Position numbers and translations under genes: made by a program. A stretch of 64,000 bases of DNA, from positions 87,906 to 151,905 of the forward strand of contig JAGXRZ010000040.1 of the NCBI GenBank assembly GCA_018335585.1, in the 5' to 3' direction. The DNA comes from Selenomonadales bacterium (lineage in GTDB: Bacteria; Bacillota; UBA994). The notes below the pieces were generated by a model. It worked only from the letters and a program-made list of their open reading frames with translations, ran no database searches and had not been told where the DNA came from. Positions 1-64,000 of the stretch are shown piece after piece. Position 1 is the stretch's first letter. Each line of letters opens with the position of its first letter.

Positions 1-434
1 TGAAAGCTCTGGGCTTAGAAGTGAAGCTAGACACGAACGGCTATCATCCCGAACCACTAAGAACACTGCTAGACGCGGATTTGCTAGATTTTGTAGCGCT
101 AGACATAAAGAACAGCCCAGCCAAATACGCGGCCACCTCAGGGCGTACTACAATTGATTTAAACCGCATCAGGCAGTCGCTTGACCTTGTGCAGGCTTCG
201 GGCGTGGCCCATGAACTGCGTACAACCGTGGCGGAAGGGTTACACGAGGTAGCGGATATGCGTGAAATCGTCGCGTTCACAGGCGGCGGAGCGCGCTATT
301 CTTTGCAGCCTGTGCAGCGCGACGCCGTGTCTCTCAGCAGGCAACGTTTTGTGCCGCCGACCTTTACCACGTTGCGCGCCATGGGTGAAATTTTGGAAGG
401 GAGCTTCAGCGAGGTTTATATTCACGGAATTTAG
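1..434 (+). CDS. Anaerobic ribonucleotide reductase activating protein, C-terminal part (radical SAM)
   Basis: The frame is open from the window edge (first full codon at base 3), so the start lies outside; 143 residues remain. The stretch KLDTNGYHP followed by DFVALDIKNSPAKYAATSG is typical of NrdG-like or PFL-activase-like radical SAM proteins that make the glycyl radical on anaerobic class III ribonucleotide reductase. The CxxxCxxC cluster-binding motif would be upstream and is not visible. The C-terminus (FSEVYIHGI) fits the family. The stop is 9 bp before the next gene, suggesting cotranscription with nfo. Other radical-SAM activases are possible, but the DTNG/DIKNSPAKYAATSG pattern favours NrdG-type. 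Confidence 0.75.
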   Translation, partial: KALGLEVKLDTNGYHPEPLRTLLDADLLDFVALDIKNSPAKYAATSGRTTIDLNRIRQSLDLVQASGVAHELRTTVAEGLHEVADMREIVAFTGGGARYSLQPVQRDAVSLSRQRFVPPTFTTLRAMGEILEGSFSEVYIHGI

Positions 435-443
435 GAGGAGCGC

Positions 444-1286
444 ATGCGCATAGGCTGTCACTTAAGCATTGCTAAAGGACTCGCGACAAGTGTAGAGCTA
501 TCCCGTGAAGTAGGAGCTAACTGCTTTCAGTTCTTTACCCGCAATCCCCGCGGCGGAGCGGCGCGGCGTATCGAAGCGGACGAAGTTTCGACTTGGTTAA
601 GCCTGCGGGCGCAGGCGGACGTCTTCCCGATAGTCGGACATCTGCCGTATACCGTCAATTTGGCAGCAAGTAAGGACGAGACGTATGAGTTTGCCAGTCA
701 AACGGTGGCCGAAGACCTTACGCGTATGTCCGTTATCGGGGCCGAGTATTTGGTCGTACATCCCGGTAGCCGTGGCACGCAAAGCGTTAGCGAAGGCGTG
801 GGCCGCATTGTGCGTGCCCTAGACAATATTCTCGCTCGTCACGAGCGCCGAACTGAGACTATGCTTTTGCTTGAAACAATGTCCGGCGGCGGCAGCGAAA
901 TCGGCAGTTTCGCGGAGATAGGCTTTATCCTAAAAGAGCTCGGATATCCGGAGGCACTTGGCGTCTGCATCGACACCTGTCACTTATTTGCTATGGGCTA
1001 CGACTGGCGTGACGCGCGCGAGGTCGAACGGCTGCTAGAGGACGCGGAGACGCACGTCGGAGTAAAGCACATTAAGTGTGTGCACGTTAACGACAGCAAA
1101 TTTGGGCCGGGGTCGCACAAGGACAGACATGAGCTTGTAGGCGAAGGCCAGATTGGGCAGGCAGGTTTTATAAATATCTTGGGGCACGAGCGCATTAGAC
1201 ACTTACCTATGCTGCTTGAGACCCCGGTCGCTGACTATAGCGGCTACGCGCAAGAAATTGCCAAACTGCGGCTGTGGCTTGGGTAA
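444..1286 (+). CDS. nfo: Deoxyribonuclease IV (AP endonuclease)
   Basis: 280 residues, the usual length for endonuclease IV. This Zn-dependent TIM-barrel enzyme cuts the DNA backbone 5' of abasic sites in base excision repair. Diagnostic stretches are GCHLSIAKG at the N-terminus, VGHLPYTVNLA, LVVHPGSR, LLLETMSGGGSEIG, CIDTCHLFAMGYD and HVNDSKFGPGSHKDRHELVGEG, which supply the His, Glu and Asp metal ligands. The ATG is preceded by AGGAGGAGCGC. It sits in a short repair-rich run with endonuclease III about 1 kb downstream. Confidence 0.95.
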   Translation: MRIGCHLSIAKGLATSVELSREVGANCFQFFTRNPRGGAARRIEADEVSTWLSLRAQADVFPIVGHLPYTVNLAASKDETYEFASQTVAEDLTRMSVIGAEYLVVHPGSRGTQSVSEGVGRIVRALDNILARHERRTETMLLLETMSGGGSEIGSFAEIGFILKELGYPEALGVCIDTCHLFAMGYDWRDAREVERLLEDAETHVGVKHIKCVHVNDSKFGPGSHKDRHELVGEGQIGQAGFINILGHERIRHLPMLLETPVADYSGYAQEIAKLRLWLG

Positions 1287-1356
1287 CAAAACTTATGCTA
1301 GACATTTAAGGTTTGTCCTACTATGATTATGAGAGACCTAATGTGGGGTGAAACTT

Positions 1357-2304
1357 ATGCAAAATGTAGTGGCTTTGTTTGGCGCGTTCGCCGTAGTCAC
1401 TGCACTGATGCCACTCGTACGCATGCTAGCTCTCAATCACTGCTTAGTAGACAAACCTAACCCGCGCAAGGTGCATCAAGTGCCGGTGCCCGTGACAGGC
1501 GGCGCGATGTGGCTAGGACTAATTGCGGTGATGTGGGTGCTGCCGGTAGAACGCCAGCTTGCGCTCGGACTTACGCTTGGCGGCACGGCGGCCTTTGCCG
1601 TCGGGTTTCTTGACGACTGGGTCAAAAGCCGCGGGGGCGATTTCCCCGCGTGGCCTAAACTACTTGGCCAGATTCTAGCCGCGGGCCTATTGTTCGCGAG
1701 CGGCGTAAAGGTCTACTTCCTCACCAACCCTTTTTCGGGCGGATTGGTGATGTTGTCGCCTGCCCTAAGTTTCTTGGTTACAGTTATTTGGGTTGTTGCC
1801 GTAACGAATCTCATTAATTTTATGGACGGCTTAGATGGCCTAGCTTGTGGCATTGTCACTATCGCTAGTGTCACCATGGCGGTTATCTCGTTCTTTATGG
1901 GCCAACCGACGACGTTGCTTATGTTCTTAGTTTTAGCCGGGGTATCGGCAGCCTTCTTCCGCTTTAACTTTAATCCAGCCCGCGCCTTTATGGGCGATGC
2001 CGGCGCCTACTTTCTTGGCTTTACGCTCTCCGCCATTTCCATAGAAGGGGCCTTTAAGTCCGCTACCTTGGTCGGCTTGTTGGTGCCTTTCCTCGTGCTC
2101 GGGCTGCCTATTGCCGATACGTTATACAACATTATGCGCCGCCTACGCTCCGGACAGCCCGTCTATGTCGCCGATAAAGGGCATACGCACCATCGCCTGT
2201 TGCAGGCGGGGCTTAGCCATCGCCAAACAGTGTTGGTGATGTACCTGATTAGCCTGTGCTTTTCTTTGACGGCCTTAGTAGTGTTGTTCGCTAGCAGATG
2301 GTAA
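1357..2304 (+). CDS. Undecaprenyl-phosphate GlcNAc-1-phosphate transferase-like protein (WecA/TagO family)
   Basis: 315 residues with about ten hydrophobic segments. It belongs to the MraY/WecA/TagO family, which transfers a sugar-1-phosphate from a UDP-sugar to undecaprenyl phosphate at the membrane to start wall or surface polysaccharide synthesis. Seen: DKPNPRKVHQ near the N-terminus, FLDDW, NLINFMDGLDGLACG with catalytic Asp residues, and FMGDAGAYFLGF; the C-terminal KGHTHHRLL is typical of WecA/TagO rather than MraY. ATG 1357 is chosen over GTG 1348 because GGGGTG at 1345-1350 is correctly spaced only for the ATG. The end overlaps the start of nth by 7 bp. Confidence 0.88.
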   Translation: MQNVVALFGAFAVVTALMPLVRMLALNHCLVDKPNPRKVHQVPVPVTGGAMWLGLIAVMWVLPVERQLALGLTLGGTAAFAVGFLDDWVKSRGGDFPAWPKLLGQILAAGLLFASGVKVYFLTNPFSGGLVMLSPALSFLVTVIWVVAVTNLINFMDGLDGLACGIVTIASVTMAVISFFMGQPTTLLMFLVLAGVSAAFFRFNFNPARAFMGDAGAYFLGFTLSAISIEGAFKSATLVGLLVPFLVLGLPIADTLYNIMRRLRSGQPVYVADKGHTHHRLLQAGLSHRQTVLVMYLISLCFSLTALVVLFASRW

Positions 2305-2945
2305 ACGAGAAGCCAGAGTGGGAGAGTGTGGTGCGGGAGCTGCGTCGGCTCTACCCTAACGCCCGCTGTGAACTTAATTTCGTGAGCCCATTTCAACTTC
2401 TGATTGCGACTGTTTTATCTGCCCAATGTACCGATGTACGGGTAAACGAGGTTACAGCCAGGCTCTTTGCCAAATACCCAACCGTGCATGAAATGCTCTC
2501 GCTAGAGCAGGCAGCGCTGGCGGAGGAAATAAGGTCACTTGGGCTTTTTCGGCACAAGGCGAGAAACATTCTTGCTTTGTGTCGCGTGCTGTGCGAGCGG
2601 TTCGCGTGTGACGTGCCACGCACCATCGAGGAGTTGACGGAACTACCCGGCGTAGGTCGTAAGACCGCTAGCGTGGTCGTAAACAACGCCTTTGGCGTAC
2701 CGGCCCTCGCGGTCGACACGCACGTATTTAGAGTGGCCAAGCGGCTAGGTTGGGCGGACGGGAAGACCCCCTTCGCGGTGGAGCAAGAGCTGCGCGCTCT
2801 TTTGCCGGATGCCATGTGGGGCGAAGTGCACCATCTCCTGATTTGGCATGGGCGGCGGCTTTGTTATGCTCGCTGTCCTCTGTGTGTAGCGTGTCCTTTG
2901 CGTGAGCTTGTGGCTTGTCGCGTGGTTGGCGGCCGGCAGCTTTGA
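2298..2945 (+). CDS. nth: Endonuclease III (DNA glycosylase/AP lyase)
   Basis: 215 residues. It removes oxidised pyrimidines and cleaves the AP site. The helix-hairpin-helix ELPGVGRKTASVV carries the catalytic Lys, and VDTHVFRVAKRLGW carries the catalytic Asp. A C-terminal 4Fe-4S motif follows, C-X6-C-X2-C-X7-C; the last spacing is two residues longer than the usual C-X5-C. The ATG lies inside the end of the upstream transferase gene, so translation is probably coupled. Confidence 0.94.
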   Translation: MVNEKPEWESVVRELRRLYPNARCELNFVSPFQLLIATVLSAQCTDVRVNEVTARLFAKYPTVHEMLSLEQAALAEEIRSLGLFRHKARNILALCRVLCERFACDVPRTIEELTELPGVGRKTASVVVNNAFGVPALAVDTHVFRVAKRLGWADGKTPFAVEQELRALLPDAMWGEVHHLLIWHGRRLCYARCPLCVACPLRELVACRVVGGRQL

Positions 2946-3086
2946 CAGCGACACCGCGTTCATATATCATCAAAGAGTGAACAAAGTTTTATATTCCTGC
3001 GTTGCTGTAGATTAGCTGCATTACACAAAACGCAGTCTGGTCGATGGTAGCGGGATATATAGATACAAAATAAAGGAGGAACGGAC

Positions 3087-4181
3087 GTGCAAAAAGGAAA
3101 CACCAAGTTAATTGTCGGAGTCGTCGCAGCCCTAGTCCTTATCGTTGCTTTGGTCTACGTTGTCCCCGGGATGCTTCGCCCGCCGGAACCACCACCGGCA
3201 GCCTTCCGCGTAGGAGTCGTGCTATCGACGGGTGGTCGTGGCGACAATTCGTTTAATGATGCCGCTATCGCCGGTCTAGAAAGAGCAGTAGCTGAGCTGG
3301 GCATCGAGTTCCGTTACCAGGAACCAAAAGAAGTGCCGCAAATGGAGGAGTTCCATCGCCTTTTTGCCCAAGAAAAGATGGACCTCATCATCGGGGTAGG
3401 GTTCCTGCAGGCTGATGCTATTAACAAAGTAGCCGCAGAGTTTCCGAATCAACGTTGGGCTGTCGTAGACACAGTAATCGAGCGTCCAAACGTTAAGTCT
3501 TTGGTCTTTAGGGAACACGAGGGCTCGTTCCTTGCTGGCGCTCTCGCCGCTATGCTAACTACTTCTAATCGAGTTGGGTTTGTCGGCGGCATGCAAATTC
3601 CGCTTATTGCTAGATTCGAAAAGGGTTTTATGCATGGAGTAGAGCAGGTTAACACGCTGCGTAACCGTAATGTAGCGGTCATCTCCAATTATATTGGGAC
3701 TACGGGCGCCGCTTTTAGGGACCCCGTGCGCGGTAAAGAGCTTGCCCTGGCACAGATCGCTCAAGGTGCCGACATCATCTATCACGCTTCGGGCGGTAGC
3801 GGTCAAGGCGTGTTTGAGGCTGCTGCAGAAAAAGGTATTAAAGCTATCGGCGTGGACTCCAACCAGAACTGGGTTAAGCCGGGCACCATTATCGCTAGTA
3901 TGCTAAAGCGCGTAGACGTTGCTGTATTTAATGCTATTAAGGCAACCAAGGAAGGTAACTTCACCGCTGGCATGAGTTCCTTTGGCGTTAAAGAGGGCGG
4001 TATTGGCCTTACCGACCTAGCCGCTGTAACCGACGTCGAAAAAGCGGCACTCAAGAACGATGCCGCACAGATAGCCAAGATTCAGGCCATGAAGGATGCC
4101 ATTCCGGCTGATGTACGTCAGCTAATTGCAGACCTCGCACAGCAAATCGCGGACGGCAGAATCACAGTACGCTCAGAATAA
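3087..4181 (+). CDS. BMP-family nucleoside-binding protein of an ABC importer
   Basis: 364 residues from GTG 3087, with AAAGGAGGA at 3072-3080. A hydrophobic N-terminus (residues about 8-27) is followed by a Pro-rich linker and the BMP/PnrA periplasmic-binding-like domain (VGVVLSTGGRGDNSFNDAA, LIIGVGFLQADAINKVA, SLVFREHEGSFLAGALAA, GVDSNQNWVKPG). The family binds purine nucleosides outside the membrane for ABC uptake. Unusually there is no cysteine anywhere, so no lipobox: the protein would be held by an uncleaved N-terminal helix or secreted. It is the first gene of a run with the ATPase and two permeases. Confidence 0.9.
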   Translation: MQKGNTKLIVGVVAALVLIVALVYVVPGMLRPPEPPPAAFRVGVVLSTGGRGDNSFNDAAIAGLERAVAELGIEFRYQEPKEVPQMEEFHRLFAQEKMDLIIGVGFLQADAINKVAAEFPNQRWAVVDTVIERPNVKSLVFREHEGSFLAGALAAMLTTSNRVGFVGGMQIPLIARFEKGFMHGVEQVNTLRNRNVAVISNYIGTTGAAFRDPVRGKELALAQIAQGADIIYHASGGSGQGVFEAAAEKGIKAIGVDSNQNWVKPGTIIASMLKRVDVAVFNAIKATKEGNFTAGMSSFGVKEGGIGLTDLAAVTDVEKAALKNDAAQIAKIQAMKDAIPADVRQLIADLAQQIADGRITVRSE

Positions 4182-4206
4182 TCTAGACGCGGGAGAGGAA
4201 TCTACC

Positions 4207-5760
4207 ATGCAACCCATACTAGAAATGCGAGGCATTACCAAGAGATTCCCGGGGGTTTTGGCTTGCGATAGTGTCGACATTAGCCTCTATCCGGGGGAAA
4301 TCCTCGCCATAATCGGGGAGAATGGCGCCGGCAAGTCAACGTTGATGAAGGTCCTGTTTGGGCTGTATCAGCCCGATGATGGCCAGATTCTGATAAACGG
4401 CACGCCGGTAGAGATTCTGAACCCGCACCAAGCGATTGCGCACGGTATTGGGATGGTTCACCAGCACTTTATGCTGGTGAACCCTTTTACCGTGTCCGAA
4501 AATATCGTGCTAGGTGATGAGCCACGGCGTGGGATTTTGTTTGACCTCGACAAAGCTCGCCGTTCGGTAGCGGAAGTATCCACTCGCTATGGCTTGCGCG
4601 TCAAACCGGATGCCAAGATAGACGAACTGCCTGTCGGTGTCCAGCAAAGGGTTGAGATTCTCAAAATACTCTATCGCGGGGCAGAAATTGTCGTGTTTGA
4701 CGAACCAACTGCGGTACTCAACCCACAGGAAGTCAGAGAGCTTTACACCATCATGCAGAACCTTACCGCGCAAGGAAAGAGCATCATATTTATTACGCAC
4801 AAGCTCAATGAGGTTATGGCGACTAGCCAGCGTGTCACAGTTATGCGCCGTGGCAAAGTTATGGGAACCGTGCTCACGCAGGATACTTCGCCCACCGAAC
4901 TAGCTAACATGATGGTCGGTCGGCAGGTGCTGCTGCAGGTCGATAAGCAACCTAGTGCAGTCGGACGAACTATCCTCGCCGTGGAGGACCTGGTGGCGAA
5001 GGACTTTGCCGGCGACAAGGTGCTAGATCGGGTGAGCTTTGAAATTAAGGCGGGCGAAATACTAGGGATTGCCGGGGTCGAGGGCAATGGGCAGACCGAG
5101 CTAGTTGAGGTTTTAACCGGGCTAAGGCAAGCTTCGGCTGGGAAAGTGTTTCTAAACGGTGCAGAGATAACGAATCTTACTGCACGTCAGATCAAAGAGA
5201 GCAAGGTCGGGCATATTCCGGAGGACAGGCAGAAGAGAGGGCTAGAGCTAGATTTTTCCGTGCAGGAGAACTTGGTCTTTGGCTTCCACTACAAGCCTCC
5301 ATTTGCCGGCAACGGCGTCCTTAATCTGGAGGTTATTGCCAAGCACGCTGACAAGATGATTGAGGATTTTGACATCAGGACGCCACACAGCGAGGTTCTC
5401 GTGCGCTCCCTGTCAGGTGGTAATCAGCAGAAAGTTATCATTGCGCGCGAGCTCTATCAGGAACCGGACCTCCTTATTGCCGCTCAGCCCTCACGTGGCG
5501 TCGATATCGGAGCGATTGAGTTCATCCATCGCCGTATCGTAGAGCATCGCGACGTCGGCAAGGCGGTGCTGCTTATCTCGCCTGAGTTATCTGAGATAAT
5601 GTCACTTAGCGACCGCATAGCCGTTATCTACGAGGGCCAAATTATGGGCATCGTTGAGAGTGCAAAAGTTACCGAGGAAGAGCTCGGGCTAATGATGGCA
5701 GGCGTAAAACCTAACGAGAGGCCCCCAGTAGAGGAGAGGAAGCAGAGCGATGTCAGATAA
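4207..5760 (+). CDS. Nucleoside ABC transporter ATPase with two nucleotide-binding domains (NupO-like)
   Basis: 517 residues. Two ABC domains are joined in tandem, as in sugar and nucleoside (CUT2-like) importers. Domain 1 has Walker [10 protein letters not shown], signature [11 protein letters not shown] and Walker [10 protein letters not shown]. Domain 2 has a degenerate Walker A (GVEGNGQTE), signature [15 protein letters not shown] and Walker B-like [12 protein letters not shown], so only the first site is fully canonical, as is known in this family. ATG 4207 follows GGGAGAGGA. The end overlaps the first permease gene by 11 bp. It powers uptake with the BMP protein and the next two genes. 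Confidence 0.92.
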
Positions 5761-6814
5761 GACGAAGAAGGGCCTAGAGGAGCTATTGGTGCCGGCTGGC
5801 GCCATTGTGCTTGGGCTGGTAGTTGGCGCGGTAATTATCGCGGTAATGGGGGAAAACCCATTGCGTGCCTACTCTGCTCTGTTTCTTGGCGCCTTTGGCA
5901 GCCTAAATAGGATTCTTGGCACGCTGACGCGCGCAACGCCGATTATCATCACGGGTCTGGCCGTGGCATTGCCGTTTAGGGCCGGGCTCTTTAACATCGG
6001 TGTGGAGGGGCAGCTCTTGATGGGGGCGCTCTCTGCCGCTGTCGTAGGCAGTAGGTTTGCTGGTCTTCCGGGGTTTTTGCACTTACCATTGGCCATACTC
6101 GCCGCAGCTCTAGGTGGAGGGCTGTGGGCGCTTATCCCGGCTTGGCTAAAGGCACGCCGCGGTATTCATGAAGTCATCAATACCATCATGATGAACTTTA
6201 TCGCCAACGCGGTGTTGGCGTACCTCGTGGTGGAAGTGTTACGCATGCCCGGTGAGATGATTCCTAAAACTCCGCCTGTACTCCCGTCCGCGATGTTAGC
6301 GCGCTTTAGTGACTTCATCCCCGGCATCACCGCTCGCTTGAACCTAGGTTTTGTCATAGCGCTAGTCTTGGCTCTGGTATTATATTACCTGCTCTGGCGC
6401 ACGACGTTTGGCTATGAAATTAGGGCGGTTGGTCACAATGCGAAGGCGGCAGCATACGCCGGGATTAACGTGTCTAGATGCATCGTTATTACTATGATTC
6501 TCTCAGGTGCCCTGGCCGGTCTTGCCGGCGCAGAGCGCATTCTTGGGTTTGACCGCACTTTGGCGCTCGGATTCTCGCCTGGCTTTGGTTTTGAGGGCAT
6601 TGCGGTAGCTTTGCTCGGACGCAATCACCCCGTGGGCGTGTTGCTGGCTGCGCTCTTATTCGGGGCACTGTCAAGCGGTGGGGTGTGGCTAAGCTTTACC
6701 ACCGACATACCAGCCGATATCGTAGTGGTGCTCCAGGCCATAATCATCTTTTTTGTCGCGGCCGACCAAATTGTGCGGGCCATAATATCAGGTAAAAAGA
6801 AGGGAGCAGCCTAG
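5750..6814 (+). CDS. Nucleoside ABC transporter permease 1 (NupP-like)
   Basis: 354 residues, a polytopic membrane protein of the BPD_transp_2 family that forms half of the channel. The stretches PFRAGLFNIGVEGQLLMGA and HEVINTIMMNFIANAVLAYLV are characteristic of BMP-linked nucleoside permeases, and GFGFEGIAVALLGRNHPVGV marks the C-terminal half. The ATG lies within the 3' end of the ATPase gene, so coupling is likely. Its stop is 1 bp before the next start. Confidence 0.92.
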   Translation: MSDKTKKGLEELLVPAGAIVLGLVVGAVIIAVMGENPLRAYSALFLGAFGSLNRILGTLTRATPIIITGLAVALPFRAGLFNIGVEGQLLMGALSAAVVGSRFAGLPGFLHLPLAILAAALGGGLWALIPAWLKARRGIHEVINTIMMNFIANAVLAYLVVEVLRMPGEMIPKTPPVLPSAMLARFSDFIPGITARLNLGFVIALVLALVLYYLLWRTTFGYEIRAVGHNAKAAAYAGINVSRCIVITMILSGALAGLAGAERILGFDRTLALGFSPGFGFEGIAVALLGRNHPVGVLLAALLFGALSSGGVWLSFTTDIPADIVVVLQAIIIFFVAADQIVRAIISGKKKGAA

Positions 6815-6815
6815 T

Positions 6816-7688
6816 ATGGGCACTGTACTTGACCTTGCGTTGGTAATGGCCACTCTGCGCTCAGCCACACCGCTTGTCATTGCGGCGCTCGGCGGCATAT
6901 TCTCTGAACGCTCTGGTGTGGTTAACATTGCGCTTGAGGGCAAAATGTTGGCAGGCGCCTTTGCGGCAGTGGTCGTCGCTTTCTATACCGGCAATCCGTG
7001 GCTCGGCATCTTGGCCGCACTTCTGACAGGCGGGTTCATGGCTTTGATATTCGCAGTGGTTAGCATTAAGTACAAGGCTAACCAAGTAGTCAGCGGCATA
7101 GCTATCAACATGCTGGCGGCGGGGCTGACAGTGTTTCTGATGCACGTCTTCTTTGGCACGGCAGGGTCGAGTCCGGCAGTGCGGCGACTGCCTACCATTG
7201 GGCTGTTTACGCCGATTGTCTATCTAGCACCCATTTTGGTGGCTCTCGCCTTCCTTGTCTTATATCGAACGCCGTGGGGTCTGCGCATCCGGGCCGTGGG
7301 GGAACACCCCAAGGCCGCCACTACGATGGGTGTAAATGTCATTGCAATAAGATATGTCTGCGTAATACTGAGTGGCATGCTGGCAGGTATCGCCGGAGCG
7401 CACCTGTCAATAGGAACATTGAGTGTCTTTGTCCGCGATATGACGGCGGGAAGGGGATTTATTGCCCTCGCCGCAGTGATTTTCGGCAAATGGCACCCGC
7501 TAGGCGCAATGGCGGCAGCTCTGTTGTTTGGGCTTTTTGAAGCGCTACAGGTGCGTCTGCAAGGCGGCGGCTTGCCCACGCAGCTCATGCAGGCTATCCC
7601 GTATGTATTTACGATGGTTGTATTGGCGGGATTTGTAGGGCGGGCCACGGCGCCGGCTGCGCTAGGCGAGCCGTATCAAGATGAATAA
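6816..7688 (+). CDS. Nucleoside ABC transporter permease 2 (NupQ-like)
   Basis: 290 residues, second permease of the importer. It starts with a hydrophobic segment and has FSERSGVVNIALEGKMLAGAF, which matches the N-terminal signature of the partner permease family, plus ANQVVSGIAINMLAAGLTVF and GRGFIALAAVIFGKWHPLGA. AAGGGAG precedes the ATG. The last 8 bp overlap the YjjI gene, so the importer and the glycyl-radical enzyme are very probably one transcription unit. Confidence 0.92.
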   Translation: MGTVLDLALVMATLRSATPLVIAALGGIFSERSGVVNIALEGKMLAGAFAAVVVAFYTGNPWLGILAALLTGGFMALIFAVVSIKYKANQVVSGIAINMLAAGLTVFLMHVFFGTAGSSPAVRRLPTIGLFTPIVYLAPILVALAFLVLYRTPWGLRIRAVGEHPKAATTMGVNVIAIRYVCVILSGMLAGIAGAHLSIGTLSVFVRDMTAGRGFIALAAVIFGKWHPLGAMAAALLFGLFEALQVRLQGGGLPTQLMQAIPYVFTMVVLAGFVGRATAPAALGEPYQDE

Positions 7689-9189
7689 GTGTAACGACAT
7701 CATTAGAGACGCGCGACTCACAGTGCAGCAGAAGACATCGGCCCTAGCCCTTGCGGCAGAGAACAGTGTGGATGCGCTAAATATTCCACCGGCAGTGCAA
7801 GAGCTGCGTGCGGCGGGCATAATCTGCGACCTAGGAGAAGGGGATGCGCCTTTCCGTCCTCGTTATGCGATCCCCGATTACGACTCGTTTATCGCGCGCG
7901 GCAGTAGTTTTTTAGAGCTTGATCCACCCGAGGATTTGCATGATGCGCTTAACAGCCTGCTAATCCTCTACAAGCATGTGCCCTCTATAACGACGTGCCC
8001 GGTGTTCGTCGGCAATCTAGACAGGCTATTAAATCCGTTCATTGAGGATGAGACTACTGCCTACAAGGCCATCAAGCGTTTCTTGCTGCATATAGACAGG
8101 GCGCTGCCGGATTCTTTCTGCCACGGGAACCTCGGACCGCGTGATTCGGCCGCAGGACGGCTAATTCTTCGCGCACAGCGAGAGCTGCAGACTGCGGTGC
8201 CTAATCTTACTCTCAAGTACAGCTTGCACACAGAAGACGCTTTTGCCCTGCAGGCCATCGAGACTGCGTTGGCGACGGCGAAGCCTAGCTTTGCTAACGA
8301 CGAGCTTTTTCGCCGCGACTTCGGCGGAGATTACGCAATTGCCTCCTGCTACAACGGCCTGCCGTTAGGTGGGGGCAGCTATACTCTCGTCCGCCTGAAC
8401 CTAGCTCGACTGGCCAGAGACGCCAAGGATTATGCGCTGTTTCGCGAGAGCGTCTTGCCAACTGCCGTGGCGCATATGCTAGCCTATATGGACGAACGCG
8501 TACGCTTTCTGGTGGAGGAGTCGAACTTCTTTGCCAGCAACTTTCTCGTCAAGGAGGGGCTGCTACAGAAGGAGCGGTTCACCGCCATGTTTGGGATAGT
8601 GGGGCTAGCGGAATGCGTTAATTCCTTGCGGGGCAATCCTACAGAGGTAAGTGAGAGATATGGCCATAGCCTCCCAGCTAATGAGCTTGGCCAGGACATA
8701 GTCAGGGAGATTTCTAAGCTAGTGAGAGAGCACAGCAATGAGCACCTGCACTTTTCGCACGGGCACTATATGCTGCACGCTCAGGTAGGCATAGACACTG
8801 ACGTAGCGACGTCGCCCGGTTGTCGGATTCCGATTGGGGAAGAGCCGGAGCTCTATCAGCACCTCCTGCAGTCGGCGCCGTTTCACAGGTTCTTCCCTGC
8901 GGGTATTGGCGATGTCTTCGCGTTTGACGCCACTGTGAAGAACAACCCGCAGTTTGTCCTGGACATAATCAAAGGGGCCTTTAAGAATGGGCTGCGATAT
9001 TTCTCGGCGTACTCCTCTGACTCGGACGTGGTCCGCATCACGGGATATCTAGTCAAGAAATCAGATATGGGAAAGCTCACCGCTGGACAGCAGGTGCGAA
9101 ACGGGGCAGTGTTCTTAGGACAAGGGTCGGTAGCAAACCAAGGCGTCTTAAAGCGAAAGCTCCGCACCGGGCAAGTAGAAAGGCACTGA
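7681..9189 (+). CDS. yjjI: YjjI-family glycyl radical enzyme
   Basis: 502 residues, similar in length to E. coli YjjI (DUF3029). The C-terminal VVRITGYLVKKSDM matches the glycyl-radical loop, with Gly in ITGY the likely radical site. A cysteine in IASCYNGLPLGGGS is the candidate thiyl residue. The activase is encoded 7 bp downstream. Substrate and reaction are unknown to me. In E. coli the yjjI-yjjW pair lies next to the deo nucleoside-catabolism operon, and here it follows a nucleoside importer with an 8-bp overlap; the same association in a distant phylum suggests a role in nucleoside or pentose breakdown (inference). The radical chemistry implies strict anaerobic function. Confidence 0.85.
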   Translation: MNKCNDIIRDARLTVQQKTSALALAAENSVDALNIPPAVQELRAAGIICDLGEGDAPFRPRYAIPDYDSFIARGSSFLELDPPEDLHDALNSLLILYKHVPSITTCPVFVGNLDRLLNPFIEDETTAYKAIKRFLLHIDRALPDSFCHGNLGPRDSAAGRLILRAQRELQTAVPNLTLKYSLHTEDAFALQAIETALATAKPSFANDELFRRDFGGDYAIASCYNGLPLGGGSYTLVRLNLARLARDAKDYALFRESVLPTAVAHMLAYMDERVRFLVEESNFFASNFLVKEGLLQKERFTAMFGIVGLAECVNSLRGNPTEVSERYGHSLPANELGQDIVREISKLVREHSNEHLHFSHGHYMLHAQVGIDTDVATSPGCRIPIGEEPELYQHLLQSAPFHRFFPAGIGDVFAFDATVKNNPQFVLDIIKGAFKNGLRYFSAYSSDSDVVRITGYLVKKSDMGKLTAGQQVRNGAVFLGQGSVANQGVLKRKLRTGQVERH

Positions 9190-9196
9190 AACGCAC

Positions 9197-9913
9197 GTGC
9201 TTGGGTTTGTGCGTCGCATAATTCCTTTTAGCAGTGTAGACGGCCCTGGCAACCGCACGGCTGTTTTCCTGCAAGGATGTAATTTTCGTTGCCTCTACTG
9301 CCACAATCCAGAGACCCAAGCCGTAAGCGATGGAGTAAGAGCTATCCTAGGGGTCGCGGCGATGGATCACCTCGAAGTTGTAGACGTTGTCTTGCGCTAT
9401 AGGGACTTTATTCGTGGAGTCACGATTTCAGGTGGAGAATGCACGGTTCAGCTCGCCTTTCTTGTGGCTTTGTGTAAGACTTTGCAGGAAAACAACATCG
9501 AAGTCTTTGCTGACACCAATGGACACGTTGACCCGCAGGAGTTCAAGGAGTTGTGTCAACACGTAGACAAGTTCATGTTCGACGTTAAGGCTTGGGGAGA
9601 CGATGAGCACCTCGCCCTGACGGGACACACGCCAAGCCTTGTGCAGGCAAATCTCCGCTATGCTATCGCTCACAAGAAGGTGTATGAGGTGCGCACGGTT
9701 ATCGTGCCGGATGTCCTGTCAAATCATGTCACAGTGGCAGAGACAAGTCGGTTAATTAGCGTTGACCCCGACATTCGCTATAAGCTGATTAAGTTTCGCC
9801 AGCGGGGTGTAGAGCAGCATGCTTTGTCTCTAGCTACACCTGACGACCGCTACATGGAGGACTTAGCACACTTAGCCACGCGCTTAGGCGTGAAAGACTG
9901 CAGGGTTTTATAG
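9197..9913 (+). CDS. yjjW: YjjW-like glycine radical enzyme activase (radical SAM)
   Basis: 238 residues from GTG 9197. The radical-SAM motif CNFRCLYC (CxxxCxxC, about residues 29-36) binds the 4Fe-4S cluster that reduces SAM. GVTISGGECTVQ, FADTNGHVD and FMFDVKAWGDDEHLALTGH follow the activase fold. E. coli YjjW is longer because it carries an inserted ferredoxin-like domain; that Cys-rich insert is absent here, so this is a minimal form. It should install the glycyl radical on the YjjI protein encoded immediately upstream. Confidence 0.88.
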   Translation: MLGFVRRIIPFSSVDGPGNRTAVFLQGCNFRCLYCHNPETQAVSDGVRAILGVAAMDHLEVVDVVLRYRDFIRGVTISGGECTVQLAFLVALCKTLQENNIEVFADTNGHVDPQEFKELCQHVDKFMFDVKAWGDDEHLALTGHTPSLVQANLRYAIAHKKVYEVRTVIVPDVLSNHVTVAETSRLISVDPDIRYKLIKFRQRGVEQHALSLATPDDRYMEDLAHLATRLGVKDCRVL

Positions 9914-9961
9914 GTTCAGTGTCGAATTCAGCCCATTTAGAAAGCGAGAGGAGTGTCCTGC

Positions 9962-11131
9962 GTGAATAAGCGGGCTGTGTTTTCGGCCATAGACGACAAG
10001 CTGACGAGGATGGCTGCCATCAGCGACTGGATGTACTATCATCCCGAGATTGGGCATAACGAGCACCAAGCGGCGAGTAGGTTGGCGCGCGAGCTTAGCC
10101 TGCACGGCTTTAGCGTGGAAATGCCGTATGCCGGGTTAGCCACAGCCTTTAAAGCCGTGTACAAGCTAGGCGAAGGCCCTACGGTGGCTTTGCTGGCGGA
10201 GTACGACGCTTTGCCTGAAATCGGTCATGGTTGCGGGCACAATATTATCGGCTGTGCGGCTGTGCTGGCCGCTATCGGCCTGCGAGAAGGGCTGCGCGAG
10301 GGCGGAACCGTGGTGGTGTTTGGCGCGCCTGCGGAAGAAGGTGCCGTGGACAACGCCGGCGGCAAGGTATTTCTAATTGAGCATGGCGCCTTTAACGATG
10401 TGGATGCCGCGCTTATGGTTCATCCGGCAACGCGTAACGTAATCGGTGGCTCGTCGAGCGCGCGCGAAGCGTTAGAAATAGTCTTTAAGGGCCGGCCCGC
10501 TCACGCCGCCGGCGCACCGCACGAGGGAATCAATGCACTTGACGCGGCTATACAGACCTTCAACGGCTTTAACGCCTTGCGGCAGCATGTGCTGCCGGAC
10601 GTGCGCATTCACGGCATTATCAGCGAAGGCGGCGTGGCGCCAAACATCGTACCGGAGCGGGCGGTTATTAGGCTTTACGTGCGCGCCAATGAGGCCGACT
10701 ATTTAGAGACTGTGGTCGAGAAAGTTAAGAACTGCGCGCGGGCCGGTGCTTTAGCTACAGGTGCCGAGGTGCAGTTTAGGCAGACCGCGAAGCGCTATAA
10801 GAACATGCTGAATAACCCCGTCCTCGGCGCTCTCTTTAAGGACAACATGGAGGCGCTAGGCGAAGAAATAGAAGAGACGCAAGCGTCAGGTGCCGGCTCG
10901 ACCGATATGGCTAACGTCAGCCATGAAGTGCCGGCCATTCATCCCTACATTTGTATCTCTCACAGCAAATTAGTAGGCCATAGCCGAGAGTTTGCAGACG
11001 CCACTATTACCCCTGCGGCGCATGACGGTATGGCGCTTGGCGCAAAGGCCATGGCCGGGACAGTGGCGGACATTTTTAGCCGCACAGATATACAGCAAGC
11101 GCTGCGCAAAGAAGCCGGCCGCCGCTTATAA
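9962..11131 (+). CDS. M20-family amidohydrolase (AbgB/ACY1L2-like)
   Basis: 389 residues from GTG 9962; GAGAGGAG at 9945-9952 is properly spaced for this codon but not for GTG 9953. Metal-dependent M20 peptidase fold with LLAEYDALPEIGHGCGHNIIG (metal-binding Asp and His), APAEEGAVDNAGG (Glu pair), and a dimerisation lid (FKGRPAHAAGAPHEGINALDAA). The arrangement is closest to p-aminobenzoyl-glutamate hydrolase subunit B/PM20D2-like enzymes that split acyl-amino acid or dipeptide-like amides. The substrate is not predictable. The end overlaps the end of the convergent phosphotransferase gene by 6 bp. Confidence 0.85.
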   Translation: MNKRAVFSAIDDKLTRMAAISDWMYYHPEIGHNEHQAASRLARELSLHGFSVEMPYAGLATAFKAVYKLGEGPTVALLAEYDALPEIGHGCGHNIIGCAAVLAAIGLREGLREGGTVVVFGAPAEEGAVDNAGGKVFLIEHGAFNDVDAALMVHPATRNVIGGSSSAREALEIVFKGRPAHAAGAPHEGINALDAAIQTFNGFNALRQHVLPDVRIHGIISEGGVAPNIVPERAVIRLYVRANEADYLETVVEKVKNCARAGALATGAEVQFRQTAKRYKNMLNNPVLGALFKDNMEALGEEIEETQASGAGSTDMANVSHEVPAIHPYICISHSKLVGHSREFADATITPAAHDGMALGAKAMAGTVADIFSRTDIQQALRKEAGRRL

Positions 11132-12151
11132 ACTCTGCGCCGTCAGTGCTTGTTCCCACTCGGACATCGCGCGTGTAAGCGTCTCTCTGAGCCAGTTATT
11201 CCAAGGCTCGACACCTAGATTGGCGCGCTGCATAGCCCGTACAAAGCGCGGCAGATAATCTGCCCAGCCAAGTATGACAGCAGAAGTGTAGAGGCGACGA
11301 AACTCCGCGAGTTCTATGCTTTCGCCGGTGTGAACCGCTAGGCAGCGCAGATAGTGGTCAAGGACGGCGTCCCTGTCTATGCCAGAAAAGCGTGGCTGCG
11401 GGTGAAGGAAGCCGATGTTTAGTATATCTAACATACCCGGCCCAAGCCCAAGCAGCTGATAGTCCATAAGTAAAGCTCCGCCTGCCGCATCGCGCGGCAG
11501 GCCTATGTTTAGCGGGTAGAAGTCGTTATGCAGTAGGGTAGGGGGCACATGGGCTAGGGCGTCCAGCAAGCCGTCTAAGACTACTTGAAGCCTAGGGTGC
11601 AGAAACACCGGCGCGACGGTCGCGTGAGTCCAAGCATTGTCGTAGAGGGCGGCCAGTAAAGCGTGCGCACGTTCGGGGCAAAACTCTTGACGCGGGTCTT
11701 GTTTAAGCCACGCGAGCGACGCATGCTTAGCTAATGCCCGCGGTGCACGCCCATGTAAGGCGGCGTATACCTCCACGACTAGAAGCAGCTCGGCAGTCGT
11801 CCAGTGGTGGTCTAAGGCAGGAATCGTGTAGTAAGGCGACACATCCTCAAGGAGTATGTAATTTAGGTCGTCTGTTAATCGTTCGCCCATAAGCAATTTT
11901 GGCGCAGGTATATCGAGCAAGGGCAGGAGCTCAGTGTAGAACAAATGCTCCGCAATATGGCTTTCCGGATGCCCTAGGCGGAGGTAATCGGGCATCAAGG
12001 CACGCGAGGACACCTTAAGTATGGCACTAGCGCCATGCTCAGTCAGCCGATATACCAAGCAACCGCTTTCGCCAAGCGTAATTCGTTTAAGGTCGGCGCG
12101 GCAAAAGGGCGCGGGGAGTCTTGGCAGGATGTCCTTTACGGCCACAGACAT
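11126..12151 (-). CDS. Aminoglycoside/choline-type phosphotransferase family protein
   Basis: 341 residues. Protein-kinase-like small-molecule kinase fold: TLLHNDFYPLNIGLP holds the catalytic loop (HxDxxxxN form) and LLMDYQLLGLGPGMLDI the metal-binding Asp. The N-terminal part (LGESGCLVYRLTEHGASAILKVSS) resembles the ATP-binding lobe with its Lys. The start at 12151 is chosen because GGAGGA lies 7 bp upstream; the in-frame ATG at 12166 overlaps that site. The real substrate is unknown and nothing here shows antibiotic resistance. It lies just downstream of the GDT1-like gene, 18 bp apart, so it may be read from the Mn2+-controlled transcript. Confidence 0.75.
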   Translation of the reverse strand: MSVAVKDILPRLPAPFCRADLKRITLGESGCLVYRLTEHGASAILKVSSRALMPDYLRLGHPESHIAEHLFYTELLPLLDIPAPKLLMGERLTDDLNYILLEDVSPYYTIPALDHHWTTAELLLVVEVYAALHGRAPRALAKHASLAWLKQDPRQEFCPERAHALLAALYDNAWTHATVAPVFLHPRLQVVLDGLLDALAHVPPTLLHNDFYPLNIGLPRDAAGGALLMDYQLLGLGPGMLDILNIGFLHPQPRFSGIDRDAVLDHYLRCLAVHTGESIELAEFRRLYTSAVILGWADYLPRFVRAMQRANLGVEPWNNWLRETLTRAMSEWEQALTAQSL

Positions 12152-12169
12152 TAAGGATTCCTCCATGTT

Positions 12170-12871
12170 CTAGGGCTTGTAGCGGCGTGATTGCTTGGCG
12201 CGGTAGCGGCGGGCGCGCGCCGTTTGCCGGTGTCTAATCCACAACCGAGCAGTGAGCAGGAGTAAGAACATCAAGAGCAGTGCCGGTGCAGCCGAGAGCG
12301 GTGAGAGGTCTAGGTAGCGACTCAGGCTAAGCAAGCCAAAAGAGATAAAGACGATTGCTGCCCCACTCTTTAGCACGCGGGGCGGAACTAACTCCGCCAG
12401 TTTAGCGCTAGCTAAAATGGCTAACGCCTGCGCGGCAAAGAGACCCAAGCCGGCACCAAGCCAGGTGTAGAGCGGTGCGGACTGCTTGGCTGCGAGTCCG
12501 AGTGTTACTAGCTGTGTCTTGTCTCCAAGCTCGGCGATAAAGAAAGCCATGCAGATTGCCGCGAGGGGATGATGCGTGGCCGGCGAGACATCAGGACAGT
12601 TGCCCTCAGCGTGTATGGCACGGAGCGACCACAGGCCAAAGCCAATAAATCCAAGTGCGGCTAGGGGTTCTAGGAGCGACAGGGGGAGGAGATGGTTTAG
12701 TCCCTCGCCTAAGGTCACTGCCAGCGCAGTGTTCAGCAGGGCGGCCAACAGGGCTCCTATAAGCACGCGCGATGTGCCAAACTTGGCCACTAGGCCTAGA
12801 CAGACCAGTTGCGTCTTGTCACCGAGCTCTGCCAGAAACACAATAGCTGCAGTGAACGCGAGTGTGGGCAT
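12170..12871 (-). CDS. TMEM165/GDT1-family cation transporter (UPF0016), probably Mn2+ exporter
   Basis: 233 residues and six to seven hydrophobic helices. It contains two copies of the family signature ExGDKT (LAELGDKTQLVCLG near residue 14 and IAELGDKTQLVTLG near residue 130), the acidic motifs that form the cation path. Family members move Mn2+ or Ca2+. ATG 12871 follows AAAGGAG. A Mn2+-sensing yybP-ykoY type leader with a terminator lies directly upstream, which supports a Mn2+ export role. The longer frame to 12943 runs into the riboswitch and is not used. Confidence 0.9.
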   Translation of the reverse strand: MPTLAFTAAIVFLAELGDKTQLVCLGLVAKFGTSRVLIGALLAALLNTALAVTLGEGLNHLLPLSLLEPLAALGFIGFGLWSLRAIHAEGNCPDVSPATHHPLAAICMAFFIAELGDKTQLVTLGLAAKQSAPLYTWLGAGLGLFAAQALAILASAKLAELVPPRVLKSGAAIVFISFGLLSLSRYLDLSPLSAAPALLLMFLLLLTARLWIRHRQTARARRYRAKQSRRYKP

Positions 12872-12896
12872 TAGAGATGCTCCTTTCTGGTCTCCC

Positions 12897-12941
12897 GCAA
12901 AAACAAGAGACCTTCGGCGCTGATTTAGCACCGAAGGTCTC
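12897..12941 (-). terminator. Terminator of the Mn2+ riboswitch expression platform
   Basis: Arms GAGACCTTCGGTGC (minus strand, 12941-12928) and GCGCCGAAGGTCTC (12920-12907) pair over 14 positions with a 7-nt loop, followed by TTGTTTTTG. It ends 26 bp before the start of the GDT1-type gene, after its leader aptamer. Confidence 0.88.
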
Positions 12942-12944
12942 ACC

Positions 12945-13037
12945 AGTCAACTAGTAACTCCAAAGAGTTAACGAGCGACCCTAGCGGCCAGGACTCATCG
13001 TCCAGTATGTTGGCGCGCCAGTTATGGCTACTCCCCT
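12945..13037 (-). promoter_or_regulatory. yybP-ykoY manganese riboswitch aptamer
   Basis: On the minus strand the leader begins with GGGGAGTAG (13036-13028), the hallmark 5' segment of the yybP-ykoY RNA. A helical domain with paired arms (ACTGGCGCGCCA and ACATACTGGACGATGAGTCC regions) follows, and then a second junction segment before the terminator. The position upstream of an ExGDKT transporter is the classic context of this Mn2+-sensing riboswitch, in which metal binding lets transcription pass the terminator. Confidence 0.82.
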
Positions 13038-13085
13038 TCGATATAGAGAGAGTATATCACTAAACATGCCAACCGCAAAGCACAC

Positions 13086-13114
13086 TTGACCTCCTAGCAT
13101 GAGCACGGTAGTAT
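13086..13114 (+). promoter_or_regulatory. Sigma-A type promoter for the YitT-family gene
   Basis: TTGACC (13086-13091), 17-bp spacer, TAGTAT (13109-13114). It points away from the divergent Mn2+ riboswitch transcript and towards the YitT-family gene that begins about 25 bp later. Confidence 0.65.
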
Positions 13115-13138
13115 ACTGCCAGCACACTGCTACAGCTT

Positions 13139-14032
13139 ATGATTGGCAGTCTGCGACTATACGCGAGCGGAAGTGAAGAGTTGAATAAGCCACTATCTAC
13201 AGCGCGGCTGCTGTTGACGATTGCTCTTGGCACCTTGCTGTCCGCAGCTGCCTTTAACCAGTTTCTGATTCCTAACCGCATGCTTTCAGGCGGCATTGCC
13301 GGGCTTAGCATCATTATTAACAACCTTACGGGCTGGCCGACCGGGGTCATGGTGCTGCTGCTAAACATCCCGGTATTGTACCTTGGGTACAAGCATATCG
13401 GCGGCAGGTTTATCCTGCTGACCAGCATGGCCGTACTGAGCTTTTCGCTCCTGCTTGACCTTGTGCCTGTGCAGGCGTTAGTAGACGACTTGCTCCTGGC
13501 CGCCGTGTTTGGCGGGGTAGTCAACGGGTTAGGGTTAGGGCTGGTGCTAAAGGCAGGTGGCTCTACCGGCGGCACTGACGTGATTGGCGTCATCGCCAAC
13601 CGTAAACTAGGCATCTCTATTGGTGAAGTGCTAATGGGGTTTAACGCCATCATCGTGGCGGTAGGTGCCCTGTTGTTTGACCTTACGTCTGCACTGTATA
13701 CCTTAATAGCCATGTTCGTTGCAGCGCGCATCATCGATACTTTACAGACCTCGCACGGGCGCAAGAGTGCGCTCATTGTCTCGCGCTCTGCCGACGAAAT
13801 AGCGCGCGCCATTAACACAAAACTAGAGCGGGGAGTGACCTTCCTCCACGGCGAAGGGGCCTACGGCCACTCCCAGCTAAAAGTCATTCTTTGCGTGCTA
13901 ACGCGCTACGAAGTCGCTGAACTTAAAGCAGTCGTCCTGCAAATAGACCCACAAGCCTTCATGACGATTAGCGATACCAATGAAATCATCGGCCGCTTCG
14001 CCGCCTACAACCCACTCCGCGCCCTCAAGTGA
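13139..14032 (+). CDS. YitT family membrane protein (DUF161/DUF2179)
   Basis: 297 residues if started at ATG 13139. An N-terminal module of five to six hydrophobic helices (AAFNQFLIPNRMLSGGIAGLS is typical) is followed by a soluble C-terminal DUF2179 domain (ALIVSRSADEIARAIN, GVTFLHGEGAYGHSQLKVILCVLTRYE). Function unknown; common in Firmicutes. The start is uncertain: ATG 13139 is only about 18 nt after the predicted transcription start and has no clear ribosome-binding site, while TTG 13181 preceded by GGAAGTGAAGAG is an alternative giving 283 residues. The gene is followed at once by a REP-like hairpin. Confidence 0.85.
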   Translation: MIGSLRLYASGSEELNKPLSTARLLLTIALGTLLSAAAFNQFLIPNRMLSGGIAGLSIIINNLTGWPTGVMVLLLNIPVLYLGYKHIGGRFILLTSMAVLSFSLLLDLVPVQALVDDLLLAAVFGGVVNGLGLGLVLKAGGSTGGTDVIGVIANRKLGISIGEVLMGFNAIIVAVGALLFDLTSALYTLIAMFVAARIIDTLQTSHGRKSALIVSRSADEIARAINTKLERGVTFLHGEGAYGHSQLKVILCVLTRYEVAELKAVVLQIDPQAFMTISDTNEIIGRFAAYNPLRALK

Positions 14033-14061
14033 GAAGCAAAAGGGACGGAGCCTTTTGCTTC
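14033..14061 (+). repeat. REP-like hairpin, copy 1
   Basis: A 29-bp inverted repeat whose arms are GAAGCAAAAGG and CCTTTTGCTTC around GACGGAG. It starts right after the YitT-family stop codon. An identical 29-bp copy is at 23508-23536, and the GGGACGG core recurs at 23.6, 23.77, 50.5, 51.4, 53.4 and 53.6 kb. It can act as a transcript end for both flanking convergent genes. Confidence 0.8.
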
Positions 14062-14103
14062 AAGAAGCAAGAAATAGGAAGCAAGACAGAGGAAGCAGAA
14101 GGC

Positions 14104-14667
14104 CTAGGCGCGCAGACCAAAGCGCTTAAGGAACGGAGCAAGCGCCAGATAAAGCGGCAAAGTAATTACACTGCTTAACGCGGCACGCGCTGCATTAAAC
14201 GGCACTATTGCCGTCCACAGGAGCTCGGCATGCTGTGCCTCTGGCACACCCCAAGCGGCAAGCGCCCAGTAGAGGTTTGAAGCGTACATCACTACTGACA
14301 TCACGAGACCCCCGGTGACTAGCCCTAGCAGCGCGCCCCATTTGTTAGGGAGTTTCCGGTATACCAGCCCAGTGACAATGGCAAAAGTTGCTGAAGCCAA
14401 AAAGTTTTGCACAGACCCGATAGGGCCACCCGTGCCCTTAGTTAAAAAGAATAGCAAAACCTTCACCAGCGCAATTGCGCCCCCGGCTAAAGGCCCGAGC
14501 ATGAAGCTCCCAATTAGCGTGGGCACGTCGCTTGGGTCATACTTAAGAAACGGCGCAGCCGGGATTAGCGGAATCTGCAGTACGAACATAAGGAGATAGC
14601 TCATGCCCGCCAGCATGGCCATAGTCACTAAGGTGCGTAAGTTTTGGCGGCGATTGTCTTGGTTCAC
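14104..14667 (-). CDS. ribU: ECF transporter S component, riboflavin type
   Basis: 187 residues, about six membrane helices. The stretch LKYDPSDVPTLIGSFMLGPLAGGAIALVK is characteristic of RibU, the riboflavin-binding membrane component that works with the shared ECF energy module. Translation starts at GTG 14667: AGGAGG (14680-14675) lies 7 bp upstream. A frame extending to 14721 would read through the terminator and is rejected. An FMN riboswitch and terminator precede it, so expression should fall when FMN is plentiful. Confidence 0.92.
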   Translation of the reverse strand: MNQDNRRQNLRTLVTMAMLAGMSYLLMFVLQIPLIPAAPFLKYDPSDVPTLIGSFMLGPLAGGAIALVKVLLFFLTKGTGGPIGSVQNFLASATFAIVTGLVYRKLPNKWGALLGLVTGGLVMSVVMYASNLYWALAAWGVPEAQHAELLWTAIVPFNAARAALSSVITLPLYLALAPFLKRFGLRA

Positions 14668-14680
14668 TTGAATTCCTCCT

Positions 14681-14715
14681 AAAAAATAACTGCCCCGATA
14701 AAGCAATCGGGGCAG
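14681..14715 (-). terminator. Terminator of the FMN riboswitch
   Basis: Minus-strand arms CTGCCCCGAT (14715-14706) and ATCGGGGCAG (14699-14690) with a 6-nt loop, then TTATTTTTT. It sits between the FMN aptamer and the ribU ribosome-binding site and gives FMN-dependent premature termination. Confidence 0.92.
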
Positions 14716-14742
14716 GCACAAGCAAAAGGAGCTTGCAGCGTA

Positions 14743-14860
14743 CCTTCTTTCATCCGGACTTTAACCGTCGGCCTTGGAATCGCACCAAGTCTGCCATGTG
14801 GCTCGTGGGCTAGCTTTCGCATTACCACCGATAGGGAATTACACCCAACCCCGAAGGTTT
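14743..14860 (-). promoter_or_regulatory. FMN riboswitch (RFN element)
   Basis: On the minus strand, conserved RFN blocks occur in order: CTTCGGGGTTGGGTGTAATT, CCTATCGGTGGTAAT, GCCCACGAGC, a TTGGTGCGATTCCAAGG hairpin, GCCGACGGTTAAAGTCCGGA and TGAAAGAAGG. All of the family's conserved segments are recognisable. It controls ribU downstream. Confidence 0.96.
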
Positions 14861-14929
14861 ATCGTATTTTGTTGCACTAAAATCGTACCGCAGAGACGCG
14901 GCCTTGTCAAGCGGCGCAATGAGCTGTGA

Positions 14930-15007
14930 GCGGGGGCAATCATGAATCAGGAATCGTGAATCATGAACTGGGAGAGAGAGCTCCGCTGGGCACTGAGCAC
15001 TAGGCAC
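14930..15007. repeat. Degenerate 7-bp tandem repeat array 1
   Basis: Between the ribU leader and the 22-residue-repeat gene, the sequence runs in 7-bp steps: ATCATGA, ATCAGGA, ATCGTGA, ATCATGA, ACTGGGA. After a short gap come CGCTGGG, CACTGAG, CACTAGG, CACCCCT. No coding potential is seen. Further arrays with other 7-bp units are near 15.6, 32.0 and 38.6 kb. Confidence 0.7.
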
Positions 15008-15010
15008 CCC

Positions 15011-15502
15011 TTAGGGGTTTGCAGCGGCCGGCGGGGAGCGCCTTGTAAACACGTAGTAATGGTAAGTCAGAACAACCAACAACGCAGCAAGTAAAGGCGG
15101 GCAGTCCTCTACTTTCGCGTTTACGTCATGACCGCCAAACTGCCCGCCCAGCCTCCCTACCAAGTGGCCATTTACCTGCTGTAAAGCACAACTAAAGCCT
15201 AGGTATTCTCCGCCAATCCGACCGGTGACTTCTTCTCCAATCTGCTTCAGGGCAATGTCCCTGCCGACTAGTTCCCCACCAATCCGACCGCCAAGTTCTA
15301 GACCCACCATGCAGGCATACACACTTTGCCCATGAAACGCTCCTCCTAGACGCCCTTCAATTTCGTCTCCGCTAATACTAAGGTTAACGTCTGCGCCGCG
15401 CATCATGCCGCCTATGCGCCCCGTGACCGAATGTGCGCCAACGGCGCAGTCGATATCAAACCCTCCCAAGAGACCCCCAACCCGACCTCGTACAAAACCC
15501 AT
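15011..15502 (-). CDS. Unrecognised tail-anchored protein of six 22-residue repeats
   Basis: 163 residues. After MGFVR there are six tandem units of exactly 22 residues, each starting GR[VIL]GG: GRVGGLLGG, GRIGGMMRG, GRLGGAFHG, GRIGGELVG, GRIGGEYLG and GRLGGQFGG. Each has a Gly at position 9 and mostly alternating polar/hydrophobic residues after it. A single hydrophobic segment near the C-terminus (LLAALLVVLTYHYYVF) is followed by RRSPPAAANP, suggesting a tail anchor. The regular short Gly-rich repeat suggests a beta-solenoid or stacked fold (inference). No signal peptide. GAGGTGG precedes the ATG. I do not recognise the family and give no function. Confidence 0.75.
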   Translation of the reverse strand: MGFVRGRVGGLLGGFDIDCAVGAHSVTGRIGGMMRGADVNLSISGDEIEGRLGGAFHGQSVYACMVGLELGGRIGGELVGRDIALKQIGEEVTGRIGGEYLGFSCALQQVNGHLVGRLGGQFGGHDVNAKVEDCPPLLAALLVVLTYHYYVFTRRSPPAAANP

Positions 15503-15536
15503 TCGTGTTCATCCACCTCTCAGATTAGTCAGCGCG

Positions 15537-15776
15537 CAGAGCGAGCATTGAGCATTGAGCATTGAGCTATGAGGGGGCGCACAGCGCTCAGCACTCAGCC
15601 TTTAGGCTTTAGGCTTGAGGCATTAGAAGCGGTGAGCTTTGAGCTTTGAGCTGTGCCCGAAGAGGAAACGGATACCGCGGCGACGCGCTCTACTGAGCAC
15701 TGGGCACTGGGCACCGGGCACCGGGCACCGGGCACTTCTTTACCAGGAGCCAGGAGCCAGCAACCCCTCGTCCTCC
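15537..15776. repeat. Degenerate 7-bp tandem repeat array 2 with conserved core
   Basis: A 240-bp non-coding stretch of several 7-bp arrays: AGCATTG x3, CTTTAGG x2 plus variants, GAGCTTT x2 plus variants, and GCACTGG/GCACCGG five times (15694-15735). The block at 15679-15694 is, on the minus strand, CAGTAGAGCGCGTCGC, a core shared with the arrays at 32.04 and 38.56 kb. The last 24 bp (15753-15776) recur exactly at 47653-47676. The remainder up to 15948 shows nothing I can assign beyond the helicase ribosome-binding site. Confidence 0.75.
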
Positions 15777-15948
15777 ACGGAGGTTGCGTCACTGCTAAAG
15801 ACGTGCTATACTGGCAACGTCAACGGGTGACTGGGAGGCTTAAATTCAGGCTTCTGTACTGCTCTCTAGCGTATGGAAGCTCTGTTTTTTGCAGTCTCCG
15901 GTGCGCCCTTAGTCTAGACCAAAGTGAAACACAAAGGAAGATGAAACA

Positions 15949-17379
15949 TTGCCTAATTTTAATGAACTACAGCTAAGTCCCGAGGTGCTGCAAGCGATTG
16001 TCGACATGGGCTTTGAGGAGATGACCCCTATTCAGGCCGTCGCCATACCCGAAGCTCTAGCCGGGCGCGACGTCTTGGGGCAAGCTCAAACCGGCACAGG
16101 GAAGACGGCGGCCTTTGGTATACCAATGATGGAGCGCATTCGCATGGATGTCGAGCAAGTGCAAGGTTTAGTGCTAGCTCCGACACGTGAACTAGCCATG
16201 CAGGTAGCCGAAGAACTAAATCGCCTCGGCGCTGTCAAGGGCGTACGCAGTCTCCCCGTATACGGCGGGCAAGAGATAGAGCGGCAGATTCGCGCGCTCA
16301 AGGCTCGCCCCCACATTGTGGTAGCCACGCCAGGCAGGCTACTTGACCACTTGCGCCGGCGGACTCTACGTATCGGGCAGGTGAGTTTTGTCGTTCTAGA
16401 CGAAGCCGATGAAATGCTGAACATGGGTTTTATCGAGGATATCGAGTCTATCTTAGCTGAGACGCCGAGCGCCCGTCAAACTATGCTTTTCTCGGCTACA
16501 CTGCCTCTGCCCATCCAGAATCTGGCGATGAAGTTTATGCGCGAAGCAGTTAGGGCTGCCGTGCCGGTGCGAGAGCTGACGGTGCCTACCATCGAGCAGC
16601 AATACATTGAAGTCAGGGAGTCACAAAAATTTGACGTTTTGTGCTTGCTGCTAGACACCGCTAACCCCGGGCTGTCGATCGTGTTCGGACGGACTAAGCG
16701 CCGCGTAGATGAAGTTTCCGAAGCGTTGGCCAAGCGGGGCTACGCCGCGATGGGCATACACGGGGACTTGACGCAGGCGCGGCGCGACCAAGTTATGCGC
16801 AGATTTCGTGACGGCACGATTGATGTGCTGGTAGCGACTGATGTAGCAGCGCGTGGTCTAGACATCGAGGGGGTAGCGCATATCTACAACTTCGATATTC
16901 CGCAGGATGCCGAAGGGTACGTGCACCGCATCGGGCGCACAGGTCGTGCCGGACGCACCGGGCAAGCCACGACTCTAGTGACGCCTCGCGAACTAGACCT
17001 TATGCGCCTCATTGAGAAGATGACGGGACGCAAGGTGCGGCGGCGCCCTAGTCCTACCTTTAGCGAAGCCATCGAAGGTCAACGCCGCTTAAGCATGGAG
17101 AAGCTACTGCAAGTCGTGGAAGAAGGCAACATTGAGCAATATATGAGCGCCGCCGAAGCGCTGTTAACTAAAGCAGACTCAGCCGCGCTAGTGGCAGCCG
17201 CGCTCAAAATCATGACTAAAGAGCCTGATGCCACGCCGGTGCTCATCACAGAAGAAGCACCTTTGCGCCGCCCCCGTACGGGGCAGAAGCCATTCGGCAG
17301 GCCTCGCGCTGAAACGAATGGGCGCGAGCGGCGCCAAGGCGACCACCGTGCGCGCCAAGCTCGGGATAAGCATCGCTAA
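15949..17379 (+). CDS. DEAD-box ATP-dependent RNA helicase
   Basis: 476 residues from TTG 15949 (AAAGGAAG 9 bp upstream). All core motifs are present: Q motif (FEEMTPIQ), Walker [23 protein letters not shown] in [13 protein letters not shown], the ARGLD region and [13 protein letters not shown]-terminal extension of about 110 residues ends in a strongly basic Arg-rich tail that probably binds RNA. It resembles CshA/DeaD-type helicases used in ribosome assembly and mRNA decay. It ends 4 bp into the end of the convergent kinase gene. Confidence 0.93.
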
Positions 17380-18830
17380 TTGCTGGCGGGGAGGCACGTC
17401 GCTTTAGGAAAGGCGACAGTAAAAGTGCTCCCGGCCGGAGAGCTCTCCACGTGAATTTTGGCGCCGTGGCGCTCGGCGATGCGGTAGCATACCGCCAAAC
17501 CGAGCCCGGTGCCGTTTTCTTTTGTGGTGAGAAACGGCGTGCCGAGCTGCGGTATGAGCGAAGCTGCAATGCCGGAGCCCTCGTCGCTTACAGCTAGACA
17601 AATAGAGCCTGCGAGTTCCGTCGTCGTAATCGACACTGTCCCGCCGGAGGTCATCGCTTCCAGAGCGTTGTTGACGAGGTTCGTTAACAACTGCCTAATC
17701 TCCGCTTCGTTGGCGATGATTGTGGCGGGTGAGCGCAGGGCGTAGCTCATGCGCATGCCTTTTACAAGGGCGAGCGAATTAAGCACGGGGGCAAAGCATT
17801 CGATTAGGACAGAGAGACAACAGGGCTTAATGCTGACTGCGGTGCGCGAGAGCGACAGATAAGTCGAGATAATGCTGCAGGCGCGGTCTATTTCTTCTGT
17901 CATAAGGTGTGTGAATTTGCGGTACGGAGCAAACTCAGGCTTTTCGGCGAACAGCTGCAGGAACCCGCGCACGGTGGTCAAAGGGTTACGGATTTCATGT
18001 GCGATGCTTGCCGCCATTTCTCCCACGAGGTTTAGACGTTCAAGGCGCGCTAGATCCGCTTCCTTTCTTGCTTTCTCGGTGCAGTCAACCGCAAGAACTA
18101 GAGCTCCCGCAGCTTGGTTCAGAACATTACTTTGTCGCGAATAGGTTGAAATGTCGTAGACGCGGTCTCGAATGTGTGCGCGAGTGCCTGATACGTTAGT
18201 GCCCTGTAGTGCGCCTGCAATGAGGGCGGCCCCTACGCTTGGGCTGAGTTGCAGGTAGTGCTTGCCTAAGACCGCATCCTTATCAGCCTGCACTAGCTCT
18301 AGCCAGGTGTTGTTTACGCTAGTTACATACCCGGTGGCATCAACCGCCATAATGCCGATGGGACTGTGTTCAATGAGCCAAGCTAAGGCATCGCGATGTT
18401 GCGACGCTTCCGCTTTGGATTGTGTAAGGTGCGCGGTGATCTCATATAGGGCCTGCTGGATGCGCTCCTCCCGCGATATGTCGTAGCCGAGCGCTACCGC
18501 ACCCGCGACTTTGCCTGCGATTACTACCGGAGAGGTGTCTACGATAAACACGCCCTTTGGCGTGACCGTCCGCACCTGGCTAAAAGGCACGCCTTCGTGT
18601 AGCGAGCGCAGGATAGGCGACTGGGCGCGAGTATAGCCGGTGTAAGAGAAAACCTTTTCAATGTGGCTGCCGACAACCGAATGCAGGGCGGCGTCAATGC
18701 CCATCAGGTCGTACGCCCCGGCATTAGCAAAGACCACGACTTCCGCCGCATCGATTACAATGAGCGAACCCTTTGTAACTCCGGCCAGCCACACGAGTGC
18801 TGCGTCGACTATTTCATGCGTGTTTGGCAT
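17376..18830 (-). CDS. Cytosolic PAS sensor histidine kinase, sporulation-kinase type
   Basis: 484 residues with no membrane segments. Two PAS-like regions (about residues 15-130 and 150-260) are followed by the His box [20 protein letters not shown], a form common in KinA/KinE-type sporulation kinases. Then come the N box ([13 protein letters not shown]), G1 ([12 protein letters not shown]), F ([22 protein letters not shown]) and G2. It should autophosphorylate and pass phosphate to a response regulator such as Spo0F/Spo0A, but no regulator gene is adjacent. ATG 18830 has GAGGAGG upstream; the frame to 18935 lacks such a site. A role in starting sporulation is inference. Confidence 0.85.
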
Positions 18831-18943
18831 AGACACAAAACCTCCTCGGAAAAATTGTCTCACACGCTGCTCGCGACTATTGTGGGTTAGTGCGCGTGGT
18901 AGGGGAAAATAAAACGACGCGATACGGCATGGCACTTAAGCAG

Positions 18944-18972
18944 TCGAAAAAAGGGCTGGCTCGGTGTATAAT
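18944..18972 (+). promoter_or_regulatory. Candidate promoter for the MBL-fold hydrolase gene
   Basis: TCGAAA (18944-18949, 4 of 6 matches to TTGACA), 17-bp spacer, perfect TATAAT (18967-18972). The distance to the start codon is very short, so the true start site needs mapping. Confidence 0.45.
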
Positions 18973-18988
18973 CTACAGGGTGATGCGG

Positions 18989-19843
18989 ATGAAGGTTATA
19001 TCGTTAGCGAGCTCAAGCACATACGGCAATGCCTATCTTATCGGCTGGGGTTCTACATATGTACTGGTTGACTGCGGTGTGTCTATAAGGCGCCTAGAGC
19101 AGAGTCTGGTTGGTCTCGGAGTATCCCCGCGCTCCCTTGCCGGCATTCTCGTGTCGCATGAACACGGCGACCATGTTAAGTCCCTGCAGTTAAAAACGCC
19201 TTTCTCGACGAAGTACAACATCCCGGTGTACGCTCCGCGAGAGTTGTTCTCCCCCGGGGTTAGGGGTATCGGCGCGATACGCGGACTTTCCCTTGCGGCA
19301 GGGTCTATAGTGCAGGTAGGAGATTTTACCGTCTGTTCTTACGCCAAGTCGCATGACGCAGTGCGTCCCCTGATGTTTCGCCTTACGGCACCCGACGGTG
19401 TCGCCGCGGCGGTAGTTACAGACCTAGGTGAAGTCACGGAGGAAGTTTATCGCGGCGCGCACAACGCCGACTACCTAGTTTTTGAGAGCAACCACGACCG
19501 ATACATGGAACTTAACTCCGGTCGGCCGCAAATGCTCATTAACCGCGTGCTTGGGCGCTTTGGCCATTTGTCTAACGACGAGGCCGGAGTCGCCTTAAAG
19601 GAACTGGTGGGTGAGCGCACGCGGGGCGTTATGTTGGCTCACCTGAGTATTGACTGCAATACTCCAGAGCTGGCACTTAGAACAGTCACGCCGTACCTGC
19701 GACGTGCGGGGTATAGCGGCCTGCTGACAGTCGCACAGGCCGGTGTGCCTAGTGTGCTGTCAGAGGGAGTGCCAACTGCGCGCCAGCACCGCTATACCGC
19801 GCTCGATGCGTTCGGGGAAAGTGCCTGCAATACTAATACGTAG
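18989..19843 (+). CDS. MBL-fold metallo-hydrolase, YycJ/WalJ type
   Basis: 284 residues from ATG 18989 (AGGGTGA upstream). The N-terminal VISLASSSTYGNAYLI is typical of YycJ, and SHEHGDHVKSL is the HxHxDH metal-binding motif of the metallo-beta-lactamase fold. YycJ/WalJ proteins are linked to cell-wall or DNA metabolism in Firmicutes, but their substrate is not settled. Here the gene is not next to walRK. Its last 84 bp overlap the 3' end of the convergent pdxR gene, an unusually long overlap. Confidence 0.88.
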   Translation: MKVISLASSSTYGNAYLIGWGSTYVLVDCGVSIRRLEQSLVGLGVSPRSLAGILVSHEHGDHVKSLQLKTPFSTKYNIPVYAPRELFSPGVRGIGAIRGLSLAAGSIVQVGDFTVCSYAKSHDAVRPLMFRLTAPDGVAAAVVTDLGEVTEEVYRGAHNADYLVFESNHDRYMELNSGRPQMLINRVLGRFGHLSNDEAGVALKELVGERTRGVMLAHLSIDCNTPELALRTVTPYLRRAGYSGLLTVAQAGVPSVLSEGVPTARQHRYTALDAFGESACNTNT

Positions 19844-21109
19844 GAAATTGCGATATTCTTGTCGTGCCACGGAAAAATCGTCGCCGGGCGAGAAGAGCAC
19901 GCCTTCCTGTGAGGTGAGCTTAAGCAGCTCGCTAGCGCGTGCGCCCTCGGGCAACCCTATCCAGCAATTCATGCCGCCACGCAGCGGATAAAAGACAGCA
20001 GTGCCTTGCCAGTGACTTTTCAGCGCGCCGTAGAGGACGCCTGCCCGCTCGCGGTAGATGTTCCGAAGGCGCGCTTGGTGTTTGTCCCAGTGACCGCTCC
20101 TTAAGTACAGGTCCAGCGCGCGTTGGGTGAGGCCGGAACTGCCAATGTCGACAGCTTGCTTGGCGTTGTTAACACGCGTCAAGAGCTGTGGCGGCACTAC
20201 AATAAAGCCGAGGCGGAGTCCGGGCATAAACATCTTAGAGAAGCTCTTTACGAACAGCACTCTGTCGGGCGCTTCCTGCCACAAGAGGGGCGGTCGAGTG
20301 GGTGTATAGTACAGCTCGGAAATGTGGTCATCTTCGATGATATAGAAGTCACGCTCCCGTGCGAGGTTAACTAGCTTTTTGCGCACGTCCGCGCTGTAGA
20401 CTGCACCGGTGGGGTTATGGTAGTTAGGGATGGTGTACACCAAGCGCGGGGAGTGGCGCAGAGCCTGCTCTAGCGGCGCGAGTCGCAAGCCGGTCTGACC
20501 GAGCGGGACGCCGAGGACGCGCGCTCCTACTGCTTGAAAGGCCTGCATGGCCCCCGGGTAGCAGGGACTCTCTACGACAGCAAGTGCGCCCGGCGCGAGC
20601 AGCAGCTGTGCCAGAAGAAAAATGGCCTGCTGCGCACCCGAGGTTATAAATACGTGGTCGGGGTTTACCGTAAGCCCTTGTTGCGCGAGATAAGCGGCAA
20701 TGCTGTGCCGAAGCGGACCGTAACCCTGCGGTTCGGGGTAAGCGAAGGCCTCACCGCGGTCGCGGTCAAGCACGGTGTTAAAGGCGGCTTTAAACTCATC
20801 CACCGGGAAGAACTCGGGCGAAGGTGTACTTGAGGTGAAGTCGATGTCCGCTCTTTCTTTCTCGGTCGGCGCGGAGGGTAAGACAGCCCGCGGAGCGAGG
20901 TATGTACCGCTCCCTTCTCGGCAGTAAACCAAACCCTCCTGCTCGAGGACTCGCAGAGCGGCTACTACGGTAGAGGGGTTTAGGGCGTGTTCGCGCGCGA
21001 GCGCACGCACCGAGGGCAGTCTAGTATGCGCGGGGGATGTTGCCGCCGCGCGCTTTAGGTGCTCGGCGAGAGACTGATAGAGCGGCTTGTGCTTATCTAA
21101 GACGGACAT
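19760..21109 (-). CDS. pdxR: MocR-type regulator of vitamin B6 synthesis (PdxR-like)
   Basis: 449 residues. An N-terminal GntR winged helix (LPSVRALAREHALNPSTVVAALRVLEQEGLVYCREGSGTYL, about residues 28-70) is fused to an aminotransferase-fold domain (ITSGAQQAIFLLAQLLL, TIPNYHNPTG, FVKSFSKMFMPGLRLGF with the PLP Lys). MocR proteins sense PLP. The divergent neighbour is pdxST, the PLP synthase, so PdxR function is strongly suggested by context. The ATG follows AAGGAGG. The 115-bp intergenic region holds a clear promoter and an 18-bp palindrome. Confidence 0.9.
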   Translation of the reverse strand: MSVLDKHKPLYQSLAEHLKRAAATSPAHTRLPSVRALAREHALNPSTVVAALRVLEQEGLVYCREGSGTYLAPRAVLPSAPTEKERADIDFTSSTPSPEFFPVDEFKAAFNTVLDRDRGEAFAYPEPQGYGPLRHSIAAYLAQQGLTVNPDHVFITSGAQQAIFLLAQLLLAPGALAVVESPCYPGAMQAFQAVGARVLGVPLGQTGLRLAPLEQALRHSPRLVYTIPNYHNPTGAVYSADVRKKLVNLARERDFYIIEDDHISELYYTPTRPPLLWQEAPDRVLFVKSFSKMFMPGLRLGFIVVPPQLLTRVNNAKQAVDIGSSGLTQRALDLYLRSGHWDKHQARLRNIYRERAGVLYGALKSHWQGTAVFYPLRGGMNCWIGLPEGARASELLKLTSQEGVLFSPGDDFSVARQEYRNFLRISIAGTFPERIERGIAVLARSWHSL

Positions 21110-21121
21110 ACAGGTTCCTCC

Positions 21122-21149
21122 TTGACAATCTCAGAAGTCCTACTATAAT
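21122..21149 (+). promoter_or_regulatory. pdxST promoter
   Basis: Consensus TTGACA (21122-21127), 16-bp spacer, consensus TATAAT (21144-21149). It reads towards pdxS, and the palindrome begins 19 bp after the -10 box. Confidence 0.8.
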
Positions 21150-21168
21150 TTTGGCGACGGAGTAGCTC

Positions 21169-21191
21169 ATACAGTTCTAACTGTATCGATA
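21169..21191. promoter_or_regulatory. Candidate PdxR operator
   Basis: Perfect inverted repeat ATACAGTT-CT-AACTGTAT (21169-21186) overlapping a second palindrome GTATCGATAC (21183-21192). It lies just after the predicted pdxST transcription start, between pdxR and pdxS. Binding by PdxR is inferred from position. Confidence 0.55.
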
Positions 21192-21223
21192 CGCCGAATA
21201 GATGTCAAGGAGTTGTGTGACAA

Positions 21224-22090
21224 ATGCGGACAGGGCTAAACCGGGGTTTGGCGGAAATGCTCAAGGGCGGCGTAATCATGGACGTAGTTAATGCGGAGCA
21301 GGCACGCATTGCAGAGGCGGCGGGGGCTGTCGCCGTTATGGCGCTAGAGCGCGTCCCGGCAGATATTCGCAAGCAGGGCGGGGTGGCGCGGATGAGCGAC
21401 CCCGAGCTCATAATAGCCATCAAAGAAGCCGTGAGTATTCCCGTCATGGCAAAAGTACGCATTGGGCATTTTGTCGAAGCGCAGATTCTCGAAGCGCTTA
21501 GGATTGACTTTATTGACGAGAGCGAAGTATTAACGCCTGCTGATGACCAGTGCCATATCGACAAGCACCGCTTTGCTATCCCCTTCGTCTGCGGTTGCCG
21601 CAATCTAGGCGAAGCCTTGCGCCGTATCGGCGAGGGAGCGGCGATGGTGCGCACAAAGGGCGAGGCCGGAACCGGCAATGTAGTGGAAGCAGTGCGCCAT
21701 ATGCGGGCAGTGCAAAGCGAAATGCGCCGCGTGATGCTCGCTCCCGACGAGGAACTGATGACGATTGCTAAGGAGTTTGGCGCGCCGTTCCCACTTGTGC
21801 AAGAGGTGAAGCAGTTAGGCCGCCTTCCCGTAGTCAACTTTGCCGCTGGGGGCATCGCTACACCCGCCGACGCCGCGCTGATGATGCAGCTCGGATGTGA
21901 CGGCGTCTTTGTCGGCTCGGGCATTTTCAAATCGGCAGACCCCGCGCGCCGTGCGGCGGCCATCGTGCAGGCGACAACGCACTTTAAGGATGCAGAGCGG
22001 CTGGCGCACATTTCGCGCGGCTTAGGCGAAGCCATGCCGGGGCTTGAGATTGCCGGGCTCGCGGCTACCTACGCGCAGAGGGGACACTAG
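21224..22090 (+). CDS. pdxS: Pyridoxal 5'-phosphate synthase, lyase subunit
   Basis: 288 residues, close to the usual 290-295. PdxS condenses ribose 5-phosphate, glyceraldehyde 3-phosphate and ammonia into PLP as a dodecamer with PdxT. Typical blocks: [92 protein letters not shown] and [19 protein letters not shown], with the catalytic Lys residues in MAKVRIGH and RTKGEAG. AAGGAG precedes the ATG. The stop shares one base with the GTG of pdxT. Confidence 0.98.
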
Positions 22091-22647
22091 TGCGAGTTGG
22101 TGTCCTAGCGTTACAGGGTGCAGTCAGAGAGCACTTGCGCGCAGTCAGGCAGCTAGGGGCTATCGGCATAGAGGTCAGGCTGCCGGAGCACTTAGCAGGG
22201 CTAGACGCCATGATTCTTCCCGGCGGAGAAAGCACGGCCATGCGGCGCCTGCTCGACAAGGCGGAGCTACTTCTACCTCTTAGGGAGTTTGTGTTGCAGA
22301 AGCCTACGCTTGGGACCTGTGCCGGGGCGATTCTCTTGGCGCGGAGAATAGAACCTGCTTATGAGGAACCTGTTCTCGGCGCGCTTGATGTAACCGTCGA
22401 GCGCAACGCCTACGGTTCGCAGCTAGACAGCTTTACCTGCAAGGCCGAAGTTGCGGGTGTGCCGGATTTTCCGCTAGTCTTTATCCGCGCACCGCGTTTT
22501 AGTAAACTTGGCGCTAGCGTCAGCGTCGTGGCAACGTGCCGTGAGCAAATCGTAGGTGTGCGCGCCGGCCACATTTGGGCGCTTTCGTTTCACCCGGAGT
22601 TGACCGAGGATTTGCGCCTGCACGAAATGTTCCTTAGGTCGGAATAA
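22090..22647 (+). CDS. pdxT: Pyridoxal 5'-phosphate synthase, glutaminase subunit
   Basis: 185 residues from GTG 22090. Class I-like glutamine amidotransferase that feeds ammonia to PdxS. Seen: GVLALQGAVREH at the N-terminus, ILPGGESTAM, the nucleophile Cys in GTCAGAILLA, and the His/Glu pair in LSFHPELTED. It overlaps pdxS by one base and is followed by a strong terminator, so pdxST is a two-gene unit. Confidence 0.97.
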   Translation: MRVGVLALQGAVREHLRAVRQLGAIGIEVRLPEHLAGLDAMILPGGESTAMRRLLDKAELLLPLREFVLQKPTLGTCAGAILLARRIEPAYEEPVLGALDVTVERNAYGSQLDSFTCKAEVAGVPDFPLVFIRAPRFSKLGASVSVVATCREQIVGVRAGHIWALSFHPELTEDLRLHEMFLRSE

Positions 22648-22666
22648 GGCACCTAAAGATGGGCAT

Positions 22667-22720
22667 AGTATTAACTACAAGAGACGGGTAACCGTCTCTT
22701 TGTCTAAGTTAATACTTTTA
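22667..22720 (+). terminator. Terminator after pdxST
   Basis: Two nested stems: outer AGTATTAACT (22667-22676) with AGTTAATACT (22707-22716), and inner AGAGACGG with CCGTCTCT around GTAA. The outer stem is followed by TTTTAT. Confidence 0.85.
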
Positions 22721-22748
22721 TGGCAGGTGGTAGATCATAGACATTGCT

Positions 22749-23540
22749 GTGCTGATTGATTACGAGAACGTCTACTGGAGTCTTAAGAACAACTATGGTT
22801 TTAGCCTTGAGCCCGGTATGCTTGTCGACGGAGTGCGAAACTTAATAGGGCGCCAAGGCCATGTAGTGCTAATGCTAGCGTATGCCGACTTTGACCACCC
22901 GGAGTTCAAGGGCCTGCAAACCGAACTGCAGCGACGTTCGGTCGAACCGCGACACGTATACTCAGTGAACTCTGAAGAGGATAGGCGCAAGAATGCGGCG
23001 GACATAGAGCTGTCGCTAGACGCACTAGAACTAGTCTACACGCGCCTCGACATCGACTACTACTGCCTAGTGTGCGGAGACAGAGACGTAATACAAGTCA
23101 TCAAGAAGCTCCACACGCGGCGCAAGCAGGTACACGTAATCGGGGTAGAACGAACTACGAGCAAAGACCTCAAGCAGTTTGCCGACGCCTTTTCGTCTGT
23201 TGAGCGCATCCTAGGCATAGAAGAGATGACGGCTAAAGCGGGCGAAACAATTACACCTGACCTCGCCTTCCTAATAAAAAAGGTTAACTGCCTAGAGCAA
23301 TCCCGTATGGCGTTCGTCGGGTTGAAGCTAGTTACCACAAGGGTGCTTGCGAGCCTGCGGGACCCGCAGTCCGTGGTGTCGCAGGCCATTAGCGAAGGGA
23401 TACTTGAGACCTACAAGGTGCCAAACCCGAGCAACAATGATTTTCCCACCACCGCCTGCCGCCTCAACCGCGCGCATCCCTTCGTCGAAGCAATCCTCGA
23501 CACCAAAGAAGCAAAAGGGACGGAGCCTTTTGCTTCATAG
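22749..23540 (+). CDS. NYN-domain protein (putative RNase, LabA/DUF88-like)
   Basis: 263 residues from the first conventional start, GTG 22749. NYN PIN-like nuclease fold: VLIDYENVYWSL with the first catalytic Asp, then NAADIELSLDALEL and YCLVCGDRDVIQVIKKLH with further acidic residues, followed by a C-terminal domain of unknown role. The family beginning is usually RIAVLIDYEN, and here the codons for I-D-I-A lie just upstream of GTG in the same frame, after a stop at 22731-22733. AGGTGG (22724-22729) is best spaced for a start at 22737-22743, so the true start may be a non-standard ATA or ATT codon. The last dozen codons are formed by a REP-like hairpin. Confidence 0.82.
   Translation: MLIDYENVYWSLKNNYGFSLEPGMLVDGVRNLIGRQGHVVLMLAYADFDHPEFKGLQTELQRRSVEPRHVYSVNSEEDRRKNAADIELSLDALELVYTRLDIDYYCLVCGDRDVIQVIKKLHTRRKQVHVIGVERTTSKDLKQFADAFSSVERILGIEEMTAKAGETITPDLAFLIKKVNCLEQSRMAFVGLKLVTTRVLASLRDPQSVVSQAISEGILETYKVPNPSNNDFPTTACRLNRAHPFVEAILDTKEAKGTEPFAS
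23508..23536 (+). repeat. REP-like hairpin, copy 2, inside the NYN gene end
   Basis: Identical over 29 bp to 14033-14061. It is translated as EAKGTEPFA at the end of the NYN-domain protein. A related GGGACGG copy lies at 23594-23620 followed by a run of T, and could end transcription before rnhA. The rest of 23541-23759 shows nothing else I can assign. Confidence 0.8.
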
Positions 23541-23759
23541 CTGCCCTTGACATTGGTTCACATTCGTTCTAGAGCCGTCCCGCCAACAAAGGCAAAACAA
23601 AAGGGACGGTTCTTCTTGTTTTTTTTTCCCGTTCTTGTGGTGGCACTTTCAGTTCACATCTACGCAACCTGTGATAGAATGGCTGTGTGACGCCTTTCCC
23701 CGAGTCAGCTATCCCCTTTATCGCCGCAGCTACGGTAGCGAGATTGTGAGTTGTAGTTA

Positions 23760-24236
23760 GTGAAACAAAAAGAACCGTCCCCTTTGTTTTCTCTGAAAGA
23801 AGTAGTCATCTACACAGACGGTGCTTGCTCAGGTAATCCCGGCCCGGGCGGGTGGGGGGCTGTCCTAATGAGCGGGGACAGGCGCAAGGAGCTGCAGGGA
23901 GCAGAAGCCCAAACCACGAACAACCGAATGGAGCTTAGAGCCGCAGTCGAGGCGTTAGCCGCCCTTAAAACGCAGTGTGCGGTGACGCTTTATAGCGACA
24001 GCGCTTATCTAATTAACGCTTTTCAGCAGAACTGGCTGGGAAGGTGGGAGCAAAACGGCTGGCTCACCAGTAAGAAGCAGCCGGTGGAAAACAAGGACCT
24101 TTGGCGAGAACTCGTTGCCCTTAGCAAGAAACACCGCATCACGTGGGTGAAGGTTAAGGGTCATGCCGGCAATAAAGAGAACGAACGCTGTGATGCACTA
24201 GCGCGAGAAGCGATTTCCCAGCTAGAAAGGCATTGA
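23760..24236 (+). CDS. rnhA: Ribonuclease HI
   Basis: 158 residues from GTG 23760. It cleaves the RNA strand of RNA-DNA hybrids. Catalytic carboxylates are seen in VVIYTDGACSGNPGPGG (Asp), NNRMELRA (Glu), TLYSDSAYLI (Asp) and NERCDALARE (Asp), with the His loop KVKGHAGNKENE. The conserved fold begins with KEVVIYTDG; the first 12 residues (encoded by 23763-23793) come from a REP-like element, AACAAAAAGAACCGTCCCC. An original start nearer CTG 23793 may have been replaced by this element. Confidence 0.94.
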   Translation: MKQKEPSPLFSLKEVVIYTDGACSGNPGPGGWGAVLMSGDRRKELQGAEAQTTNNRMELRAAVEALAALKTQCAVTLYSDSAYLINAFQQNWLGRWEQNGWLTSKKQPVENKDLWRELVALSKKHRITWVKVKGHAGNKENERCDALAREAISQLERH

Positions 24237-24242
24237 TTTTCG

Positions 24243-24271
24243 TTGATTTTCCTTGCCCCGCGGCGTATACT
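24243..24271 (+). promoter_or_regulatory. feoAB promoter
   Basis: TTGATT (24243-24248), 17-bp spacer, TATACT (24266-24271), directly upstream of the Fur-like box. Confidence 0.7.
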
Positions 24272-24276
24272 TAAAA

Positions 24277-24291
24277 TGATAATTGTTATCA
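24277..24291. promoter_or_regulatory. Fur-type operator upstream of feoAB
   Basis: TGATAAT-T-GTTATCA is a 7-1-7 inverted repeat matching the Gram-positive Fur box pattern except one base. It begins 5 bp after the -10 box, so iron-loaded Fur would block feo transcription. Confidence 0.8.
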
Positions 24292-24306
24292 TAAGGGGGC
24301 GCGGGC

Positions 24307-24549
24307 ATGAATATGAGTGACCTAAGGCGGGGAGACACGGCAGTAGTTCGCAAGATTATCGACGAGCTAGTGCGTGCGCAGGCTATACGCTTCGGCATCG
24401 CCGAGGGCGCGTTGTTTGCCGTGGAAGAAGTGTTGCCGCATGGCCCTGTGATTGTGAGGCGCGGCACCATGCGCTATGCCATCGGCAGAAACCTTGCCCG
24501 CCAAATAGAAGTCGAACGTACCGCTGCGAAGGCCAAGAAACATGCGTAG
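24307..24549 (+). CDS. feoA: FeoA-domain protein
   Basis: 80 residues, an SH3-like small cytosolic protein that supports FeoB in ferrous iron uptake. Seen: LRRGDTAVVRKI, FGIAEGALFAVEEVLPHGPVIVRRG and YAIGRNLARQIEV, the usual FeoA pattern. AAGGGGG is 7 bp upstream of the ATG. It overlaps feoB by 8 bp. A promoter and Fur box precede it. Confidence 0.88.
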   Translation: MNMSDLRRGDTAVVRKIIDELVRAQAIRFGIAEGALFAVEEVLPHGPVIVRRGTMRYAIGRNLARQIEVERTAAKAKKHA

Positions 24550-26389
24550 CAGCAAGCAACACGGCGCAGCGCGTACAGCAACAGGTCGCCCGCAACGCGT
24601 AGTCTTAGTGGGGAACCCTAACTGCGGCAAGTCAGCGCTGTTTAACGCGCTGACCGGTCTTTATGTCGATGTGTCAAACTTCCCCGGCACCACCGTGGAG
24701 CTAACACAGGCGCGCATGGGGGACTACATGCTTATAGATACGCCGGGTGTATACGGAATTTCGGCTTTTAACGACGAAGAGAGAGTGACGCGCGACGTTT
24801 GCCTCACCGCCGACATCATCGTCAATGTAGTGAACGCAACCCACCTTGAGCGCGACCTCTTCCTGACGTTACAGTGCATAGACCTAAATCTCCCCGTTGT
24901 CGTTGCGGTAAACATGCTAGATGAGGCCAAGGCGCAGGGCTTAGTTGTAGACCTAGCGGTGCTGTCTAAACAGCTTGGTGTGCCCGTAGTAGGTACGGTC
25001 GCAGTAGAAAGTAAAGGGCTGAAAGAGCTAAAGTCAGCATTGGCCTGCCCTAAGACCGGTAATCTCGGCCCGTACTTAGAACCCGATATCACTCGCCTTC
25101 TGGGGCGAATAAAAACCCGCGGTGAAGCGCTACTCTATCTTGAAGACGACATAGATGTTGCGGCACGGTACGGCCTAAAACCCCCCGGTAGCAGGGAGAA
25201 AATCTACCTGGCGCGCCGTGAACGCGTAAACGAAATTGTCCGCACCGTAGTTAAGGAGCGGATGGTTGGTTCTAGCTTCGCTCGGACATTAGGGCTGCTG
25301 ATGCTAAGGCCCATTACAGGCATACTCATGTTGTTGGCCACACTATACGCTATGTTCCACATTATCGGCGTCTTTGTGGCCGGCACGGTGGTCGGCATCA
25401 CCGAAGAAACCATCATGCTAGGCATATACGAGCCGGCGGTGCGCGGGTTTGTAGAGCGCTTCGTAAGCGAAGGTACAGCAGTACACACGCTGCTCGTCGG
25501 TGAGTTTGGGCTCCTCACTATGACGGCGACGTATGTCTTGGGACTCTTACTCCCCCTAGTGGTCGGCTTTTATCTTCTTTTGGCTATACTTGAGGACTCC
25601 GGGTATCTGCCGCGCATCGCCGCTCTGCTAGACCGCGCTCTGACTGCCATAGGTCTAAACGGGCGAGCAGTAATCCCGCTAATTCTTGGCTTCGGATGCG
25701 TGACTATGGCCGCAATCACCACGCGCCTCCTTGGCACTTCGCGCGAACGGCTGATTGCCGTGGCACTCCTAGCCATTACTATTCCTTGCTCGGCGCAGTT
25801 AGGAGTTATAGTCGGCCTTATTGCCCCATTGGGCGCGCAGTATGTGACTATTTACGTGGCGACAATCTTTCTGGTCTTTGTCGTCATCGGCTTCTTCCTC
25901 AACAAGCTCCTGCCGGGTAAGTCCTCAGACCTGCTCATTGATTTGCCCCCATTGCGTTTGCCTCGCTTGAGCAATGTCATGAAGAAAACCCTAAACAAGT
26001 CCTACTTGTTTCTCATAGAAGCTACGCCGATGTTTGCTGTAGGGGCGCTCTTGATTAGCGGCATGCAGCTCACGGGTGTCCTCACCGCCTTGGAGAACTT
26101 ATTGGCACCGCTAACAGCAGGCTGGCTCGAGCTACCTAAGGAGGCAGCGGCTGCGTTTATTATGGGCATAATTCGCCGCGACTTTGGCGCAGCAGGTCTG
26201 GCAGACATGAGTCTTACTGCCGCGCAAACGCTAGTGGCCATGGTTACCATTACCCTCTTTGTCCCCTGCATTGCCGCAGTCTTAGTAATGTTTAAAGAAC
26301 GCAACGTCAAGGAGGGCCTTCTGCTCTGGGCAAGTTCCTTCACCGTAGCTTTCCTCGTCGGCGGCCTCGTCGCTAAGTTGGTGATTTAG
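24542..26389 (+). CDS. feoB: Ferrous iron transporter FeoB
   Basis: 615 residues. The N-terminal G domain has G1 GNPNCGKSALFNALTG, G2 FPGTTVE, G3 DTPGVYG and G4 NMLDEAK. A helical spacer and about ten membrane segments follow, with two Gate motifs including PLILGFGCVTMA and PCSAQL. It takes up Fe2+ in anoxic conditions. At 615 residues it is among the shorter FeoB proteins, without a Cys-rich C-terminal extension; the next small gene encodes a separate Cys-rich protein. Confidence 0.96.
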   Translation: MRSSKQHGAARTATGRPQRVVLVGNPNCGKSALFNALTGLYVDVSNFPGTTVELTQARMGDYMLIDTPGVYGISAFNDEERVTRDVCLTADIIVNVVNATHLERDLFLTLQCIDLNLPVVVAVNMLDEAKAQGLVVDLAVLSKQLGVPVVGTVAVESKGLKELKSALACPKTGNLGPYLEPDITRLLGRIKTRGEALLYLEDDIDVAARYGLKPPGSREKIYLARRERVNEIVRTVVKERMVGSSFARTLGLLMLRPITGILMLLATLYAMFHIIGVFVAGTVVGITEETIMLGIYEPAVRGFVERFVSEGTAVHTLLVGEFGLLTMTATYVLGLLLPLVVGFYLLLAILEDSGYLPRIAALLDRALTAIGLNGRAVIPLILGFGCVTMAAITTRLLGTSRERLIAVALLAITIPCSAQLGVIVGLIAPLGAQYVTIYVATIFLVFVVIGFFLNKLLPGKSSDLLIDLPPLRLPRLSNVMKKTLNKSYLFLIEATPMFAVGALLISGMQLTGVLTALENLLAPLTAGWLELPKEAAAAFIMGIIRRDFGAAGLADMSLTAAQTLVAMVTITLFVPCIAAVLVMFKERNVKEGLLLWASSFTVAFLVGGLVAKLVI

Positions 26390-26572
26390 GTGACTTGCGG
26401 CGAAACATGCCCCCGGTGTCAGGCCCCGGTACCCCCTGCGAGCTTGCGTTGTCCGCGGTGCTTATGCCAAGTAGTGCAGCTCCCCCGGTGTAGCGGTTCC
26501 TGTAAGGAATGTGCCGATCAAAGCGCCAAAGAGAGTCGCCGCGCAGAAGAAGGAGGAAAAAGTCTTGCCTAG
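26390..26572 (+). CDS. Small Cys-rich zinc-ribbon-like protein of the feo operon
   Basis: 60 residues from GTG 26390, the base after the feoB stop. It has nine cysteines, arranged in CPRC, CPRC followed by LC, and a terminal CSGSCKEC, a pattern for one or two metal sites, followed by a charged tail. Position suggests it serves FeoB, as small or fused Cys-rich FeoC-like parts do in some bacteria, but the sequence is not one I can assign to FeoC. It overlaps the DUF1904 gene by 8 bp. Confidence 0.65.
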   Translation: MTCGETCPRCQAPVPPASLRCPRCLCQVVQLPRCSGSCKECADQSAKESRRAEEGGKSLA

Positions 26573-26894
26573 ATTGCAGTTCTATGCTCTGCCGTTACCG
26601 CTGGTGAGAGACGTAAGCAAGGGATTAGTAGATGAACTAGCTACGCTGATGGGCGTCGCACGGGAGCACTTCGTTCTGGAATGTGTAGACTCCACCTTTA
26701 TCTATGACGGCGCAGTGAAGGAAGGTTTCCCCTATGTGGAGGTGCACTGCTTTGACCGCGGTGCCGAGGTCTTTGACCGCACGGCAGAAACAATAACCCG
26801 CCGCCTGCAGGCGCTAGGCATACCTAGCGTAGACGTGACTTTCCGTCCACTACTTAGGCGGCACTACTACGAGGACGGCAAACCCTTAGGGTAG
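26565..26894 (+). CDS. DUF1904 family protein
   Basis: 109 residues from TTG 26565, with AAGGAGGA upstream. It has the tautomerase-like pattern of DUF1904: VDELATLMGVAREHFVLECVDS, FPYVEVHCFDRG and DVTFRPLLRRHYYEDGKP. Function unknown. The overlap with the Cys-rich gene places it last in the feo transcript. Confidence 0.82.
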   Translation: MPRLQFYALPLPLVRDVSKGLVDELATLMGVAREHFVLECVDSTFIYDGAVKEGFPYVEVHCFDRGAEVFDRTAETITRRLQALGIPSVDVTFRPLLRRHYYEDGKPLG

Positions 26895-26981
26895 GAATGT
26901 GAAGTGTTGCAGGGAAATGCGTGCCGCGACGAGAATAGAGTGACCAGCTAGTTGGCCGCTAGAGCTGGAGGGGATGATGCT

Positions 26982-28178
26982 ATGAAGGCTTTTGATGTTA
27001 CGGGAGCTGTTGGGGCAGTCGGAGGAGAAATAATCGCTTGGCGGAGACATCTCCATGCTCATCCGGAACTAGGCTATGAGGAAGTAGAAACGGCGGCTTT
27101 TGTCGCGCGACTGCTGCGCAGCTTTGGTCTCGAAGTTGTAGAAGGTGTGGGCGGCACGGGCGTATTGGCGCTGCTCCAAGGCGAGGCCGGAGGTGAGGGC
27201 CGCTGCATAGCGCTACGCGCCGATATGGATGCATTGCCCGTTACCGAAGAGACCAATCTACCCTTTGCTTCGCGTTACCCCGGCAAGATGCACGCCTGTG
27301 GGCATGACGGGCACACCGCTATGTTGCTAGGCGTAGCCAAAGTGCTGTCCCTCCACCGCCAGGATTTTGCCGGCACAGTTAAGTTCTTTTTCCAACCCGC
27401 GGAAGAGTGCGCGCCGGAAGGCGGCGCGAAGGGCATGATTGCGGCGGGGGTAATGGAGAACCCAAAGGTAGATTACGTGTTTGCGCTACACGTCTGGCCG
27501 GAGCTGCCGCTTGGCAAAGTCGGGGTTAAAACCGGCGCCCTGATGTCGGCTTCAGACCGGGTACGTATACGCATTCAAGGGAAAGGCGGCCACGGCGCGG
27601 CACCACACCAGGCTGTCGATGCGGTGGTGGTAGCCTGCCAAGTAGTTTCGGCACTACAGACTGTCGTCAGCCGACAAGTCGACCCACTAGAACCCGTTGT
27701 CTTAACCATCGGCAGTATCCACGCCGGGCAGCGCTATAATGTCATCGCCCCGACAGCCGAGCTTGACGGTACAGTGCGGACTCAGAACGAGGCCTTACGC
27801 AGCGCGCTGCCTAGCCGCATCACTAAACTAGCGCAGGCTACCGCAGAGGCTTTTGGAGCAGAGGCAGAAGTCAACTACGAGTTTGGGTACCCCACCTTGT
27901 ACAATCATCCGCGCGCTGTGGAGGTAGTACGTAGCGCTGTGACAGAGGTGCTAGGCGAGGAAGCGTTAGTAGAAATGGCGCGGCCGTCTATGGGTGGAGA
28001 GGACTTTGCCTATTTCCTAGACTTAGCTAACGGAGCCATGTTCTGGCTCGGATGTCGCAGTCCGAGAACGCCTGACGCGCCTATCCATAACGGCAAGTTC
28101 GACTTCGATGAAGATGCGCTCGCAGTGGGAAGTAGGGTATTGGTGCAGGCCGCACTTAATGCTCTTAAGGAGGTATAG
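26982..28178 (+). CDS. M20-family amidohydrolase (hippurate/N-acyl-amino acid hydrolase type)
   Basis: 398 residues from ATG 26982 (GGAGGGG spaced 8 bp). Typical blocks: WRRHLHAHPELGYEEVETA, LRADMDALPV, KMHACGHDGHTAMLLG (metal ligands), FFQPAEECAPEGGAKGM (catalytic Glu), HGAAPHQAVDAV and MGGEDFAYFL. Enzymes of this group deacylate N-acyl amino acids or related compounds, and N-acetyl-diaminopimelate deacetylase is one possible role. The ribosome-binding site of the WYL regulator lies in its last codons, so the two are translated together. Confidence 0.9.
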   Translation: MKAFDVTGAVGAVGGEIIAWRRHLHAHPELGYEEVETAAFVARLLRSFGLEVVEGVGGTGVLALLQGEAGGEGRCIALRADMDALPVTEETNLPFASRYPGKMHACGHDGHTAMLLGVAKVLSLHRQDFAGTVKFFFQPAEECAPEGGAKGMIAAGVMENPKVDYVFALHVWPELPLGKVGVKTGALMSASDRVRIRIQGKGGHGAAPHQAVDAVVVACQVVSALQTVVSRQVDPLEPVVLTIGSIHAGQRYNVIAPTAELDGTVRTQNEALRSALPSRITKLAQATAEAFGAEAEVNYEFGYPTLYNHPRAVEVVRSAVTEVLGEEALVEMARPSMGGEDFAYFLDLANGAMFWLGCRSPRTPDAPIHNGKFDFDEDALAVGSRVLVQAALNALKEV

Positions 28179-28180
28179 CG

Positions 28181-29194
28181 ATGGGAAGCAAGAAGAGAGA
28201 ACGACTAGCGCACATCATGGAAGTGTTCTCGCAGCAGGGTCGCATTACGGCGCAGGAACTGGCCACGAACTTTGGCAGTAGCCGTCGCACGGTATACCGC
28301 TATATGGAGACACTTAAGCGCCAAGGTGTAGGTGTCGAGGCCTGCCCGGGTAGTCACGGGGGATTCCGGTTAAGCCCGCCTGATATGTCCAAGCTCCTGA
28401 CAAGCGAGGAGTATCGCGCGCTACTTATGGCCGCGTGTATCGTGGCGGAGCATAACCTGCTGCCCTATGGCGACCACTTGGCGACGGCCATGGATAAAGT
28501 TAAGCAGTCGCTAGGCGCCGAGCAGTGGCGCGAAGTGCGGGACACAATGCCTGATGTTTCCGTGTACGTTGGGCAACTAGCCGACTACGAGCGACTTGCG
28601 GATGTGCTGGAGCAACTTACCGTAGCTATCGCCGACAAGGCAGGTATAGTCATCACCTATTACGCGCTACACCGTGACAGTGAACAGAACAGGCAGATAG
28701 ACCCCTATCACTTGTTTCACCAAGGTGGAGCCTGGTATGTGGCGGGTTACTGCCATTGGCGTAAAGATGTTCGCACTTTCCGCGTGGACCGTATTAGAGC
28801 ACTAGAGCGCGAAGACCGCACTTTCGTGCGGCCCAAAAACTTTAGCCTAGATCGGTACCTAGGCTGCGCTTGGAGCATGATGCGGGGTGAGAGACAAAAC
28901 GTCGTCGTTAAGTTCTTTCCCCCGGCCTCGCGGCTTGTTGCGGAAACTGCTTGGCATCGGACGCAGAAAATTACCTCTCTGCCCGATGGAACTATCCTCT
29001 TCTCCGCGGATGTCGATGGATTAGACGAGATTATGCGCTGGGTGCTCACCTATGGAGATTGCGCCGAAGTAATAAGCCCTCCGGAGCTCCGCGCCGCGAT
29101 TACAGAGCGTCTGCTCGGGGCGGCAGCGCGCTATTCTAGTACAGATCCTTCCGGCGGTCAGGCAGAACAGGAAAGCGCGTGCGGGCAACATTGA
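28181..29194 (+). CDS. HTH and WYL-domain transcriptional regulator
   Basis: 337 residues. An N-terminal HTH_11 domain (IMEVFSQQGRITAQELATNFGSSRRTVYRYMETL, residues 12-47) is followed by a wing and a WYL domain (ITYYALHRDSEQNRQIDPYHLFHQGGAWYVAGYCHWRKDVRTFRVDRI, about 160-215), with a WCX-like C-terminal part. WYL domains bind ligands such as nucleic acids or nucleotides. AAGGAGG precedes the ATG. The target is unknown; the coupled M20 gene is the obvious candidate. The last 59 bp overlap the convergent nitrilase gene. Confidence 0.88.
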   Translation: MGSKKRERLAHIMEVFSQQGRITAQELATNFGSSRRTVYRYMETLKRQGVGVEACPGSHGGFRLSPPDMSKLLTSEEYRALLMAACIVAEHNLLPYGDHLATAMDKVKQSLGAEQWREVRDTMPDVSVYVGQLADYERLADVLEQLTVAIADKAGIVITYYALHRDSEQNRQIDPYHLFHQGGAWYVAGYCHWRKDVRTFRVDRIRALEREDRTFVRPKNFSLDRYLGCAWSMMRGERQNVVVKFFPPASRLVAETAWHRTQKITSLPDGTILFSADVDGLDEIMRWVLTYGDCAEVISPPELRAAITERLLGAAARYSSTDPSGGQAEQESACGQH

Positions 29195-29906
29195 TGTGGT
29201 TAAGGTTCATCTCCGCCGTCACCACGCCTTCTTCCCGACTACCTTCGGCCAAGATTACTCCCCAAGGGTCAATGGCCATAGACCCACCATTGAACTCAAG
29301 GTGTGTTTCCCCGCCCACACGGTTGCACGCTAAAAGGAAACATTGATTCTCTATCGCGCGGGCGCGCGTCAGTGTACACCAGTGCTCATAACGCGCAGTT
29401 GGCCACTGTGCCACCAAGAGAATCATGTTGACGTCGCGGTCGATGTATTCCCGAAACATCTCGGGGAAGCGCAAGTCATAGCAGACGGCCAGCCCGGCTT
29501 TGGCAAACCCTAGGTCAACGGTCGTAAACCTTTGGCCCGGTGCAAGGTAGAGGTCCTCCTCCATGCGCTTAAACAAGTGCACCTTGTCGTAGGTAGCTAC
29601 GATTCCCCTAGCGTTTACGAGTACAAACGTGTTTAGCACCTGCGACTCGCTCCGCCGCAAGATGGAGCCCCCCACAAATGCCGATTTCTCCCTCGCAATG
29701 TCGATCATGAAGGCCACGCTGTCACCCGAGAGGTCTTCGGCGAGTTCGTGCTTGCGCGCCAAATCGTAACCGGTGTTCCATAGCTCGGGCAGGAGGATAA
29801 TCTGCCGGTTGAAGACGCTTGATATGAGCGCCCTAATGCGCTGCATATTGGCGTTTTTGTTTCCCTTGACTACGTCGATTTGCACGAGACCTGCGTTAAT
29901 CCACAT
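29136..29906 (-). CDS. Carbon-nitrogen hydrolase (nitrilase superfamily)
   Basis: 256 residues. Catalytic triad visible: Glu in LLPELWNTGYD, Lys in YDKVHLFKRMEED, Cys in AGLAVCYDLRFPEMFRE. The closest group by pattern is omega-amidase/YafV-like amidases that hydrolyse small amides. GGGGAG is upstream of the ATG. It is the third gene of a minus-strand unit with PopT and an unknown membrane protein. Its 3' end overlaps the WYL regulator gene. Confidence 0.88.
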   Translation of the reverse strand: MWINAGLVQIDVVKGNKNANMQRIRALISSVFNRQIILLPELWNTGYDLARKHELAEDLSGDSVAFMIDIAREKSAFVGGSILRRSESQVLNTFVLVNARGIVATYDKVHLFKRMEEDLYLAPGQRFTTVDLGFAKAGLAVCYDLRFPEMFREYIDRDVNMILLVAQWPTARYEHWCTLTRARAIENQCFLLACNRVGGETHLEFNGGSMAIDPWGVILAEGSREEGVVTAEMNLNHINVARTRFPVLPDRRKDLY

Positions 29907-29926
29907 TGTCTACCACTCCCCACTGA

Positions 29927-30352
29927 TTAAATAGCGGGATCCGTCGCTTGGCTTGCGCGCTGCCGCGCGAGCCTCCGCTTAAGTGCGGCTTTAGAGGCAA
30001 GGATGAGTGAGCTACCAAAAAGGCTCCAGACTAGCCCGAAGACCATCGCTAACGCCAAATCAAACTGCCCACCGAGGGATGCCGTGCGCACATGTTCTAT
30101 GCTCTCTCCCAATCGGCAAGGCAAAGCGACAGTAAAGGACAAGAGCCAGTCCAAGGAGTTTGGCAGGATAAAGTCCGGGACGAGGAAGCCCAGAAATCTG
30201 TACGACATACCAAGCACCCACCACACGAACGCGTAGCGAAGCAAGGTGAGCAGGCGCAGGACGTTGCGCCTCGGCTTCTTCCTAAACGGATAGACAAAGG
30301 CCAAGAGCCACATAACAGCTAGAAGCGCGACAAAAAGGTAGTTGCTGATCAT
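29927..30352 (-). CDS. Unrecognised small membrane protein
   Basis: 141 residues from ATG 30352 with AAGGAG upstream. About four hydrophobic stretches are seen (ISNYLFVALLAVMWLLAFV, RYAFVWWVLGMSYRFLGF, WLLSFTVALPC and LALAMVFGLVWSLFGSS), with basic clusters between and at the C-terminus. Its ATG overlaps the stop of the PopT-like gene as ATGA, so translation is coupled. I do not recognise the family; the context suggests envelope work. Confidence 0.7.
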   Translation of the reverse strand: MISNYLFVALLAVMWLLAFVYPFRKKPRRNVLRLLTLLRYAFVWWVLGMSYRFLGFLVPDFILPNSLDWLLSFTVALPCRLGESIEHVRTASLGGQFDLALAMVFGLVWSLFGSSLILASKAALKRRLARQRASQATDPAI

Positions 30353-31125
30353 GTTGTCTCTCCTTCGGCTCGGGGCTGCCCTTGCCTGCCGCTCCACCAC
30401 CATACCAAGGCGAAGCCGAGCAGGAAGAACGGCACGAGTATGAAGTCATAAGTGTTAGGCAGTAGGGCACGCGACGACCCGACGATAAGTCCGGCAAAAA
30501 AGTAAGATACTAAGTCATGATAGCGCGCGTAGAGCCTATCTAGCACGTGGGCTGGCAAGAATAATCCGGCCACGCTACCTAGCAGGAACCAAAGGAGTGG
30601 GACGACAGCCAGCACGCTTAGTGCGTAAATCAACGAATCGTAAATGCCCATAATGATTAACACAGAACTGCCGGGGACTCCCGGCAACACCATGGCCGCA
30701 GTCCCGAGCGCACCACCGACAATTAGCGTTAAGGGATTGATAGCACCGGTCGCCTGCCTGATGTCGAGCGGCTCTACACCGAGCAGTAGTCCAACTACTA
30801 GGCCTACGCCAAGGAACAGCGCGCGTTTCCAGGAAAGTGTGGGGGAGGCCGCCAGGACGGAGCGAACTGAAGCTAGCAGTGAGCCTAGTAGGACGGTAAC
30901 CGTAATGTCGCGATACAAGGCAAAAATCCTGGCAAAAATTACGCCGCTTATGAAGATGCCGAGCAACATGCCACCCAAGAGAGGCAGGTAACGCTTTAGG
31001 CGCAAGCGCACTAAGTCGGCAACTAGGTTCTCGTAGAGGCCCATCATTAAGAATACTGTGCCGCCGCTCATGCCGGGCAAAACTATAATAAACCCAAGGA
31101 TAAGTCCTTGTATGACACCTGTCAT
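30349..31125 (-). CDS. popT: DUF368 polyprenyl-phosphate transporter (PopT-like)
   Basis: 258 residues with about seven membrane helices. The N-terminal QGLILGFIIVLPGMSGGTVFLMMGLYE is the DUF368 signature, repeated in inverted form as GAINPLTLIVGGALGTAAMVLPGVPGSS. DUF368/PopT proteins are reported to return undecaprenyl phosphate to the inner leaflet for reuse in wall synthesis. AAAGGTCGG precedes the ATG. Together with the WecA/TagO-like gene it shows that lipid-carrier metabolism is encoded in this window. Confidence 0.88.
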   Translation of the reverse strand: MTGVIQGLILGFIIVLPGMSGGTVFLMMGLYENLVADLVRLRLKRYLPLLGGMLLGIFISGVIFARIFALYRDITVTVLLGSLLASVRSVLAASPTLSWKRALFLGVGLVVGLLLGVEPLDIRQATGAINPLTLIVGGALGTAAMVLPGVPGSSVLIIMGIYDSLIYALSVLAVVPLLWFLLGSVAGLFLPAHVLDRLYARYHDLVSYFFAGLIVGSSRALLPNTYDFILVPFFLLGFALVWWWSGRQGQPRAEGETT

Positions 31126-31167
31126 GCGCCACCGACCTTTACTTTATGTGTCTATAGTGCCTGTCCC

Positions 31168-31198
31168 ATTATACGCTTGTGGAGCACTAGCTTGTCAA
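31168..31198 (-). promoter_or_regulatory. Candidate promoter of the popT-nitrilase unit
   Basis: Minus strand TTGACA (31198-31193) and TATAAT (31173-31168) are both perfect, but the spacer is 19 bp, longer than usual. Confidence 0.45.
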
Positions 31199-31264
31199 TG
31201 TGTAGGGAGGAAGACGATTCACTGCGGCGAACTCTAGATAGAGACGATTATGGGGGGAGTTTCA

Positions 31265-31951
31265 TTGCGCGTCTTAACACCCGCCCTCGGCGTTCTTCTC
31301 GCGGTCTGTACATTGCTGTTGTGCGTAACACTGGCCCTACATTGGGTAACCTTCGACCTAGATTTCTATGAGAGCAAGTACGAGTGGTTGGCAGTGCCTG
31401 AGAGTTTGCAGGTAGATATGCCTACACTGATGGGGTATACCCGGGCTTTACTCGACTACCTGGCCGGGCACAGGGACACGCCAAATGTGGAGGCTACCGT
31501 GCGCGGGCGTAGCGGGCCGCTCTACGGCGAGCGTGAACTGCTGCACTTAGTTGATGTGCGAAACCTCTATGCCTTGAGTTGGCAGGTGCGCAATCTGAGT
31601 CTAATCGCAGCGCTGTGTGTCGTCTACGTAGCGTACAAGGGCAGACACCTAGTACGCCTACTGCGGGCTTACGCCAAAGCGTCTGCCGCCGTAATTATTG
31701 GGCTCTTAGGGTTAACGGGCCTAGCCATCTTAGATTTTCCGCGCTATTTCACCTGGTTTCACCTTATATCGTTCGACAACGACCTATGGCTACTAGACCC
31801 GGCCACCGAGAACCTCATCAACATGTTCCCGGAAGCCTTTTTTGCCGCCGCCGCTCTGCGCATAGCCCTAACTGCGCTCATCGCCTATGCTTTGCTTGGC
31901 ATCGTGGCCTGGCAGACAAGCAAAAGGCTACCTCCGGGAGTCCGGAGGTAG
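31265..31951 (+). CDS. TIGR01906 family membrane protein
   Basis: 228 residues from TTG 31265, chosen because GGGGGGAG lies 6-7 bp upstream; ATG 31250 overlaps that site. There is an N-terminal helix, an extracellular loop with YTRALLDYLAG and GPLYGERELLHLVDVRNLY (typical of TIGR01906), and three C-terminal helices with FTWFHLISFDNDLWLLDP. Function unknown; widespread in Firmicutes. The stop codon lies inside a perfect hairpin. Confidence 0.85.
   Translation: MRVLTPALGVLLAVCTLLLCVTLALHWVTFDLDFYESKYEWLAVPESLQVDMPTLMGYTRALLDYLAGHRDTPNVEATVRGRSGPLYGERELLHLVDVRNLYALSWQVRNLSLIAALCVVYVAYKGRHLVRLLRAYAKASAAVIIGLLGLTGLAILDFPRYFTWFHLISFDNDLWLLDPATENLINMFPEAFFAAAALRIALTALIAYALLGIVAWQTSKRLPPGVRR
31919..31951 (-). 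terminator. Hairpin at the end of the TIGR01906 gene
   Basis: Arms CTACCTCCGG (31928-31937) and CCGGAGGTAG (31942-31951) with a 4-nt loop. On the minus strand it is followed by CCTTTTGCTTG, so it best fits a terminator for the minus-strand TM1266-like gene. On the plus strand no T run follows. Confidence 0.55.
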
Positions 31952-32136
31952 CGGTGAGCGGTGAGCGGTGAGCTGGGAGCTGTTAGTGGTAGGGGCTGTG
32001 GTAGAGAGAGCGTGCTCCGTGCTCCGTGCTTCGTGCTTAGTAGAGCGGTGTCGCAGTGGTGACCGGTTGCTCCCCTTTTACCTTTAACCTTTCCACCTTG
32101 CCACCCTCCCCACAAGCGACAAGCGACCAGCGACAT
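31952..32136. repeat. Degenerate 7-bp tandem repeat array 3 with conserved core
   Basis: Units in 7-bp step: GCGGTGA x3, then GCTGGGA; CGTGCTC x2 and CGTGCTT x2 (32012-32037); core TAGTAGAGCGGTGTCGC (32038-32054); CCTTTTA, CCTTTAA, CCTTTCC; and AAGCGAC x2, CAGCGAC. The order array-core-pyrimidine array matches 38.53-38.62 kb. Confidence 0.75.
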
Positions 32137-32147
32137 GCCACACGCAC

Positions 32148-32399
32148 CTACTCCCGCGTCACCTGCATATGGTTAAGCGATACTGCCGGAATGCTCTCAA
32201 GCCGCCCAATTAACTGGCGGCTTGTTTCTTCGTCGCACTCCATGACGAGAGTAATGAGCCCGTGCTTATCATCGGGCGAGGGGATGCCAAAGCGTCCTAG
32301 AACACACCGCCCAAAGTCGCTTATTACTCGCTGGACTTCCGGCGCATGTTCGGCACGTTGGTCGACGAGGATGCCGACGATGTTGATTTCTTTTCGCAT
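32148..32399 (-). CDS. TM1266-type iron-only hydrogenase system regulator-like ACT protein
   Basis: 83 residues from ATG 32399 with GGAGGG upstream. A small ferredoxin/ACT-like protein: EINIVGILVDQRAEHAPEVQRVISDFG, GRFGIP and HGLITLVMECDEETSRQLIGRLESIPAVSLNHMQV match the family named for its usual place beside [FeFe]-hydrogenase maturation genes. No hydrogenase or HydEFG gene is in this window, so it stands alone here. Role uncertain. Confidence 0.75.
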   Translation of the reverse strand: MRKEINIVGILVDQRAEHAPEVQRVISDFGRCVLGRFGIPSPDDKHGLITLVMECDEETSRQLIGRLESIPAVSLNHMQVTRE

Positions 32400-32447
32400 G
32401 CCGTGTTTCCCTCCCATAGTTCATCCCAGTTTCTCCAGCCTGTTGCC

Positions 32448-32477
32448 GGATTATGCATGGGCGCTTCGTCCATACTA
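32448..32477 (+). promoter_or_regulatory. Candidate forespore (sigma-G/F) promoter of the SASP gene
   Basis: CATACTA (32471-32477) matches the forespore -10 consensus exactly. GGATT (32448-32452) lies 18 bp upstream and partly matches the -35 pattern. Confidence 0.5.
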
Positions 32478-32499
32478 CGTATGACAGGGGGTGGGATGG

Positions 32500-32703
32500 G
32501 TGAAGCCCAAGCAAACTAAGAAGGAAGCAGTCGTCACGGCATTAGCTCGTTTGAAACTAGAAATTGCCGAAGAAATAGGTCTGCTACCTAAGGTGCGGGA
32601 GGTGGGGTGGGCGGGACTCAGCGCAGCCGAAGCAGGCTACTTAGGCGGGGTGATGAGCAAACGCTTGCGCGAGCGTGGCTTAACCAAAGAGCACCTAAAG
32701 TAA
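32500..32703 (+). CDS. Small acid-soluble spore protein, alpha/beta type
   Basis: 67 residues from GTG 32500; AGGGGGTG at 32486-32493 is spaced for this codon rather than GTG 32491. The two SASP signatures are present: LKLEIAEEIG (spore protease region, usually KxEIASE; here Ser is replaced by Glu) and AGYLGGVMSKRLRERG (DNA-binding C-terminal motif). Such proteins coat and protect spore DNA. The gene is a direct sign that the organism forms endospores. A forespore-type -10 box lies upstream. Confidence 0.82.
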   Translation: MKPKQTKKEAVVTALARLKLEIAEEIGLLPKVREVGWAGLSAAEAGYLGGVMSKRLRERGLTKEHLK

Positions 32704-32715
32704 GGCGAGGTTTGG

Positions 32716-33927
32716 CTACATCACTACTCCGAGCACCACCAGCGTGGCTATCACTGCCGCTGCCGGCCAGCGATATTCGCGGTAGAGCGGTAGCACCTGG
32801 CATTTAAAGTGCGTAGTGGTCGCCACTTGACACAGGTGGAGCGGGGAGCCAAAGTAACCGAGAAAAGACGAAGTGTAGGCCACAACGGTACCCAAAAGCA
32901 CGGTGTCCGTAGCCTGCATGGCAGGAACCAAGAGTGGCAGGGTTAAGCCCAGGGCAGAAGTATTCGAAGCTGAGATCATGCCAGCAAAGAACGGCAAGAC
33001 GACGTAGAGCACAGACACGGGGAGCCCCGTCTCTAGCAGGCGATTAATCAGGAGCGGCAGCGTCTCAACGCGGCTCATCACGCCTTGGAAAATCACAATG
33101 CCTACGCCTGCGCCAATCATCGAAGCATTAAGCCCGCGGTAGAGCATGCGCGGGTAGTGCTCTAGGCCTGAATCTCCCAAGAAGAGCGCCAGGATGACTC
33201 CGACAAGGAGTGCGACAGGAAATGACAGGCCGCCGGCCACGGTGAGGAGAAGACTTATCCAAATCGGGCTGGTGTACCAGAGCAGGTGCCAAAAATCCCG
33301 TCGGGTTGGGCGAGGCGAACTGGGAATTATATCGGGCACGCCCCGCAGATAAGTGAAATACCCTGCCGCCAGTAATGTGACAGTCAAAGGTAACTGCCAC
33401 GCGAGGAGGCGCGACAAGGGCAACCCAGTCATATTAGTTATGAGGATAAACGCAGGGATTAACGGGTAGACAAAAAACCACGCGTGGCGAAACAAGAGAT
33501 TAATTGCGGCCATGCGCTCGCGCGATAGTTCGAGCTCCCCGCCTAGCTTTTCTACCGTCGGAGCAGACATAATCGCCCCGCCGGCGACTATTAGCGTGCC
33601 AATCAGAGAGGGCACTAGCATAATAGTCAGTTTGGTGCTGCGCAAGGTCACCTGGAGGAGGGCAACCATTTTAGCCAAGACTCCGCCCTCTTGCATGACG
33701 TGGCCTAAGAGGCTAATCATGCCTAGAGTCAGGATAAGCTGCACGGAGTTCGGGTCGACAAGCGACTCTATCCCAATGCTAAAAAGCGTCCCTAGTCCTT
33801 TGCCGGAACTAAGTCCTACTATTAACGCTCCAATAAGTAGCGCCAGCCCTACTTGCACTTTGCGTTGCACCAGCATCACGATAGCAATAAAGGCCACCAC
33901 TATGCCCAATACAGCCACTGCCGTCAT
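32716..33927 (-). CDS. DUF401 family membrane protein (possible permease)
   Basis: 403 residues, about ten membrane helices. Matches DUF401-type proteins: LTLGMISLLGHVMQEGG near residue 70, GGAIMSAPTVEKLGGELELS, NLLFRHAWFFVYPLIPA, and a C-terminal half with FFAGMISASNTSALGLTLPLL. It is distantly related to GntP/ion-transporter proteins; substrate unknown. The start is not certain: ATG 33927 has AGAAGGG very close, and GTG 33918 is an alternative. The gene stands alone and convergent to the SASP gene. Confidence 0.78.
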   Translation of the reverse strand: MTAVAVLGIVVAFIAIVMLVQRKVQVGLALLIGALIVGLSSGKGLGTLFSIGIESLVDPNSVQLILTLGMISLLGHVMQEGGVLAKMVALLQVTLRSTKLTIMLVPSLIGTLIVAGGAIMSAPTVEKLGGELELSRERMAAINLLFRHAWFFVYPLIPAFILITNMTGLPLSRLLAWQLPLTVTLLAAGYFTYLRGVPDIIPSSPRPTRRDFWHLLWYTSPIWISLLLTVAGGLSFPVALLVGVILALFLGDSGLEHYPRMLYRGLNASMIGAGVGIVIFQGVMSRVETLPLLINRLLETGLPVSVLYVVLPFFAGMISASNTSALGLTLPLLVPAMQATDTVLLGTVVAYTSSFLGYFGSPLHLCQVATTTHFKCQVLPLYREYRWPAAAVIATLVVLGVVM

Positions 33928-34064
33928 CCCTTCTAGCTCTATGCAATTATTATAGCGCAAAGAGAGGTGTATTGTCGCTTGCCTAACATCACACCCGAAA
34001 ATGCGCCACGATAAACGTAGCCAATTTTGAACTCAGCGATAGTGCAACAATTTTGTTAGAGCTA

Positions 34065-34094
34065 TTGACTTTATTAGAGGAGGGTAGGTAGAAT
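34065..34094 (+). promoter_or_regulatory. Promoter of the CPBP-ABC cassette leader
   Basis: TTGACT (34065-34070), 18-bp spacer, TAGAAT (34089-34094). It would give a leader of about 355 nt before the CPBP protease start, long enough for a small peptide gene. Confidence 0.55.
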
Positions 34095-34245
34095 TGTGCC
34101 GACTTAGTAATTCATGTTAAACGAGTACAGCCTCGCCATCATGAACTAGCCCCCCTTGTGGCGGAGAGGATAATGTTACGCAATGCCAATAGTGTGGATT
34201 GTAGTATCTCTGTTGATACACGGCGCATTTAAGTGGGAGATTCCC

Positions 34246-34359
34246 GTGAAAATTGCCGCATTTGGGGCATTTCTTTGGCGAGACATTGGCGTCCTGATAA
34301 CTCCTTGCAGCATTTGGAGCCAGAGTCCTTGTTCGGTGATTCTGGTTTTGTTTGTGTGA
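34246..34359 (+). CDS. Candidate 37-residue hydrophobic peptide in the cassette leader
   Basis: GTG 34246 is preceded at 6-7 bp by GTGGGAGA and runs to TGA 34359. The peptide begins VKIAAFGAFLWRDIG, has two Cys (positions 21 and 29, TPCSIW and SPCSVI) and ends in a hydrophobic VILVLFV. It could be a substrate of the downstream membrane protease and exporter, a leader peptide, or chance. Competing small frames exist: one at 34372-34527 (MKSFTLVACENELVSFG, Cys-rich, overlapping the protease start) and one at 34233-34457 ending directly at the protease GTG. Confidence 0.25.
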   Translation: MKIAAFGAFLWRDIGVLITPCSIWSQSPCSVILVLFV

Positions 34360-34457
34360 TTATGCGGAGCCATGAAGAGTTTTACGCTGGTCGCGTGCGA
34401 GAACGAGCTAGTCTCATTTGGGGTTCAGTCCCGAAGGAACGGAAGGGGATGTGCTAG

Positions 34458-35243
34458 GTGTCTTTTGTGCCGATGCTGCTTGTTTCTCTCATGTACATCG
34501 GGGTCTCTGGATGTGAAGTGCCTATAAAGTGGAGCCCTTTTAGGGAGTTTTTGAGGGGGCATAGCGTCGCGCTAGGTGTGTTGTTGGTCCACCGTAGTAT
34601 TAGTTATGGCGTAGCGTCGACGATTTACCAGCTGTCTCCCGATCCCTACTATCGGGTGCTCATGGTCATGTGGCATATGGCTCTCCCCATCGGAATGTTT
34701 GCATACTACACGTCAGCCAAGCGGCGGGCGAATTTCCCCAATTTTGCCTTGATTGGTCTGCTGTTTTTGGCAACGTACGTCGTCGAAACACACGCCCTGT
34801 TCACGATCGTCAGCCAGCACGATGTTGGCTGGATCAGCACGCGCGAAGACGAGGGTGGTCTAGGGGCAACGTTAGCTAACCAAGTTGTTTATGCCATGCT
34901 CGTATATGCACTGGTCAGTGTTGGCGAGGAGCTGCTCTTCAGGGTTACCCTGTTTGAAGTGTTTCAGAAGATCTTCCGTTTGAAGGAGGCTGCTATAGTC
35001 TTAGGGACAGGCGTCATCTTTGGCGCTCTGCATATCTTGCCGTATTTTAGGACAGAGGTTGAACTACTCAGGGTTGCCACATTGTACAATGTCGCAACCA
35101 CAACCCTCTTGGGGCTAATTTTGGGCCTCATCTACGCTCGGCACAGGGACTTGCTCCTCATTACTTTCCTTCACTGGTGGGTGGGGGTCATGAACATCGG
35201 CGGGCGTCTAATGGCAGGCTTGCTGTACCTATGGCTTTCATAA
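34458..35243 (+). CDS. CPBP family intramembrane glutamic endopeptidase (Abi/CAAX-like)
   Basis: 261 residues from GTG 34458, with GGAAGGGGA 9 bp upstream. About seven to eight membrane helices. Family motifs in order: EExxxR in VSVGEELLFRV (about residue 157), FxxxH in FGALHIL (about 192), and a final motif FLHWWVGVMN. CPBP proteases process prenylated proteins or peptide precursors; in some bacteriocin clusters they mature or give immunity to the peptide. A fused ABC exporter gene follows after 43 bp. Codon and base use look more AT-rich than the neighbours, which suggests transfer. Confidence 0.85.
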   Translation: MSFVPMLLVSLMYIGVSGCEVPIKWSPFREFLRGHSVALGVLLVHRSISYGVASTIYQLSPDPYYRVLMVMWHMALPIGMFAYYTSAKRRANFPNFALIGLLFLATYVVETHALFTIVSQHDVGWISTREDEGGLGATLANQVVYAMLVYALVSVGEELLFRVTLFEVFQKIFRLKEAAIVLGTGVIFGALHILPYFRTEVELLRVATLYNVATTTLLGLILGLIYARHRDLLLITFLHWWVGVMNIGGRLMAGLLYLWLS

Positions 35244-35286
35244 TTGACCGGGCTTTCACGCTTGCCCATTGGTCTGGAGGGGTTTT

Positions 35287-36909
35287 ATGGCAGTTTGGGA
35301 TATTGTCCGCAAGTACAGATGCAATATTGCACTGGTGATGTCATGTTATCTCTTGCAAGTCGTGGTAAGCTCAATTAACCCTTTATACATGACACGACTG
35401 ATTGATGAGTTAGCCAAACATGAATCTGCTCGCCCTCAAGTCTTAGCAGGAGCGGTAGCCTTTTTGCTGGCGGCCTCAGTGATGCGTCTAGCGTTAGGCG
35501 TGTTTCTGGCTAGATATCTTGGGAAGATAGCACTAACCATCGCCAAAGAAGTTCGCATGCACATCGCAAGCCGCTATCTTTCGTCGCCTAGGACAAAAGT
35601 CCCCGACCCAGGGGACTTTCTCACGACGTCATCGCGTGATGTCAATAGGCTGGTAAGTTTTGTTACGGGTGACTTGAATAGCATCTCGGTTTCAGTAACA
35701 AGCTTTATTGGCGTTTCTTTGGTCTTAGCACACATGAATATGGCATTGTATGGGCTGATAATTGCCTTTATTCCCCTCTATTTTATCGTCTATAAAAGGT
35801 TTTCCGATGTCCGTTACAGGCTATCGTTAGATGTCAGGAATAGGCACGGGTCCCTAGCTGACAGCATGGCAGCGGCAACTATGCACCAGCGAACAATCTA
35901 TGTACACAGGGCACAGCGCGTAATTGAAGCGCAACTGGAGCATCGCCTACAAGACTGCAATGATGCCGAGTACAAAAGCATCATTAACAACGCTTGGTCA
36001 GGTCTTACGCTGTCCGGCATCTCGTTCATGATGAGCGCGACAGCCTTCATTCTCGGCACTGTGCTCGTTGTGCAAGGCCGAGTTACGGTTGGCATGCTCA
36101 TGGCTTTTACCACTCATGCGGGAAGTTTGCTATCACCGGTGAGTAATCTAACTAACTTGGCCCTATCATGGCACGATACACGGGTTGCAGCAACAAAAAT
36201 AGCCTACTACAGCGGGTTGCAGGAAACAAGAGTCGGGAGCATGGCTTACTCGCCTAACGTCTGTGCTGTAAGCTTTGAGCGCGCAGTGTTTCAGCAAGGG
36301 GGGCTGAATCTTACTTACCGCATGGGGCTGGCACCGATCACTAGTATTGCGGGGCGCACAGGTGCTGGGAAAAGCACAATCTGCGAGTGTTTGGCGGGTT
36401 ACTTGTCTCCCACAGCAGGTATAGTTGTGTACGAGACTGAGACTGGGAGCGTCGCCCCTAGCGAAATCCGCCGTCATGTGCACCTAGTTGATTCTCACAT
36501 GGTGTTGTTCGAGGAGCTGCCCATCCTATTGAACTTAACACTCGGAGTCGAGATGCCAGCCGCAAGCATAGAGTGGGTGTTGGACCTTACTGAACTGAAG
36601 ACTTTGTTGGTTGAACGCGACATTAGCTTGTCAACTACAGCGCGTGAAGCGAACTTCAGTCAAGGAGAGAGTCAGCGCCTGCTGATTGCACGGGCACTAC
36701 TCACAAAGCCAGCAATTTTGATATTAGATGAGGCGCTTTCGGGAGTGGACCCGGCTATGGCTGAGCGCATAGTACGGCAGGCAAGCCAACACGTGTCGAT
36801 TGTTATCATCGTTTCACACCGTCTAAGCGATCATGAGCAGTCGCAAATCGTGCACTACGTTGATGACGGAAGACTCCTGGAAATGGCACCGATCCGCGGG
36901 GCCGAGTAG
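35287..36909 (+). CDS. ABC exporter, fused membrane and ATPase domains
   Basis: 540 residues from ATG 35287 with CTGGAGGGG upstream. The first 300 residues contain about six membrane helices (type I exporter). The ATPase domain follows with Walker A GRTGAGKST (about 363), a signature changed from LSGGQ to FSQGESQRL, Walker B ILILDEALSG and H-loop IVSHR. The usual Q-loop Gln appears replaced (HLVDSHMVLFEEL). Such exporters often move peptides or lipids. No C39 peptidase domain is present, so any precursor cleavage would need another protease such as the adjacent CPBP protein. Confidence 0.87.
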   Translation: MAVWDIVRKYRCNIALVMSCYLLQVVVSSINPLYMTRLIDELAKHESARPQVLAGAVAFLLAASVMRLALGVFLARYLGKIALTIAKEVRMHIASRYLSSPRTKVPDPGDFLTTSSRDVNRLVSFVTGDLNSISVSVTSFIGVSLVLAHMNMALYGLIIAFIPLYFIVYKRFSDVRYRLSLDVRNRHGSLADSMAAATMHQRTIYVHRAQRVIEAQLEHRLQDCNDAEYKSIINNAWSGLTLSGISFMMSATAFILGTVLVVQGRVTVGMLMAFTTHAGSLLSPVSNLTNLALSWHDTRVAATKIAYYSGLQETRVGSMAYSPNVCAVSFERAVFQQGGLNLTYRMGLAPITSIAGRTGAGKSTICECLAGYLSPTAGIVVYETETGSVAPSEIRRHVHLVDSHMVLFEELPILLNLTLGVEMPAASIEWVLDLTELKTLLVERDISLSTTAREANFSQGESQRLLIARALLTKPAILILDEALSGVDPAMAERIVRQASQHVSIVIIVSHRLSDHEQSQIVHYVDDGRLLEMAPIRGAE

Positions 36910-36924
36910 AACACACGTGGAAGA

Positions 36925-36990
36925 ATGCTTCCTCGGTCCTCCCGCTTTCTACCGGCAAGATGTTGCCATATTTTCGCGCAGTACGCAGCA
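36925..36990 (+). repeat. Decayed dispersed repeat after the ABC exporter
   Basis: CTTCCTCGGTCCTCCCGCTT and the following GCCATATTTTCGCGCAGT are clearly related to 50632-50755 (CTTCCTCGGGCG, then CCTCCTGCTTTCTGCC and GCCATGTTTTCACACAGT). The copy here lacks the double hairpin found in the other. Confidence 0.5.
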
Positions 36991-37000
36991 GAGCCGAGCG

Positions 37001-37264
37001 CTACGCTTCGTAGTGCGTCCACATACTGATAATCTTCACTGTACGGAGGTCCTCAATGACTTGATAAACTAACCTGTGCTTTACGTTAATCCGGCGTGAG
37101 TAGGCTCCCTGCAAATCGCCTACGAGCTTCTCGAATGGCGGGGGAGACTGATAGGGGTTCTGGCGCAGAACCTCAATTAGCGCCATGGCCTTGCCGTCTA
37201 GCTTGCTGGCCTTTAGTTTCTGAATGTCCTTTATCGCCTGCTTGTGATAGACGACAGCGTACAT
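37001..37264 (-). CDS. yoeB: Txe/YoeB-type toxin (mRNA interferase)
   Basis: 87 residues. A RelE/YoeB-fold ribosome-dependent RNase: VVYHKQAIKDIQKL at the N-terminus, NPYQSPPPFEKLVGDLQGAYSRRINVKHRLVYQV and a C-terminal IISMWTHYEA carrying the expected His-Tyr end. Its ATG shares one base with the stop of the antitoxin gene (TAATG), the normal order for yefM-yoeB. Confidence 0.9.
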   Translation of the reverse strand: MYAVVYHKQAIKDIQKLKASKLDGKAMALIEVLRQNPYQSPPPFEKLVGDLQGAYSRRINVKHRLVYQVIEDLRTVKIISMWTHYEA

Positions 37265-37518
37265 TACCAGTTGACCTCATCTTCAGCCACACACTCGGTC
37301 AAGGGTGTCTTTAAGCCAGCCATAATACGCTCGCGCATGTTAGGGATAGAGCAGAGGTACAAGGTTTCCATCAGGCCTCGGTAGTCTTCTTCGCTGAGAA
37401 TTATGGCATTCCCGTCCTTCGTACTGACCGTTATGGGCTCGTTAAAGCGTATGGTCTGTTCAAGCAGGCTGAAGAGGTTCTTGCGCAAATTAGTGATGGT
37501 TGTGTTAATCACCTGCAT
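37264..37518 (-). CDS. yefM: Phd/YefM-type antitoxin
   Basis: 84 residues from ATG 37518 with GGAGG upstream. The N-terminal DNA-binding part QVINTTITNLRKNLFSLLEQTIRFNEPITVSTKDGNAIILSEEDY is typical of YefM/Phd; the acidic C-terminal segment would wrap the toxin. It should repress its own promoter with the toxin. A frame extending to 37668 has no ribosome-binding site and overlaps the hairpin. Confidence 0.9.
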   Translation of the reverse strand: MQVINTTITNLRKNLFSLLEQTIRFNEPITVSTKDGNAIILSEEDYRGLMETLYLCSIPNMRERIMAGLKTPLTECVAEDEVNW

Positions 37519-37590
37519 GACCTCCGTTTCGTTGTATGTACATCGTAGCGTACACGGCGCGGGGTGTAAAGAGCCGGGCGAAGATAAGCG

Positions 37591-37623
37591 AAACCGGCTG
37601 TTGCTTAGCGCAACAGCCGGTTT
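37591..37623 (-). terminator. Bidirectional-looking hairpin after the SleB-like gene
   Basis: Arms AAACCGGCTGTTGC and GCAACAGCCGGTTT pair perfectly over 14 bp with a 5-nt loop; both ends carry TTT. It separates the hydrolase gene from yefM-yoeB. Confidence 0.75.
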
Positions 37624-37633
37624 GGTCTGCCTC

Positions 37634-38281
37634 TTATCGCATAAACACGTGGTTGCCGATGCGGGCAACTACAGGTCGGGTGGCCATCCAAGCGTGTGGT
37701 GCCTTAACGGGGTTGTAGAAGAATACTGCCCCGTTCGTGGGGTCTTGGCCGGCAAGTGCTGCGTCTAAGGCACGGTAGGCGCTTGGGCCTGCGGGCTTAT
37801 ATGCCCAGCCGTTTAGAATCGGCTCGAATTGGAAGGGCTGATACATGACGCCGCGCAGAGTGTTAGGGAAGCGCGGGTCGCGTATGCGATTAAATACGAC
37901 TGCAGCCACAGCGACTTGGCCCTTGAAGGACTCGCCCTGAGCTTCGGCGTAGATTAATTTGGCAAGCGCCGACCGCTCGCTCGCGGAAAGCACAATGCCG
38001 CGCGACGCGGCAGCCTGACGGGGCAGAGCGGCCGCCTGTCCCGGCAGTCTGAGTGACCGACCTGCAATAATCCTATCGCTGCGCAAGTTGTTTAGCGACT
38101 TTAAAATCGCTACACTTGTCTGGTAACGGCGCGCGATAGAGGTCAGAGTATCTCCCCAGGCAATGCGGTGTACGGTAGCTTGTGTGCTAGCCGTGTGGTG
38201 AGCAGCGGCAAAAGTAGGGAGAGCAACAAACACGGCAACAGACATGAGCAGCAACGCGAGTGACAACAGACGCTTGTACAT
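37634..38281 (-). CDS. LysM and SleB/CwlJ-type cell wall hydrolase
   Basis: 215 residues from ATG 38281, with AAAGGAT spaced correctly. A signal peptide (YKRLLSLALLLMSVAVFVALPTFAAA) is followed by one LysM domain (HRIAWGDTLTSIARRYQTSVAILKSLNNLRSDRIIAGRSLRLP, about residues 40-83). The C-terminal Hydrolase_2 (SleB) domain has LIYAEAQGESFKGQVAVAAVVFNRI with the catalytic Glu, then FQFEPILNG and HVFMR. It is related to spore cortex-lytic SleB/CwlJ enzymes but may act in growth. A c-di-AMP riboswitch precedes it, as for many wall hydrolases. Confidence 0.92.
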   Translation of the reverse strand: MYKRLLSLALLLMSVAVFVALPTFAAAHHTASTQATVHRIAWGDTLTSIARRYQTSVAILKSLNNLRSDRIIAGRSLRLPGQAAALPRQAAASRGIVLSASERSALAKLIYAEAQGESFKGQVAVAAVVFNRIRDPRFPNTLRGVMYQPFQFEPILNGWAYKPAGPSAYRALDAALAGQDPTNGAVFFYNPVKAPHAWMATRPVVARIGNHVFMR

Positions 38282-38307
38282 GGAAGACATCCTTTCTCAA
38301 GTAGAGT

Positions 38308-38456
38308 AAGCCTCCGAGGTTAGTTGACGGGTTCGGGAAGAAAGGCAGACCCTACCAGTCGGACGACCGGATTCACCCCAATTGTAGTCCCCCGTACGAG
38401 ATAGTGCCGCTCGCCATGCAAACAGGCTGACTAGGCACTAATCCCAGATTCGGCTT
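38308..38456 (-). promoter_or_regulatory. ydaO-yuaA c-di-AMP riboswitch
   Basis: On the minus strand the leader has GCCGAATCTGGG at the 5' end, ATTGGGGTGAATCCGG in the middle, GGTAGGGTCTGCC, and the highly conserved CCCGAACCCGTCAACTAACC followed by TCGGAGGC. This is the ydaO-yuaA pattern. High c-di-AMP turns such genes off. It lies between a good promoter and the LysM-SleB gene. Confidence 0.92.
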
Positions 38457-38463
38457 GACCTGT

Positions 38464-38492
38464 AGTATACCGATGCGGCGGCAGGACGTCAA
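38464..38492 (-). promoter_or_regulatory. Promoter of the c-di-AMP riboswitch transcript
   Basis: Minus strand TTGACG (38492-38487), 17-bp spacer, TATACT (38469-38464), a few bases upstream of the aptamer. Confidence 0.8.
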
Positions 38493-38519
38493 ACGTAAAT
38501 GTTGGCAGGAAGAAGCATT

Positions 38520-38745
38520 TGGCTGAGGGAGCGTGCTTCGTGCTCCGTGCTTCGTGCTCAGTAGAGCGCTGTCGCGCTAGAGACGGGGTCGCCTTTCACC
38601 TTTGTCCTTTCCACCGCTCACCGCTTACGGCTTACAGCTTACAGCTGACAGCGTCTTCCTCGGTCACAGTTCATGATTCACGATTCACGATTTCTGACTT
38701 CCCACCTCCCACTTCTCACCTCTCACCTCTCAAAAGGCAGGGAAA
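38520..38745. repeat. Degenerate 7-bp tandem repeat array 4 with conserved core
   Basis: Units in 7-bp step: CGTGCTT/CGTGCTC x4 (38532-38558), core CAGTAGAGCGCTGTCGC (38559-38575), then CCTTTCA, CCTTTGT, CCTTTCC, ACCGCTC, ACCGCTT, ACGGCTT, ACAGCTT, ACAGCTG; later TCATGAT, TCACGAT x2; and TCCCACC, TCCCACT, TCTCACC x2. It precedes dnaE. Confidence 0.78.
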
Positions 38746-38801
38746 GCAGCTGCCTGCGTAGAACACTTACAGGTCATCGAGTGCGAGTCTGGAGGTTTCC
38801 T

Positions 38802-41800
38802 ATGGATTTTGTCCATCTTCACGTTCACTCAGAGTACAGTTTGCTGGATGGTTTTGCCAAGATTGACGATGTAATTAAGCACGTAAAATCCCTTGGACAT
38901 AAAGCGCTCGCCATTACAGACCACGGCAATATGCACGGCGTCGTCGATTTCTATAAGGCGGCGCGGCGCGAAGGGATTAAGCCGATTATCGGGTGCGAGG
39001 TATATATGGCGACTCGCACTCGTTTTGACCGCGAGCCTAACCTTGACTCCGATTCTTACCACCTCGTGCTGTTAGCCATGAACGACTGTGGGTACAAAAA
39101 CCTGCTACGCTTAGTAAGCGCCGCCTATACCGAAGGGTTCTATTACCGGCCGCGCATTGACTGGAAGCTGCTCGAACAGCACAACGAGGGACTTATCGCC
39201 TTGAGCGCCTGCCTAAGCGGCGAAGTGTCGCACCGCCTCCTGCGCCGTGACTATCACGGAGCGCGCGAGGTGGCGACGTGCTTTGCCGGGCTTTTCCCCG
39301 GCCGCTTCTACTTAGAGCTGCAAGAGCACTTTTTGCCCGAGCAGCGCGCGGTAAATACAGCCTTGGTGCAGTTAGCGGCAGAGCTAAAGCTACCGCTCGT
39401 TCTAACTAACGACGTACACTATGTTACCCCCGAAGACCACAAGGCACACGACGTGCTGCTCTGCGTACAGACCGGAAAAGCCGTGACAGACCCTAACCGC
39501 ATGCGCTTTGTGCCGCAGTTTCATGCCACTAGCGCAGAGGAACTGGTGGCGCGGCTGCCGTATCTCGAGCCGCACGTTTTACATGAGGCCATCGCCAACA
39601 CCGTGCGCATTGCCGAGCGCTGTCACCTGGAGTTTGATTTCGACAAGCGCTATTTGCCCCGCTTTGAAATCCCCGCCGGACATACTGAACAAAGCTACCT
39701 TGAACATCTCTGCCGCGAGCGACTTACTTGGCGCTACCCAAATCCCAGCGACGAGGTACGCGAGCGACTGGAATACGAGCTTAGAGTGTTTGCCGAAGCC
39801 GGCTTTGCCGGTTACATGTTAATTACGCAAGACTTCACGAGCTTTGCGCGCGAACGCGGCATTCCGGTGGGACCGGGTCGTGGTTCGGCTGTAGGCTCGC
39901 TTGTGGCCTACGTACTTGGCATTACCGACCTTGACCCCTTGCCGTTTAACCTGCTGTTTGAGCGCTTTCTCCATCTTGAGCGCGTGTCGATGCCGGATAT
40001 AGACATCGACTTCTGCTACGAACGGCGCGACGAAGTAATACAGTATGTGACAGAAAAGTACGGCCACGCCAACGTCTGCCAAATCGTCACTTTCGGAACG
40101 CTGGGGGCGCGCGCCGCCGTGCGCGACGTCGCCCGCGCGTTGGCCATACCTCTCTCGGAAGCCGACCGCATCGCCAAGCTAGTGCCGGAGGAACTAAGCA
40201 TTACCCTGCGCGACGCCCTCACTAAATCGCCTGACCTAGAGAGGCTCTATCAGACTGACGAGCGAGTGAAAGAACTCTTAGACCTGGCCGAGGCGCTCGA
40301 GGGCATGCCTCGCCACACCTCGGTACACGCGGCTGGCGTGGTTATTACGCCGGAGCCTCTCGTGAACCTAATCCCCCTGGCCAAGTCCGGCCAGGCTGTA
40401 ATCACCCAGTTCGATATGAACACCGTTCAAGAGCTTGGTCTCCTAAAAATAGACTTTCTTGGGCTGCGCACGCTTACTGTCATAAAGGACTGTGTCGATA
40501 ACATAAAGGTAAGCCGGGGGCTCACCATCGACTTTGATTCCCTTGGGTTTGAAGACGCTGCAACCTATGCCATGTTGGCTAAGGGCGACTCTTTGGGCGT
40601 CTTTCAGCTTGAAGGCGGCGGCATGCGCAATTTTTTCGCGAAGCTGCGCCCGACCTGCTTTGAAGATATAGTGGCAGGGATATCGCTGTTTCGCCCCGGC
40701 CCTATGGACCAAATACCGCGCTATCTTGCGAACCGCGAAAACCCTGACGGCATTCAGTATGCCGACCCTCGACTAGAGCCTATCCTGAAAGTGACCTATG
40801 GCTGCCTCGTCTACCAAGAGCAGGTGCAGCAGAGTGTGCAGGCGCTAGCAGGCTACTCCCTAGGGCGCGCCGACATAGTGCGGCGGGCGATGGCCAAGAA
40901 AAAGCCCGAAGCTATGGCCGAGGAAAGGCAGTACTTCCTGCACGGGTTGGTTGACCGCGAGGGCAACCGCGTCGTGCCCGGCGCGTTAGCTCTAGGCGTG
41001 CCGCTCGCTGTAGCTAACAAAGTATTTGACGAGATGGCGGAGTTCGCTAACTACGCCTTTAATAAGTCGCACGGCGCCGGCTACGCAGTGCTTGCCTACC
41101 GCAGTGCCTACCTAAAATGCCATTATCCCGCCGAGTTTATGGCGGCACTCCTGACTTCCGTCGCGGGAAGCTCGGATAAACTCAAGCTATACCTTGAAGA
41201 ATGCAAGCGCCTCGGCATCACGGTCGCGCCGCCCGACATTAACGCCAGTGACATTAACTTTACCGTAGAGAACGGAGCCGTCCGCTTTGGCCTCTTAGCC
41301 ATTAAAAACGTGGGCGAAAAAGTTATTGAACGCATCGTGACGGAGCGCCGCACAAAGCGCTTTACGTCTCTTTATGACTTCATAAGCAGGCTTGACGAGG
41401 GCACCGTGAACCGGCGTGTGCTCGAATCCTTAATTAACGCAGGCGCCATGGATTCGCTCGGCTACAACAGGCGCGAGTTGCTGAGCATTATGGACGAGTG
41501 CGTGGAAAAGGCCGCCGATGAGCGGCGGGCAAAGCAATCCGGGCAGATTTCCATGTTTGCGTTGCTAGACGGCCAAGACGGGCACCGCGTTGAGGTACGC
41601 CCTGCTTCCTTGAGCGAGTTTTCCCTAGGCGAGCTTTTGGCAAAGGAGAAAGAGCTGCTTGGCTTTTACGTCTCCGGGCATCCGTTAGACGCCTTTCGCA
41701 GTGCCATGAAGAGGTTTGGCGCACTGCCTTCTAGCCATATCGGCGAACTCGAGGATAAGGCCGAGGTCTCGCTTGCGGGAATGGTCACCGATGTGCGCGT

Positions 41801-42260
41801 GGTGCTTACTAAAAAGGGTCAGCGTATGGCCTTTGTGCAACTCGAGGATTTCGAGGGTGCCAGCGAGATTGTCGTGTTTCCCCAAGCCTACGAAAAGTAC
41901 ATCGACGTGCTAAGCCCAAACGCCGTGTTGGGAGTAAAAGGCCAGGCGAGTCTGCGTGACGAGCGAGTTAGCGTAAGCGCAGCTTCTCTCCATCCTCTCT
42001 CCCCAGACAAAACCCAAGCCAAGGTGCCGCCAATGCTCTCGCTGCGTGTGGCAGGCACCGAACGCGAGCAGCTTCTAGCCGTGCGCAACATTCTAAGGCG
42101 TCACCAAGGCACTGTCCCTGTCTATCTTGAACTCCTAGGCGAGGGCGCTACCGTGCGGGTATCAGACAAGCTGTTTGTCGATGGCTCTCTAGAGCTATGC
42201 CACGACCTAGAGCAGGTGTTGGGTGCGGGGAATGTACTGACTGCCCGGCGCGACATATGA
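38802..42260 (+). CDS. dnaE: DNA polymerase III subunit alpha (DnaE)
   Basis: 1152 residues from ATG 38802 (GGAGG 6 bp upstream), normal for DnaE1-type polymerases. The N-terminal PHP domain starts FVHLHVHSEYSLLDG and has ITDHGNMHGVVDF. The catalytic core has VGPGRGSAVGSLVAY, MPDIDIDFCYERRDEVIQY (catalytic Asp pair) and SVHAAGVVI. A helix-hairpin-helix region and an OB-fold (VSLAGMVTDVRVVLTKKGQRMAFVQLED) are near the C-terminus. It has no DnaQ exonuclease domain, so it is DnaE rather than PolC. It replicates DNA at the fork. Confidence 0.97.
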   Translation: MDFVHLHVHSEYSLLDGFAKIDDVIKHVKSLGHKALAITDHGNMHGVVDFYKAARREGIKPIIGCEVYMATRTRFDREPNLDSDSYHLVLLAMNDCGYKNLLRLVSAAYTEGFYYRPRIDWKLLEQHNEGLIALSACLSGEVSHRLLRRDYHGAREVATCFAGLFPGRFYLELQEHFLPEQRAVNTALVQLAAELKLPLVLTNDVHYVTPEDHKAHDVLLCVQTGKAVTDPNRMRFVPQFHATSAEELVARLPYLEPHVLHEAIANTVRIAERCHLEFDFDKRYLPRFEIPAGHTEQSYLEHLCRERLTWRYPNPSDEVRERLEYELRVFAEAGFAGYMLITQDFTSFARERGIPVGPGRGSAVGSLVAYVLGITDLDPLPFNLLFERFLHLERVSMPDIDIDFCYERRDEVIQYVTEKYGHANVCQIVTFGTLGARAAVRDVARALAIPLSEADRIAKLVPEELSITLRDALTKSPDLERLYQTDERVKELLDLAEALEGMPRHTSVHAAGVVITPEPLVNLIPLAKSGQAVITQFDMNTVQELGLLKIDFLGLRTLTVIKDCVDNIKVSRGLTIDFDSLGFEDAATYAMLAKGDSLGVFQLEGGGMRNFFAKLRPTCFEDIVAGISLFRPGPMDQIPRYLANRENPDGIQYADPRLEPILKVTYGCLVYQEQVQQSVQALAGYSLGRADIVRRAMAKKKPEAMAEERQYFLHGLVDREGNRVVPGALALGVPLAVANKVFDEMAEFANYAFNKSHGAGYAVLAYRSAYLKCHYPAEFMAALLTSVAGSSDKLKLYLEECKRLGITVAPPDINASDINFTVENGAVRFGLLAIKNVGEKVIERIVTERRTKRFTSLYDFISRLDEGTVNRRVLESLINAGAMDSLGYNRRELLSIMDECVEKAADERRAKQSGQISMFALLDGQDGHRVEVRPASLSEFSLGELLAKEKELLGFYVSGHPLDAFRSAMKRFGALPSSHIGELEDKAEVSLAGMVTDVRVVLTKKGQRMAFVQLEDFEGASEIVVFPQAYEKYIDVLSPNAVLGVKGQASLRDERVSVSAASLHPLSPDKTQAKVPPMLSLRVAGTEREQLLAVRNILRRHQGTVPVYLELLGEGATVRVSDKLFVDGSLELCHDLEQVLGAGNVLTARRDI

Positions 42261-42294
42261 ATATGTTAGAGAAGAAGGTAGAGAGGAGAACCCT

Positions 42295-43747
<1,453 letters not shown>

Positions 43748-43767
43748 TTAAGGAGGGAACTACCAGA

Positions 43768-44790
43768 GTGGGTATCAAGCTAGCCATCGTTGGCGCGACG
43801 GGCGTCGTCGGTCAGACCTTGCTCAAAGTACTAGATGAGCGCCGTTTTCCCCAGAGCGAAGTGCGTTTGTTGGCGTCGGCTGGTTCTGTGGGAAAGACGA
43901 TGGAGTTTGGGGGCCGGCAGCTCGCTGTAGCCGAGGCCACTCCTGCGGCCTTCGCCGGCATCGATATCGCCTTTTTCGCGGCTTCCGGCGAAGTAGCTAA
44001 GGAGTTAGCACCGGCAGCCGTGGCGCACGGCGCCATAGTCATCGATAATAGCTCTGCTTACCGGATGGTAGAAGAAGTGCCGCTAGTAGTCCCGGAGATT
44101 AACGCCGCGGACTTAAGGCAGCACCGCGGGATTATCGCCAATCCCAACTGCTCTACCATTATTATGGCCGTGGCTCTTAAGCCCATATATGACGCGGTGG
44201 GCATTAACCGGGTGGTAGTGTCGACCTATCAGGCGGCCTCGGGAGCCGGGATAGCCGCCGTGGAGGAGCTCAAAGCTCAGGTAGCAGCCTACATCGAGGG
44301 CCGCCCGCTGACGGCGGAAGTGCTGCCCACAGCGCTCGGTAAGAAGCACTACCAATTAGCGTTTAACGTAATCCCCCAGGTAGATGTCTTTCGGGCTGAC
44401 GGATACAGCCAAGAAGAGTGGAAGATGACCTACGAAACGCAGAAAATCTTTCATGACCACAAGCTGATGGTTTCGGCCACGTGCGTGCGCGTGCCCGTGA
44501 TGTGGTGCCACTCCGAGTCCATTAACGTCGAGACAAAGCAAAAGCTCACGGCGAGCCGCGCGCGCGAGCTTTTAGCAAGGAGCCCGGGTGTGGTTGTGCT
44601 TGATGATACTGGCGAACAGCTCTACCCTATGCCCATTGACTTTCCTGACCGTGACGAAGTCTTTGTAGGGAGAATCCGCGAAGACATAAGTCGCGACTAT
44701 GCGCTCAACCTTTGGGCAGTAGGCAATCAACTGCGAAAGGGCGCTGCGTCAAATGCCGTGCAGATAGCGGAGGCCATCATTAAGAATTAA
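43768..44790 (+). CDS. asd: Aspartate-semialdehyde dehydrogenase
   Basis: 340 residues from GTG 43768 with AAGGAGGG upstream. It makes aspartate semialdehyde for lysine, diaminopimelate, threonine and methionine synthesis. Seen: IVGATGVVGQTLLKVLDER, the nucleophile Cys in IANPNCSTIIM, STYQAASGAG, a His in CHSESINVE, and a C-terminal LWAVGNQLRKGAASNAVQIAE. The sulfur amino acid enzyme 560 bp downstream fits the same amino acid family. Confidence 0.97.
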   Translation: MGIKLAIVGATGVVGQTLLKVLDERRFPQSEVRLLASAGSVGKTMEFGGRQLAVAEATPAAFAGIDIAFFAASGEVAKELAPAAVAHGAIVIDNSSAYRMVEEVPLVVPEINAADLRQHRGIIANPNCSTIIMAVALKPIYDAVGINRVVVSTYQAASGAGIAAVEELKAQVAAYIEGRPLTAEVLPTALGKKHYQLAFNVIPQVDVFRADGYSQEEWKMTYETQKIFHDHKLMVSATCVRVPVMWCHSESINVETKQKLTASRARELLARSPGVVVLDDTGEQLYPMPIDFPDRDEVFVGRIREDISRDYALNLWAVGNQLRKGAASNAVQIAEAIIKN

Positions 44791-44811
44791 GAACTATGCA
44801 TAACAAAGGTG

Positions 44812-44840
44812 TTGGCAAATCATACTATGGATGGTGATAC
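44812..44840 (+). promoter_or_regulatory. Candidate promoter of the unknown 141-residue protein
   Basis: TTGGCA (44812-44817), 17-bp spacer, TGATAC (44835-44840). The -10 match is weak. Confidence 0.35.
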
Positions 44841-44860
44841 CAATATAGGAGGTATGGTTT

Positions 44861-45286
44861 GTGAACATCGTCTGGTTTGAAAAGGCGCCTAAGGGGAGAG
44901 GGAACGCAGCAGGGGATAAGGCACTCAAGATTACCTTCACCGACAAGCCTAAAGGCGTGCGCTGTAATGTCGCGCTGACGCGGAGACTCTCACATATGGG
45001 TGCGCATTACGTGCGCATGGGGCTGCAGGATGGGCTGTTCGTCATTATTCCCGTAGGGCAGCATGAGACCGGGTTTAAGCTAATCACCAATAAGAGCAGC
45101 GCCCAGGTCTGTGCGGCCTCAATCGGCGAATGGGCGGCGGTGCTCGGGCTCATCAAGAAGCGCGTGCACGGCAAGTGGGAAGACGCGAGGGGGGCCTTCA
45201 CCTTTGACTGCCAACAAGCTCTAGACGGCAACGTGTCTGATGAAGGGCGAAAGAATCCCGCCATGCTCAAACTCATGTCAGTTTAA
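44861..45286 (+). CDS. Unrecognised 141-residue protein
   Basis: GTG 44861 follows ATAGGAGGTATGG with good spacing. No signal peptide or membrane segment. The N-terminal half is basic (WFEKAPKGRGNAAGDKALKITFTDKPKGVRCNVALTRRL); the middle has HYVRMGLQDGLFVIIPVGQHETGFKLI, which looks like paired beta strands. I do not recognise a family. It has its own candidate promoter and is followed by a hairpin, so it may be a single-gene unit. Confidence 0.7.
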   Translation: MNIVWFEKAPKGRGNAAGDKALKITFTDKPKGVRCNVALTRRLSHMGAHYVRMGLQDGLFVIIPVGQHETGFKLITNKSSAQVCAASIGEWAAVLGLIKKRVHGKWEDARGAFTFDCQQALDGNVSDEGRKNPAMLKLMSV

Positions 45287-45317
45287 CCAAACCCATGATC
45301 CGAGAAGGATTAAGAGC

Positions 45318-45349
45318 ATCACCCCCGAACACTTACCTTCGGGGGTGAT
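45318..45349 (+). promoter_or_regulatory. Hairpin that buries the ribosome-binding site of the next gene
   Basis: Arms ATCACCCCCGAA (45318-45329) and TTCGGGGGTGAT (45338-45349) pair perfectly over 12 bp. The 3' arm carries GGGGGTGA, the only ribosome-binding site for ATG 45353. It may end the upstream transcript or control translation; only TTTC follows, so termination by itself is doubtful. Confidence 0.65.
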
Positions 45350-45352
45350 TTC

Positions 45353-46492
45353 ATGAAAAGAAGCATGCTGCCGCTCCGTACCCGTCCGGCGGTTCCACCT
45401 GTCTATCAGACATCAGTCTTTGCCTTTGACTCGCTAGAGCAGGTGGACCAAGCCTTTGGCGGCGAAGAAGGAGCATTCGTCTATTCCCGTTACGGTAACC
45501 CAACAGTTAGGGCACTAGAGACGGCCTTAGCCCACTTAGAGGGTACGGAAGCCGCCTTAGTCGCGTCCTCGGGTATGGCTGCGCTTGCTGTCGCCGTGCT
45601 GTCTCTGTGCGGGCAGGGCGACCACATTATCGCGGCGCAAGACCTGTATGGAGGCACGCAAGCGCTGTTTCAACGCGACTTTAGCAGATGGGGTATCGAT
45701 ATAACCTTTGTGGACGCGCAAAACATAGCCCGAGTAGAGGAAGCAATTCGGCCAAATACTAAGCTTATCTTTGTGGAGACAATCTCGAATCCTCTCATGA
45801 AAGTGGCAGACTTGTCGCGCCTAGCCGCCCTTAAGCGTGGTTTTGGCATCACTTTGATGGTAGACAACACTTTTGCCAGCCCGGTGCTGTGTCGGCCAAG
45901 CGAATGGGGAGCAGACCTCGTCATGGAGAGCCTAACTAAGTACATTAACGGGCACTCCGATGTCACCGCCGGTGCCGTAATGGGCTCTAAGGAATTAATC
46001 GAGCGCATGCGGCCGCTCCATACAGATTTTGGTGCCATCACCAGCCCCTTTGACGCTTGGTTAGTGCAAAGGAGCCTGCAAACATTAAAGCTTAGGCTAC
46101 AGCAGCACTGCCAAAACGCCGCGGCTTTGGCCGAGTTTCTGGCCGCACAGCCTAAGGTCATGAAGGTGTACTACCCCGGGTTGCCTGGGCATCCGCAGCA
46201 CGCTTTGGCCAAGGCGCAGATGAGCTGTTACGGCGGCATGCTGAGCTTTGTTGTAGAAGGCGGATGCTACGGCGCCGGGCAAGTCATTAAGCGTTTACGG
46301 CGCGTAGACTTTGTGCCAAGCCTTGGCGGCACCTCGACTACCGTTTCGCATCCGGCCAAAACCAGTCACCGCGGCATGACCGTTATGGAGCGAGTTAGGC
46401 TAGGCATAGATGACGGCCTTATCCGCGTATCAGCGGGATTAGAGGACCAAGAAGAGATTCGTGCCGACTTTGCGCAAGCGCTCACTTGGTGA
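45353..46492 (+). CDS. PLP-dependent trans-sulfuration family enzyme (cystathionine gamma-synthase/lyase type)
   Basis: 379 residues of the Cys/Met metabolism fold. Seen: PPVYQTSVFAFDSLEQVDQAF, YSRYGNPTVRALETALAHLEG, ALVASSGMAALAVAVLSL, DNTFASPVLCRP, the PLP Lys in MESLTKYINGHSDVTAGAVMG, and SLGGTSTTVSHPAKTSH near the C-terminus. Members make or split cystathionine, homocysteine or methionine, and the exact reaction cannot be read from sequence alone. Translation depends on a site within a perfect hairpin. Confidence 0.88.
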   Translation: MKRSMLPLRTRPAVPPVYQTSVFAFDSLEQVDQAFGGEEGAFVYSRYGNPTVRALETALAHLEGTEAALVASSGMAALAVAVLSLCGQGDHIIAAQDLYGGTQALFQRDFSRWGIDITFVDAQNIARVEEAIRPNTKLIFVETISNPLMKVADLSRLAALKRGFGITLMVDNTFASPVLCRPSEWGADLVMESLTKYINGHSDVTAGAVMGSKELIERMRPLHTDFGAITSPFDAWLVQRSLQTLKLRLQQHCQNAAALAEFLAAQPKVMKVYYPGLPGHPQHALAKAQMSCYGGMLSFVVEGGCYGAGQVIKRLRRVDFVPSLGGTSTTVSHPAKTSHRGMTVMERVRLGIDDGLIRVSAGLEDQEEIRADFAQALTW

Positions 46493-46533
46493 GTCTTTTC
46501 GCAGCCAAATTTAACGTGAGGGGAGCAGTGGAA

Positions 46534-47646
46534 GTGAGGCGAACAATAGCTCTTGTGCTGTTGTTCCTGGTGTGTTTGGCATCGCCCGTGGCAGCCCAAA
46601 CCGAGGAACCACCAGCAGACGTAGCGATTGAGTTCGCGCGAGCGCGTGTGCTGACGCTAGTGGAACTGCCGGCAGAGGAAGGGCAGACTGAAACAGGGTT
46701 TGAACTGCGCGAGTTTGACGTACAGCTAGAGGTCTTAAGCGGCAGCCTCCGCGGTCGCACGGTGGACATCAGACATGTGCTCACCGGGACGCCCGCCTTC
46801 GATATTGTCATTTCGCCCGGGCAACGTGTGCTTATCGCGGTAGAGCAGGTTGAGGGTGAAGTTATAGAGGTAGCTATCGCCGACCACGAGCGCGACCGCC
46901 ACTTGTTGGCCTTAGCTATTGCCTTTAGCGCCCTACTCATTGTCTTAGGCGGCAAGAAGGGGCTGTTTAGCCTTATCTCGCTTGCCCTCATCGGGGTGCT
47001 GATTATCTATGTGCTTATCCCGCTGTTGCTGCGCGGTTATAACCCGATTACGCTGGCCGTAATCGTAGCCGCTATCGCCACGGCCTTTACCACTACATTA
47101 GTAGGGGGAGCTAACCGTAAGGCTCTAGCGGCCATTGTCGGCACAGTGGGTGGCCTAATAGTTGCCGGGGTGCTGGCCATAGTCGTAGGCGGAGCAATCC
47201 ACACTACGGGCCTAGCGGGTGAGGAGGCGCAGATGCTTGCGTTTATTCCTCAAGGCGTGGCCTTTGACTTCCGCGGCTTGCTCATGGCGGGGATTATTAT
47301 CGGGGCGCTTGGCGCAATTATGGACACGGGCATGAGCATTTCCTCAGCCGTGTCCGAGGTGCAGCGCGCTAGTCAGGGCCTTAGAAGAAAAGAGCTCTTT
47401 TGGGTAGGCATGAACGTCGGGCGCGACGTAATGGGTACCATGGCCAACACCCTTATTCTCGCCTATACAGGCGGCTCGTTGGCTTTGCTGCTCTTGGTGC
47501 AGGCCTACGAGGTTGAGTTTATCCGCCTCATTAACATGGACTCTATCGCCAGTGAAGTGCTGCGGGCACTTGCCGGAAGCATAGGCTTGGTGTCAGCCAT
47601 TCCGATGACGGCTTTAGCGGCGGCGTTCTTGGCGAAGAAGCGGTAG
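46534..47646 (+). CDS. YibE/F family membrane protein
   Basis: 370 residues from GTG 46534, with GAGGGGAG spaced 9 bp. A cleavable signal sequence (RRTIALVLLFLVCLASPVAAQ) is followed by an extracellular domain of about 110 residues rich in acidic residues, then about seven to eight helices. These include GGKKGLFSLISLALIGVLIIYVLIPLLLRGYNPI, LVGGANRKALAAIVGTVGG and GAIMDTGMSISSAVSEV, typical of YibE/F. Function unknown. It overlaps no neighbour and ends at the 24-bp dispersed repeat. Confidence 0.88.
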   Translation: MRRTIALVLLFLVCLASPVAAQTEEPPADVAIEFARARVLTLVELPAEEGQTETGFELREFDVQLEVLSGSLRGRTVDIRHVLTGTPAFDIVISPGQRVLIAVEQVEGEVIEVAIADHERDRHLLALAIAFSALLIVLGGKKGLFSLISLALIGVLIIYVLIPLLLRGYNPITLAVIVAAIATAFTTTLVGGANRKALAAIVGTVGGLIVAGVLAIVVGGAIHTTGLAGEEAQMLAFIPQGVAFDFRGLLMAGIIIGALGAIMDTGMSISSAVSEVQRASQGLRRKELFWVGMNVGRDVMGTMANTLILAYTGGSLALLLLVQAYEVEFIRLINMDSIASEVLRALAGSIGLVSAIPMTALAAAFLAKKR

Positions 47647-47652
47647 GGGAGA

Positions 47653-47676
47653 GGAGCCAGCAACCCCTCGTCCTCC
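47653..47676. repeat. 24-bp dispersed repeat
   Basis: Identical over 24 bp to 15753-15776 (begins GGAGCCAGCAACCCC). At 15.7 kb it adjoins 7-bp units CAGGAGC; here it stands alone between the YibE/F and asnB 3' ends. Confidence 0.7.
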
Positions 47677-49514
47677 TACTCAATATACAACTTATGCCAC
47701 ACCTGAAAAACCAGAATCGTCCACAGCCTGCGGCTGTGGTCGTTTTTTCCCGCGATATGCTCAGCTAGCATTTCCTGTGCGTATTTCGTGTTGACGTATT
47801 GACTGATGCTCGGGCTCTGCAGCGTATCTGCAAGGCGTGCCTGCCACTCGCGCTTAATCCACTCGCGGGTAGGCACAGGGAAGCCGCGCTTCGGGCGGCT
47901 GGCCACTTCCGGGGGCAACCAGTTAAGCGCTGCTTGGCGTAAGATGTACTTCGTTATGTTGCCTGTAACTTTTAGCTCCGGGGGGATGGTAGCCGCAAAC
48001 TCCACGAGGCGATGGTCAAGAAAGGGGACGCGCAGTTCCAAGGAATGCGCCATCGTCATGCGGTCAGCCTTAACCAGAATATCGCCGGAGAGCCAAGTGT
48101 TAAAGTCTAGATACTGCATTTGCGCGATGTCGTCTAGGTCTTTTACTTGCTCGAAGTAGGGGCGGGTAATGTCAGTAGGTAGCAGGCGTCGATTGGACCG
48201 CATTGCGAGCAGCCTGTCCTTCTGTGCTTCGGTGAAAATAAGGGCGTTGCCGAAGTAACGCTCGGCTAGTGGGGTATTGGCGCGGCGCAGGTAGTCTTTT
48301 CCCTTTACGCCCTCCGGCAATGCGCGCCCAAGCGAGGAAAGCAGAGCCCGCACCGGGGAGGGGAAGCGCGCGAATTTGCGTACCTCGCCCGGCTCCTTGT
48401 AGATGCCATAACCGCCAAACACCTCGTCTGCGCCTTCGCCTGACAGAACGACTGTAATGTCTTGGCTCGCACGGCGTGCGACAAAGTAGAGTGCGCAGGC
48501 GGCAGGGTCAGCTACCGGCTCGTCCATATGCCAGATAATATCCGGCAGTGCCTGCCACATATCCTCGGCAGAAACGTGGACTTCGTGGTGGTCGGTGGCT
48601 AAAGCTTGCGCGGTGTAGCGCGCTTCCGGCAGTTCGTCGTATTTTTCTTCGGCGTATCCCACGGAGTACGTGGAGAGGTTGTCCATTCTGCGCAGCAACG
48701 CGGCAATCACGCTTGAGTCTACGCCACTCGAGAGAAACGCGCCGCGCGGGACTTCGCTCATCATGTGCATTCTTACGGCTTCGGTCAATAAGTGCTCGGT
48801 GCCCTCTATAAAGTATGACGCGGGCTTGCTCACCGGACGGAATTCCAGTTGCCAATACCTCTTAAGCGTGAGCTTATCGTCGCGGAGCGAGAAGTAGTGG
48901 GCAGGGGGGAGACGCAGCAGCCCCTTAAACAGAGTTCTTGGGTCAGGTACAAACTGGAAGGTGAAGTAGTGCTGTAAGCTGTCCTCGTCGACCGCGCGCA
49001 TAACGGCAGGATGTTCGAGAACGGCCTTGGCCTCGGAAGCATAGATGAAAGCATCGCCTTGCATGGTGTAGTAGAGTGGCTTAATGCCAAAGCGGTCGCG
49101 CGCCCCGTAGAGGGTCTTGTTGGCAGTGTCCCAAACAACAAAGGCAAACATGCCGCGCAGGGCACTAAGGCACTCTATGCCTTGTTCCTCAAACAGGTGG
49201 AGGATTACTTCGCTGTCTGTATGCGTAGCGAAGCGGTGGCCACGCAAAATAAGCTCGGCGCGCAGCTGTTCGTAGTTATAAATCTCGCCGTTAAATGTAA
49301 GCCACAGCGTGCCGTCCTCGTTGCAGAGCGGCTGATGCCCGGCCGCCACGTCAATAATGCTGAGGCGGCGGAAACCAAGCGCGACATCCTCGTCCACAAA
49401 CGAGCCGCTGTCGTCTGGCCCGCGGTGAGCGATGGCCGACATCATCTGGGCGAGTACGCCTTTTTTCTCTTCTAGGCTGAGACGCGTGTCAAGAAAGCCC
49501 GCAATACCACACAT
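47676..49514 (-). CDS. asnB: Asparagine synthase, glutamine-hydrolysing
   Basis: 612 residues from ATG 49514 (GGGAGG upstream). The N-terminal glutaminase has nucleophile Cys2 (MCGIAGF), IAHRGPDDSG and LTFNGEIYNYEQLR. The C-terminal synthetase has the PP-loop FLSSGVDSSVIAALL and SGEGADEVFGGY. It makes asparagine from aspartate with glutamine as ammonia donor. The length and LSGEGADE form match the AsnB class. It follows a DMT-type exporter with 4 bp between genes, so the two form one unit. Confidence 0.95.
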   Translation of the reverse strand: MCGIAGFLDTRLSLEEKKGVLAQMMSAIAHRGPDDSGSFVDEDVALGFRRLSIIDVAAGHQPLCNEDGTLWLTFNGEIYNYEQLRAELILRGHRFATHTDSEVILHLFEEQGIECLSALRGMFAFVVWDTANKTLYGARDRFGIKPLYYTMQGDAFIYASEAKAVLEHPAVMRAVDEDSLQHYFTFQFVPDPRTLFKGLLRLPPAHYFSLRDDKLTLKRYWQLEFRPVSKPASYFIEGTEHLLTEAVRMHMMSEVPRGAFLSSGVDSSVIAALLRRMDNLSTYSVGYAEEKYDELPEARYTAQALATDHHEVHVSAEDMWQALPDIIWHMDEPVADPAACALYFVARRASQDITVVLSGEGADEVFGGYGIYKEPGEVRKFARFPSPVRALLSSLGRALPEGVKGKDYLRRANTPLAERYFGNALIFTEAQKDRLLAMRSNRRLLPTDITRPYFEQVKDLDDIAQMQYLDFNTWLSGDILVKADRMTMAHSLELRVPFLDHRLVEFAATIPPELKVTGNITKYILRQAALNWLPPEVASRPKRGFPVPTREWIKREWQARLADTLQSPSISQYVNTKYAQEMLAEHIAGKNDHSRRLWTILVFQVWHKLYIE

Positions 49515-49518
49515 AGTG

Positions 49519-50439
49519 TTAGCCTCCCTTTTTGCATGTTGCCACCGCAGCGACAATCAAAGCCATACCGACATATTGCCAGGCAAAGAGCCGCTCATTT
49601 AGCAGCACGGCAGCCAGCAGTACAGCGGAGAGCGGCTCAGCGGCGCTAAGAATGGCCGTGCGCGACGCTCCAATAGACTTAATCCCCACTACATAAAGCA
49701 GTATTGCCAATGCAGTACATATAATGCCAATCCCTAGGCCCACTAACCACATAGCCGCGGTAAGCTCCCCGGAGAGCATATACACCGGTGGGTTAAGTAA
49801 GCTCAGGAACAGAGCGCAAAAAGTAATCGAGTAAGTCGTGACTACAATTGCGTCTTGTTTGCCGGTCGTCTTTTGGCCAATAAGAGTGAAGGCGGCGTAC
49901 GAAGAAGCCGAAAGCGCAATCCAAAGCAAACCAAGCGGGGCAATCGTTCGCCCACCGTCCGACCAAGTGACCAGTGCTGTGCCTAAGAGGGCTAAGACAA
50001 CTGCCCCGAGCATGGCCTTGTTCGCTCGTTCCCCCCAGATGATTCTGGCTACGCTCATCGTAATAAGCGGATGAATATAGAACAAAACTGCTACTAATCC
50101 GGCGGGCATTACTTCTAGCGCCTTAAAAAAGCCAAGCGCCGTCAAGGCATAGGCTACGCCTTGCACCGCTAGGCTACCTAGCTCTGGGCGGGTTATGCTG
50201 CCCTTATTTTTCCCGTACCACGTCATTATACCCCACATCACTGCCGCGGCTACCGTGAATCTAACTGTAAGGAGCCTAAGAGGCGTGTACCCTAGCTCAA
50301 AGCCGAGCTTGCCGAAATAGCCGTTAAAACCAAACAAGAAGGATGACAGCAGCACAGCCAGAAATCCCACCAGCGGGGAATCCGACACGAGACGCCCCAC
50401 GGGGGGCGTGATACCTTGTCTAGAGCGCAAGCTCTTCAC
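49519..50439 (-). CDS. DMT/EamA family transporter
   Basis: 306 residues, ten membrane helices in two EamA repeats (first near SPLVGFLAVLLSSFLFGFNGYFGKLGFELG, second near IAPLGLLWIALSASSYAAFTLIGQKTTGKQ; SAAEPLSAVLLAAVLLNERL ends the second). Family members export amino acids or metabolites. The start is uncertain: GTG 50439 has a purine-rich stretch directly against it, and GTG 50382 (SDSPLVG) is an alternative. Its coupling to asnB suggests transport of an amino acid or amide, but this is inference. Confidence 0.85.
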   Translation of the reverse strand: MKSLRSRQGITPPVGRLVSDSPLVGFLAVLLSSFLFGFNGYFGKLGFELGYTPLRLLTVRFTVAAAVMWGIMTWYGKNKGSITRPELGSLAVQGVAYALTALGFFKALEVMPAGLVAVLFYIHPLITMSVARIIWGERANKAMLGAVVLALLGTALVTWSDGGRTIAPLGLLWIALSASSYAAFTLIGQKTTGKQDAIVVTTYSITFCALFLSLLNPPVYMLSGELTAAMWLVGLGIGIICTALAILLYVVGIKSIGASRTAILSAAEPLSAVLLAAVLLNERLFAWQYVGMALIVAAVATCKKGG

Positions 50440-50499
50440 CTCATCTCAGTCAAGCCCGACACGGCAACACTCATATTGTAACACACTGCGGTGCGCCGT

Positions 50500-50602
50500 A
50501 GAAAACAAAAGGGACGGTTCTTTTTGTATTACTGTGGCCTGTATATCGCGGCCCCCAAGTAAAAGACCACGCCTTAAGCCAAAGAATCTTGCAGTCCGAT
50601 AC
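50500..50602 (+). repeat. Island repeat block A, left copy
   Basis: About 100 bp beginning AAAACAAAAGGGACGGTTCT and including AAAGACCACGCCTTAAGCC. A copy with about ten differences is at 53390-53488. It starts with the REP-like GGGACGG core. Confidence 0.75.
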
Positions 50603-50643
50603 AAGAAGACCCGTCAGACTGTGCGAAAATCCTTCCTCGGGCG

Positions 50644-50694
50644 TAGGGACGTGCCTGTGGCACGTCAGCGGACGTGCGAAACGCACGTCCCTAC
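50644..50694. repeat. Double hairpin REP-like element
   Basis: Outer arms GTAGGGACGTGC and GCACGTCCCTAC pair perfectly; an inner stem ACGTGC-CTGTG-GCACGT is nested. This layout is typical of REP/MITE-like units mobilised in trans. The rest of 50440-50869 holds block A and a repeat also seen after the ABC exporter. Confidence 0.65.
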
Positions 50695-50869
50695 AAGGTT
50701 TCTGTCGCCTCCTGCTTTCTGCCAGTGAGGGGTAGCCATGTTTTCACACAGTCTGCCGTTCCTTTTGGTCTCGGTTTGTTTCCGTCCTCCTTGTTCTCTT
50801 GTGTTGTGCAGGAAACAACACTGCTGCTAGAGAATCATTCTGTCACGAGCAGAAACGAGGTGTCTTGAT

Positions 50870-51397
50870 TTGAGCGACAAGGTGCAGGAAGCTGTGTTGG
50901 AGCAACTGCTGAAGCTTACTGAATCAGTGCAGGACCTAGCCCACGGGCAGAAGCATTTGACAGAGAGAGTGGCAGGATTAGATGACAAGGTCACCAGGTT
51001 AGACGACAAGGTGGCCCGCTTGGACGATAAGGTCACCCAGCTCGATGAAAGGGTAACCCGTTTAGGCGATAAAGTCACGCAGCTCGGTGAAAGAGTAACC
51101 CGCCTAGATGAGAAAGTGACGCAACTAGATGTCAGCGTCTCGCGCCTAGATGAAAAGGTGACGCGACTCGACGTTAGAGCTACACGTCTAGAGGAATCCG
51201 TTGTCCGCATTGAAAACGACCACGGCATGCAGCTCGGGGCGCTCTTTGATGCCTTCTCGCTGCGGGGCGACCAAGTCAATGACCTAAGGGAGCATATGGA
51301 CCGCCGCTTTGATTCTGTGCAGGCCGCGATTAACTTCCTCATCCATCGCACCAATGAACACGACAATGAGCTGATGCGCTTGCGCAAGGTCAAATAG
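50870..51397 (+). CDS. Heptad-repeat coiled-coil protein
   Basis: 175 residues from TTG 50870 with GAGGTG upstream. Residues 37-113 are eleven near-identical heptads of the form LDDKVTR/LDEKVTQ, giving a long parallel coiled coil. The DNA repeats in 21-bp steps, so copy number may vary. After it come VVRIENDHGMQLGALFDAFSLRGDQV and a C-terminal helix. Function unknown; it resembles phage-like or regulatory coiled-coil proteins. Its 3' end and terminator are duplicated at 53.5 kb without the rest of the gene. Confidence 0.75.
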   Translation: MSDKVQEAVLEQLLKLTESVQDLAHGQKHLTERVAGLDDKVTRLDDKVARLDDKVTQLDERVTRLGDKVTQLGERVTRLDEKVTQLDVSVSRLDEKVTRLDVRATRLEESVVRIENDHGMQLGALFDAFSLRGDQVNDLREHMDRRFDSVQAAINFLIHRTNEHDNELMRLRKVK

Positions 51398-51406
51398 ACA
51401 ACAAGT

Positions 51407-51458
51407 GGAACGGTTCTTCTTGAAAAATACAAGAAGAACCGTCCCTTTTGTTTCTTTT
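51407..51458 (+). terminator. Terminator after the coiled-coil gene (REP-like)
   Basis: Arms GGAACGGTTCTTCTTG and CAAGAAGAACCGTCCC (one mismatch) with a 7-nt loop, then TTTTGTTTCTTTTG. On the other strand it may serve the convergent restriction gene. Confidence 0.85.
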
Positions 51459-51475
51459 GTTTGCCATCATATTTG

Positions 51476-52534
51476 TTACTTTTGCAGTTCACCCTTTAGA
51501 TCATCAATAAAGGCGGACATGGGGCGAACATAGTCCCGCAGACCTACATTGTCTAGTGCGGCCTTAAGCACCCTGTTATCGTCACGCAAATAGAAGCGGT
51601 GGCGAAGACCACCTAGCAGGGCAAGTTTGTCATCCGACAAGTCCTCCTCATAGGTGACGAGATGCCAGAGATACCGAATCTTATACTTGGATAATATCTC
51701 GCCCGTCGCGCTCGAGACTTGCTTCCATCTCTCTCGCAAGGTTCTTTTACACGATATTCCAATTAGCCAGCCCTGCTTGCACTTTACCCACTTGTCAACT
51801 TCAATGTCTGCCTGGAAGTGCTCCGGCTGCGTGGTTGCAGAGATACTAAAGTAATGGAACAAGAAGTCCGTGATATCCTCAAGGCTGCCGCCTGCACGCG
51901 ATTTACGCTTCTGGCCTAATCGTCGCTCAAACTCTTGGACAAACGCCGTTAGAACCATGTCTTCCGCAGCCTCAGGCAAGAAAGCAAGGCAGCGGCGCAA
52001 TGCACCGAACTCTCTCGTTACGGCTGTCCGTTCAACTCTAAGGCACCCCTCAACACCCGCATCATCCCAGAGACGTACTACAGTTGCCAGAGCCTTCTCC
52101 CCGAGCGTATCGAAGTAGGCCCTTGCAGTAGCCAATGTATAGGCCCGATCATCTGCAGGAATCTCGGACAAGGCCTTATTTATTGGGATCATCACGTTTT
52201 CGCACGTCAGGGCGAGAACAGTCACATCGTCCACAGTCTTAATCCTATCCGTGATATCTGCCGCGAGCAGAGCCACCCTATCTGCCTTGGCGCGTGAGCT
52301 AGCATACCTAGTGGAAATAAGGGTCTGGATGGTTGATTGGGCGATCTTCACCTTCACATTGTCGTCATTGGCTTTGTCGCTAGTAATTGCTCTTAGGGAC
52401 AATGCTAGATCTGACAAGAGCCGTGAGTTCGTGCCTATTCCTCCATACTTGTCGCCGTTTATGAGCATGCGGGCAAACCAATATACATTTGCCCATGGGC
52501 TGTCTTCAATAACCTCACAGACAGGCCTACTCAT
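51476..52534 (-). CDS. Type II restriction endonuclease
   Basis: 352 residues from ATG 52534. The catalytic-looking region near residues 225-275 reads GGSLEDITDFLFHYF, then ADIEVDKWVKCKQG, then WLIGISCKRTLRERWKQ. A PD-(D/E)xK nuclease is likely, with Asp in IEVD and SCK in place of (D/E)xK; the acidic residue may be supplied by Glu in the following helix (RERWKQ), as in the Cfr10I/Bse634I group. The ATG overlaps the methylase stop by 8 bp (ATGAGTAG), fixing the pair as one operon. The recognition site is not predictable. Confidence 0.82.
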   Translation of the reverse strand: MSRPVCEVIEDSPWANVYWFARMLINGDKYGGIGTNSRLLSDLALSLRAITSDKANDDNVKVKIAQSTIQTLISTRYASSRAKADRVALLAADITDRIKTVDDVTVLALTCENVMIPINKALSEIPADDRAYTLATARAYFDTLGEKALATVVRLWDDAGVEGCLRVERTAVTREFGALRRCLAFLPEAAEDMVLTAFVQEFERRLGQKRKSRAGGSLEDITDFLFHYFSISATTQPEHFQADIEVDKWVKCKQGWLIGISCKRTLRERWKQVSSATGEILSKYKIRYLWHLVTYEEDLSDDKLALLGGLRHRFYLRDDNRVLKAALDNVGLRDYVRPMSAFIDDLKGELQK

Positions 52535-53291
52535 GCCAGCTAACACCTGCCAGCCGCCTGTTGGCCATTGCACAGTACTCGGGGGAAATGTCGATGCCGA
52601 TGAAGTCTACTCCTTGATTACGAGCAGCCACGGCGGTTGTTCCTGAGCCCATAAATGGGTCTAAAACCAAGTCAGTATAGCAGCTCGACACGATTCGCTC
52701 AATTAAGTCCACCGGAAAAGGGGCGGGGTGGGGATTGTCCATGTCCTGCGTAAATTCCCATACATCCCCATAGCTGTTGCACTTGGGCTTTAGTTTGAAG
52801 CCTCTATTGCAGATAAGATAAATAACCTCGTATGTAGGTAGGAAATACCCTGGGTTAAAATTTATTCCTCCCTTGCGGCGCCAAATAATGATCTGTCTGA
52901 CAGGGAAGCCTGCCAAAATATCACTTCGATCCTGCAGCAACCCGTTCTGCACTCGCCACTTATGGTTGTAAAAGATTGCTCCCTCGTCCGTCAGCAAGCG
53001 AACCATCTCGGTTAGGCAGTCACGTTGCCAAGCAACATATTCGCGATGTGGCATGTTGTCGTTGTGGGTCTCGTAACCTTGAATAAGCCTCGCGTTCGAC
53101 CACTTACCGCCGCGACCATCCCTCATCCCATTTCCCGAGCTGTTCTTTAGGTTGTATGGCGGAGAAGTAACGATGAGTGGAATGCTGTTTTGTGGCAGTG
53201 ACTTCATGACATCAATTGCATCGCCACAAATAAAGGTATTTCTATAGCTATCTAGCTTGTGGCGCTCTAGCTGAAAAATAGTGTTAGCCAT
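52527..53291 (-). CDS. DNA methyltransferase of a type II restriction-modification system (beta class)
   Basis: 254 residues from ATG 53291 (GAGGAGG upstream). Catalytic motif IV TSPPYNLKNSSG comes first and SAM-binding motif I VLDPFMGSGTTAVAARNQGVDFIGID near the C-terminus: the beta-class order, for N4-cytosine or N6-adenine methylation. TSPPY is most frequent in N4-cytosine enzymes. It protects host DNA against the downstream endonuclease. A strong promoter lies at 53331-53358, within a 55-bp sequence repeated upstream of the DUF6978-like gene. Confidence 0.92.
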   Translation of the reverse strand: MANTIFQLERHKLDSYRNTFICGDAIDVMKSLPQNSIPLIVTSPPYNLKNSSGNGMRDGRGGKWSNARLIQGYETHNDNMPHREYVAWQRDCLTEMVRLLTDEGAIFYNHKWRVQNGLLQDRSDILAGFPVRQIIIWRRKGGINFNPGYFLPTYEVIYLICNRGFKLKPKCNSYGDVWEFTQDMDNPHPAPFPVDLIERIVSSCYTDLVLDPFMGSGTTAVAARNQGVDFIGIDISPEYCAMANRRLAGVSWHE

Positions 53292-53329
53292 TAACACGCC
53301 TCCTCGAAATGATCGCGTGACTTCAGCTC

Positions 53330-53384
53330 CATTATACCAAACGGGCCTTGCGTTTCAAACAGCTACGGTGGCAATCCAAGACAA
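53330..53384 (-). promoter_or_regulatory. Duplicated promoter module, copy 1 (restriction-modification operon)
   Basis: Minus strand TTGAAA (53358-53353), 16-bp spacer, extended -10 TGGTATAAT (TATAAT 53336-53331). The 55-bp block is about 85% identical to 55083-55137. Confidence 0.75.
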
Positions 53385-53389
53385 TTTGA

Positions 53390-53610
53390 AAAACAAAAGG
53401 GACGGTTCTCTTTGTATTACTATGGCATGCATATCGCGGGCCTCAAGTAAAAGACCACGCCTTAAGCCAAAGAATCTTACAGGCCGATCTCATCCATCGC
53501 ACCAATGAACACGACAATGAGCTGATGCGTCTGCGCAAAGCCAAATAGACAACAAGTGGAACGGTTCTTCTTGAAAAATACAAGAAGAACCGTCCCTTTT
53601 GTTTCCTTTT
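53390..53610 (+). repeat. Fused island repeat blocks A and B, right copy
   Basis: 53390-53488 copies block A (50500-50602). It is joined directly at AGGCCG to 53489-53610, which copies 51338-51458, the last 60 bp of the coiled-coil gene plus its terminator. The order A then B with about 735 bp missing shows a duplicated segment with an internal deletion. The stop and hairpin are intact; the T-rich tail has TTTTGTTTCC units. Confidence 0.8.
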
Positions 53611-53647
53611 GTTTCCTTTTGTTTCTTTTGTTTCGCTTTTGTAGCTC

Positions 53648-54412
53648 TCAGCTAGCAGCCGCCTCACGCTCAAGATATGTTTCGCCATCTGCTTTAAAGT
53701 CCTCTAAAGACGGGAACTGCTTGTCTGCAGCGTTAGTTAAGCGCCTGATGTCCTTAGGAGACAGAGCGCTCATGTCCTCATGAACAATCACGCTTCTAAA
53801 GGGCAGTCGCGCCTTCTGAAACTCTAGGCAGGATATCGTTACTAAGCGTGCCTTCATAGCATCTTTTACGCCAAACAGATAAATGGGTCGGTGGCCAACC
53901 TCAAGGCACATGTCCACCTCAAGATCGTCCCTATTAACAAGGGGGACAGTCCTCTTAGCCGGGTGGTACTTGCTGAACTTTCCCATGATGTGTTCCTCTA
54001 GCATCTCATAGAACATACTCCTTACCACTTCTCTGCTGAAATGCCGCATGCTCGAAACCTTAGACACTACTTGAACGAATGTCATTAGATTCATGTACAG
54101 GTGTTCTGCATCAGTATCTGCATAGATGTTGCCGTGCTCTTCTTTGAGGCCATGCTCTGCTATTATCCTAGTAAAGACCTTCTCCTTGTGCGGGGTGTCA
54201 AGCTCGTAGTTGTAGGATAGACGCATAACAGTAAGGCCGTAATCGCTAATCCTTACTATATCTTCCCCAATCTCTTGGAAGAAAACATCCACCATATCGC
54301 CGTCCTCATGGTAAAAAGGAGCAAAGAGCTGTACAATGCCAGGCCGCTTTTCTCTGAAGCTAATACGATTGTTCAGTTGGGTGCGCAGTAGATCTTGGTA
54401 CGCTATTGCCAT
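53648..54412 (-). CDS. DUF1828-domain protein
   Basis: 254 residues, ATG 54412 with GAAGGAG 9 bp upstream. The N-terminal DUF1828 region has PGIVQLFAPFYHEDGDMVDVFFQEIGEDIVRISDYGLTVMRLSYNYEL and IYADTDAEHLYMNLMTFVQVVSKVSSM. A DUF1829-like C-terminal part has DLEVDMCLEVGHRPIYLFGVKDAMKARLVTISCLEFQKA, with acidic and Lys residues in a nuclease-like layout (inference only). Such genes are often found in mobile or defence regions. It overlaps the upstream gene by 53 bp, so the two are translated together. Confidence 0.78.
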   Translation of the reverse strand: MAIAYQDLLRTQLNNRISFREKRPGIVQLFAPFYHEDGDMVDVFFQEIGEDIVRISDYGLTVMRLSYNYELDTPHKEKVFTRIIAEHGLKEEHGNIYADTDAEHLYMNLMTFVQVVSKVSSMRHFSREVVRSMFYEMLEEHIMGKFSKYHPAKRTVPLVNRDDLEVDMCLEVGHRPIYLFGVKDAMKARLVTISCLEFQKARLPFRSVIVHEDMSALSPKDIRRLTNAADKQFPSLEDFKADGETYLEREAAAS

Positions 54413-54923
54413 CTTTGTTTTCTCCTTCTGAGCTTAAGTATGAGGTCTGTACAGCTTGACTTAGATATGGGAAGTATACCTCTCCGCCTTGGATGTTTGT
54501 TGCCGTCAAAAAGTATCTGATTGCGTCTTGGTATGAAGAACATGCCGCCGACACTACGGCGTATCGGTCGGCCCTAAGTCCGGCCTCGATGCACGTCGCG
54601 TTCGCTAGGTGGATGTGAGTATAGGGGTGGTGGTTGTTATTATTAGTCTGTATCTCTGACTGCTCACCGTGCGGGCCGTTACAGCGCATAAGTGTTAATT
54701 CCGTCCCGTCGTCAGCGTGGTAGATAAGGCCAACGCTGTAGTTCTCTTCAAAACTGCTGTGCTGCCTGAAATAAGCGGAGAACTTCAGTTTACCGTCTAG
54801 GGAAGCGAGTTCTATCCCATTCTTCTTGTGCTGCCGCTCCTCTGTGTGGCTACGTTTCGGCGGTTTTGTTATCCGCTTTGGGCACTGAATCAACTGGTCG
54901 ATGTCGGACTGAAGATACGCCAC
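54360..54923 (-). CDS. DUF6978-like protein, partner of the DUF1828 protein
   Basis: 187 residues from GTG 54923, with AGGGGTG about 7 bp upstream. The start (SDIDQLIQCPKRITKPPKR) and the core (GKLKFSAYFRQHSSFEENYSVGLIYHADDGTELTLMRCNGPHG) resemble proteins named DUF6978, an assignment made from memory and tentative. Also seen are THIHLANATCIEAGLRADRYA and a low-complexity polar tail overlapping the DUF1828 gene. Function unknown. With its own promoter copy it forms a two-gene unit beside the restriction-modification operon. Confidence 0.6.
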   Translation of the reverse strand: MAYLQSDIDQLIQCPKRITKPPKRSHTEERQHKKNGIELASLDGKLKFSAYFRQHSSFEENYSVGLIYHADDGTELTLMRCNGPHGEQSEIQTNNNNHHPYTHIHLANATCIEAGLRADRYAVVSAACSSYQDAIRYFLTATNIQGGEVYFPYLSQAVQTSYLSSEGENKDGNSVPRSTAHPTEQSY

Positions 54924-55082
54924 CTGTCAACACCCCTGTAACTATTCTAGTAGCCTAGCGCAGACATTTGCGTGCATGCTAGGCGCATTTCCGCAGAAAG
55001 CCTCCATGAAAACAAGGCTCATCCTGACGTGCACGCGTTTGGCTGAGGTCCCTCCTTGGGAATCACTACCGGCGCTTATGAA

Positions 55083-55137
55083 CATTATAACAAATGGGCC
55101 TTGTGTTTGAAACAGCCGCGGTGACAATCGACGACAA
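55083..55137 (-). promoter_or_regulatory. Duplicated promoter module, copy 2 (DUF6978-DUF1828 operon)
   Basis: Minus strand TTCAAA (55111-55106), 16-bp spacer, TATAAT (55089-55084), matching the copy upstream of the methylase gene. The leader to GTG 54923 is about 150 nt and contains a possible 30-residue reading frame (GTG near 55034 to a stop at 54942) with a poorly spaced AAGGAGGG. Confidence 0.7.
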
Positions 55138-55225
55138 GAAGCCGCTGGCCTATTGTGGACTTTGGTTTTCACCAGATTCGCGGATAATTCGCGGATAAGC
55201 TCTTAGTAGCCCACCGAAAAGACTC

Positions 55226-55259
55226 GAAAAACTAAACTAAAAAGGACCCGAAGGTCCTT
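55226..55259 (-). terminator. Terminator of tRNA-Leu
   Basis: Minus strand AAGGACC-TTCG-GGTCCTT followed by TTTAGTTTAGTTTTT. It is 12 bp after the tRNA 3' end. Confidence 0.93.
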
Positions 55260-55271
55260 GCTATTGCTGGC

Positions 55272-55356
55272 TGGTGCCGAGAGTGGGACTTGAACCCACA
55301 TGTCCAGAGGACGCTTGATTTTGAGTCAAGTGCGTCTGCCATTCCGCCATCTCGGC
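55272..55356 (-). tRNA. tRNA-Leu (anticodon CAA)
   Basis: Acceptor arms GCCGAGA (5' end at 55356) and TCTCGGC pair fully, followed by A and an encoded CCA. The anticodon loop CTCAAAA is held by CTTGA/TCAAG and gives anticodon CAA. A long class II variable arm (GTCCTCTGGAC) and a normal T loop (GGTTCAAGTCC) fit leucine tRNA. Its 3' side faces the defence-like island, a common integration target. Confidence 0.96.
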
Positions 55357-55459
55357 ATGAGTGAAGCCACAAGTAGTATAGCATCGACTTCACGCATAAG
55401 CAACAGGTGGGCGAGCGCGAGCTCGGCCCACCTGTTGGCTAGATGCAGAAGATGTGCGA

Positions 55460-56662
55460 CTAGATGTTCTTTAGGACAATCGCCGTGCCCATGCCGCCGC
55501 CGATGCAGAGCGAGGCCAAGCCGAGCTTCGAGCCGCGTTTTTTCATTTCGTGCGCTAGGGTAGTAATTATGCGTGCGCCTGATGCTCCGACGGGGTGACC
55601 TAAAGCAATGGCGCCGCCGTTGACGTTGCACTTCGCGAGGATGGATTCCTCACTTACGCCGTGCTCTTCGCTCAGTTCTTTCACCACGCCGAGCGACTGT
55701 GCGGCAAATGCTTCGTTAAGCTCGAGCAGATCCATATCCGCCAACTTGACGCCTGCATGCTTTAGTGCCGCCGAAACAGCGGGAACCGGGCCCAGACCCA
55801 TTACCAAAGGCTCGACGCCGCCCTGACCTATGCCAATAATCTCGGCTAGCGGGGTAAGTCCGTATTTGGCGACTGCCTGCTCGGAAGCTACGACGGTGAA
55901 GGCTGCGCCGTCGTTTATCCCAGATGCGTTGCCAGCGGTAATCGTGCCATCTTTCTTAAAGGCAGCCCGCAATCCAGCAAACTTGTCGGCAGCCGCAGCG
56001 CGGTTTGGATACTCGTCTTGCGACACGACAACGGTGCCTTTGCGATCCTTAATCTCCACCGGCGTAATCTCGTCCTTAAAGCGCCCGGCATCTACAGCGG
56101 CAATGGCCTTCTTCTGCGAGTTAAAGGCGAAGTCGTCCTGTACCTGCCTGGGGATGCCGTGCTTCTCTACAATGTTCTCGGCGGTAATGCCCATATGGAC
56201 ATTGTTGTAGGCGTCTGTCAGTGCGTCGTGAATCATGTGGTCGAGCGCCTGTACGTGACCCATTCTGAAGCCTGAGCGCGCGTTAGGCAAAATGTAGGGG
56301 GTCATCGACATGTTCTCCGTGCCGCCGGCAATGACGACGTGGTGCAGTCCGGCCTTGATATTGGCGTAAGCGTTAAACAGCGCCTTCATGCCCGAGCCGC
56401 AGACCATGTTTAGGCTGTAAGCGGGGACTCCAATGGGAACCCCAGCCTTAATCGATACTTGACGTGCCAGACCTTGCCCGAGTCCGGCGGGGAGTATGTT
56501 GCCGACAATTACTTCGTCGACATCGGCTGCGGGAATGCCGGTCGTCTGCAGCAAGTCCTTTACTACTGCGGCACCTAGCTCAGCCGGATGCACGGCAGCC
56601 AAGGCACCGTTAAAGGACCCGATGGCAGTGCGCTTTGCGGCTACTAAGTAGACCTTAGCCAT
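55460..56662 (-). CDS. Acetyl-CoA C-acetyltransferase (thiolase)
   Basis: 400 residues. Thiolase fold with nucleophile Cys in SLNMVCGSGMKALFNAYA (about residue 88), the His of NGGAIALGHPVGASGARI and the second Cys in LASLCIGGGMGTAIVL. It condenses two acetyl-CoA to acetoacetyl-CoA or cleaves the reverse way. It is the last gene of the minus-strand unit CoA-transferase, permease, SDR, thiolase, 24 bp after the SDR. Confidence 0.95.
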   Translation of the reverse strand: MAKVYLVAAKRTAIGSFNGALAAVHPAELGAAVVKDLLQTTGIPAADVDEVIVGNILPAGLGQGLARQVSIKAGVPIGVPAYSLNMVCGSGMKALFNAYANIKAGLHHVVIAGGTENMSMTPYILPNARSGFRMGHVQALDHMIHDALTDAYNNVHMGITAENIVEKHGIPRQVQDDFAFNSQKKAIAAVDAGRFKDEITPVEIKDRKGTVVVSQDEYPNRAAAADKFAGLRAAFKKDGTITAGNASGINDGAAFTVVASEQAVAKYGLTPLAEIIGIGQGGVEPLVMGLGPVPAVSAALKHAGVKLADMDLLELNEAFAAQSLGVVKELSEEHGVSEESILAKCNVNGGAIALGHPVGASGARIITTLAHEMKKRGSKLGLASLCIGGGMGTAIVLKNI

Positions 56663-56686
56663 TACTCTTCCTCCTCTTAGCTTAAA

Positions 56687-57427
56687 CTACAGCACTAGGC
56701 CGCCATCAACCGAGAGAACCGCACCGGTAACAAAGCGCGCCTCATCCGAGGCCAGATACACGTAAGCCGCGGCAATGTCATCGGGGTAGCCAAGGGTCTT
56801 GAGCGGGGACTTATCCTTCATCATCTCAAGCACCTTTTCCGGCATTTTATCTGTCATAGGTGTCAGGATAAACCCTGGCGCTACTGCGTTAACCCTAATA
56901 CCCTTGCGGCCAAGTTCCTTGGCCCAGCTCTTAGTGATACCGATAACGCCCCACTTGGTGGCCGCATAGTTAGTTTGACCGAAGTTGCCGTAGATGCCTA
57001 CAACCGACGAAGCGTTAAGGATTACCCCGCCGCCCTGTTCGGTCATTACTTTGGCTACGGCTTGGCCGCAGTGGAAGACACCCTTTAAGTTGACGTCAAT
57101 AACTCTATCCCATTCTGCCTCGGTCATCTTGGCGAGCGTGTTGTCGGCGGTGATGCCGGCGTTGTTAACAAGGATGTCGATACGGCCGAACTGGGTCTGC
57201 GTGGTCTGCACCAAAGCGTCCACCATGGCGCGGTCGGTAACGTTGACGAGGCAACCGATAGCTTGCCCGCCGCCTTGCGTGATTTCAGCTACAGTGCGGT
57301 CGATATCCCCTTGGTTCATGTCGGCAACTACAACTTTTGCGCCTTCGCGGGCAAAGGCTTTAGCAGTAGCTTCGCCGATGCCGCGTCCTCCGCCGGTGAC
57401 GATTGCGACTTTGTCCTTGAGTCTCAT
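56687..57427 (-). CDS. Short-chain dehydrogenase, acetoacetyl-CoA reductase/3-hydroxybutyrate dehydrogenase or FabG type
   Basis: 246 residues from ATG 57427 (GGGAGG upstream). Rossmann fold with TGGGRGIGEATAKAFAREG, NNAGIT, catalytic Ser (ILNASSVVG), Tyr and Lys (YAATKWGVIG), and a C-terminal FVTGAVLSVDGGLVL. The context between thiolase and CoA-transferase points to interconversion of acetoacetate and 3-hydroxybutyrate (free or CoA form), although FabG-type reductases look alike. Confidence 0.87.
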   Translation of the reverse strand: MRLKDKVAIVTGGGRGIGEATAKAFAREGAKVVVADMNQGDIDRTVAEITQGGGQAIGCLVNVTDRAMVDALVQTTQTQFGRIDILVNNAGITADNTLAKMTEAEWDRVIDVNLKGVFHCGQAVAKVMTEQGGGVILNASSVVGIYGNFGQTNYAATKWGVIGITKSWAKELGRKGIRVNAVAPGFILTPMTDKMPEKVLEMMKDKSPLKTLGYPDDIAAAYVYLASDEARFVTGAVLSVDGGLVL

Positions 57428-57526
57428 AAACAAACCTCCCTTGATTTTACTCAGAGCGAGAGGCAGAAAGGAGTAGCCTCCTTTCTGCCGTCACTCGCGT
57501 TCTGCGGGGTGGAAACTCGGTCCGAC

Positions 57527-58816
57527 TTAGACTAACCCCATGCTGGCAAGAACTATGGCGACAACGGTGGCTAGGACGGGCATTAGCAGCGATACGACAA
57601 AGATGTCGAAGTAGGAGTCTTGATGGGTTAAGCCTGTAACTGCGAGCAGTGTAAGCACGGCACCGTTATGCGGCAGGGTGTCCAAACCGCCGGAAGACAG
57701 CGAGGCGATTCTGTGCAGGGCTTCGGGATTAAGTCCGGTTGCCTGCGCTAAGGCCAAATATTCTGCGCCAAGCGCCCGTAGCGCAATACCTAGACCACCC
57801 GAGGCAGACCCGGTTGCGCCGGCAAGCGCGTTAACTGCCAATGATAGCGAAATTAGCGGGTTGCCGCCAAGGTCCATGAGGGCATCGGTCAAGGTCTTAA
57901 AAGCGGGTACCGCGCGCACTACCATGCCGAAGCCGACGGCGGCACTGGTGTTGATAATCGCTATAAGCGAAGCGTTGGCACCTGCGTTAATCGTGGCGAC
58001 TAGTTTCTTTAGGATGCCCGGGTTAAGGGCGATAGCTACAACAATACCGGAAAGCAGAGCAAGAATGGGGGGGAACTTGAGGAAGGGCAGATTTAGCGTG
58101 GCGGGTACTACGATGATGGGAACGAAGGAGAGGAGAGTATTGGGTAGTTTCGAGGCGTCGACGCTCTTTGGTGCGCCTTTGCCTTCGGTAAAGACTTCGC
58201 CTGCCGCCGTGAGGCGCTTTTCTTTCCAGATCATGTATAGGTAGCCGCCTACCATGAGCACAATACCGGCGGCAATACCCATAATGGGGGCAGCGGTGGC
58301 TGGAGTCTTAAAGAATTCCATGGGGATAAGGTTCTGAATCTGCGGTGTGCCCGGCAGGGCAGTCATGGTGAAAGTAAATGAGCCAAGCGCGATACAACCT
58401 GGAATAAGCTTACGGGAAATATTGGCTTCTCTAAAGAGAGCGAGGGCGAGAGGATACATAGCGAACACAACAACGAACAGGCTGACGCCACCGTAAGTCA
58501 GAATAGCACAGCCGACGACTACTGCCAGGATAGCGCGCTGCTTGCCAAGGATTTGCACAAACCAATGGGCAACTGCCTGCGCCATCCCGGTCTCTTCCAT
58601 GATTTTACCAAAGATTGCGCCTAACATAAAGATGGGGAACCAAGAGCGTGTGAAGCCAACAAACCCGTCCATGTACGTCGTCGTATACGTAGGGAGTAAG
58701 GGCAGACCGCCAAAGACAGCGACGACGAGTGCGCAGATTGGGGCAATCCAGATGATGGACATGCCTTTGTACGCTAGGAACATAAGGAGCCCCAAACCAA
58801 GAATTAGACCTAACAT
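57527..58816 (-). CDS. GntP family permease, probably for short-chain hydroxy or keto acids
   Basis: 429 residues from ATG 58816 with AGGAGGGG upstream; about eleven to twelve membrane helices. GntP/ion-transporter features: GFVGFTRSWFPIFMLGAIFGKIMEETG, ALPGTPQIQNLIPMEFF and GGLDTLPHNGAVLTLLAVTGLTH, the last typical of GntP-type permeases. Its place between CoA-transferase and dehydrogenase suggests uptake of 3-hydroxybutyrate, acetoacetate or a similar acid. Confidence 0.87.
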   Translation of the reverse strand: MLGLILGLGLLMFLAYKGMSIIWIAPICALVVAVFGGLPLLPTYTTTYMDGFVGFTRSWFPIFMLGAIFGKIMEETGMAQAVAHWFVQILGKQRAILAVVVGCAILTYGGVSLFVVVFAMYPLALALFREANISRKLIPGCIALGSFTFTMTALPGTPQIQNLIPMEFFKTPATAAPIMGIAAGIVLMVGGYLYMIWKEKRLTAAGEVFTEGKGAPKSVDASKLPNTLLSFVPIIVVPATLNLPFLKFPPILALLSGIVVAIALNPGILKKLVATINAGANASLIAIINTSAAVGFGMVVRAVPAFKTLTDALMDLGGNPLISLSLAVNALAGATGSASGGLGIALRALGAEYLALAQATGLNPEALHRIASLSSGGLDTLPHNGAVLTLLAVTGLTHQDSYFDIFVVSLLMPVLATVVAIVLASMGLV

Positions 58817-58898
58817 TAATTTCCCCTCCTTGTCTATATCGCATCCTTGAGCCGAGCGCTTAGCCCGGCCCAAGATCTGCTACCGAAAGATTAGCCGA

Positions 58899-60452
58899 TT
58901 AGACTAAGTTTAGCCCCATAGGTGGTTCCACGAAAATCCTCTGGTCCATTAGCTTAAGCTCTGGGCTGATAATCGGCTTAAAGGCCATGAGGTCTAGAAT
59001 GTCCTTTTGCAGGTCAACGCCGGGTGCGATTTCTGTGAGGACTAAGCCTTGCGCTTGCAGCTCAAAGACTGCCCTCTCCGTGACATAAACAACTCTGCGC
59101 TTGTTCTCGCGCGCATAATCGCCGCTAAAGGTTACATGCTCGACCTCATCGATAAACTTAACGTGCGGGCCTTCCTGCACGATTTTGAGTTGAGCGTCTT
59201 CTACCTTCACTTGGAGGTCGCCTGCGGTAAAGGTGCCGCAGAACACAACCTTCTTGGCGTTTTGCGTGATGTTGACGAACCCGCCCGCGCCGGCGACGCG
59301 CACGCCAAATTTGCTGACGTTGACATTACCGGCGATGTCGCATTGGGCCAAGCCAAGGAAGGCCACGTCGAGACCGCCGCCGTCATAGAAGTCAAACTGG
59401 TAGGCTTGGTCGATAATTGCATCCGGGTTGGTGGAGCAGCCAAAGCTTAAGCCGCCTGCCGGGACGCCGCCGATAGGGCCTGACTCAATGGTTAGGCGGA
59501 GGTGCTCGCCAATACCTTCTTCGTTAGCGACAAGTGCCACGCCTTCCGGCATGCCGATACCTAAGTTCGTGATGGCCTGCGGCACAAGTTCCATCGCGGC
59601 GCGGCGGGCAATAACTTTGCGTTCATCTAGCGGGAGCTTCTTTAGCGACTGCACGGGAACCTTAGCGTCACCGCAGTAAGCCGGGTTAAATTGCTCGGCA
59701 AAGGTCTGCATATGGTTTTCAGGTGCCGCTACGACCACGGCATCAACGAGAATGCCGGGGATTTTCACGAGACGCGGGTCAAGTGTTCCCTTGGCGACAA
59801 CGCGCTCTACCTGCACAATGACAAAGCCACCGGAGTTGCGCACAGCTTGCGCAATGGAGAGGGCCTCGAGTGTCACGGCCTCTTTGTGCATGGTGGTATT
59901 GCCGTCCTCATCGGCAAACGTGCCGCGGATGAGGGCGACATCTACCGGGAAGGCTTTGTAGAATAAATACTCCTTGCCATGCACGTGCATCAGCTCGACT
60001 ACATCTTCGGTGGTGATGGAATTTAGTTTGCCGCCTTGGCGCCGCGGGTCTACAAATGTTTTTAGCCCCACATGTGTGAGGGTGCCGGGTTTGCCTGCAG
60101 CTATATCGCGGAAAAGATGACAGATAACTCCTTGAGGTAAGTTGTAGGCCTTAATCTTGTTGGCAACTGCCATGCGACCGAGCTTTGGTGCTAATCCCCA
60201 GTGGCCACCGATGACCTTAGCCACCAATCCCTCGTGGGCTAGATGGTTCATGCCCTTCTCTTTGCCGTCACCTTGCCCGGCCGCGTACACCAGCGTAATG
60301 TCGGTGGGGTGCCCTTCCGCCAAGAAGCGCTTCTCGATGGCAGATGTTAGTTCCTCGGGGTGGCAGTTGCCCACGAAGCCGCCGCAAGCGATGGTGGCGT
60401 TATCTTTAATGTGGGCCACCGCTTGCGCAGCGGACATAACTTTAGACCGCAT
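58899..60452 (-). CDS. Acyl-CoA:acetate/3-ketoacid CoA-transferase, fused subunits
   Basis: 517 residues, alpha and beta parts in one chain, as in propionate CoA-transferases and fused SCOT-like enzymes. N-terminal [20 protein letters not shown]; beta part [18 protein letters not shown] followed by [19 protein letters not shown], where the Glu is the likely covalent catalytic residue. It would load CoA onto acetoacetate or a similar acid using acetyl- or acyl-CoA. It is the first gene of the operon, with a GGAGG-type site upstream. Confidence 0.93.
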
Positions 60453-60552
60453 AAATCGTCCTCCTTCTTCTCTTCCTTCACCTTGAGTCTAAGCGGCAGG
60501 ACAAAGTTCGACAAGCAGGAAATTATGCGAATTTTGCTGTAATACGGCTCAC

Positions 60553-60564
60553 TTTGACGTCAAA
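60553..60564. promoter_or_regulatory. Palindrome upstream of the CoA-transferase operon
   Basis: Perfect 12-bp palindrome TTTGACGTCAAA about 100 bp upstream of the operon start, a candidate activator site. I could not find a convincing -24/-12 (GG-N10-GC) sigma-54 promoter between 60453 and 60664. Confidence 0.4.
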
Positions 60565-60582
60565 AAACTGTACGGAAAGTCG

Positions 60583-60611
60583 ACAGGGAGCACCGTCCTG
60601 GTGCTCCCTGT
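60583..60611 (-). terminator. Hairpin after the sigma-54 regulator gene
   Basis: Arms ACAGGGAGCACC and GGTGCTCCCTGT, perfect over 12 bp, 5-nt loop. A T run occurs only after some 16 nt, so termination is likely but not ideal. Confidence 0.6.
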
Positions 60612-60664
60612 GTGTTCTTCTGCCCGACACAAGGCCGTAATATGTTTGGGTTCCCGTACAGGCG

Positions 60665-62452
60665 CTATTCTCCCTCGTCTTTGCGTTCCAGTAAATTGTG
60701 TTTTTGCATCTTCTCATAGAGGGAAGTGCGGCCGATGCCGAGCAACTTAGCTGCAGCTGCCTTGTTGTTTTCCGTCAGTCGTAGGCTGTCTAGGATGGCC
60801 TGCCGCTCTGCCGCGAGCATTACTTCTTCAAGTGGCTTAATGTGCTCCACATGTCGCCCTTCGGTGATTTTCTCTGATAGGTGCCGCGGCTGAATCACCC
60901 ATTCCTTGTCGAGCTGACCAATCGCGCGCTCTAACTCGTTCTCAAGCTCGCGCACATTACCCGGCCAGGAGTAACGGTGCAGGAGGCTCATGGCTTTCTC
61001 GCTCACGCCTTCGATGTACCGGCCATACTTCTGGATATACCTGTCCAAGATATGCTCGATGAGGTCGGCTAGGTCCTCCTTGCGCTCCCTTAGCGGTGGA
61101 ATTACGAGGCTCCAGGCAGAGATGCGGTAGTATAAATCGCGACGCAAAAACCCAAGGCGCACGCGTTCCTCTAGGTCTTGATTAGAGGAGACGATAATGC
61201 GGACGTCAACACGTTTAGGCGTCTGTGCGCCAATCTTCTCAACTTCACGCTCCTGCAGAACCCGCAAGATCTTAGCCTGCATGCTAAGGGGCATATCCGC
61301 GATTTCGTCCAGAAAAAGCGTGCCGCCGTCAGCGATTTCGAACTTGCCGGCCTTGCCGCCGGGCCGCGCGCCGAGGAAGGAGCCTTCTTCGTAGCCAAAC
61401 AGCTCCATCTCCAAGAGGTCGTTAGGAATGGCCGCGCAGTTTATGCGCACAAAGGGATGCGCCGCCCGCTTGCTGTGCGCGTGGATCGCTTGCGCGAAAA
61501 CTTCCTTGCCTACGCCGCTTTCGCCTAGCACCAGAACAGTGGCATCAGATAGCGCAGCCCTAGTCGCATGGCGCTTCACTTCCTCTATGGCCGGGCTACT
61601 GCCGATGATGTTCGCAAACGAAAAACGAGAGCGGTTGGCTGTGTTTATCTGCCCTTTGTAGAGCTCAAGTTGCTCCTCCATGCGGCTAATCTTCTCGTGC
61701 AGGGCCTCAAGATCGCTCATTTTACGAAACAGCACTTTGCCGACCGCTCCGATTATTTCGCCGTTGCTGATCATGGGAATGCGCGTGGCAATCATGTAGT
61801 TGCCGCGAATTAACTGCAGGTCAGCGATTTCCGGGATGCCGGTCTCTAAGACGATGTGCATACGCGTGTTTTCTATGACCTCGGTGACGTGACGCCCGAT
61901 AGCGTCCTCTTCTTTTAGTCCTAAGAAGTTTAGGTAGGCCTGACTCATCATGGTGATTATCCCGCGCTTATCTACCACGATGATACCGTCGTAGGCGATT
62001 TCTAGAATCGTTTTTAGTACCTCGCTGTAGCGCTTCTCATGTTCGAGTTCGTGCCTTAACACTTCCTGTTCGGAAATGTCTTCGAGCACTAGCATGGCAC
62101 CTGTAGTAGCTTTCCGGCCCCTGAGAGGCACAGCGCGCACGCGATAGCGCCGACCGGAAAGCGTCGTGACGAAGGTTGTTTTTTCGCGCTGAGCGAGGAT
62201 GAGATACCGCTCTGCCTCGCTCTGCAGGTAATCACCTATGTTTGAGCCAACCGCTCCTTTGCCGCCGCACTCGGCAACGAGCGCCTCCGCAGCGCCGTTC
62301 GCGTAAACTATCTTGCCTGCACCGTCCACCGCGAGCAGGGCTGCCTCCATTGCTTCAATGACAGCGCGCAAGTTGGCGTCGGCGGCCTCGAGCCTGTCAA
62401 AATACGATCTTAATAGCGTTTGTCTGTCTAAGAGAGCATCTTTACCTTTCAT
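60665..62452 (-). CDS. PAS-containing sigma-54-dependent transcriptional activator
   Basis: 595 residues. Two N-terminal PAS regions (about 20-125 and 140-250) and a short coiled linker are followed by the AAA+ domain. This has Walker A LGESGVGKEVFAQAIHAHS, Walker B TLFLDEIADMPLSMQAKILRVLQE and an arginine-finger region. The HTH_8 (Fis type) is at the end (AAAAKLLGIGRTSLYEKMQKHNL). The sigma-54 contact loop is GSFLGA instead of GAFTGA, losing the usual Thr. No receiver domain, so it senses a small ligand through PAS. It probably activates the adjacent CoA-transferase operon, as AtoC-type regulators do. An extended -10 (TGGTATAAT) lies upstream near 62490. Confidence 0.9.
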   Translation of the reverse strand: MKGKDALLDRQTLLRSYFDRLEAADANLRAVIEAMEAALLAVDGAGKIVYANGAAEALVAECGGKGAVGSNIGDYLQSEAERYLILAQREKTTFVTTLSGRRYRVRAVPLRGRKATTGAMLVLEDISEQEVLRHELEHEKRYSEVLKTILEIAYDGIIVVDKRGIITMMSQAYLNFLGLKEEDAIGRHVTEVIENTRMHIVLETGIPEIADLQLIRGNYMIATRIPMISNGEIIGAVGKVLFRKMSDLEALHEKISRMEEQLELYKGQINTANRSRFSFANIIGSSPAIEEVKRHATRAALSDATVLVLGESGVGKEVFAQAIHAHSKRAAHPFVRINCAAIPNDLLEMELFGYEEGSFLGARPGGKAGKFEIADGGTLFLDEIADMPLSMQAKILRVLQEREVEKIGAQTPKRVDVRIIVSSNQDLEERVRLGFLRRDLYYRISAWSLVIPPLRERKEDLADLIEHILDRYIQKYGRYIEGVSEKAMSLLHRYSWPGNVRELENELERAIGQLDKEWVIQPRHLSEKITEGRHVEHIKPLEEVMLAAERQAILDSLRLTENNKAAAAKLLGIGRTSLYEKMQKHNLLERKDEGE

Positions 62453-62565
62453 ACTTCACCCGCCTTTGCCGTAGACTCGCCATTATTATACCAAATACCA
62501 GAACAATAGAAATCCAACATCTACCACGATTTGGCGCGAGACAATTCGCGCAAACTACACTCGGT

Positions 62566-62593
62566 CCAAAAGATTAAGGCCAAAAGATTAAGG
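62566..62593 (+). repeat. Tandem 14-bp repeat forming the DUF1657 ribosome-binding site
   Basis: CCAAAAGATTAAGG occurs twice in a row (62566-62579 and 62580-62593). The second copy ends in the AAGGAGG that serves GTG 62604. Confidence 0.8.
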
Positions 62594-62603
62594 AGGTAGG
62601 TTT

Positions 62604-62924
62604 GTGACAATAGCGAGCCAAGTGGCGCAGTGCTTAGCAAACATTGAAGGTGCAGCGGCAAATCTTAAAAGCTTCGCCCTGCAGACACAAGACCAACAAG
62701 CCAAGCAGATGTTTCAGCAGTTAAGCCAGAGCATGGACCAATCCGCACAGCAGTTGCGTGGCCGTATGGATTACATTATGCAGCAAGAACCACAGTACGC
62801 CCAGGAGATTCAGGGCACCTACAACATCTCCGGCGGCACAACGGGCACTACCACGCTAGGGGGCACCGGTGGGGCCGCGGGCACGACAGGTCAGAAACAG
62901 AAGCGCGATAGAGGGACCTACTAA
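62604..62924 (+). CDS. DUF1657 family protein
   Basis: 106 residues from GTG 62604. The helical DUF1657 region (VAQCLANIEGAAANLKSFALQTQDQQAKQMFQQLSQSMDQSAQQL) is followed by a Gly-Thr-rich low-complexity linker (GGTTGTTTLGGTGGAAGTTG) and a basic end. DUF1657 genes commonly stand next to DUF421 and spoVA-type genes in spore formers; here DUF421 follows at 27 bp. Its exact function is unknown. Confidence 0.85.
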   Translation: MTIASQVAQCLANIEGAAANLKSFALQTQDQQAKQMFQQLSQSMDQSAQQLRGRMDYIMQQEPQYAQEIQGTYNISGGTTGTTTLGGTGGAAGTTGQKQKRDRGTY

Positions 62925-62951
62925 CAGACCAAGGGCAGGGAGGTGACGCAG

Positions 62952-63704
62952 ATGACCCTAGTAGCGGTACTGCTGCGCACTTTCGCTGCCTTTCTCTTTT
63001 TGTTCCTCATGGTGCGCTTCGTTGGCAAACAGCAGCTAAGTCAGATGACTTTCTTTGACTTTATCTCGGGCATCACCATTGGCTCTATTGCGGCGATTGC
63101 GGCAAGCGACCTGACAGTTGGCTGGGAAGCATGGGTAGCTCTCTTAGCCTGGACCGGGTTGACCGTCCTCTCTGCCGTAATAGCCCTCTCTAGCCGCAAG
63201 CTGCGCAAGCTCCTAGACGGCGAGCCGACCATTCTCGTGCATAGAGGCAAAATCCTTGAGGGAAACTTAGGCAAAGTACGTTACACAGTGGACGACCTGC
63301 GCGCTCAGTTGCGTGCCATGAACGCCTTTAGCCTAGCCGATGTGGAATACGCCATACTTGAGACTACGGGCGAACTAAGTGTGCAAAAGAGCCCGCATAA
63401 GGAGCCGCCCTCGCGCCAGGAGATAGGGCTAAAAGGCGAGTATGCCGGCATCGAAATGGAGCTTATAGTCGACGGCGAGATTATGTCTAAGAACCTCTCG
63501 GACTTAAAGAAGGATGAAGCGTGGCTCAAGCAAATGCTTAAAGCGCACGGCGTGGAGTTTGCTAGCGAAGTTTTCTACTGCTCCATAGATGAGCAGGGGC
63601 ACCTGTTTGTGGACAAATACGAAGACCAAATCGCACAAATTCGCGACCCAAGCGACTACAAGTTAGACGCTTGGGTAAACATGGACAAAGAGGACAGGCG
63701 CTAG
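62952..63704 (+). CDS. DUF421 family membrane protein (YetF/YrbG-like)
   Basis: 250 residues from ATG 62952 (AGGGAGGTGA upstream; GTG 62943 overlaps that site). Three N-terminal helices (LRTFAAFLFLFLMVRFVGKQQLSQMTFFDFISGITIGSIAA is the family signature) and a soluble domain with EPTILVHRGKILEGNLGKVRYTVDDLRAQLR. In Bacillus relatives (YetF/YrbG) DUF421 proteins are spore- or membrane-associated. It pairs with DUF1657. The stop codon lies in the loop of a terminator hairpin. Confidence 0.9.
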   Translation: MTLVAVLLRTFAAFLFLFLMVRFVGKQQLSQMTFFDFISGITIGSIAAIAASDLTVGWEAWVALLAWTGLTVLSAVIALSSRKLRKLLDGEPTILVHRGKILEGNLGKVRYTVDDLRAQLRAMNAFSLADVEYAILETTGELSVQKSPHKEPPSRQEIGLKGEYAGIEMELIVDGEIMSKNLSDLKKDEAWLKQMLKAHGVEFASEVFYCSIDEQGHLFVDKYEDQIAQIRDPSDYKLDAWVNMDKEDRR

Positions 63705-63718
63705 GCCTGTCCGTTTTA
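63692..63718 (+). terminator. Terminator after the DUF421 gene
   Basis: Arms GGACAGGC (63692-63699) and GCCTGTCC (63705-63712) followed by GTTTTAC. The stop codon TAG is in the loop. The convergent Opp/Dpp ATPase gene ends within it. Confidence 0.8.
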
Positions 63719-64000
63719 CTTCGCAAGGTGACAAGCCACGAAATGCTCCGGCCGCACTTCTGACCACTCCGGTACTTCGCTCTTGCAGCGGTCGACAACA
63801 TATGGGCAACGTGTGTGGAAGCGACACCCGGCTGGCGGGTTAATGGGGCTTGGGACATCGCCTTGCACGACAATCCGCTTACGCTCGCGCCTAGCGTCAG
63901 GCTGCGGAATAGCAGAGAGCAGTACCTGCGTATACGGATGCAGCGGCTCAGCGTAGAGCTTGTTTGAAGTTGTCATTTCAACAAGCTTGCCTAGATACAT
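63716..64000 (-). CDS. Oligopeptide/dipeptide ABC transporter ATPase, C-terminal part
   Basis: 94 residues; the frame stays open to the window edge, so most of the gene (Walker A, signature, Walker B) lies outside. MYLGKLVEMTTSNKLYAEPLHPYTQVLLSAIP and the oligo_HPY end (QGDVPSPINPPAGCRFHTRCPYVVDRC) are diagnostic for OppD/OppF/DppD/DppF ATPases of peptide importers. Confidence 0.92.
   Translation of the reverse strand: MYLGKLVEMTTSNKLYAEPLHPYTQVLLSAIPQPDARRERKRIVVQGDVPSPINPPAGCRFHTRCPYVVDRCKSEVPEWSEVRPEHFVACHLAK

Follow-up and report, generated by a model that had tools for sequence, protein, structure and literature searches.

A window of 64,000 nucleotides from a Selenomonadales bacterium contig contains a minus-strand open reading frame (ORF), running from 15502 down to 15011 and opening with ATG, whose 163-residue product carries six similar units and, C-terminal to them, a single hydrophobic segment (approximately residues 134-152). 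The original prediction read this product as a tail-anchored protein with a short beta-solenoid or stacked sheet on the cytosolic face of the membrane. The locus raises two questions: whether the ORF belongs to a gene family already described, and whether its hydrophobic segment is a membrane anchor or part of the fold formed by the repeats.

The gene and its six repeat units

The motif GR[VIL]GG occurs six times in the 163-residue protein (residues 6, 28, 50, 72, 94, and 116), always at steps of 22 residues; in 20,000 shuffles of its residues, the motif count did not exceed two (mean 0.02). Motif positions and shuffles thus confirmed the six exactly spaced units claimed for this protein, as well as the glycine at position 9 (counting from the G of GR), which was invariant in all six. 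The average identity among the units was 35%. The absence of insertions and spacers held for this protein and for some other members with exact 22-22-22-22-22 spacing, but not for the relatives in general, in which the spacing was 22 in 130 of 189 cases, 24 in 31, and 21 in 13, with a range of 18-28. The coordinates of all features are given in Table 1.

Table 1. Features of the six-repeat gene and its product, in window coordinates
Feature	Position	Strand	Basis
CDS, six-repeat protein, 163 aa, stop codon included	15011..15502	-	ORF; homologues in other genomes
Ribosome-binding-site-like AGAGGTGG, 10 bases 5' of ATG	15513..15520	-	Upstream sequence
Repeat unit 1, residues 4-25, VRGRVGGLLGGFDIDCAVGAHS	15428..15493	-	AlphaFold2 strands E2-8, E15-21
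Repeat unit 2, residues 26-47	15362..15427	-	AlphaFold2 strands E25-31, E36-44
Repeat unit 3, residues 48-69	15296..15361	-	AlphaFold2 strands E47-52, E59-66
Repeat unit 4, residues 70-91	15230..15295	-	AlphaFold2 strands E69-75, E80-88
Repeat unit 5, residues 92-113	15164..15229	-	AlphaFold2 strands E91-97, E102-110
Repeat unit 6, residues 114-135	15098..15163	-	AlphaFold2 strands E113-119, E124-132
C-terminal hydrophobic helix, residues 136-155, proposed barrel core	15038..15097	-	AlphaFold2 H136-155, hydropathy
C-terminal tail, residues 156-163	15014..15037	-	Alignment; pLDDT about 50 in both models

Exactly six units were found in 41 of the 42 aligned members, which span Firmicutes and Deinococcus. 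The sole exception (L068) lacked its first unit through a shifted frame; EINGRVGGAIGG could still be read by eye just upstream in another frame. Copy number usually varies in open repeat families, and a fixed number of six is as a closed ring requires. At variable sites, identity was 0.30 between the same unit of different proteins versus 0.21 between different units of one protein. As units at the same position are more alike across proteins, the six-fold duplication appears to be ancient, with each unit having its own place.

GGAGG-like sequences were present 5' of most homologues too. Judged from sequence, the ORF is a real gene that is conserved in other species. Short tandem arrays of 7-base units flank it on both sides (14938-14967 and 15543-15760), with units that differ in sequence (AATCATG, GAGCATT, CTTTAGG, TGAGCTT, ACTGGGC, and CCAGGAG). 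When up to two mismatches were allowed, GAGCATTGAGCATTGAGC had 27 matches in the organism's own genome versus 0 for the reversed control; the heptamer repeats near the gene are a scattered family in this genome.

Distribution and descent of the family

Full-length homologues were found by whole-genome search in nine of 14 other genomes of the same class. In a sample of the phylum, 44 of 399 genomes had matches at an E-value of 0.001; the majority were full-length, with a small number weak or broken, and full-length relatives occur in roughly one in ten of these genomes. Carriers included Thermoanaerobacter wiegelii, a Tepidanaerobacter sp., and many Firmicutes bins. The yield of the contig scan depended on the query: a single protein found no locus, and an alignment found 17. 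Weak partial matches turned up in the organism's own genome and in related genomes (L002 and L019 among them), and appear to be fortuitous, in genes or reading frames unrelated to the family. No relative was found among viral contigs or phage records, and on this evidence a phage gene was rejected.

A tblastn search of plasmids detected distant relatives in Deinococcus radiophilus, D. proteolyticus, D. taeanensis, and D. deserti, and weakly in D. ficus. All Deinococcus copies are annotated as 'hypothetical protein'. The 163-residue protein and its D. radiophilus homologue were 32% identical over 148 residues, without a gap. In a tree of the homologues, most clustered with others of their taxonomic family, and the Deinococcus proteins formed a clade of their own. 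Because the tree largely follows taxonomic families, descent of the family looks mainly vertical, with many losses.

The genes were mostly single-copy and stand-alone. Two tandem copies approximately 27 bases apart were seen in one genome (G351, L082:5995-7004). Divergent or broken copies lay at L084:5950-6468, L085:5986-6363, L095:5995-6273, and L096:2098-2391; among these, G103 has a second copy that has degenerated, the copy in G331 looks decayed, and the frames in G160 and G234 contain stops or are truncated.

Database searches supported the earlier statement that no described family has this unit. The 163-residue protein had no match in Pfam at an E-value of 10, nothing significant in NCBIfam, PHROGs, or PDB sequences, and no match among the PADLOC profiles of known anti-phage defence; profile searches against these libraries matched no characterised family. 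The PDB profile search returned one chain only, unrelated (E-value 1.2), a viral fold library gave nothing significant, and a literature search for the GR[VIL]GG motif and for 12-stranded soluble barrels found nothing relevant. MORN repeats are also glycine-rich hairpins, of approximately 23 residues. They differ in consensus, variable copy number, and open sheet, and a Pfam scan of 38 six-repeat members detected neither a MORN match nor the fatty-acid-binding protein (FABP) family. The six-repeat family is genuine and is undescribed in the libraries searched.

Predicted fold and the C-terminal segment

AlphaFold2 was run on two members, the 163-residue protein and its T. wiegelii orthologue, with 38-39 homologues. 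Both models were confident (mean pLDDT 90.3 and 89.1, respectively; pTM 0.87 for both), and both consisted of twelve consecutive strands of 6-9 residues followed by one C-terminal helix of 20 residues. Structure prediction therefore yielded a confident beta-repeat fold and not disorder. The beta-solenoid or parallel stack proposed earlier was not recovered: solenoid proteins have parallel coils with approximately one turn per repeat, whereas each unit here has two strands, and the turns of 2-6 residues between consecutive strands in both models imply antiparallel hairpins, which in these models exclude a solenoid.

The strands are amphipathic. One face (unit positions 4, 8, 17, 19, and 21) was 94% hydrophobic and 0.7% charged; the fixed glycine at unit position 6 shares this face and was excluded from the 94%. 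The other face was 10% hydrophobic and 46% charged, and bears the invariant Arg 7 and Asp/Ser 16. The cysteines, suggested earlier as possible cross-links or metal sites, were conserved at most partly (position 19 in 24, position 96 in 21, and position 105 in 15 of 38 members) and are on the hydrophobic face, which argues against a surface metal.

One face of an open sheet of 12 strands is too large to be covered by a single helix, and from this we infer that the barrel is closed and the helix lies in its lumen. On the models, a closed 12-stranded barrel with its own C-terminal helix inside is fairly probable. The computed backbone radius of a 12-stranded barrel is approximately 10-11 Å, with room for one helix.

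The alternative closest to the original prediction is a beta-repeat domain, perhaps a barrel, on the cytosolic membrane face, with the helix in the membrane as a single-pass C-terminal tail anchor. The hydrophobic segment it calls for is present, with a Tyr cluster at its end together with basic residues. Many Firmicutes members have 17-22 uncharged residues in the segment and mostly favourable whole-residue octanol scores (down to -9.8), and in several of them, with 18-22 uncharged residues, the segment could span a membrane. The anchor role fared less well. The Kyte-Doolittle mean of the best 19 residues averaged 1.20 and only two of the 38 members from Firmicutes reached 1.6. The flanks of the segment carried a mean net charge of -1.9 on the N-terminal side and +1.4 on the C-terminal side, the reverse of the pattern required for an N-in tail anchor, and the Deinococcus segments contain E, K, R, or D, with unfavourable octanol scores (+5.8 to +11.5) that mark them as non-membrane. 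Thus, neither hydrophobicity across all members nor N-in flank charges, both features of bacterial tail-anchored proteins, were found in the family. With the helix in the membrane, either a hydrophobic sheet face would also stay exposed or the barrel would have nothing in its lumen, and the pLDDT of the helix equals that of the best strands (97 and 95 for the helix blocks of the 163-residue protein; the T. wiegelii equivalent is H138-157). AlphaFold2 may give membrane helices high confidence as well. Taken together, we consider a tail anchor rather unlikely.

A buried helix would explain the apolar middle of the segment, its variable length, and the charge tolerated near its ends. We infer that the segment is a poor membrane anchor and a buried helix. 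The tail that follows it is Ser/Gly/His-rich in the relatives.

Known barrels, possible function and significance

When both models were compared with solved structures using Foldseek, meander barrels of FABPs came first. Intracellular lipid-binding proteins (FABPs and cellular retinol-binding proteins) share with the models an antiparallel up-and-down barrel with a hydrophobic interior, and the six-repeat protein has their antiparallel meander with one hydrophobic face. The likeness is one of architecture only, with no solved barrel truly matched: E-values were at least 0.03 and not significant, and TM-scores were below 0.5 (0.31-0.48 among the top 50 matches for both models, at 5-18% identity). 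The matched proteins are from animals, with no sequence-profile match and no internal six-fold repeat. FABPs have 10 strands and a helix-turn-helix lid near the N-terminus. GFP-like beta-cans are also up-and-down barrels with a helix through the lumen, but have 11 strands, a central helix from mid-chain, and no repeats; they were absent among the fold matches listed.

These comparisons bear on a second alternative, an FABP-like barrel that binds lipids or other hydrophobes, with the helix acting as an integral lid or plug that is displaced by ligand or membrane contact. Nearly all of the best solved-fold matches were fatty-acid- or retinoid-binding barrels, and the inner face is hydrophobic. 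However, besides the low TM-scores and the missing sequence relation, the inner face has no conserved charged residue of the carboxylate-binding kind, and no cavity is left if the helix fills the lumen; we consider this alternative about as unlikely as the tail anchor. Still less probable is a soluble barrel that shelters its own helix until a signal releases it into the membrane; such a self-chaperoned, spring-loaded tail anchor would have a fold without a solved representative.

The NalP-type autotransporter translocator also has 12 antiparallel strands, and its pore of 10 x 12.5 Å is approximately one helix wide (PMC9289746). The six-repeat protein differs from it in having no signal peptide and strands of only 6-9 residues. 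NalP-type translocators are outer-membrane barrels with the hydrophobic face outward, exported by means of a signal peptide. A transmembrane beta-barrel was rejected for the six-repeat protein, given the missing signal peptide and a hydrophobic helix ill-suited to a polar lumen.

The reading we favour, and consider on balance probable from the models, is a soluble, cytosolic, plugged 12-stranded barrel that may serve as a peripheral binding module. The six 22-residue hairpins would form a closed, six-fold pseudo-symmetric up-and-down beta-barrel with the hydrophobic face of the sheet inward, and the chain's own C-terminal helix would fill the lumen as the core, with the six inward glycines (unit position 6) leaving space for it. 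Arg 7 and Asp/Ser 16 of every unit would form a polar girdle outside the barrel. The conserved residues are explained by this fold, and none of the conserved polar sites on the surface resembles a catalytic site. If the helix is inside, its Tyr-rich, basic end would emerge at the end of the barrel with the GG turns. In Firmicutes, the tips of these turns were hydrophobic at unit position 12 in 97% and at position 13 in 64%. The GG-turn end with its hydrophobic tips may dock reversibly to the inner membrane face or a protein partner; such docking, by a peripheral binding module and not an enzyme, is a tentative suggestion that we hold more weakly than the fold.

Gene neighbourhoods across the phylum had no shared partner and were conserved only within genera or families. 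On the plasmids of D. radiophilus and D. proteolyticus, a kynurenine-pathway gene of the cyclase family ends just within the start of the six-repeat gene, with a four-base overlap between the two (L115:3333-6486 and L116:3345-5728), and kynureninase lies nearby. The D. taeanensis protein has a DUF7662 domain with the six-repeat domain fused C-terminally to it (L114:4569-5438). Neither arrangement was seen in Firmicutes contexts.

A structural protein of the Firmicutes forespore or spore coat is the least probable of the alternatives. SpoIVA was present in 42 of the 44 genomes with the family versus 294 of the 355 without it (one-sided Fisher p = 0.017), but this test ignores kinship and related genomes are not independent; most of the SpoIVA-bearing genomes sampled lack the family, promoter patterns for sigma-E, F, G, and K were no commoner than chance upstream of 42 genes, and Deinococcus, which does not sporulate, carries the family.

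The architecture, that of an up-and-down barrel with a helix probably inside it, is already known; what appears to be new is the self-plugged version made of six hairpins. If the model is true, the family would provide a natural barrel of six similar hairpins around one helix, and a clean case both for the origin of barrels by duplication and for keeping a hydrophobic helix soluble. No library searched describes this family, yet approximately a tenth of the sampled Firmicutes genomes, as well as Deinococcus, carry it, and because these genes mostly stand alone in a single copy, in organisms that can be cultured (Thermoanaerobacter, for example), the model is testable.
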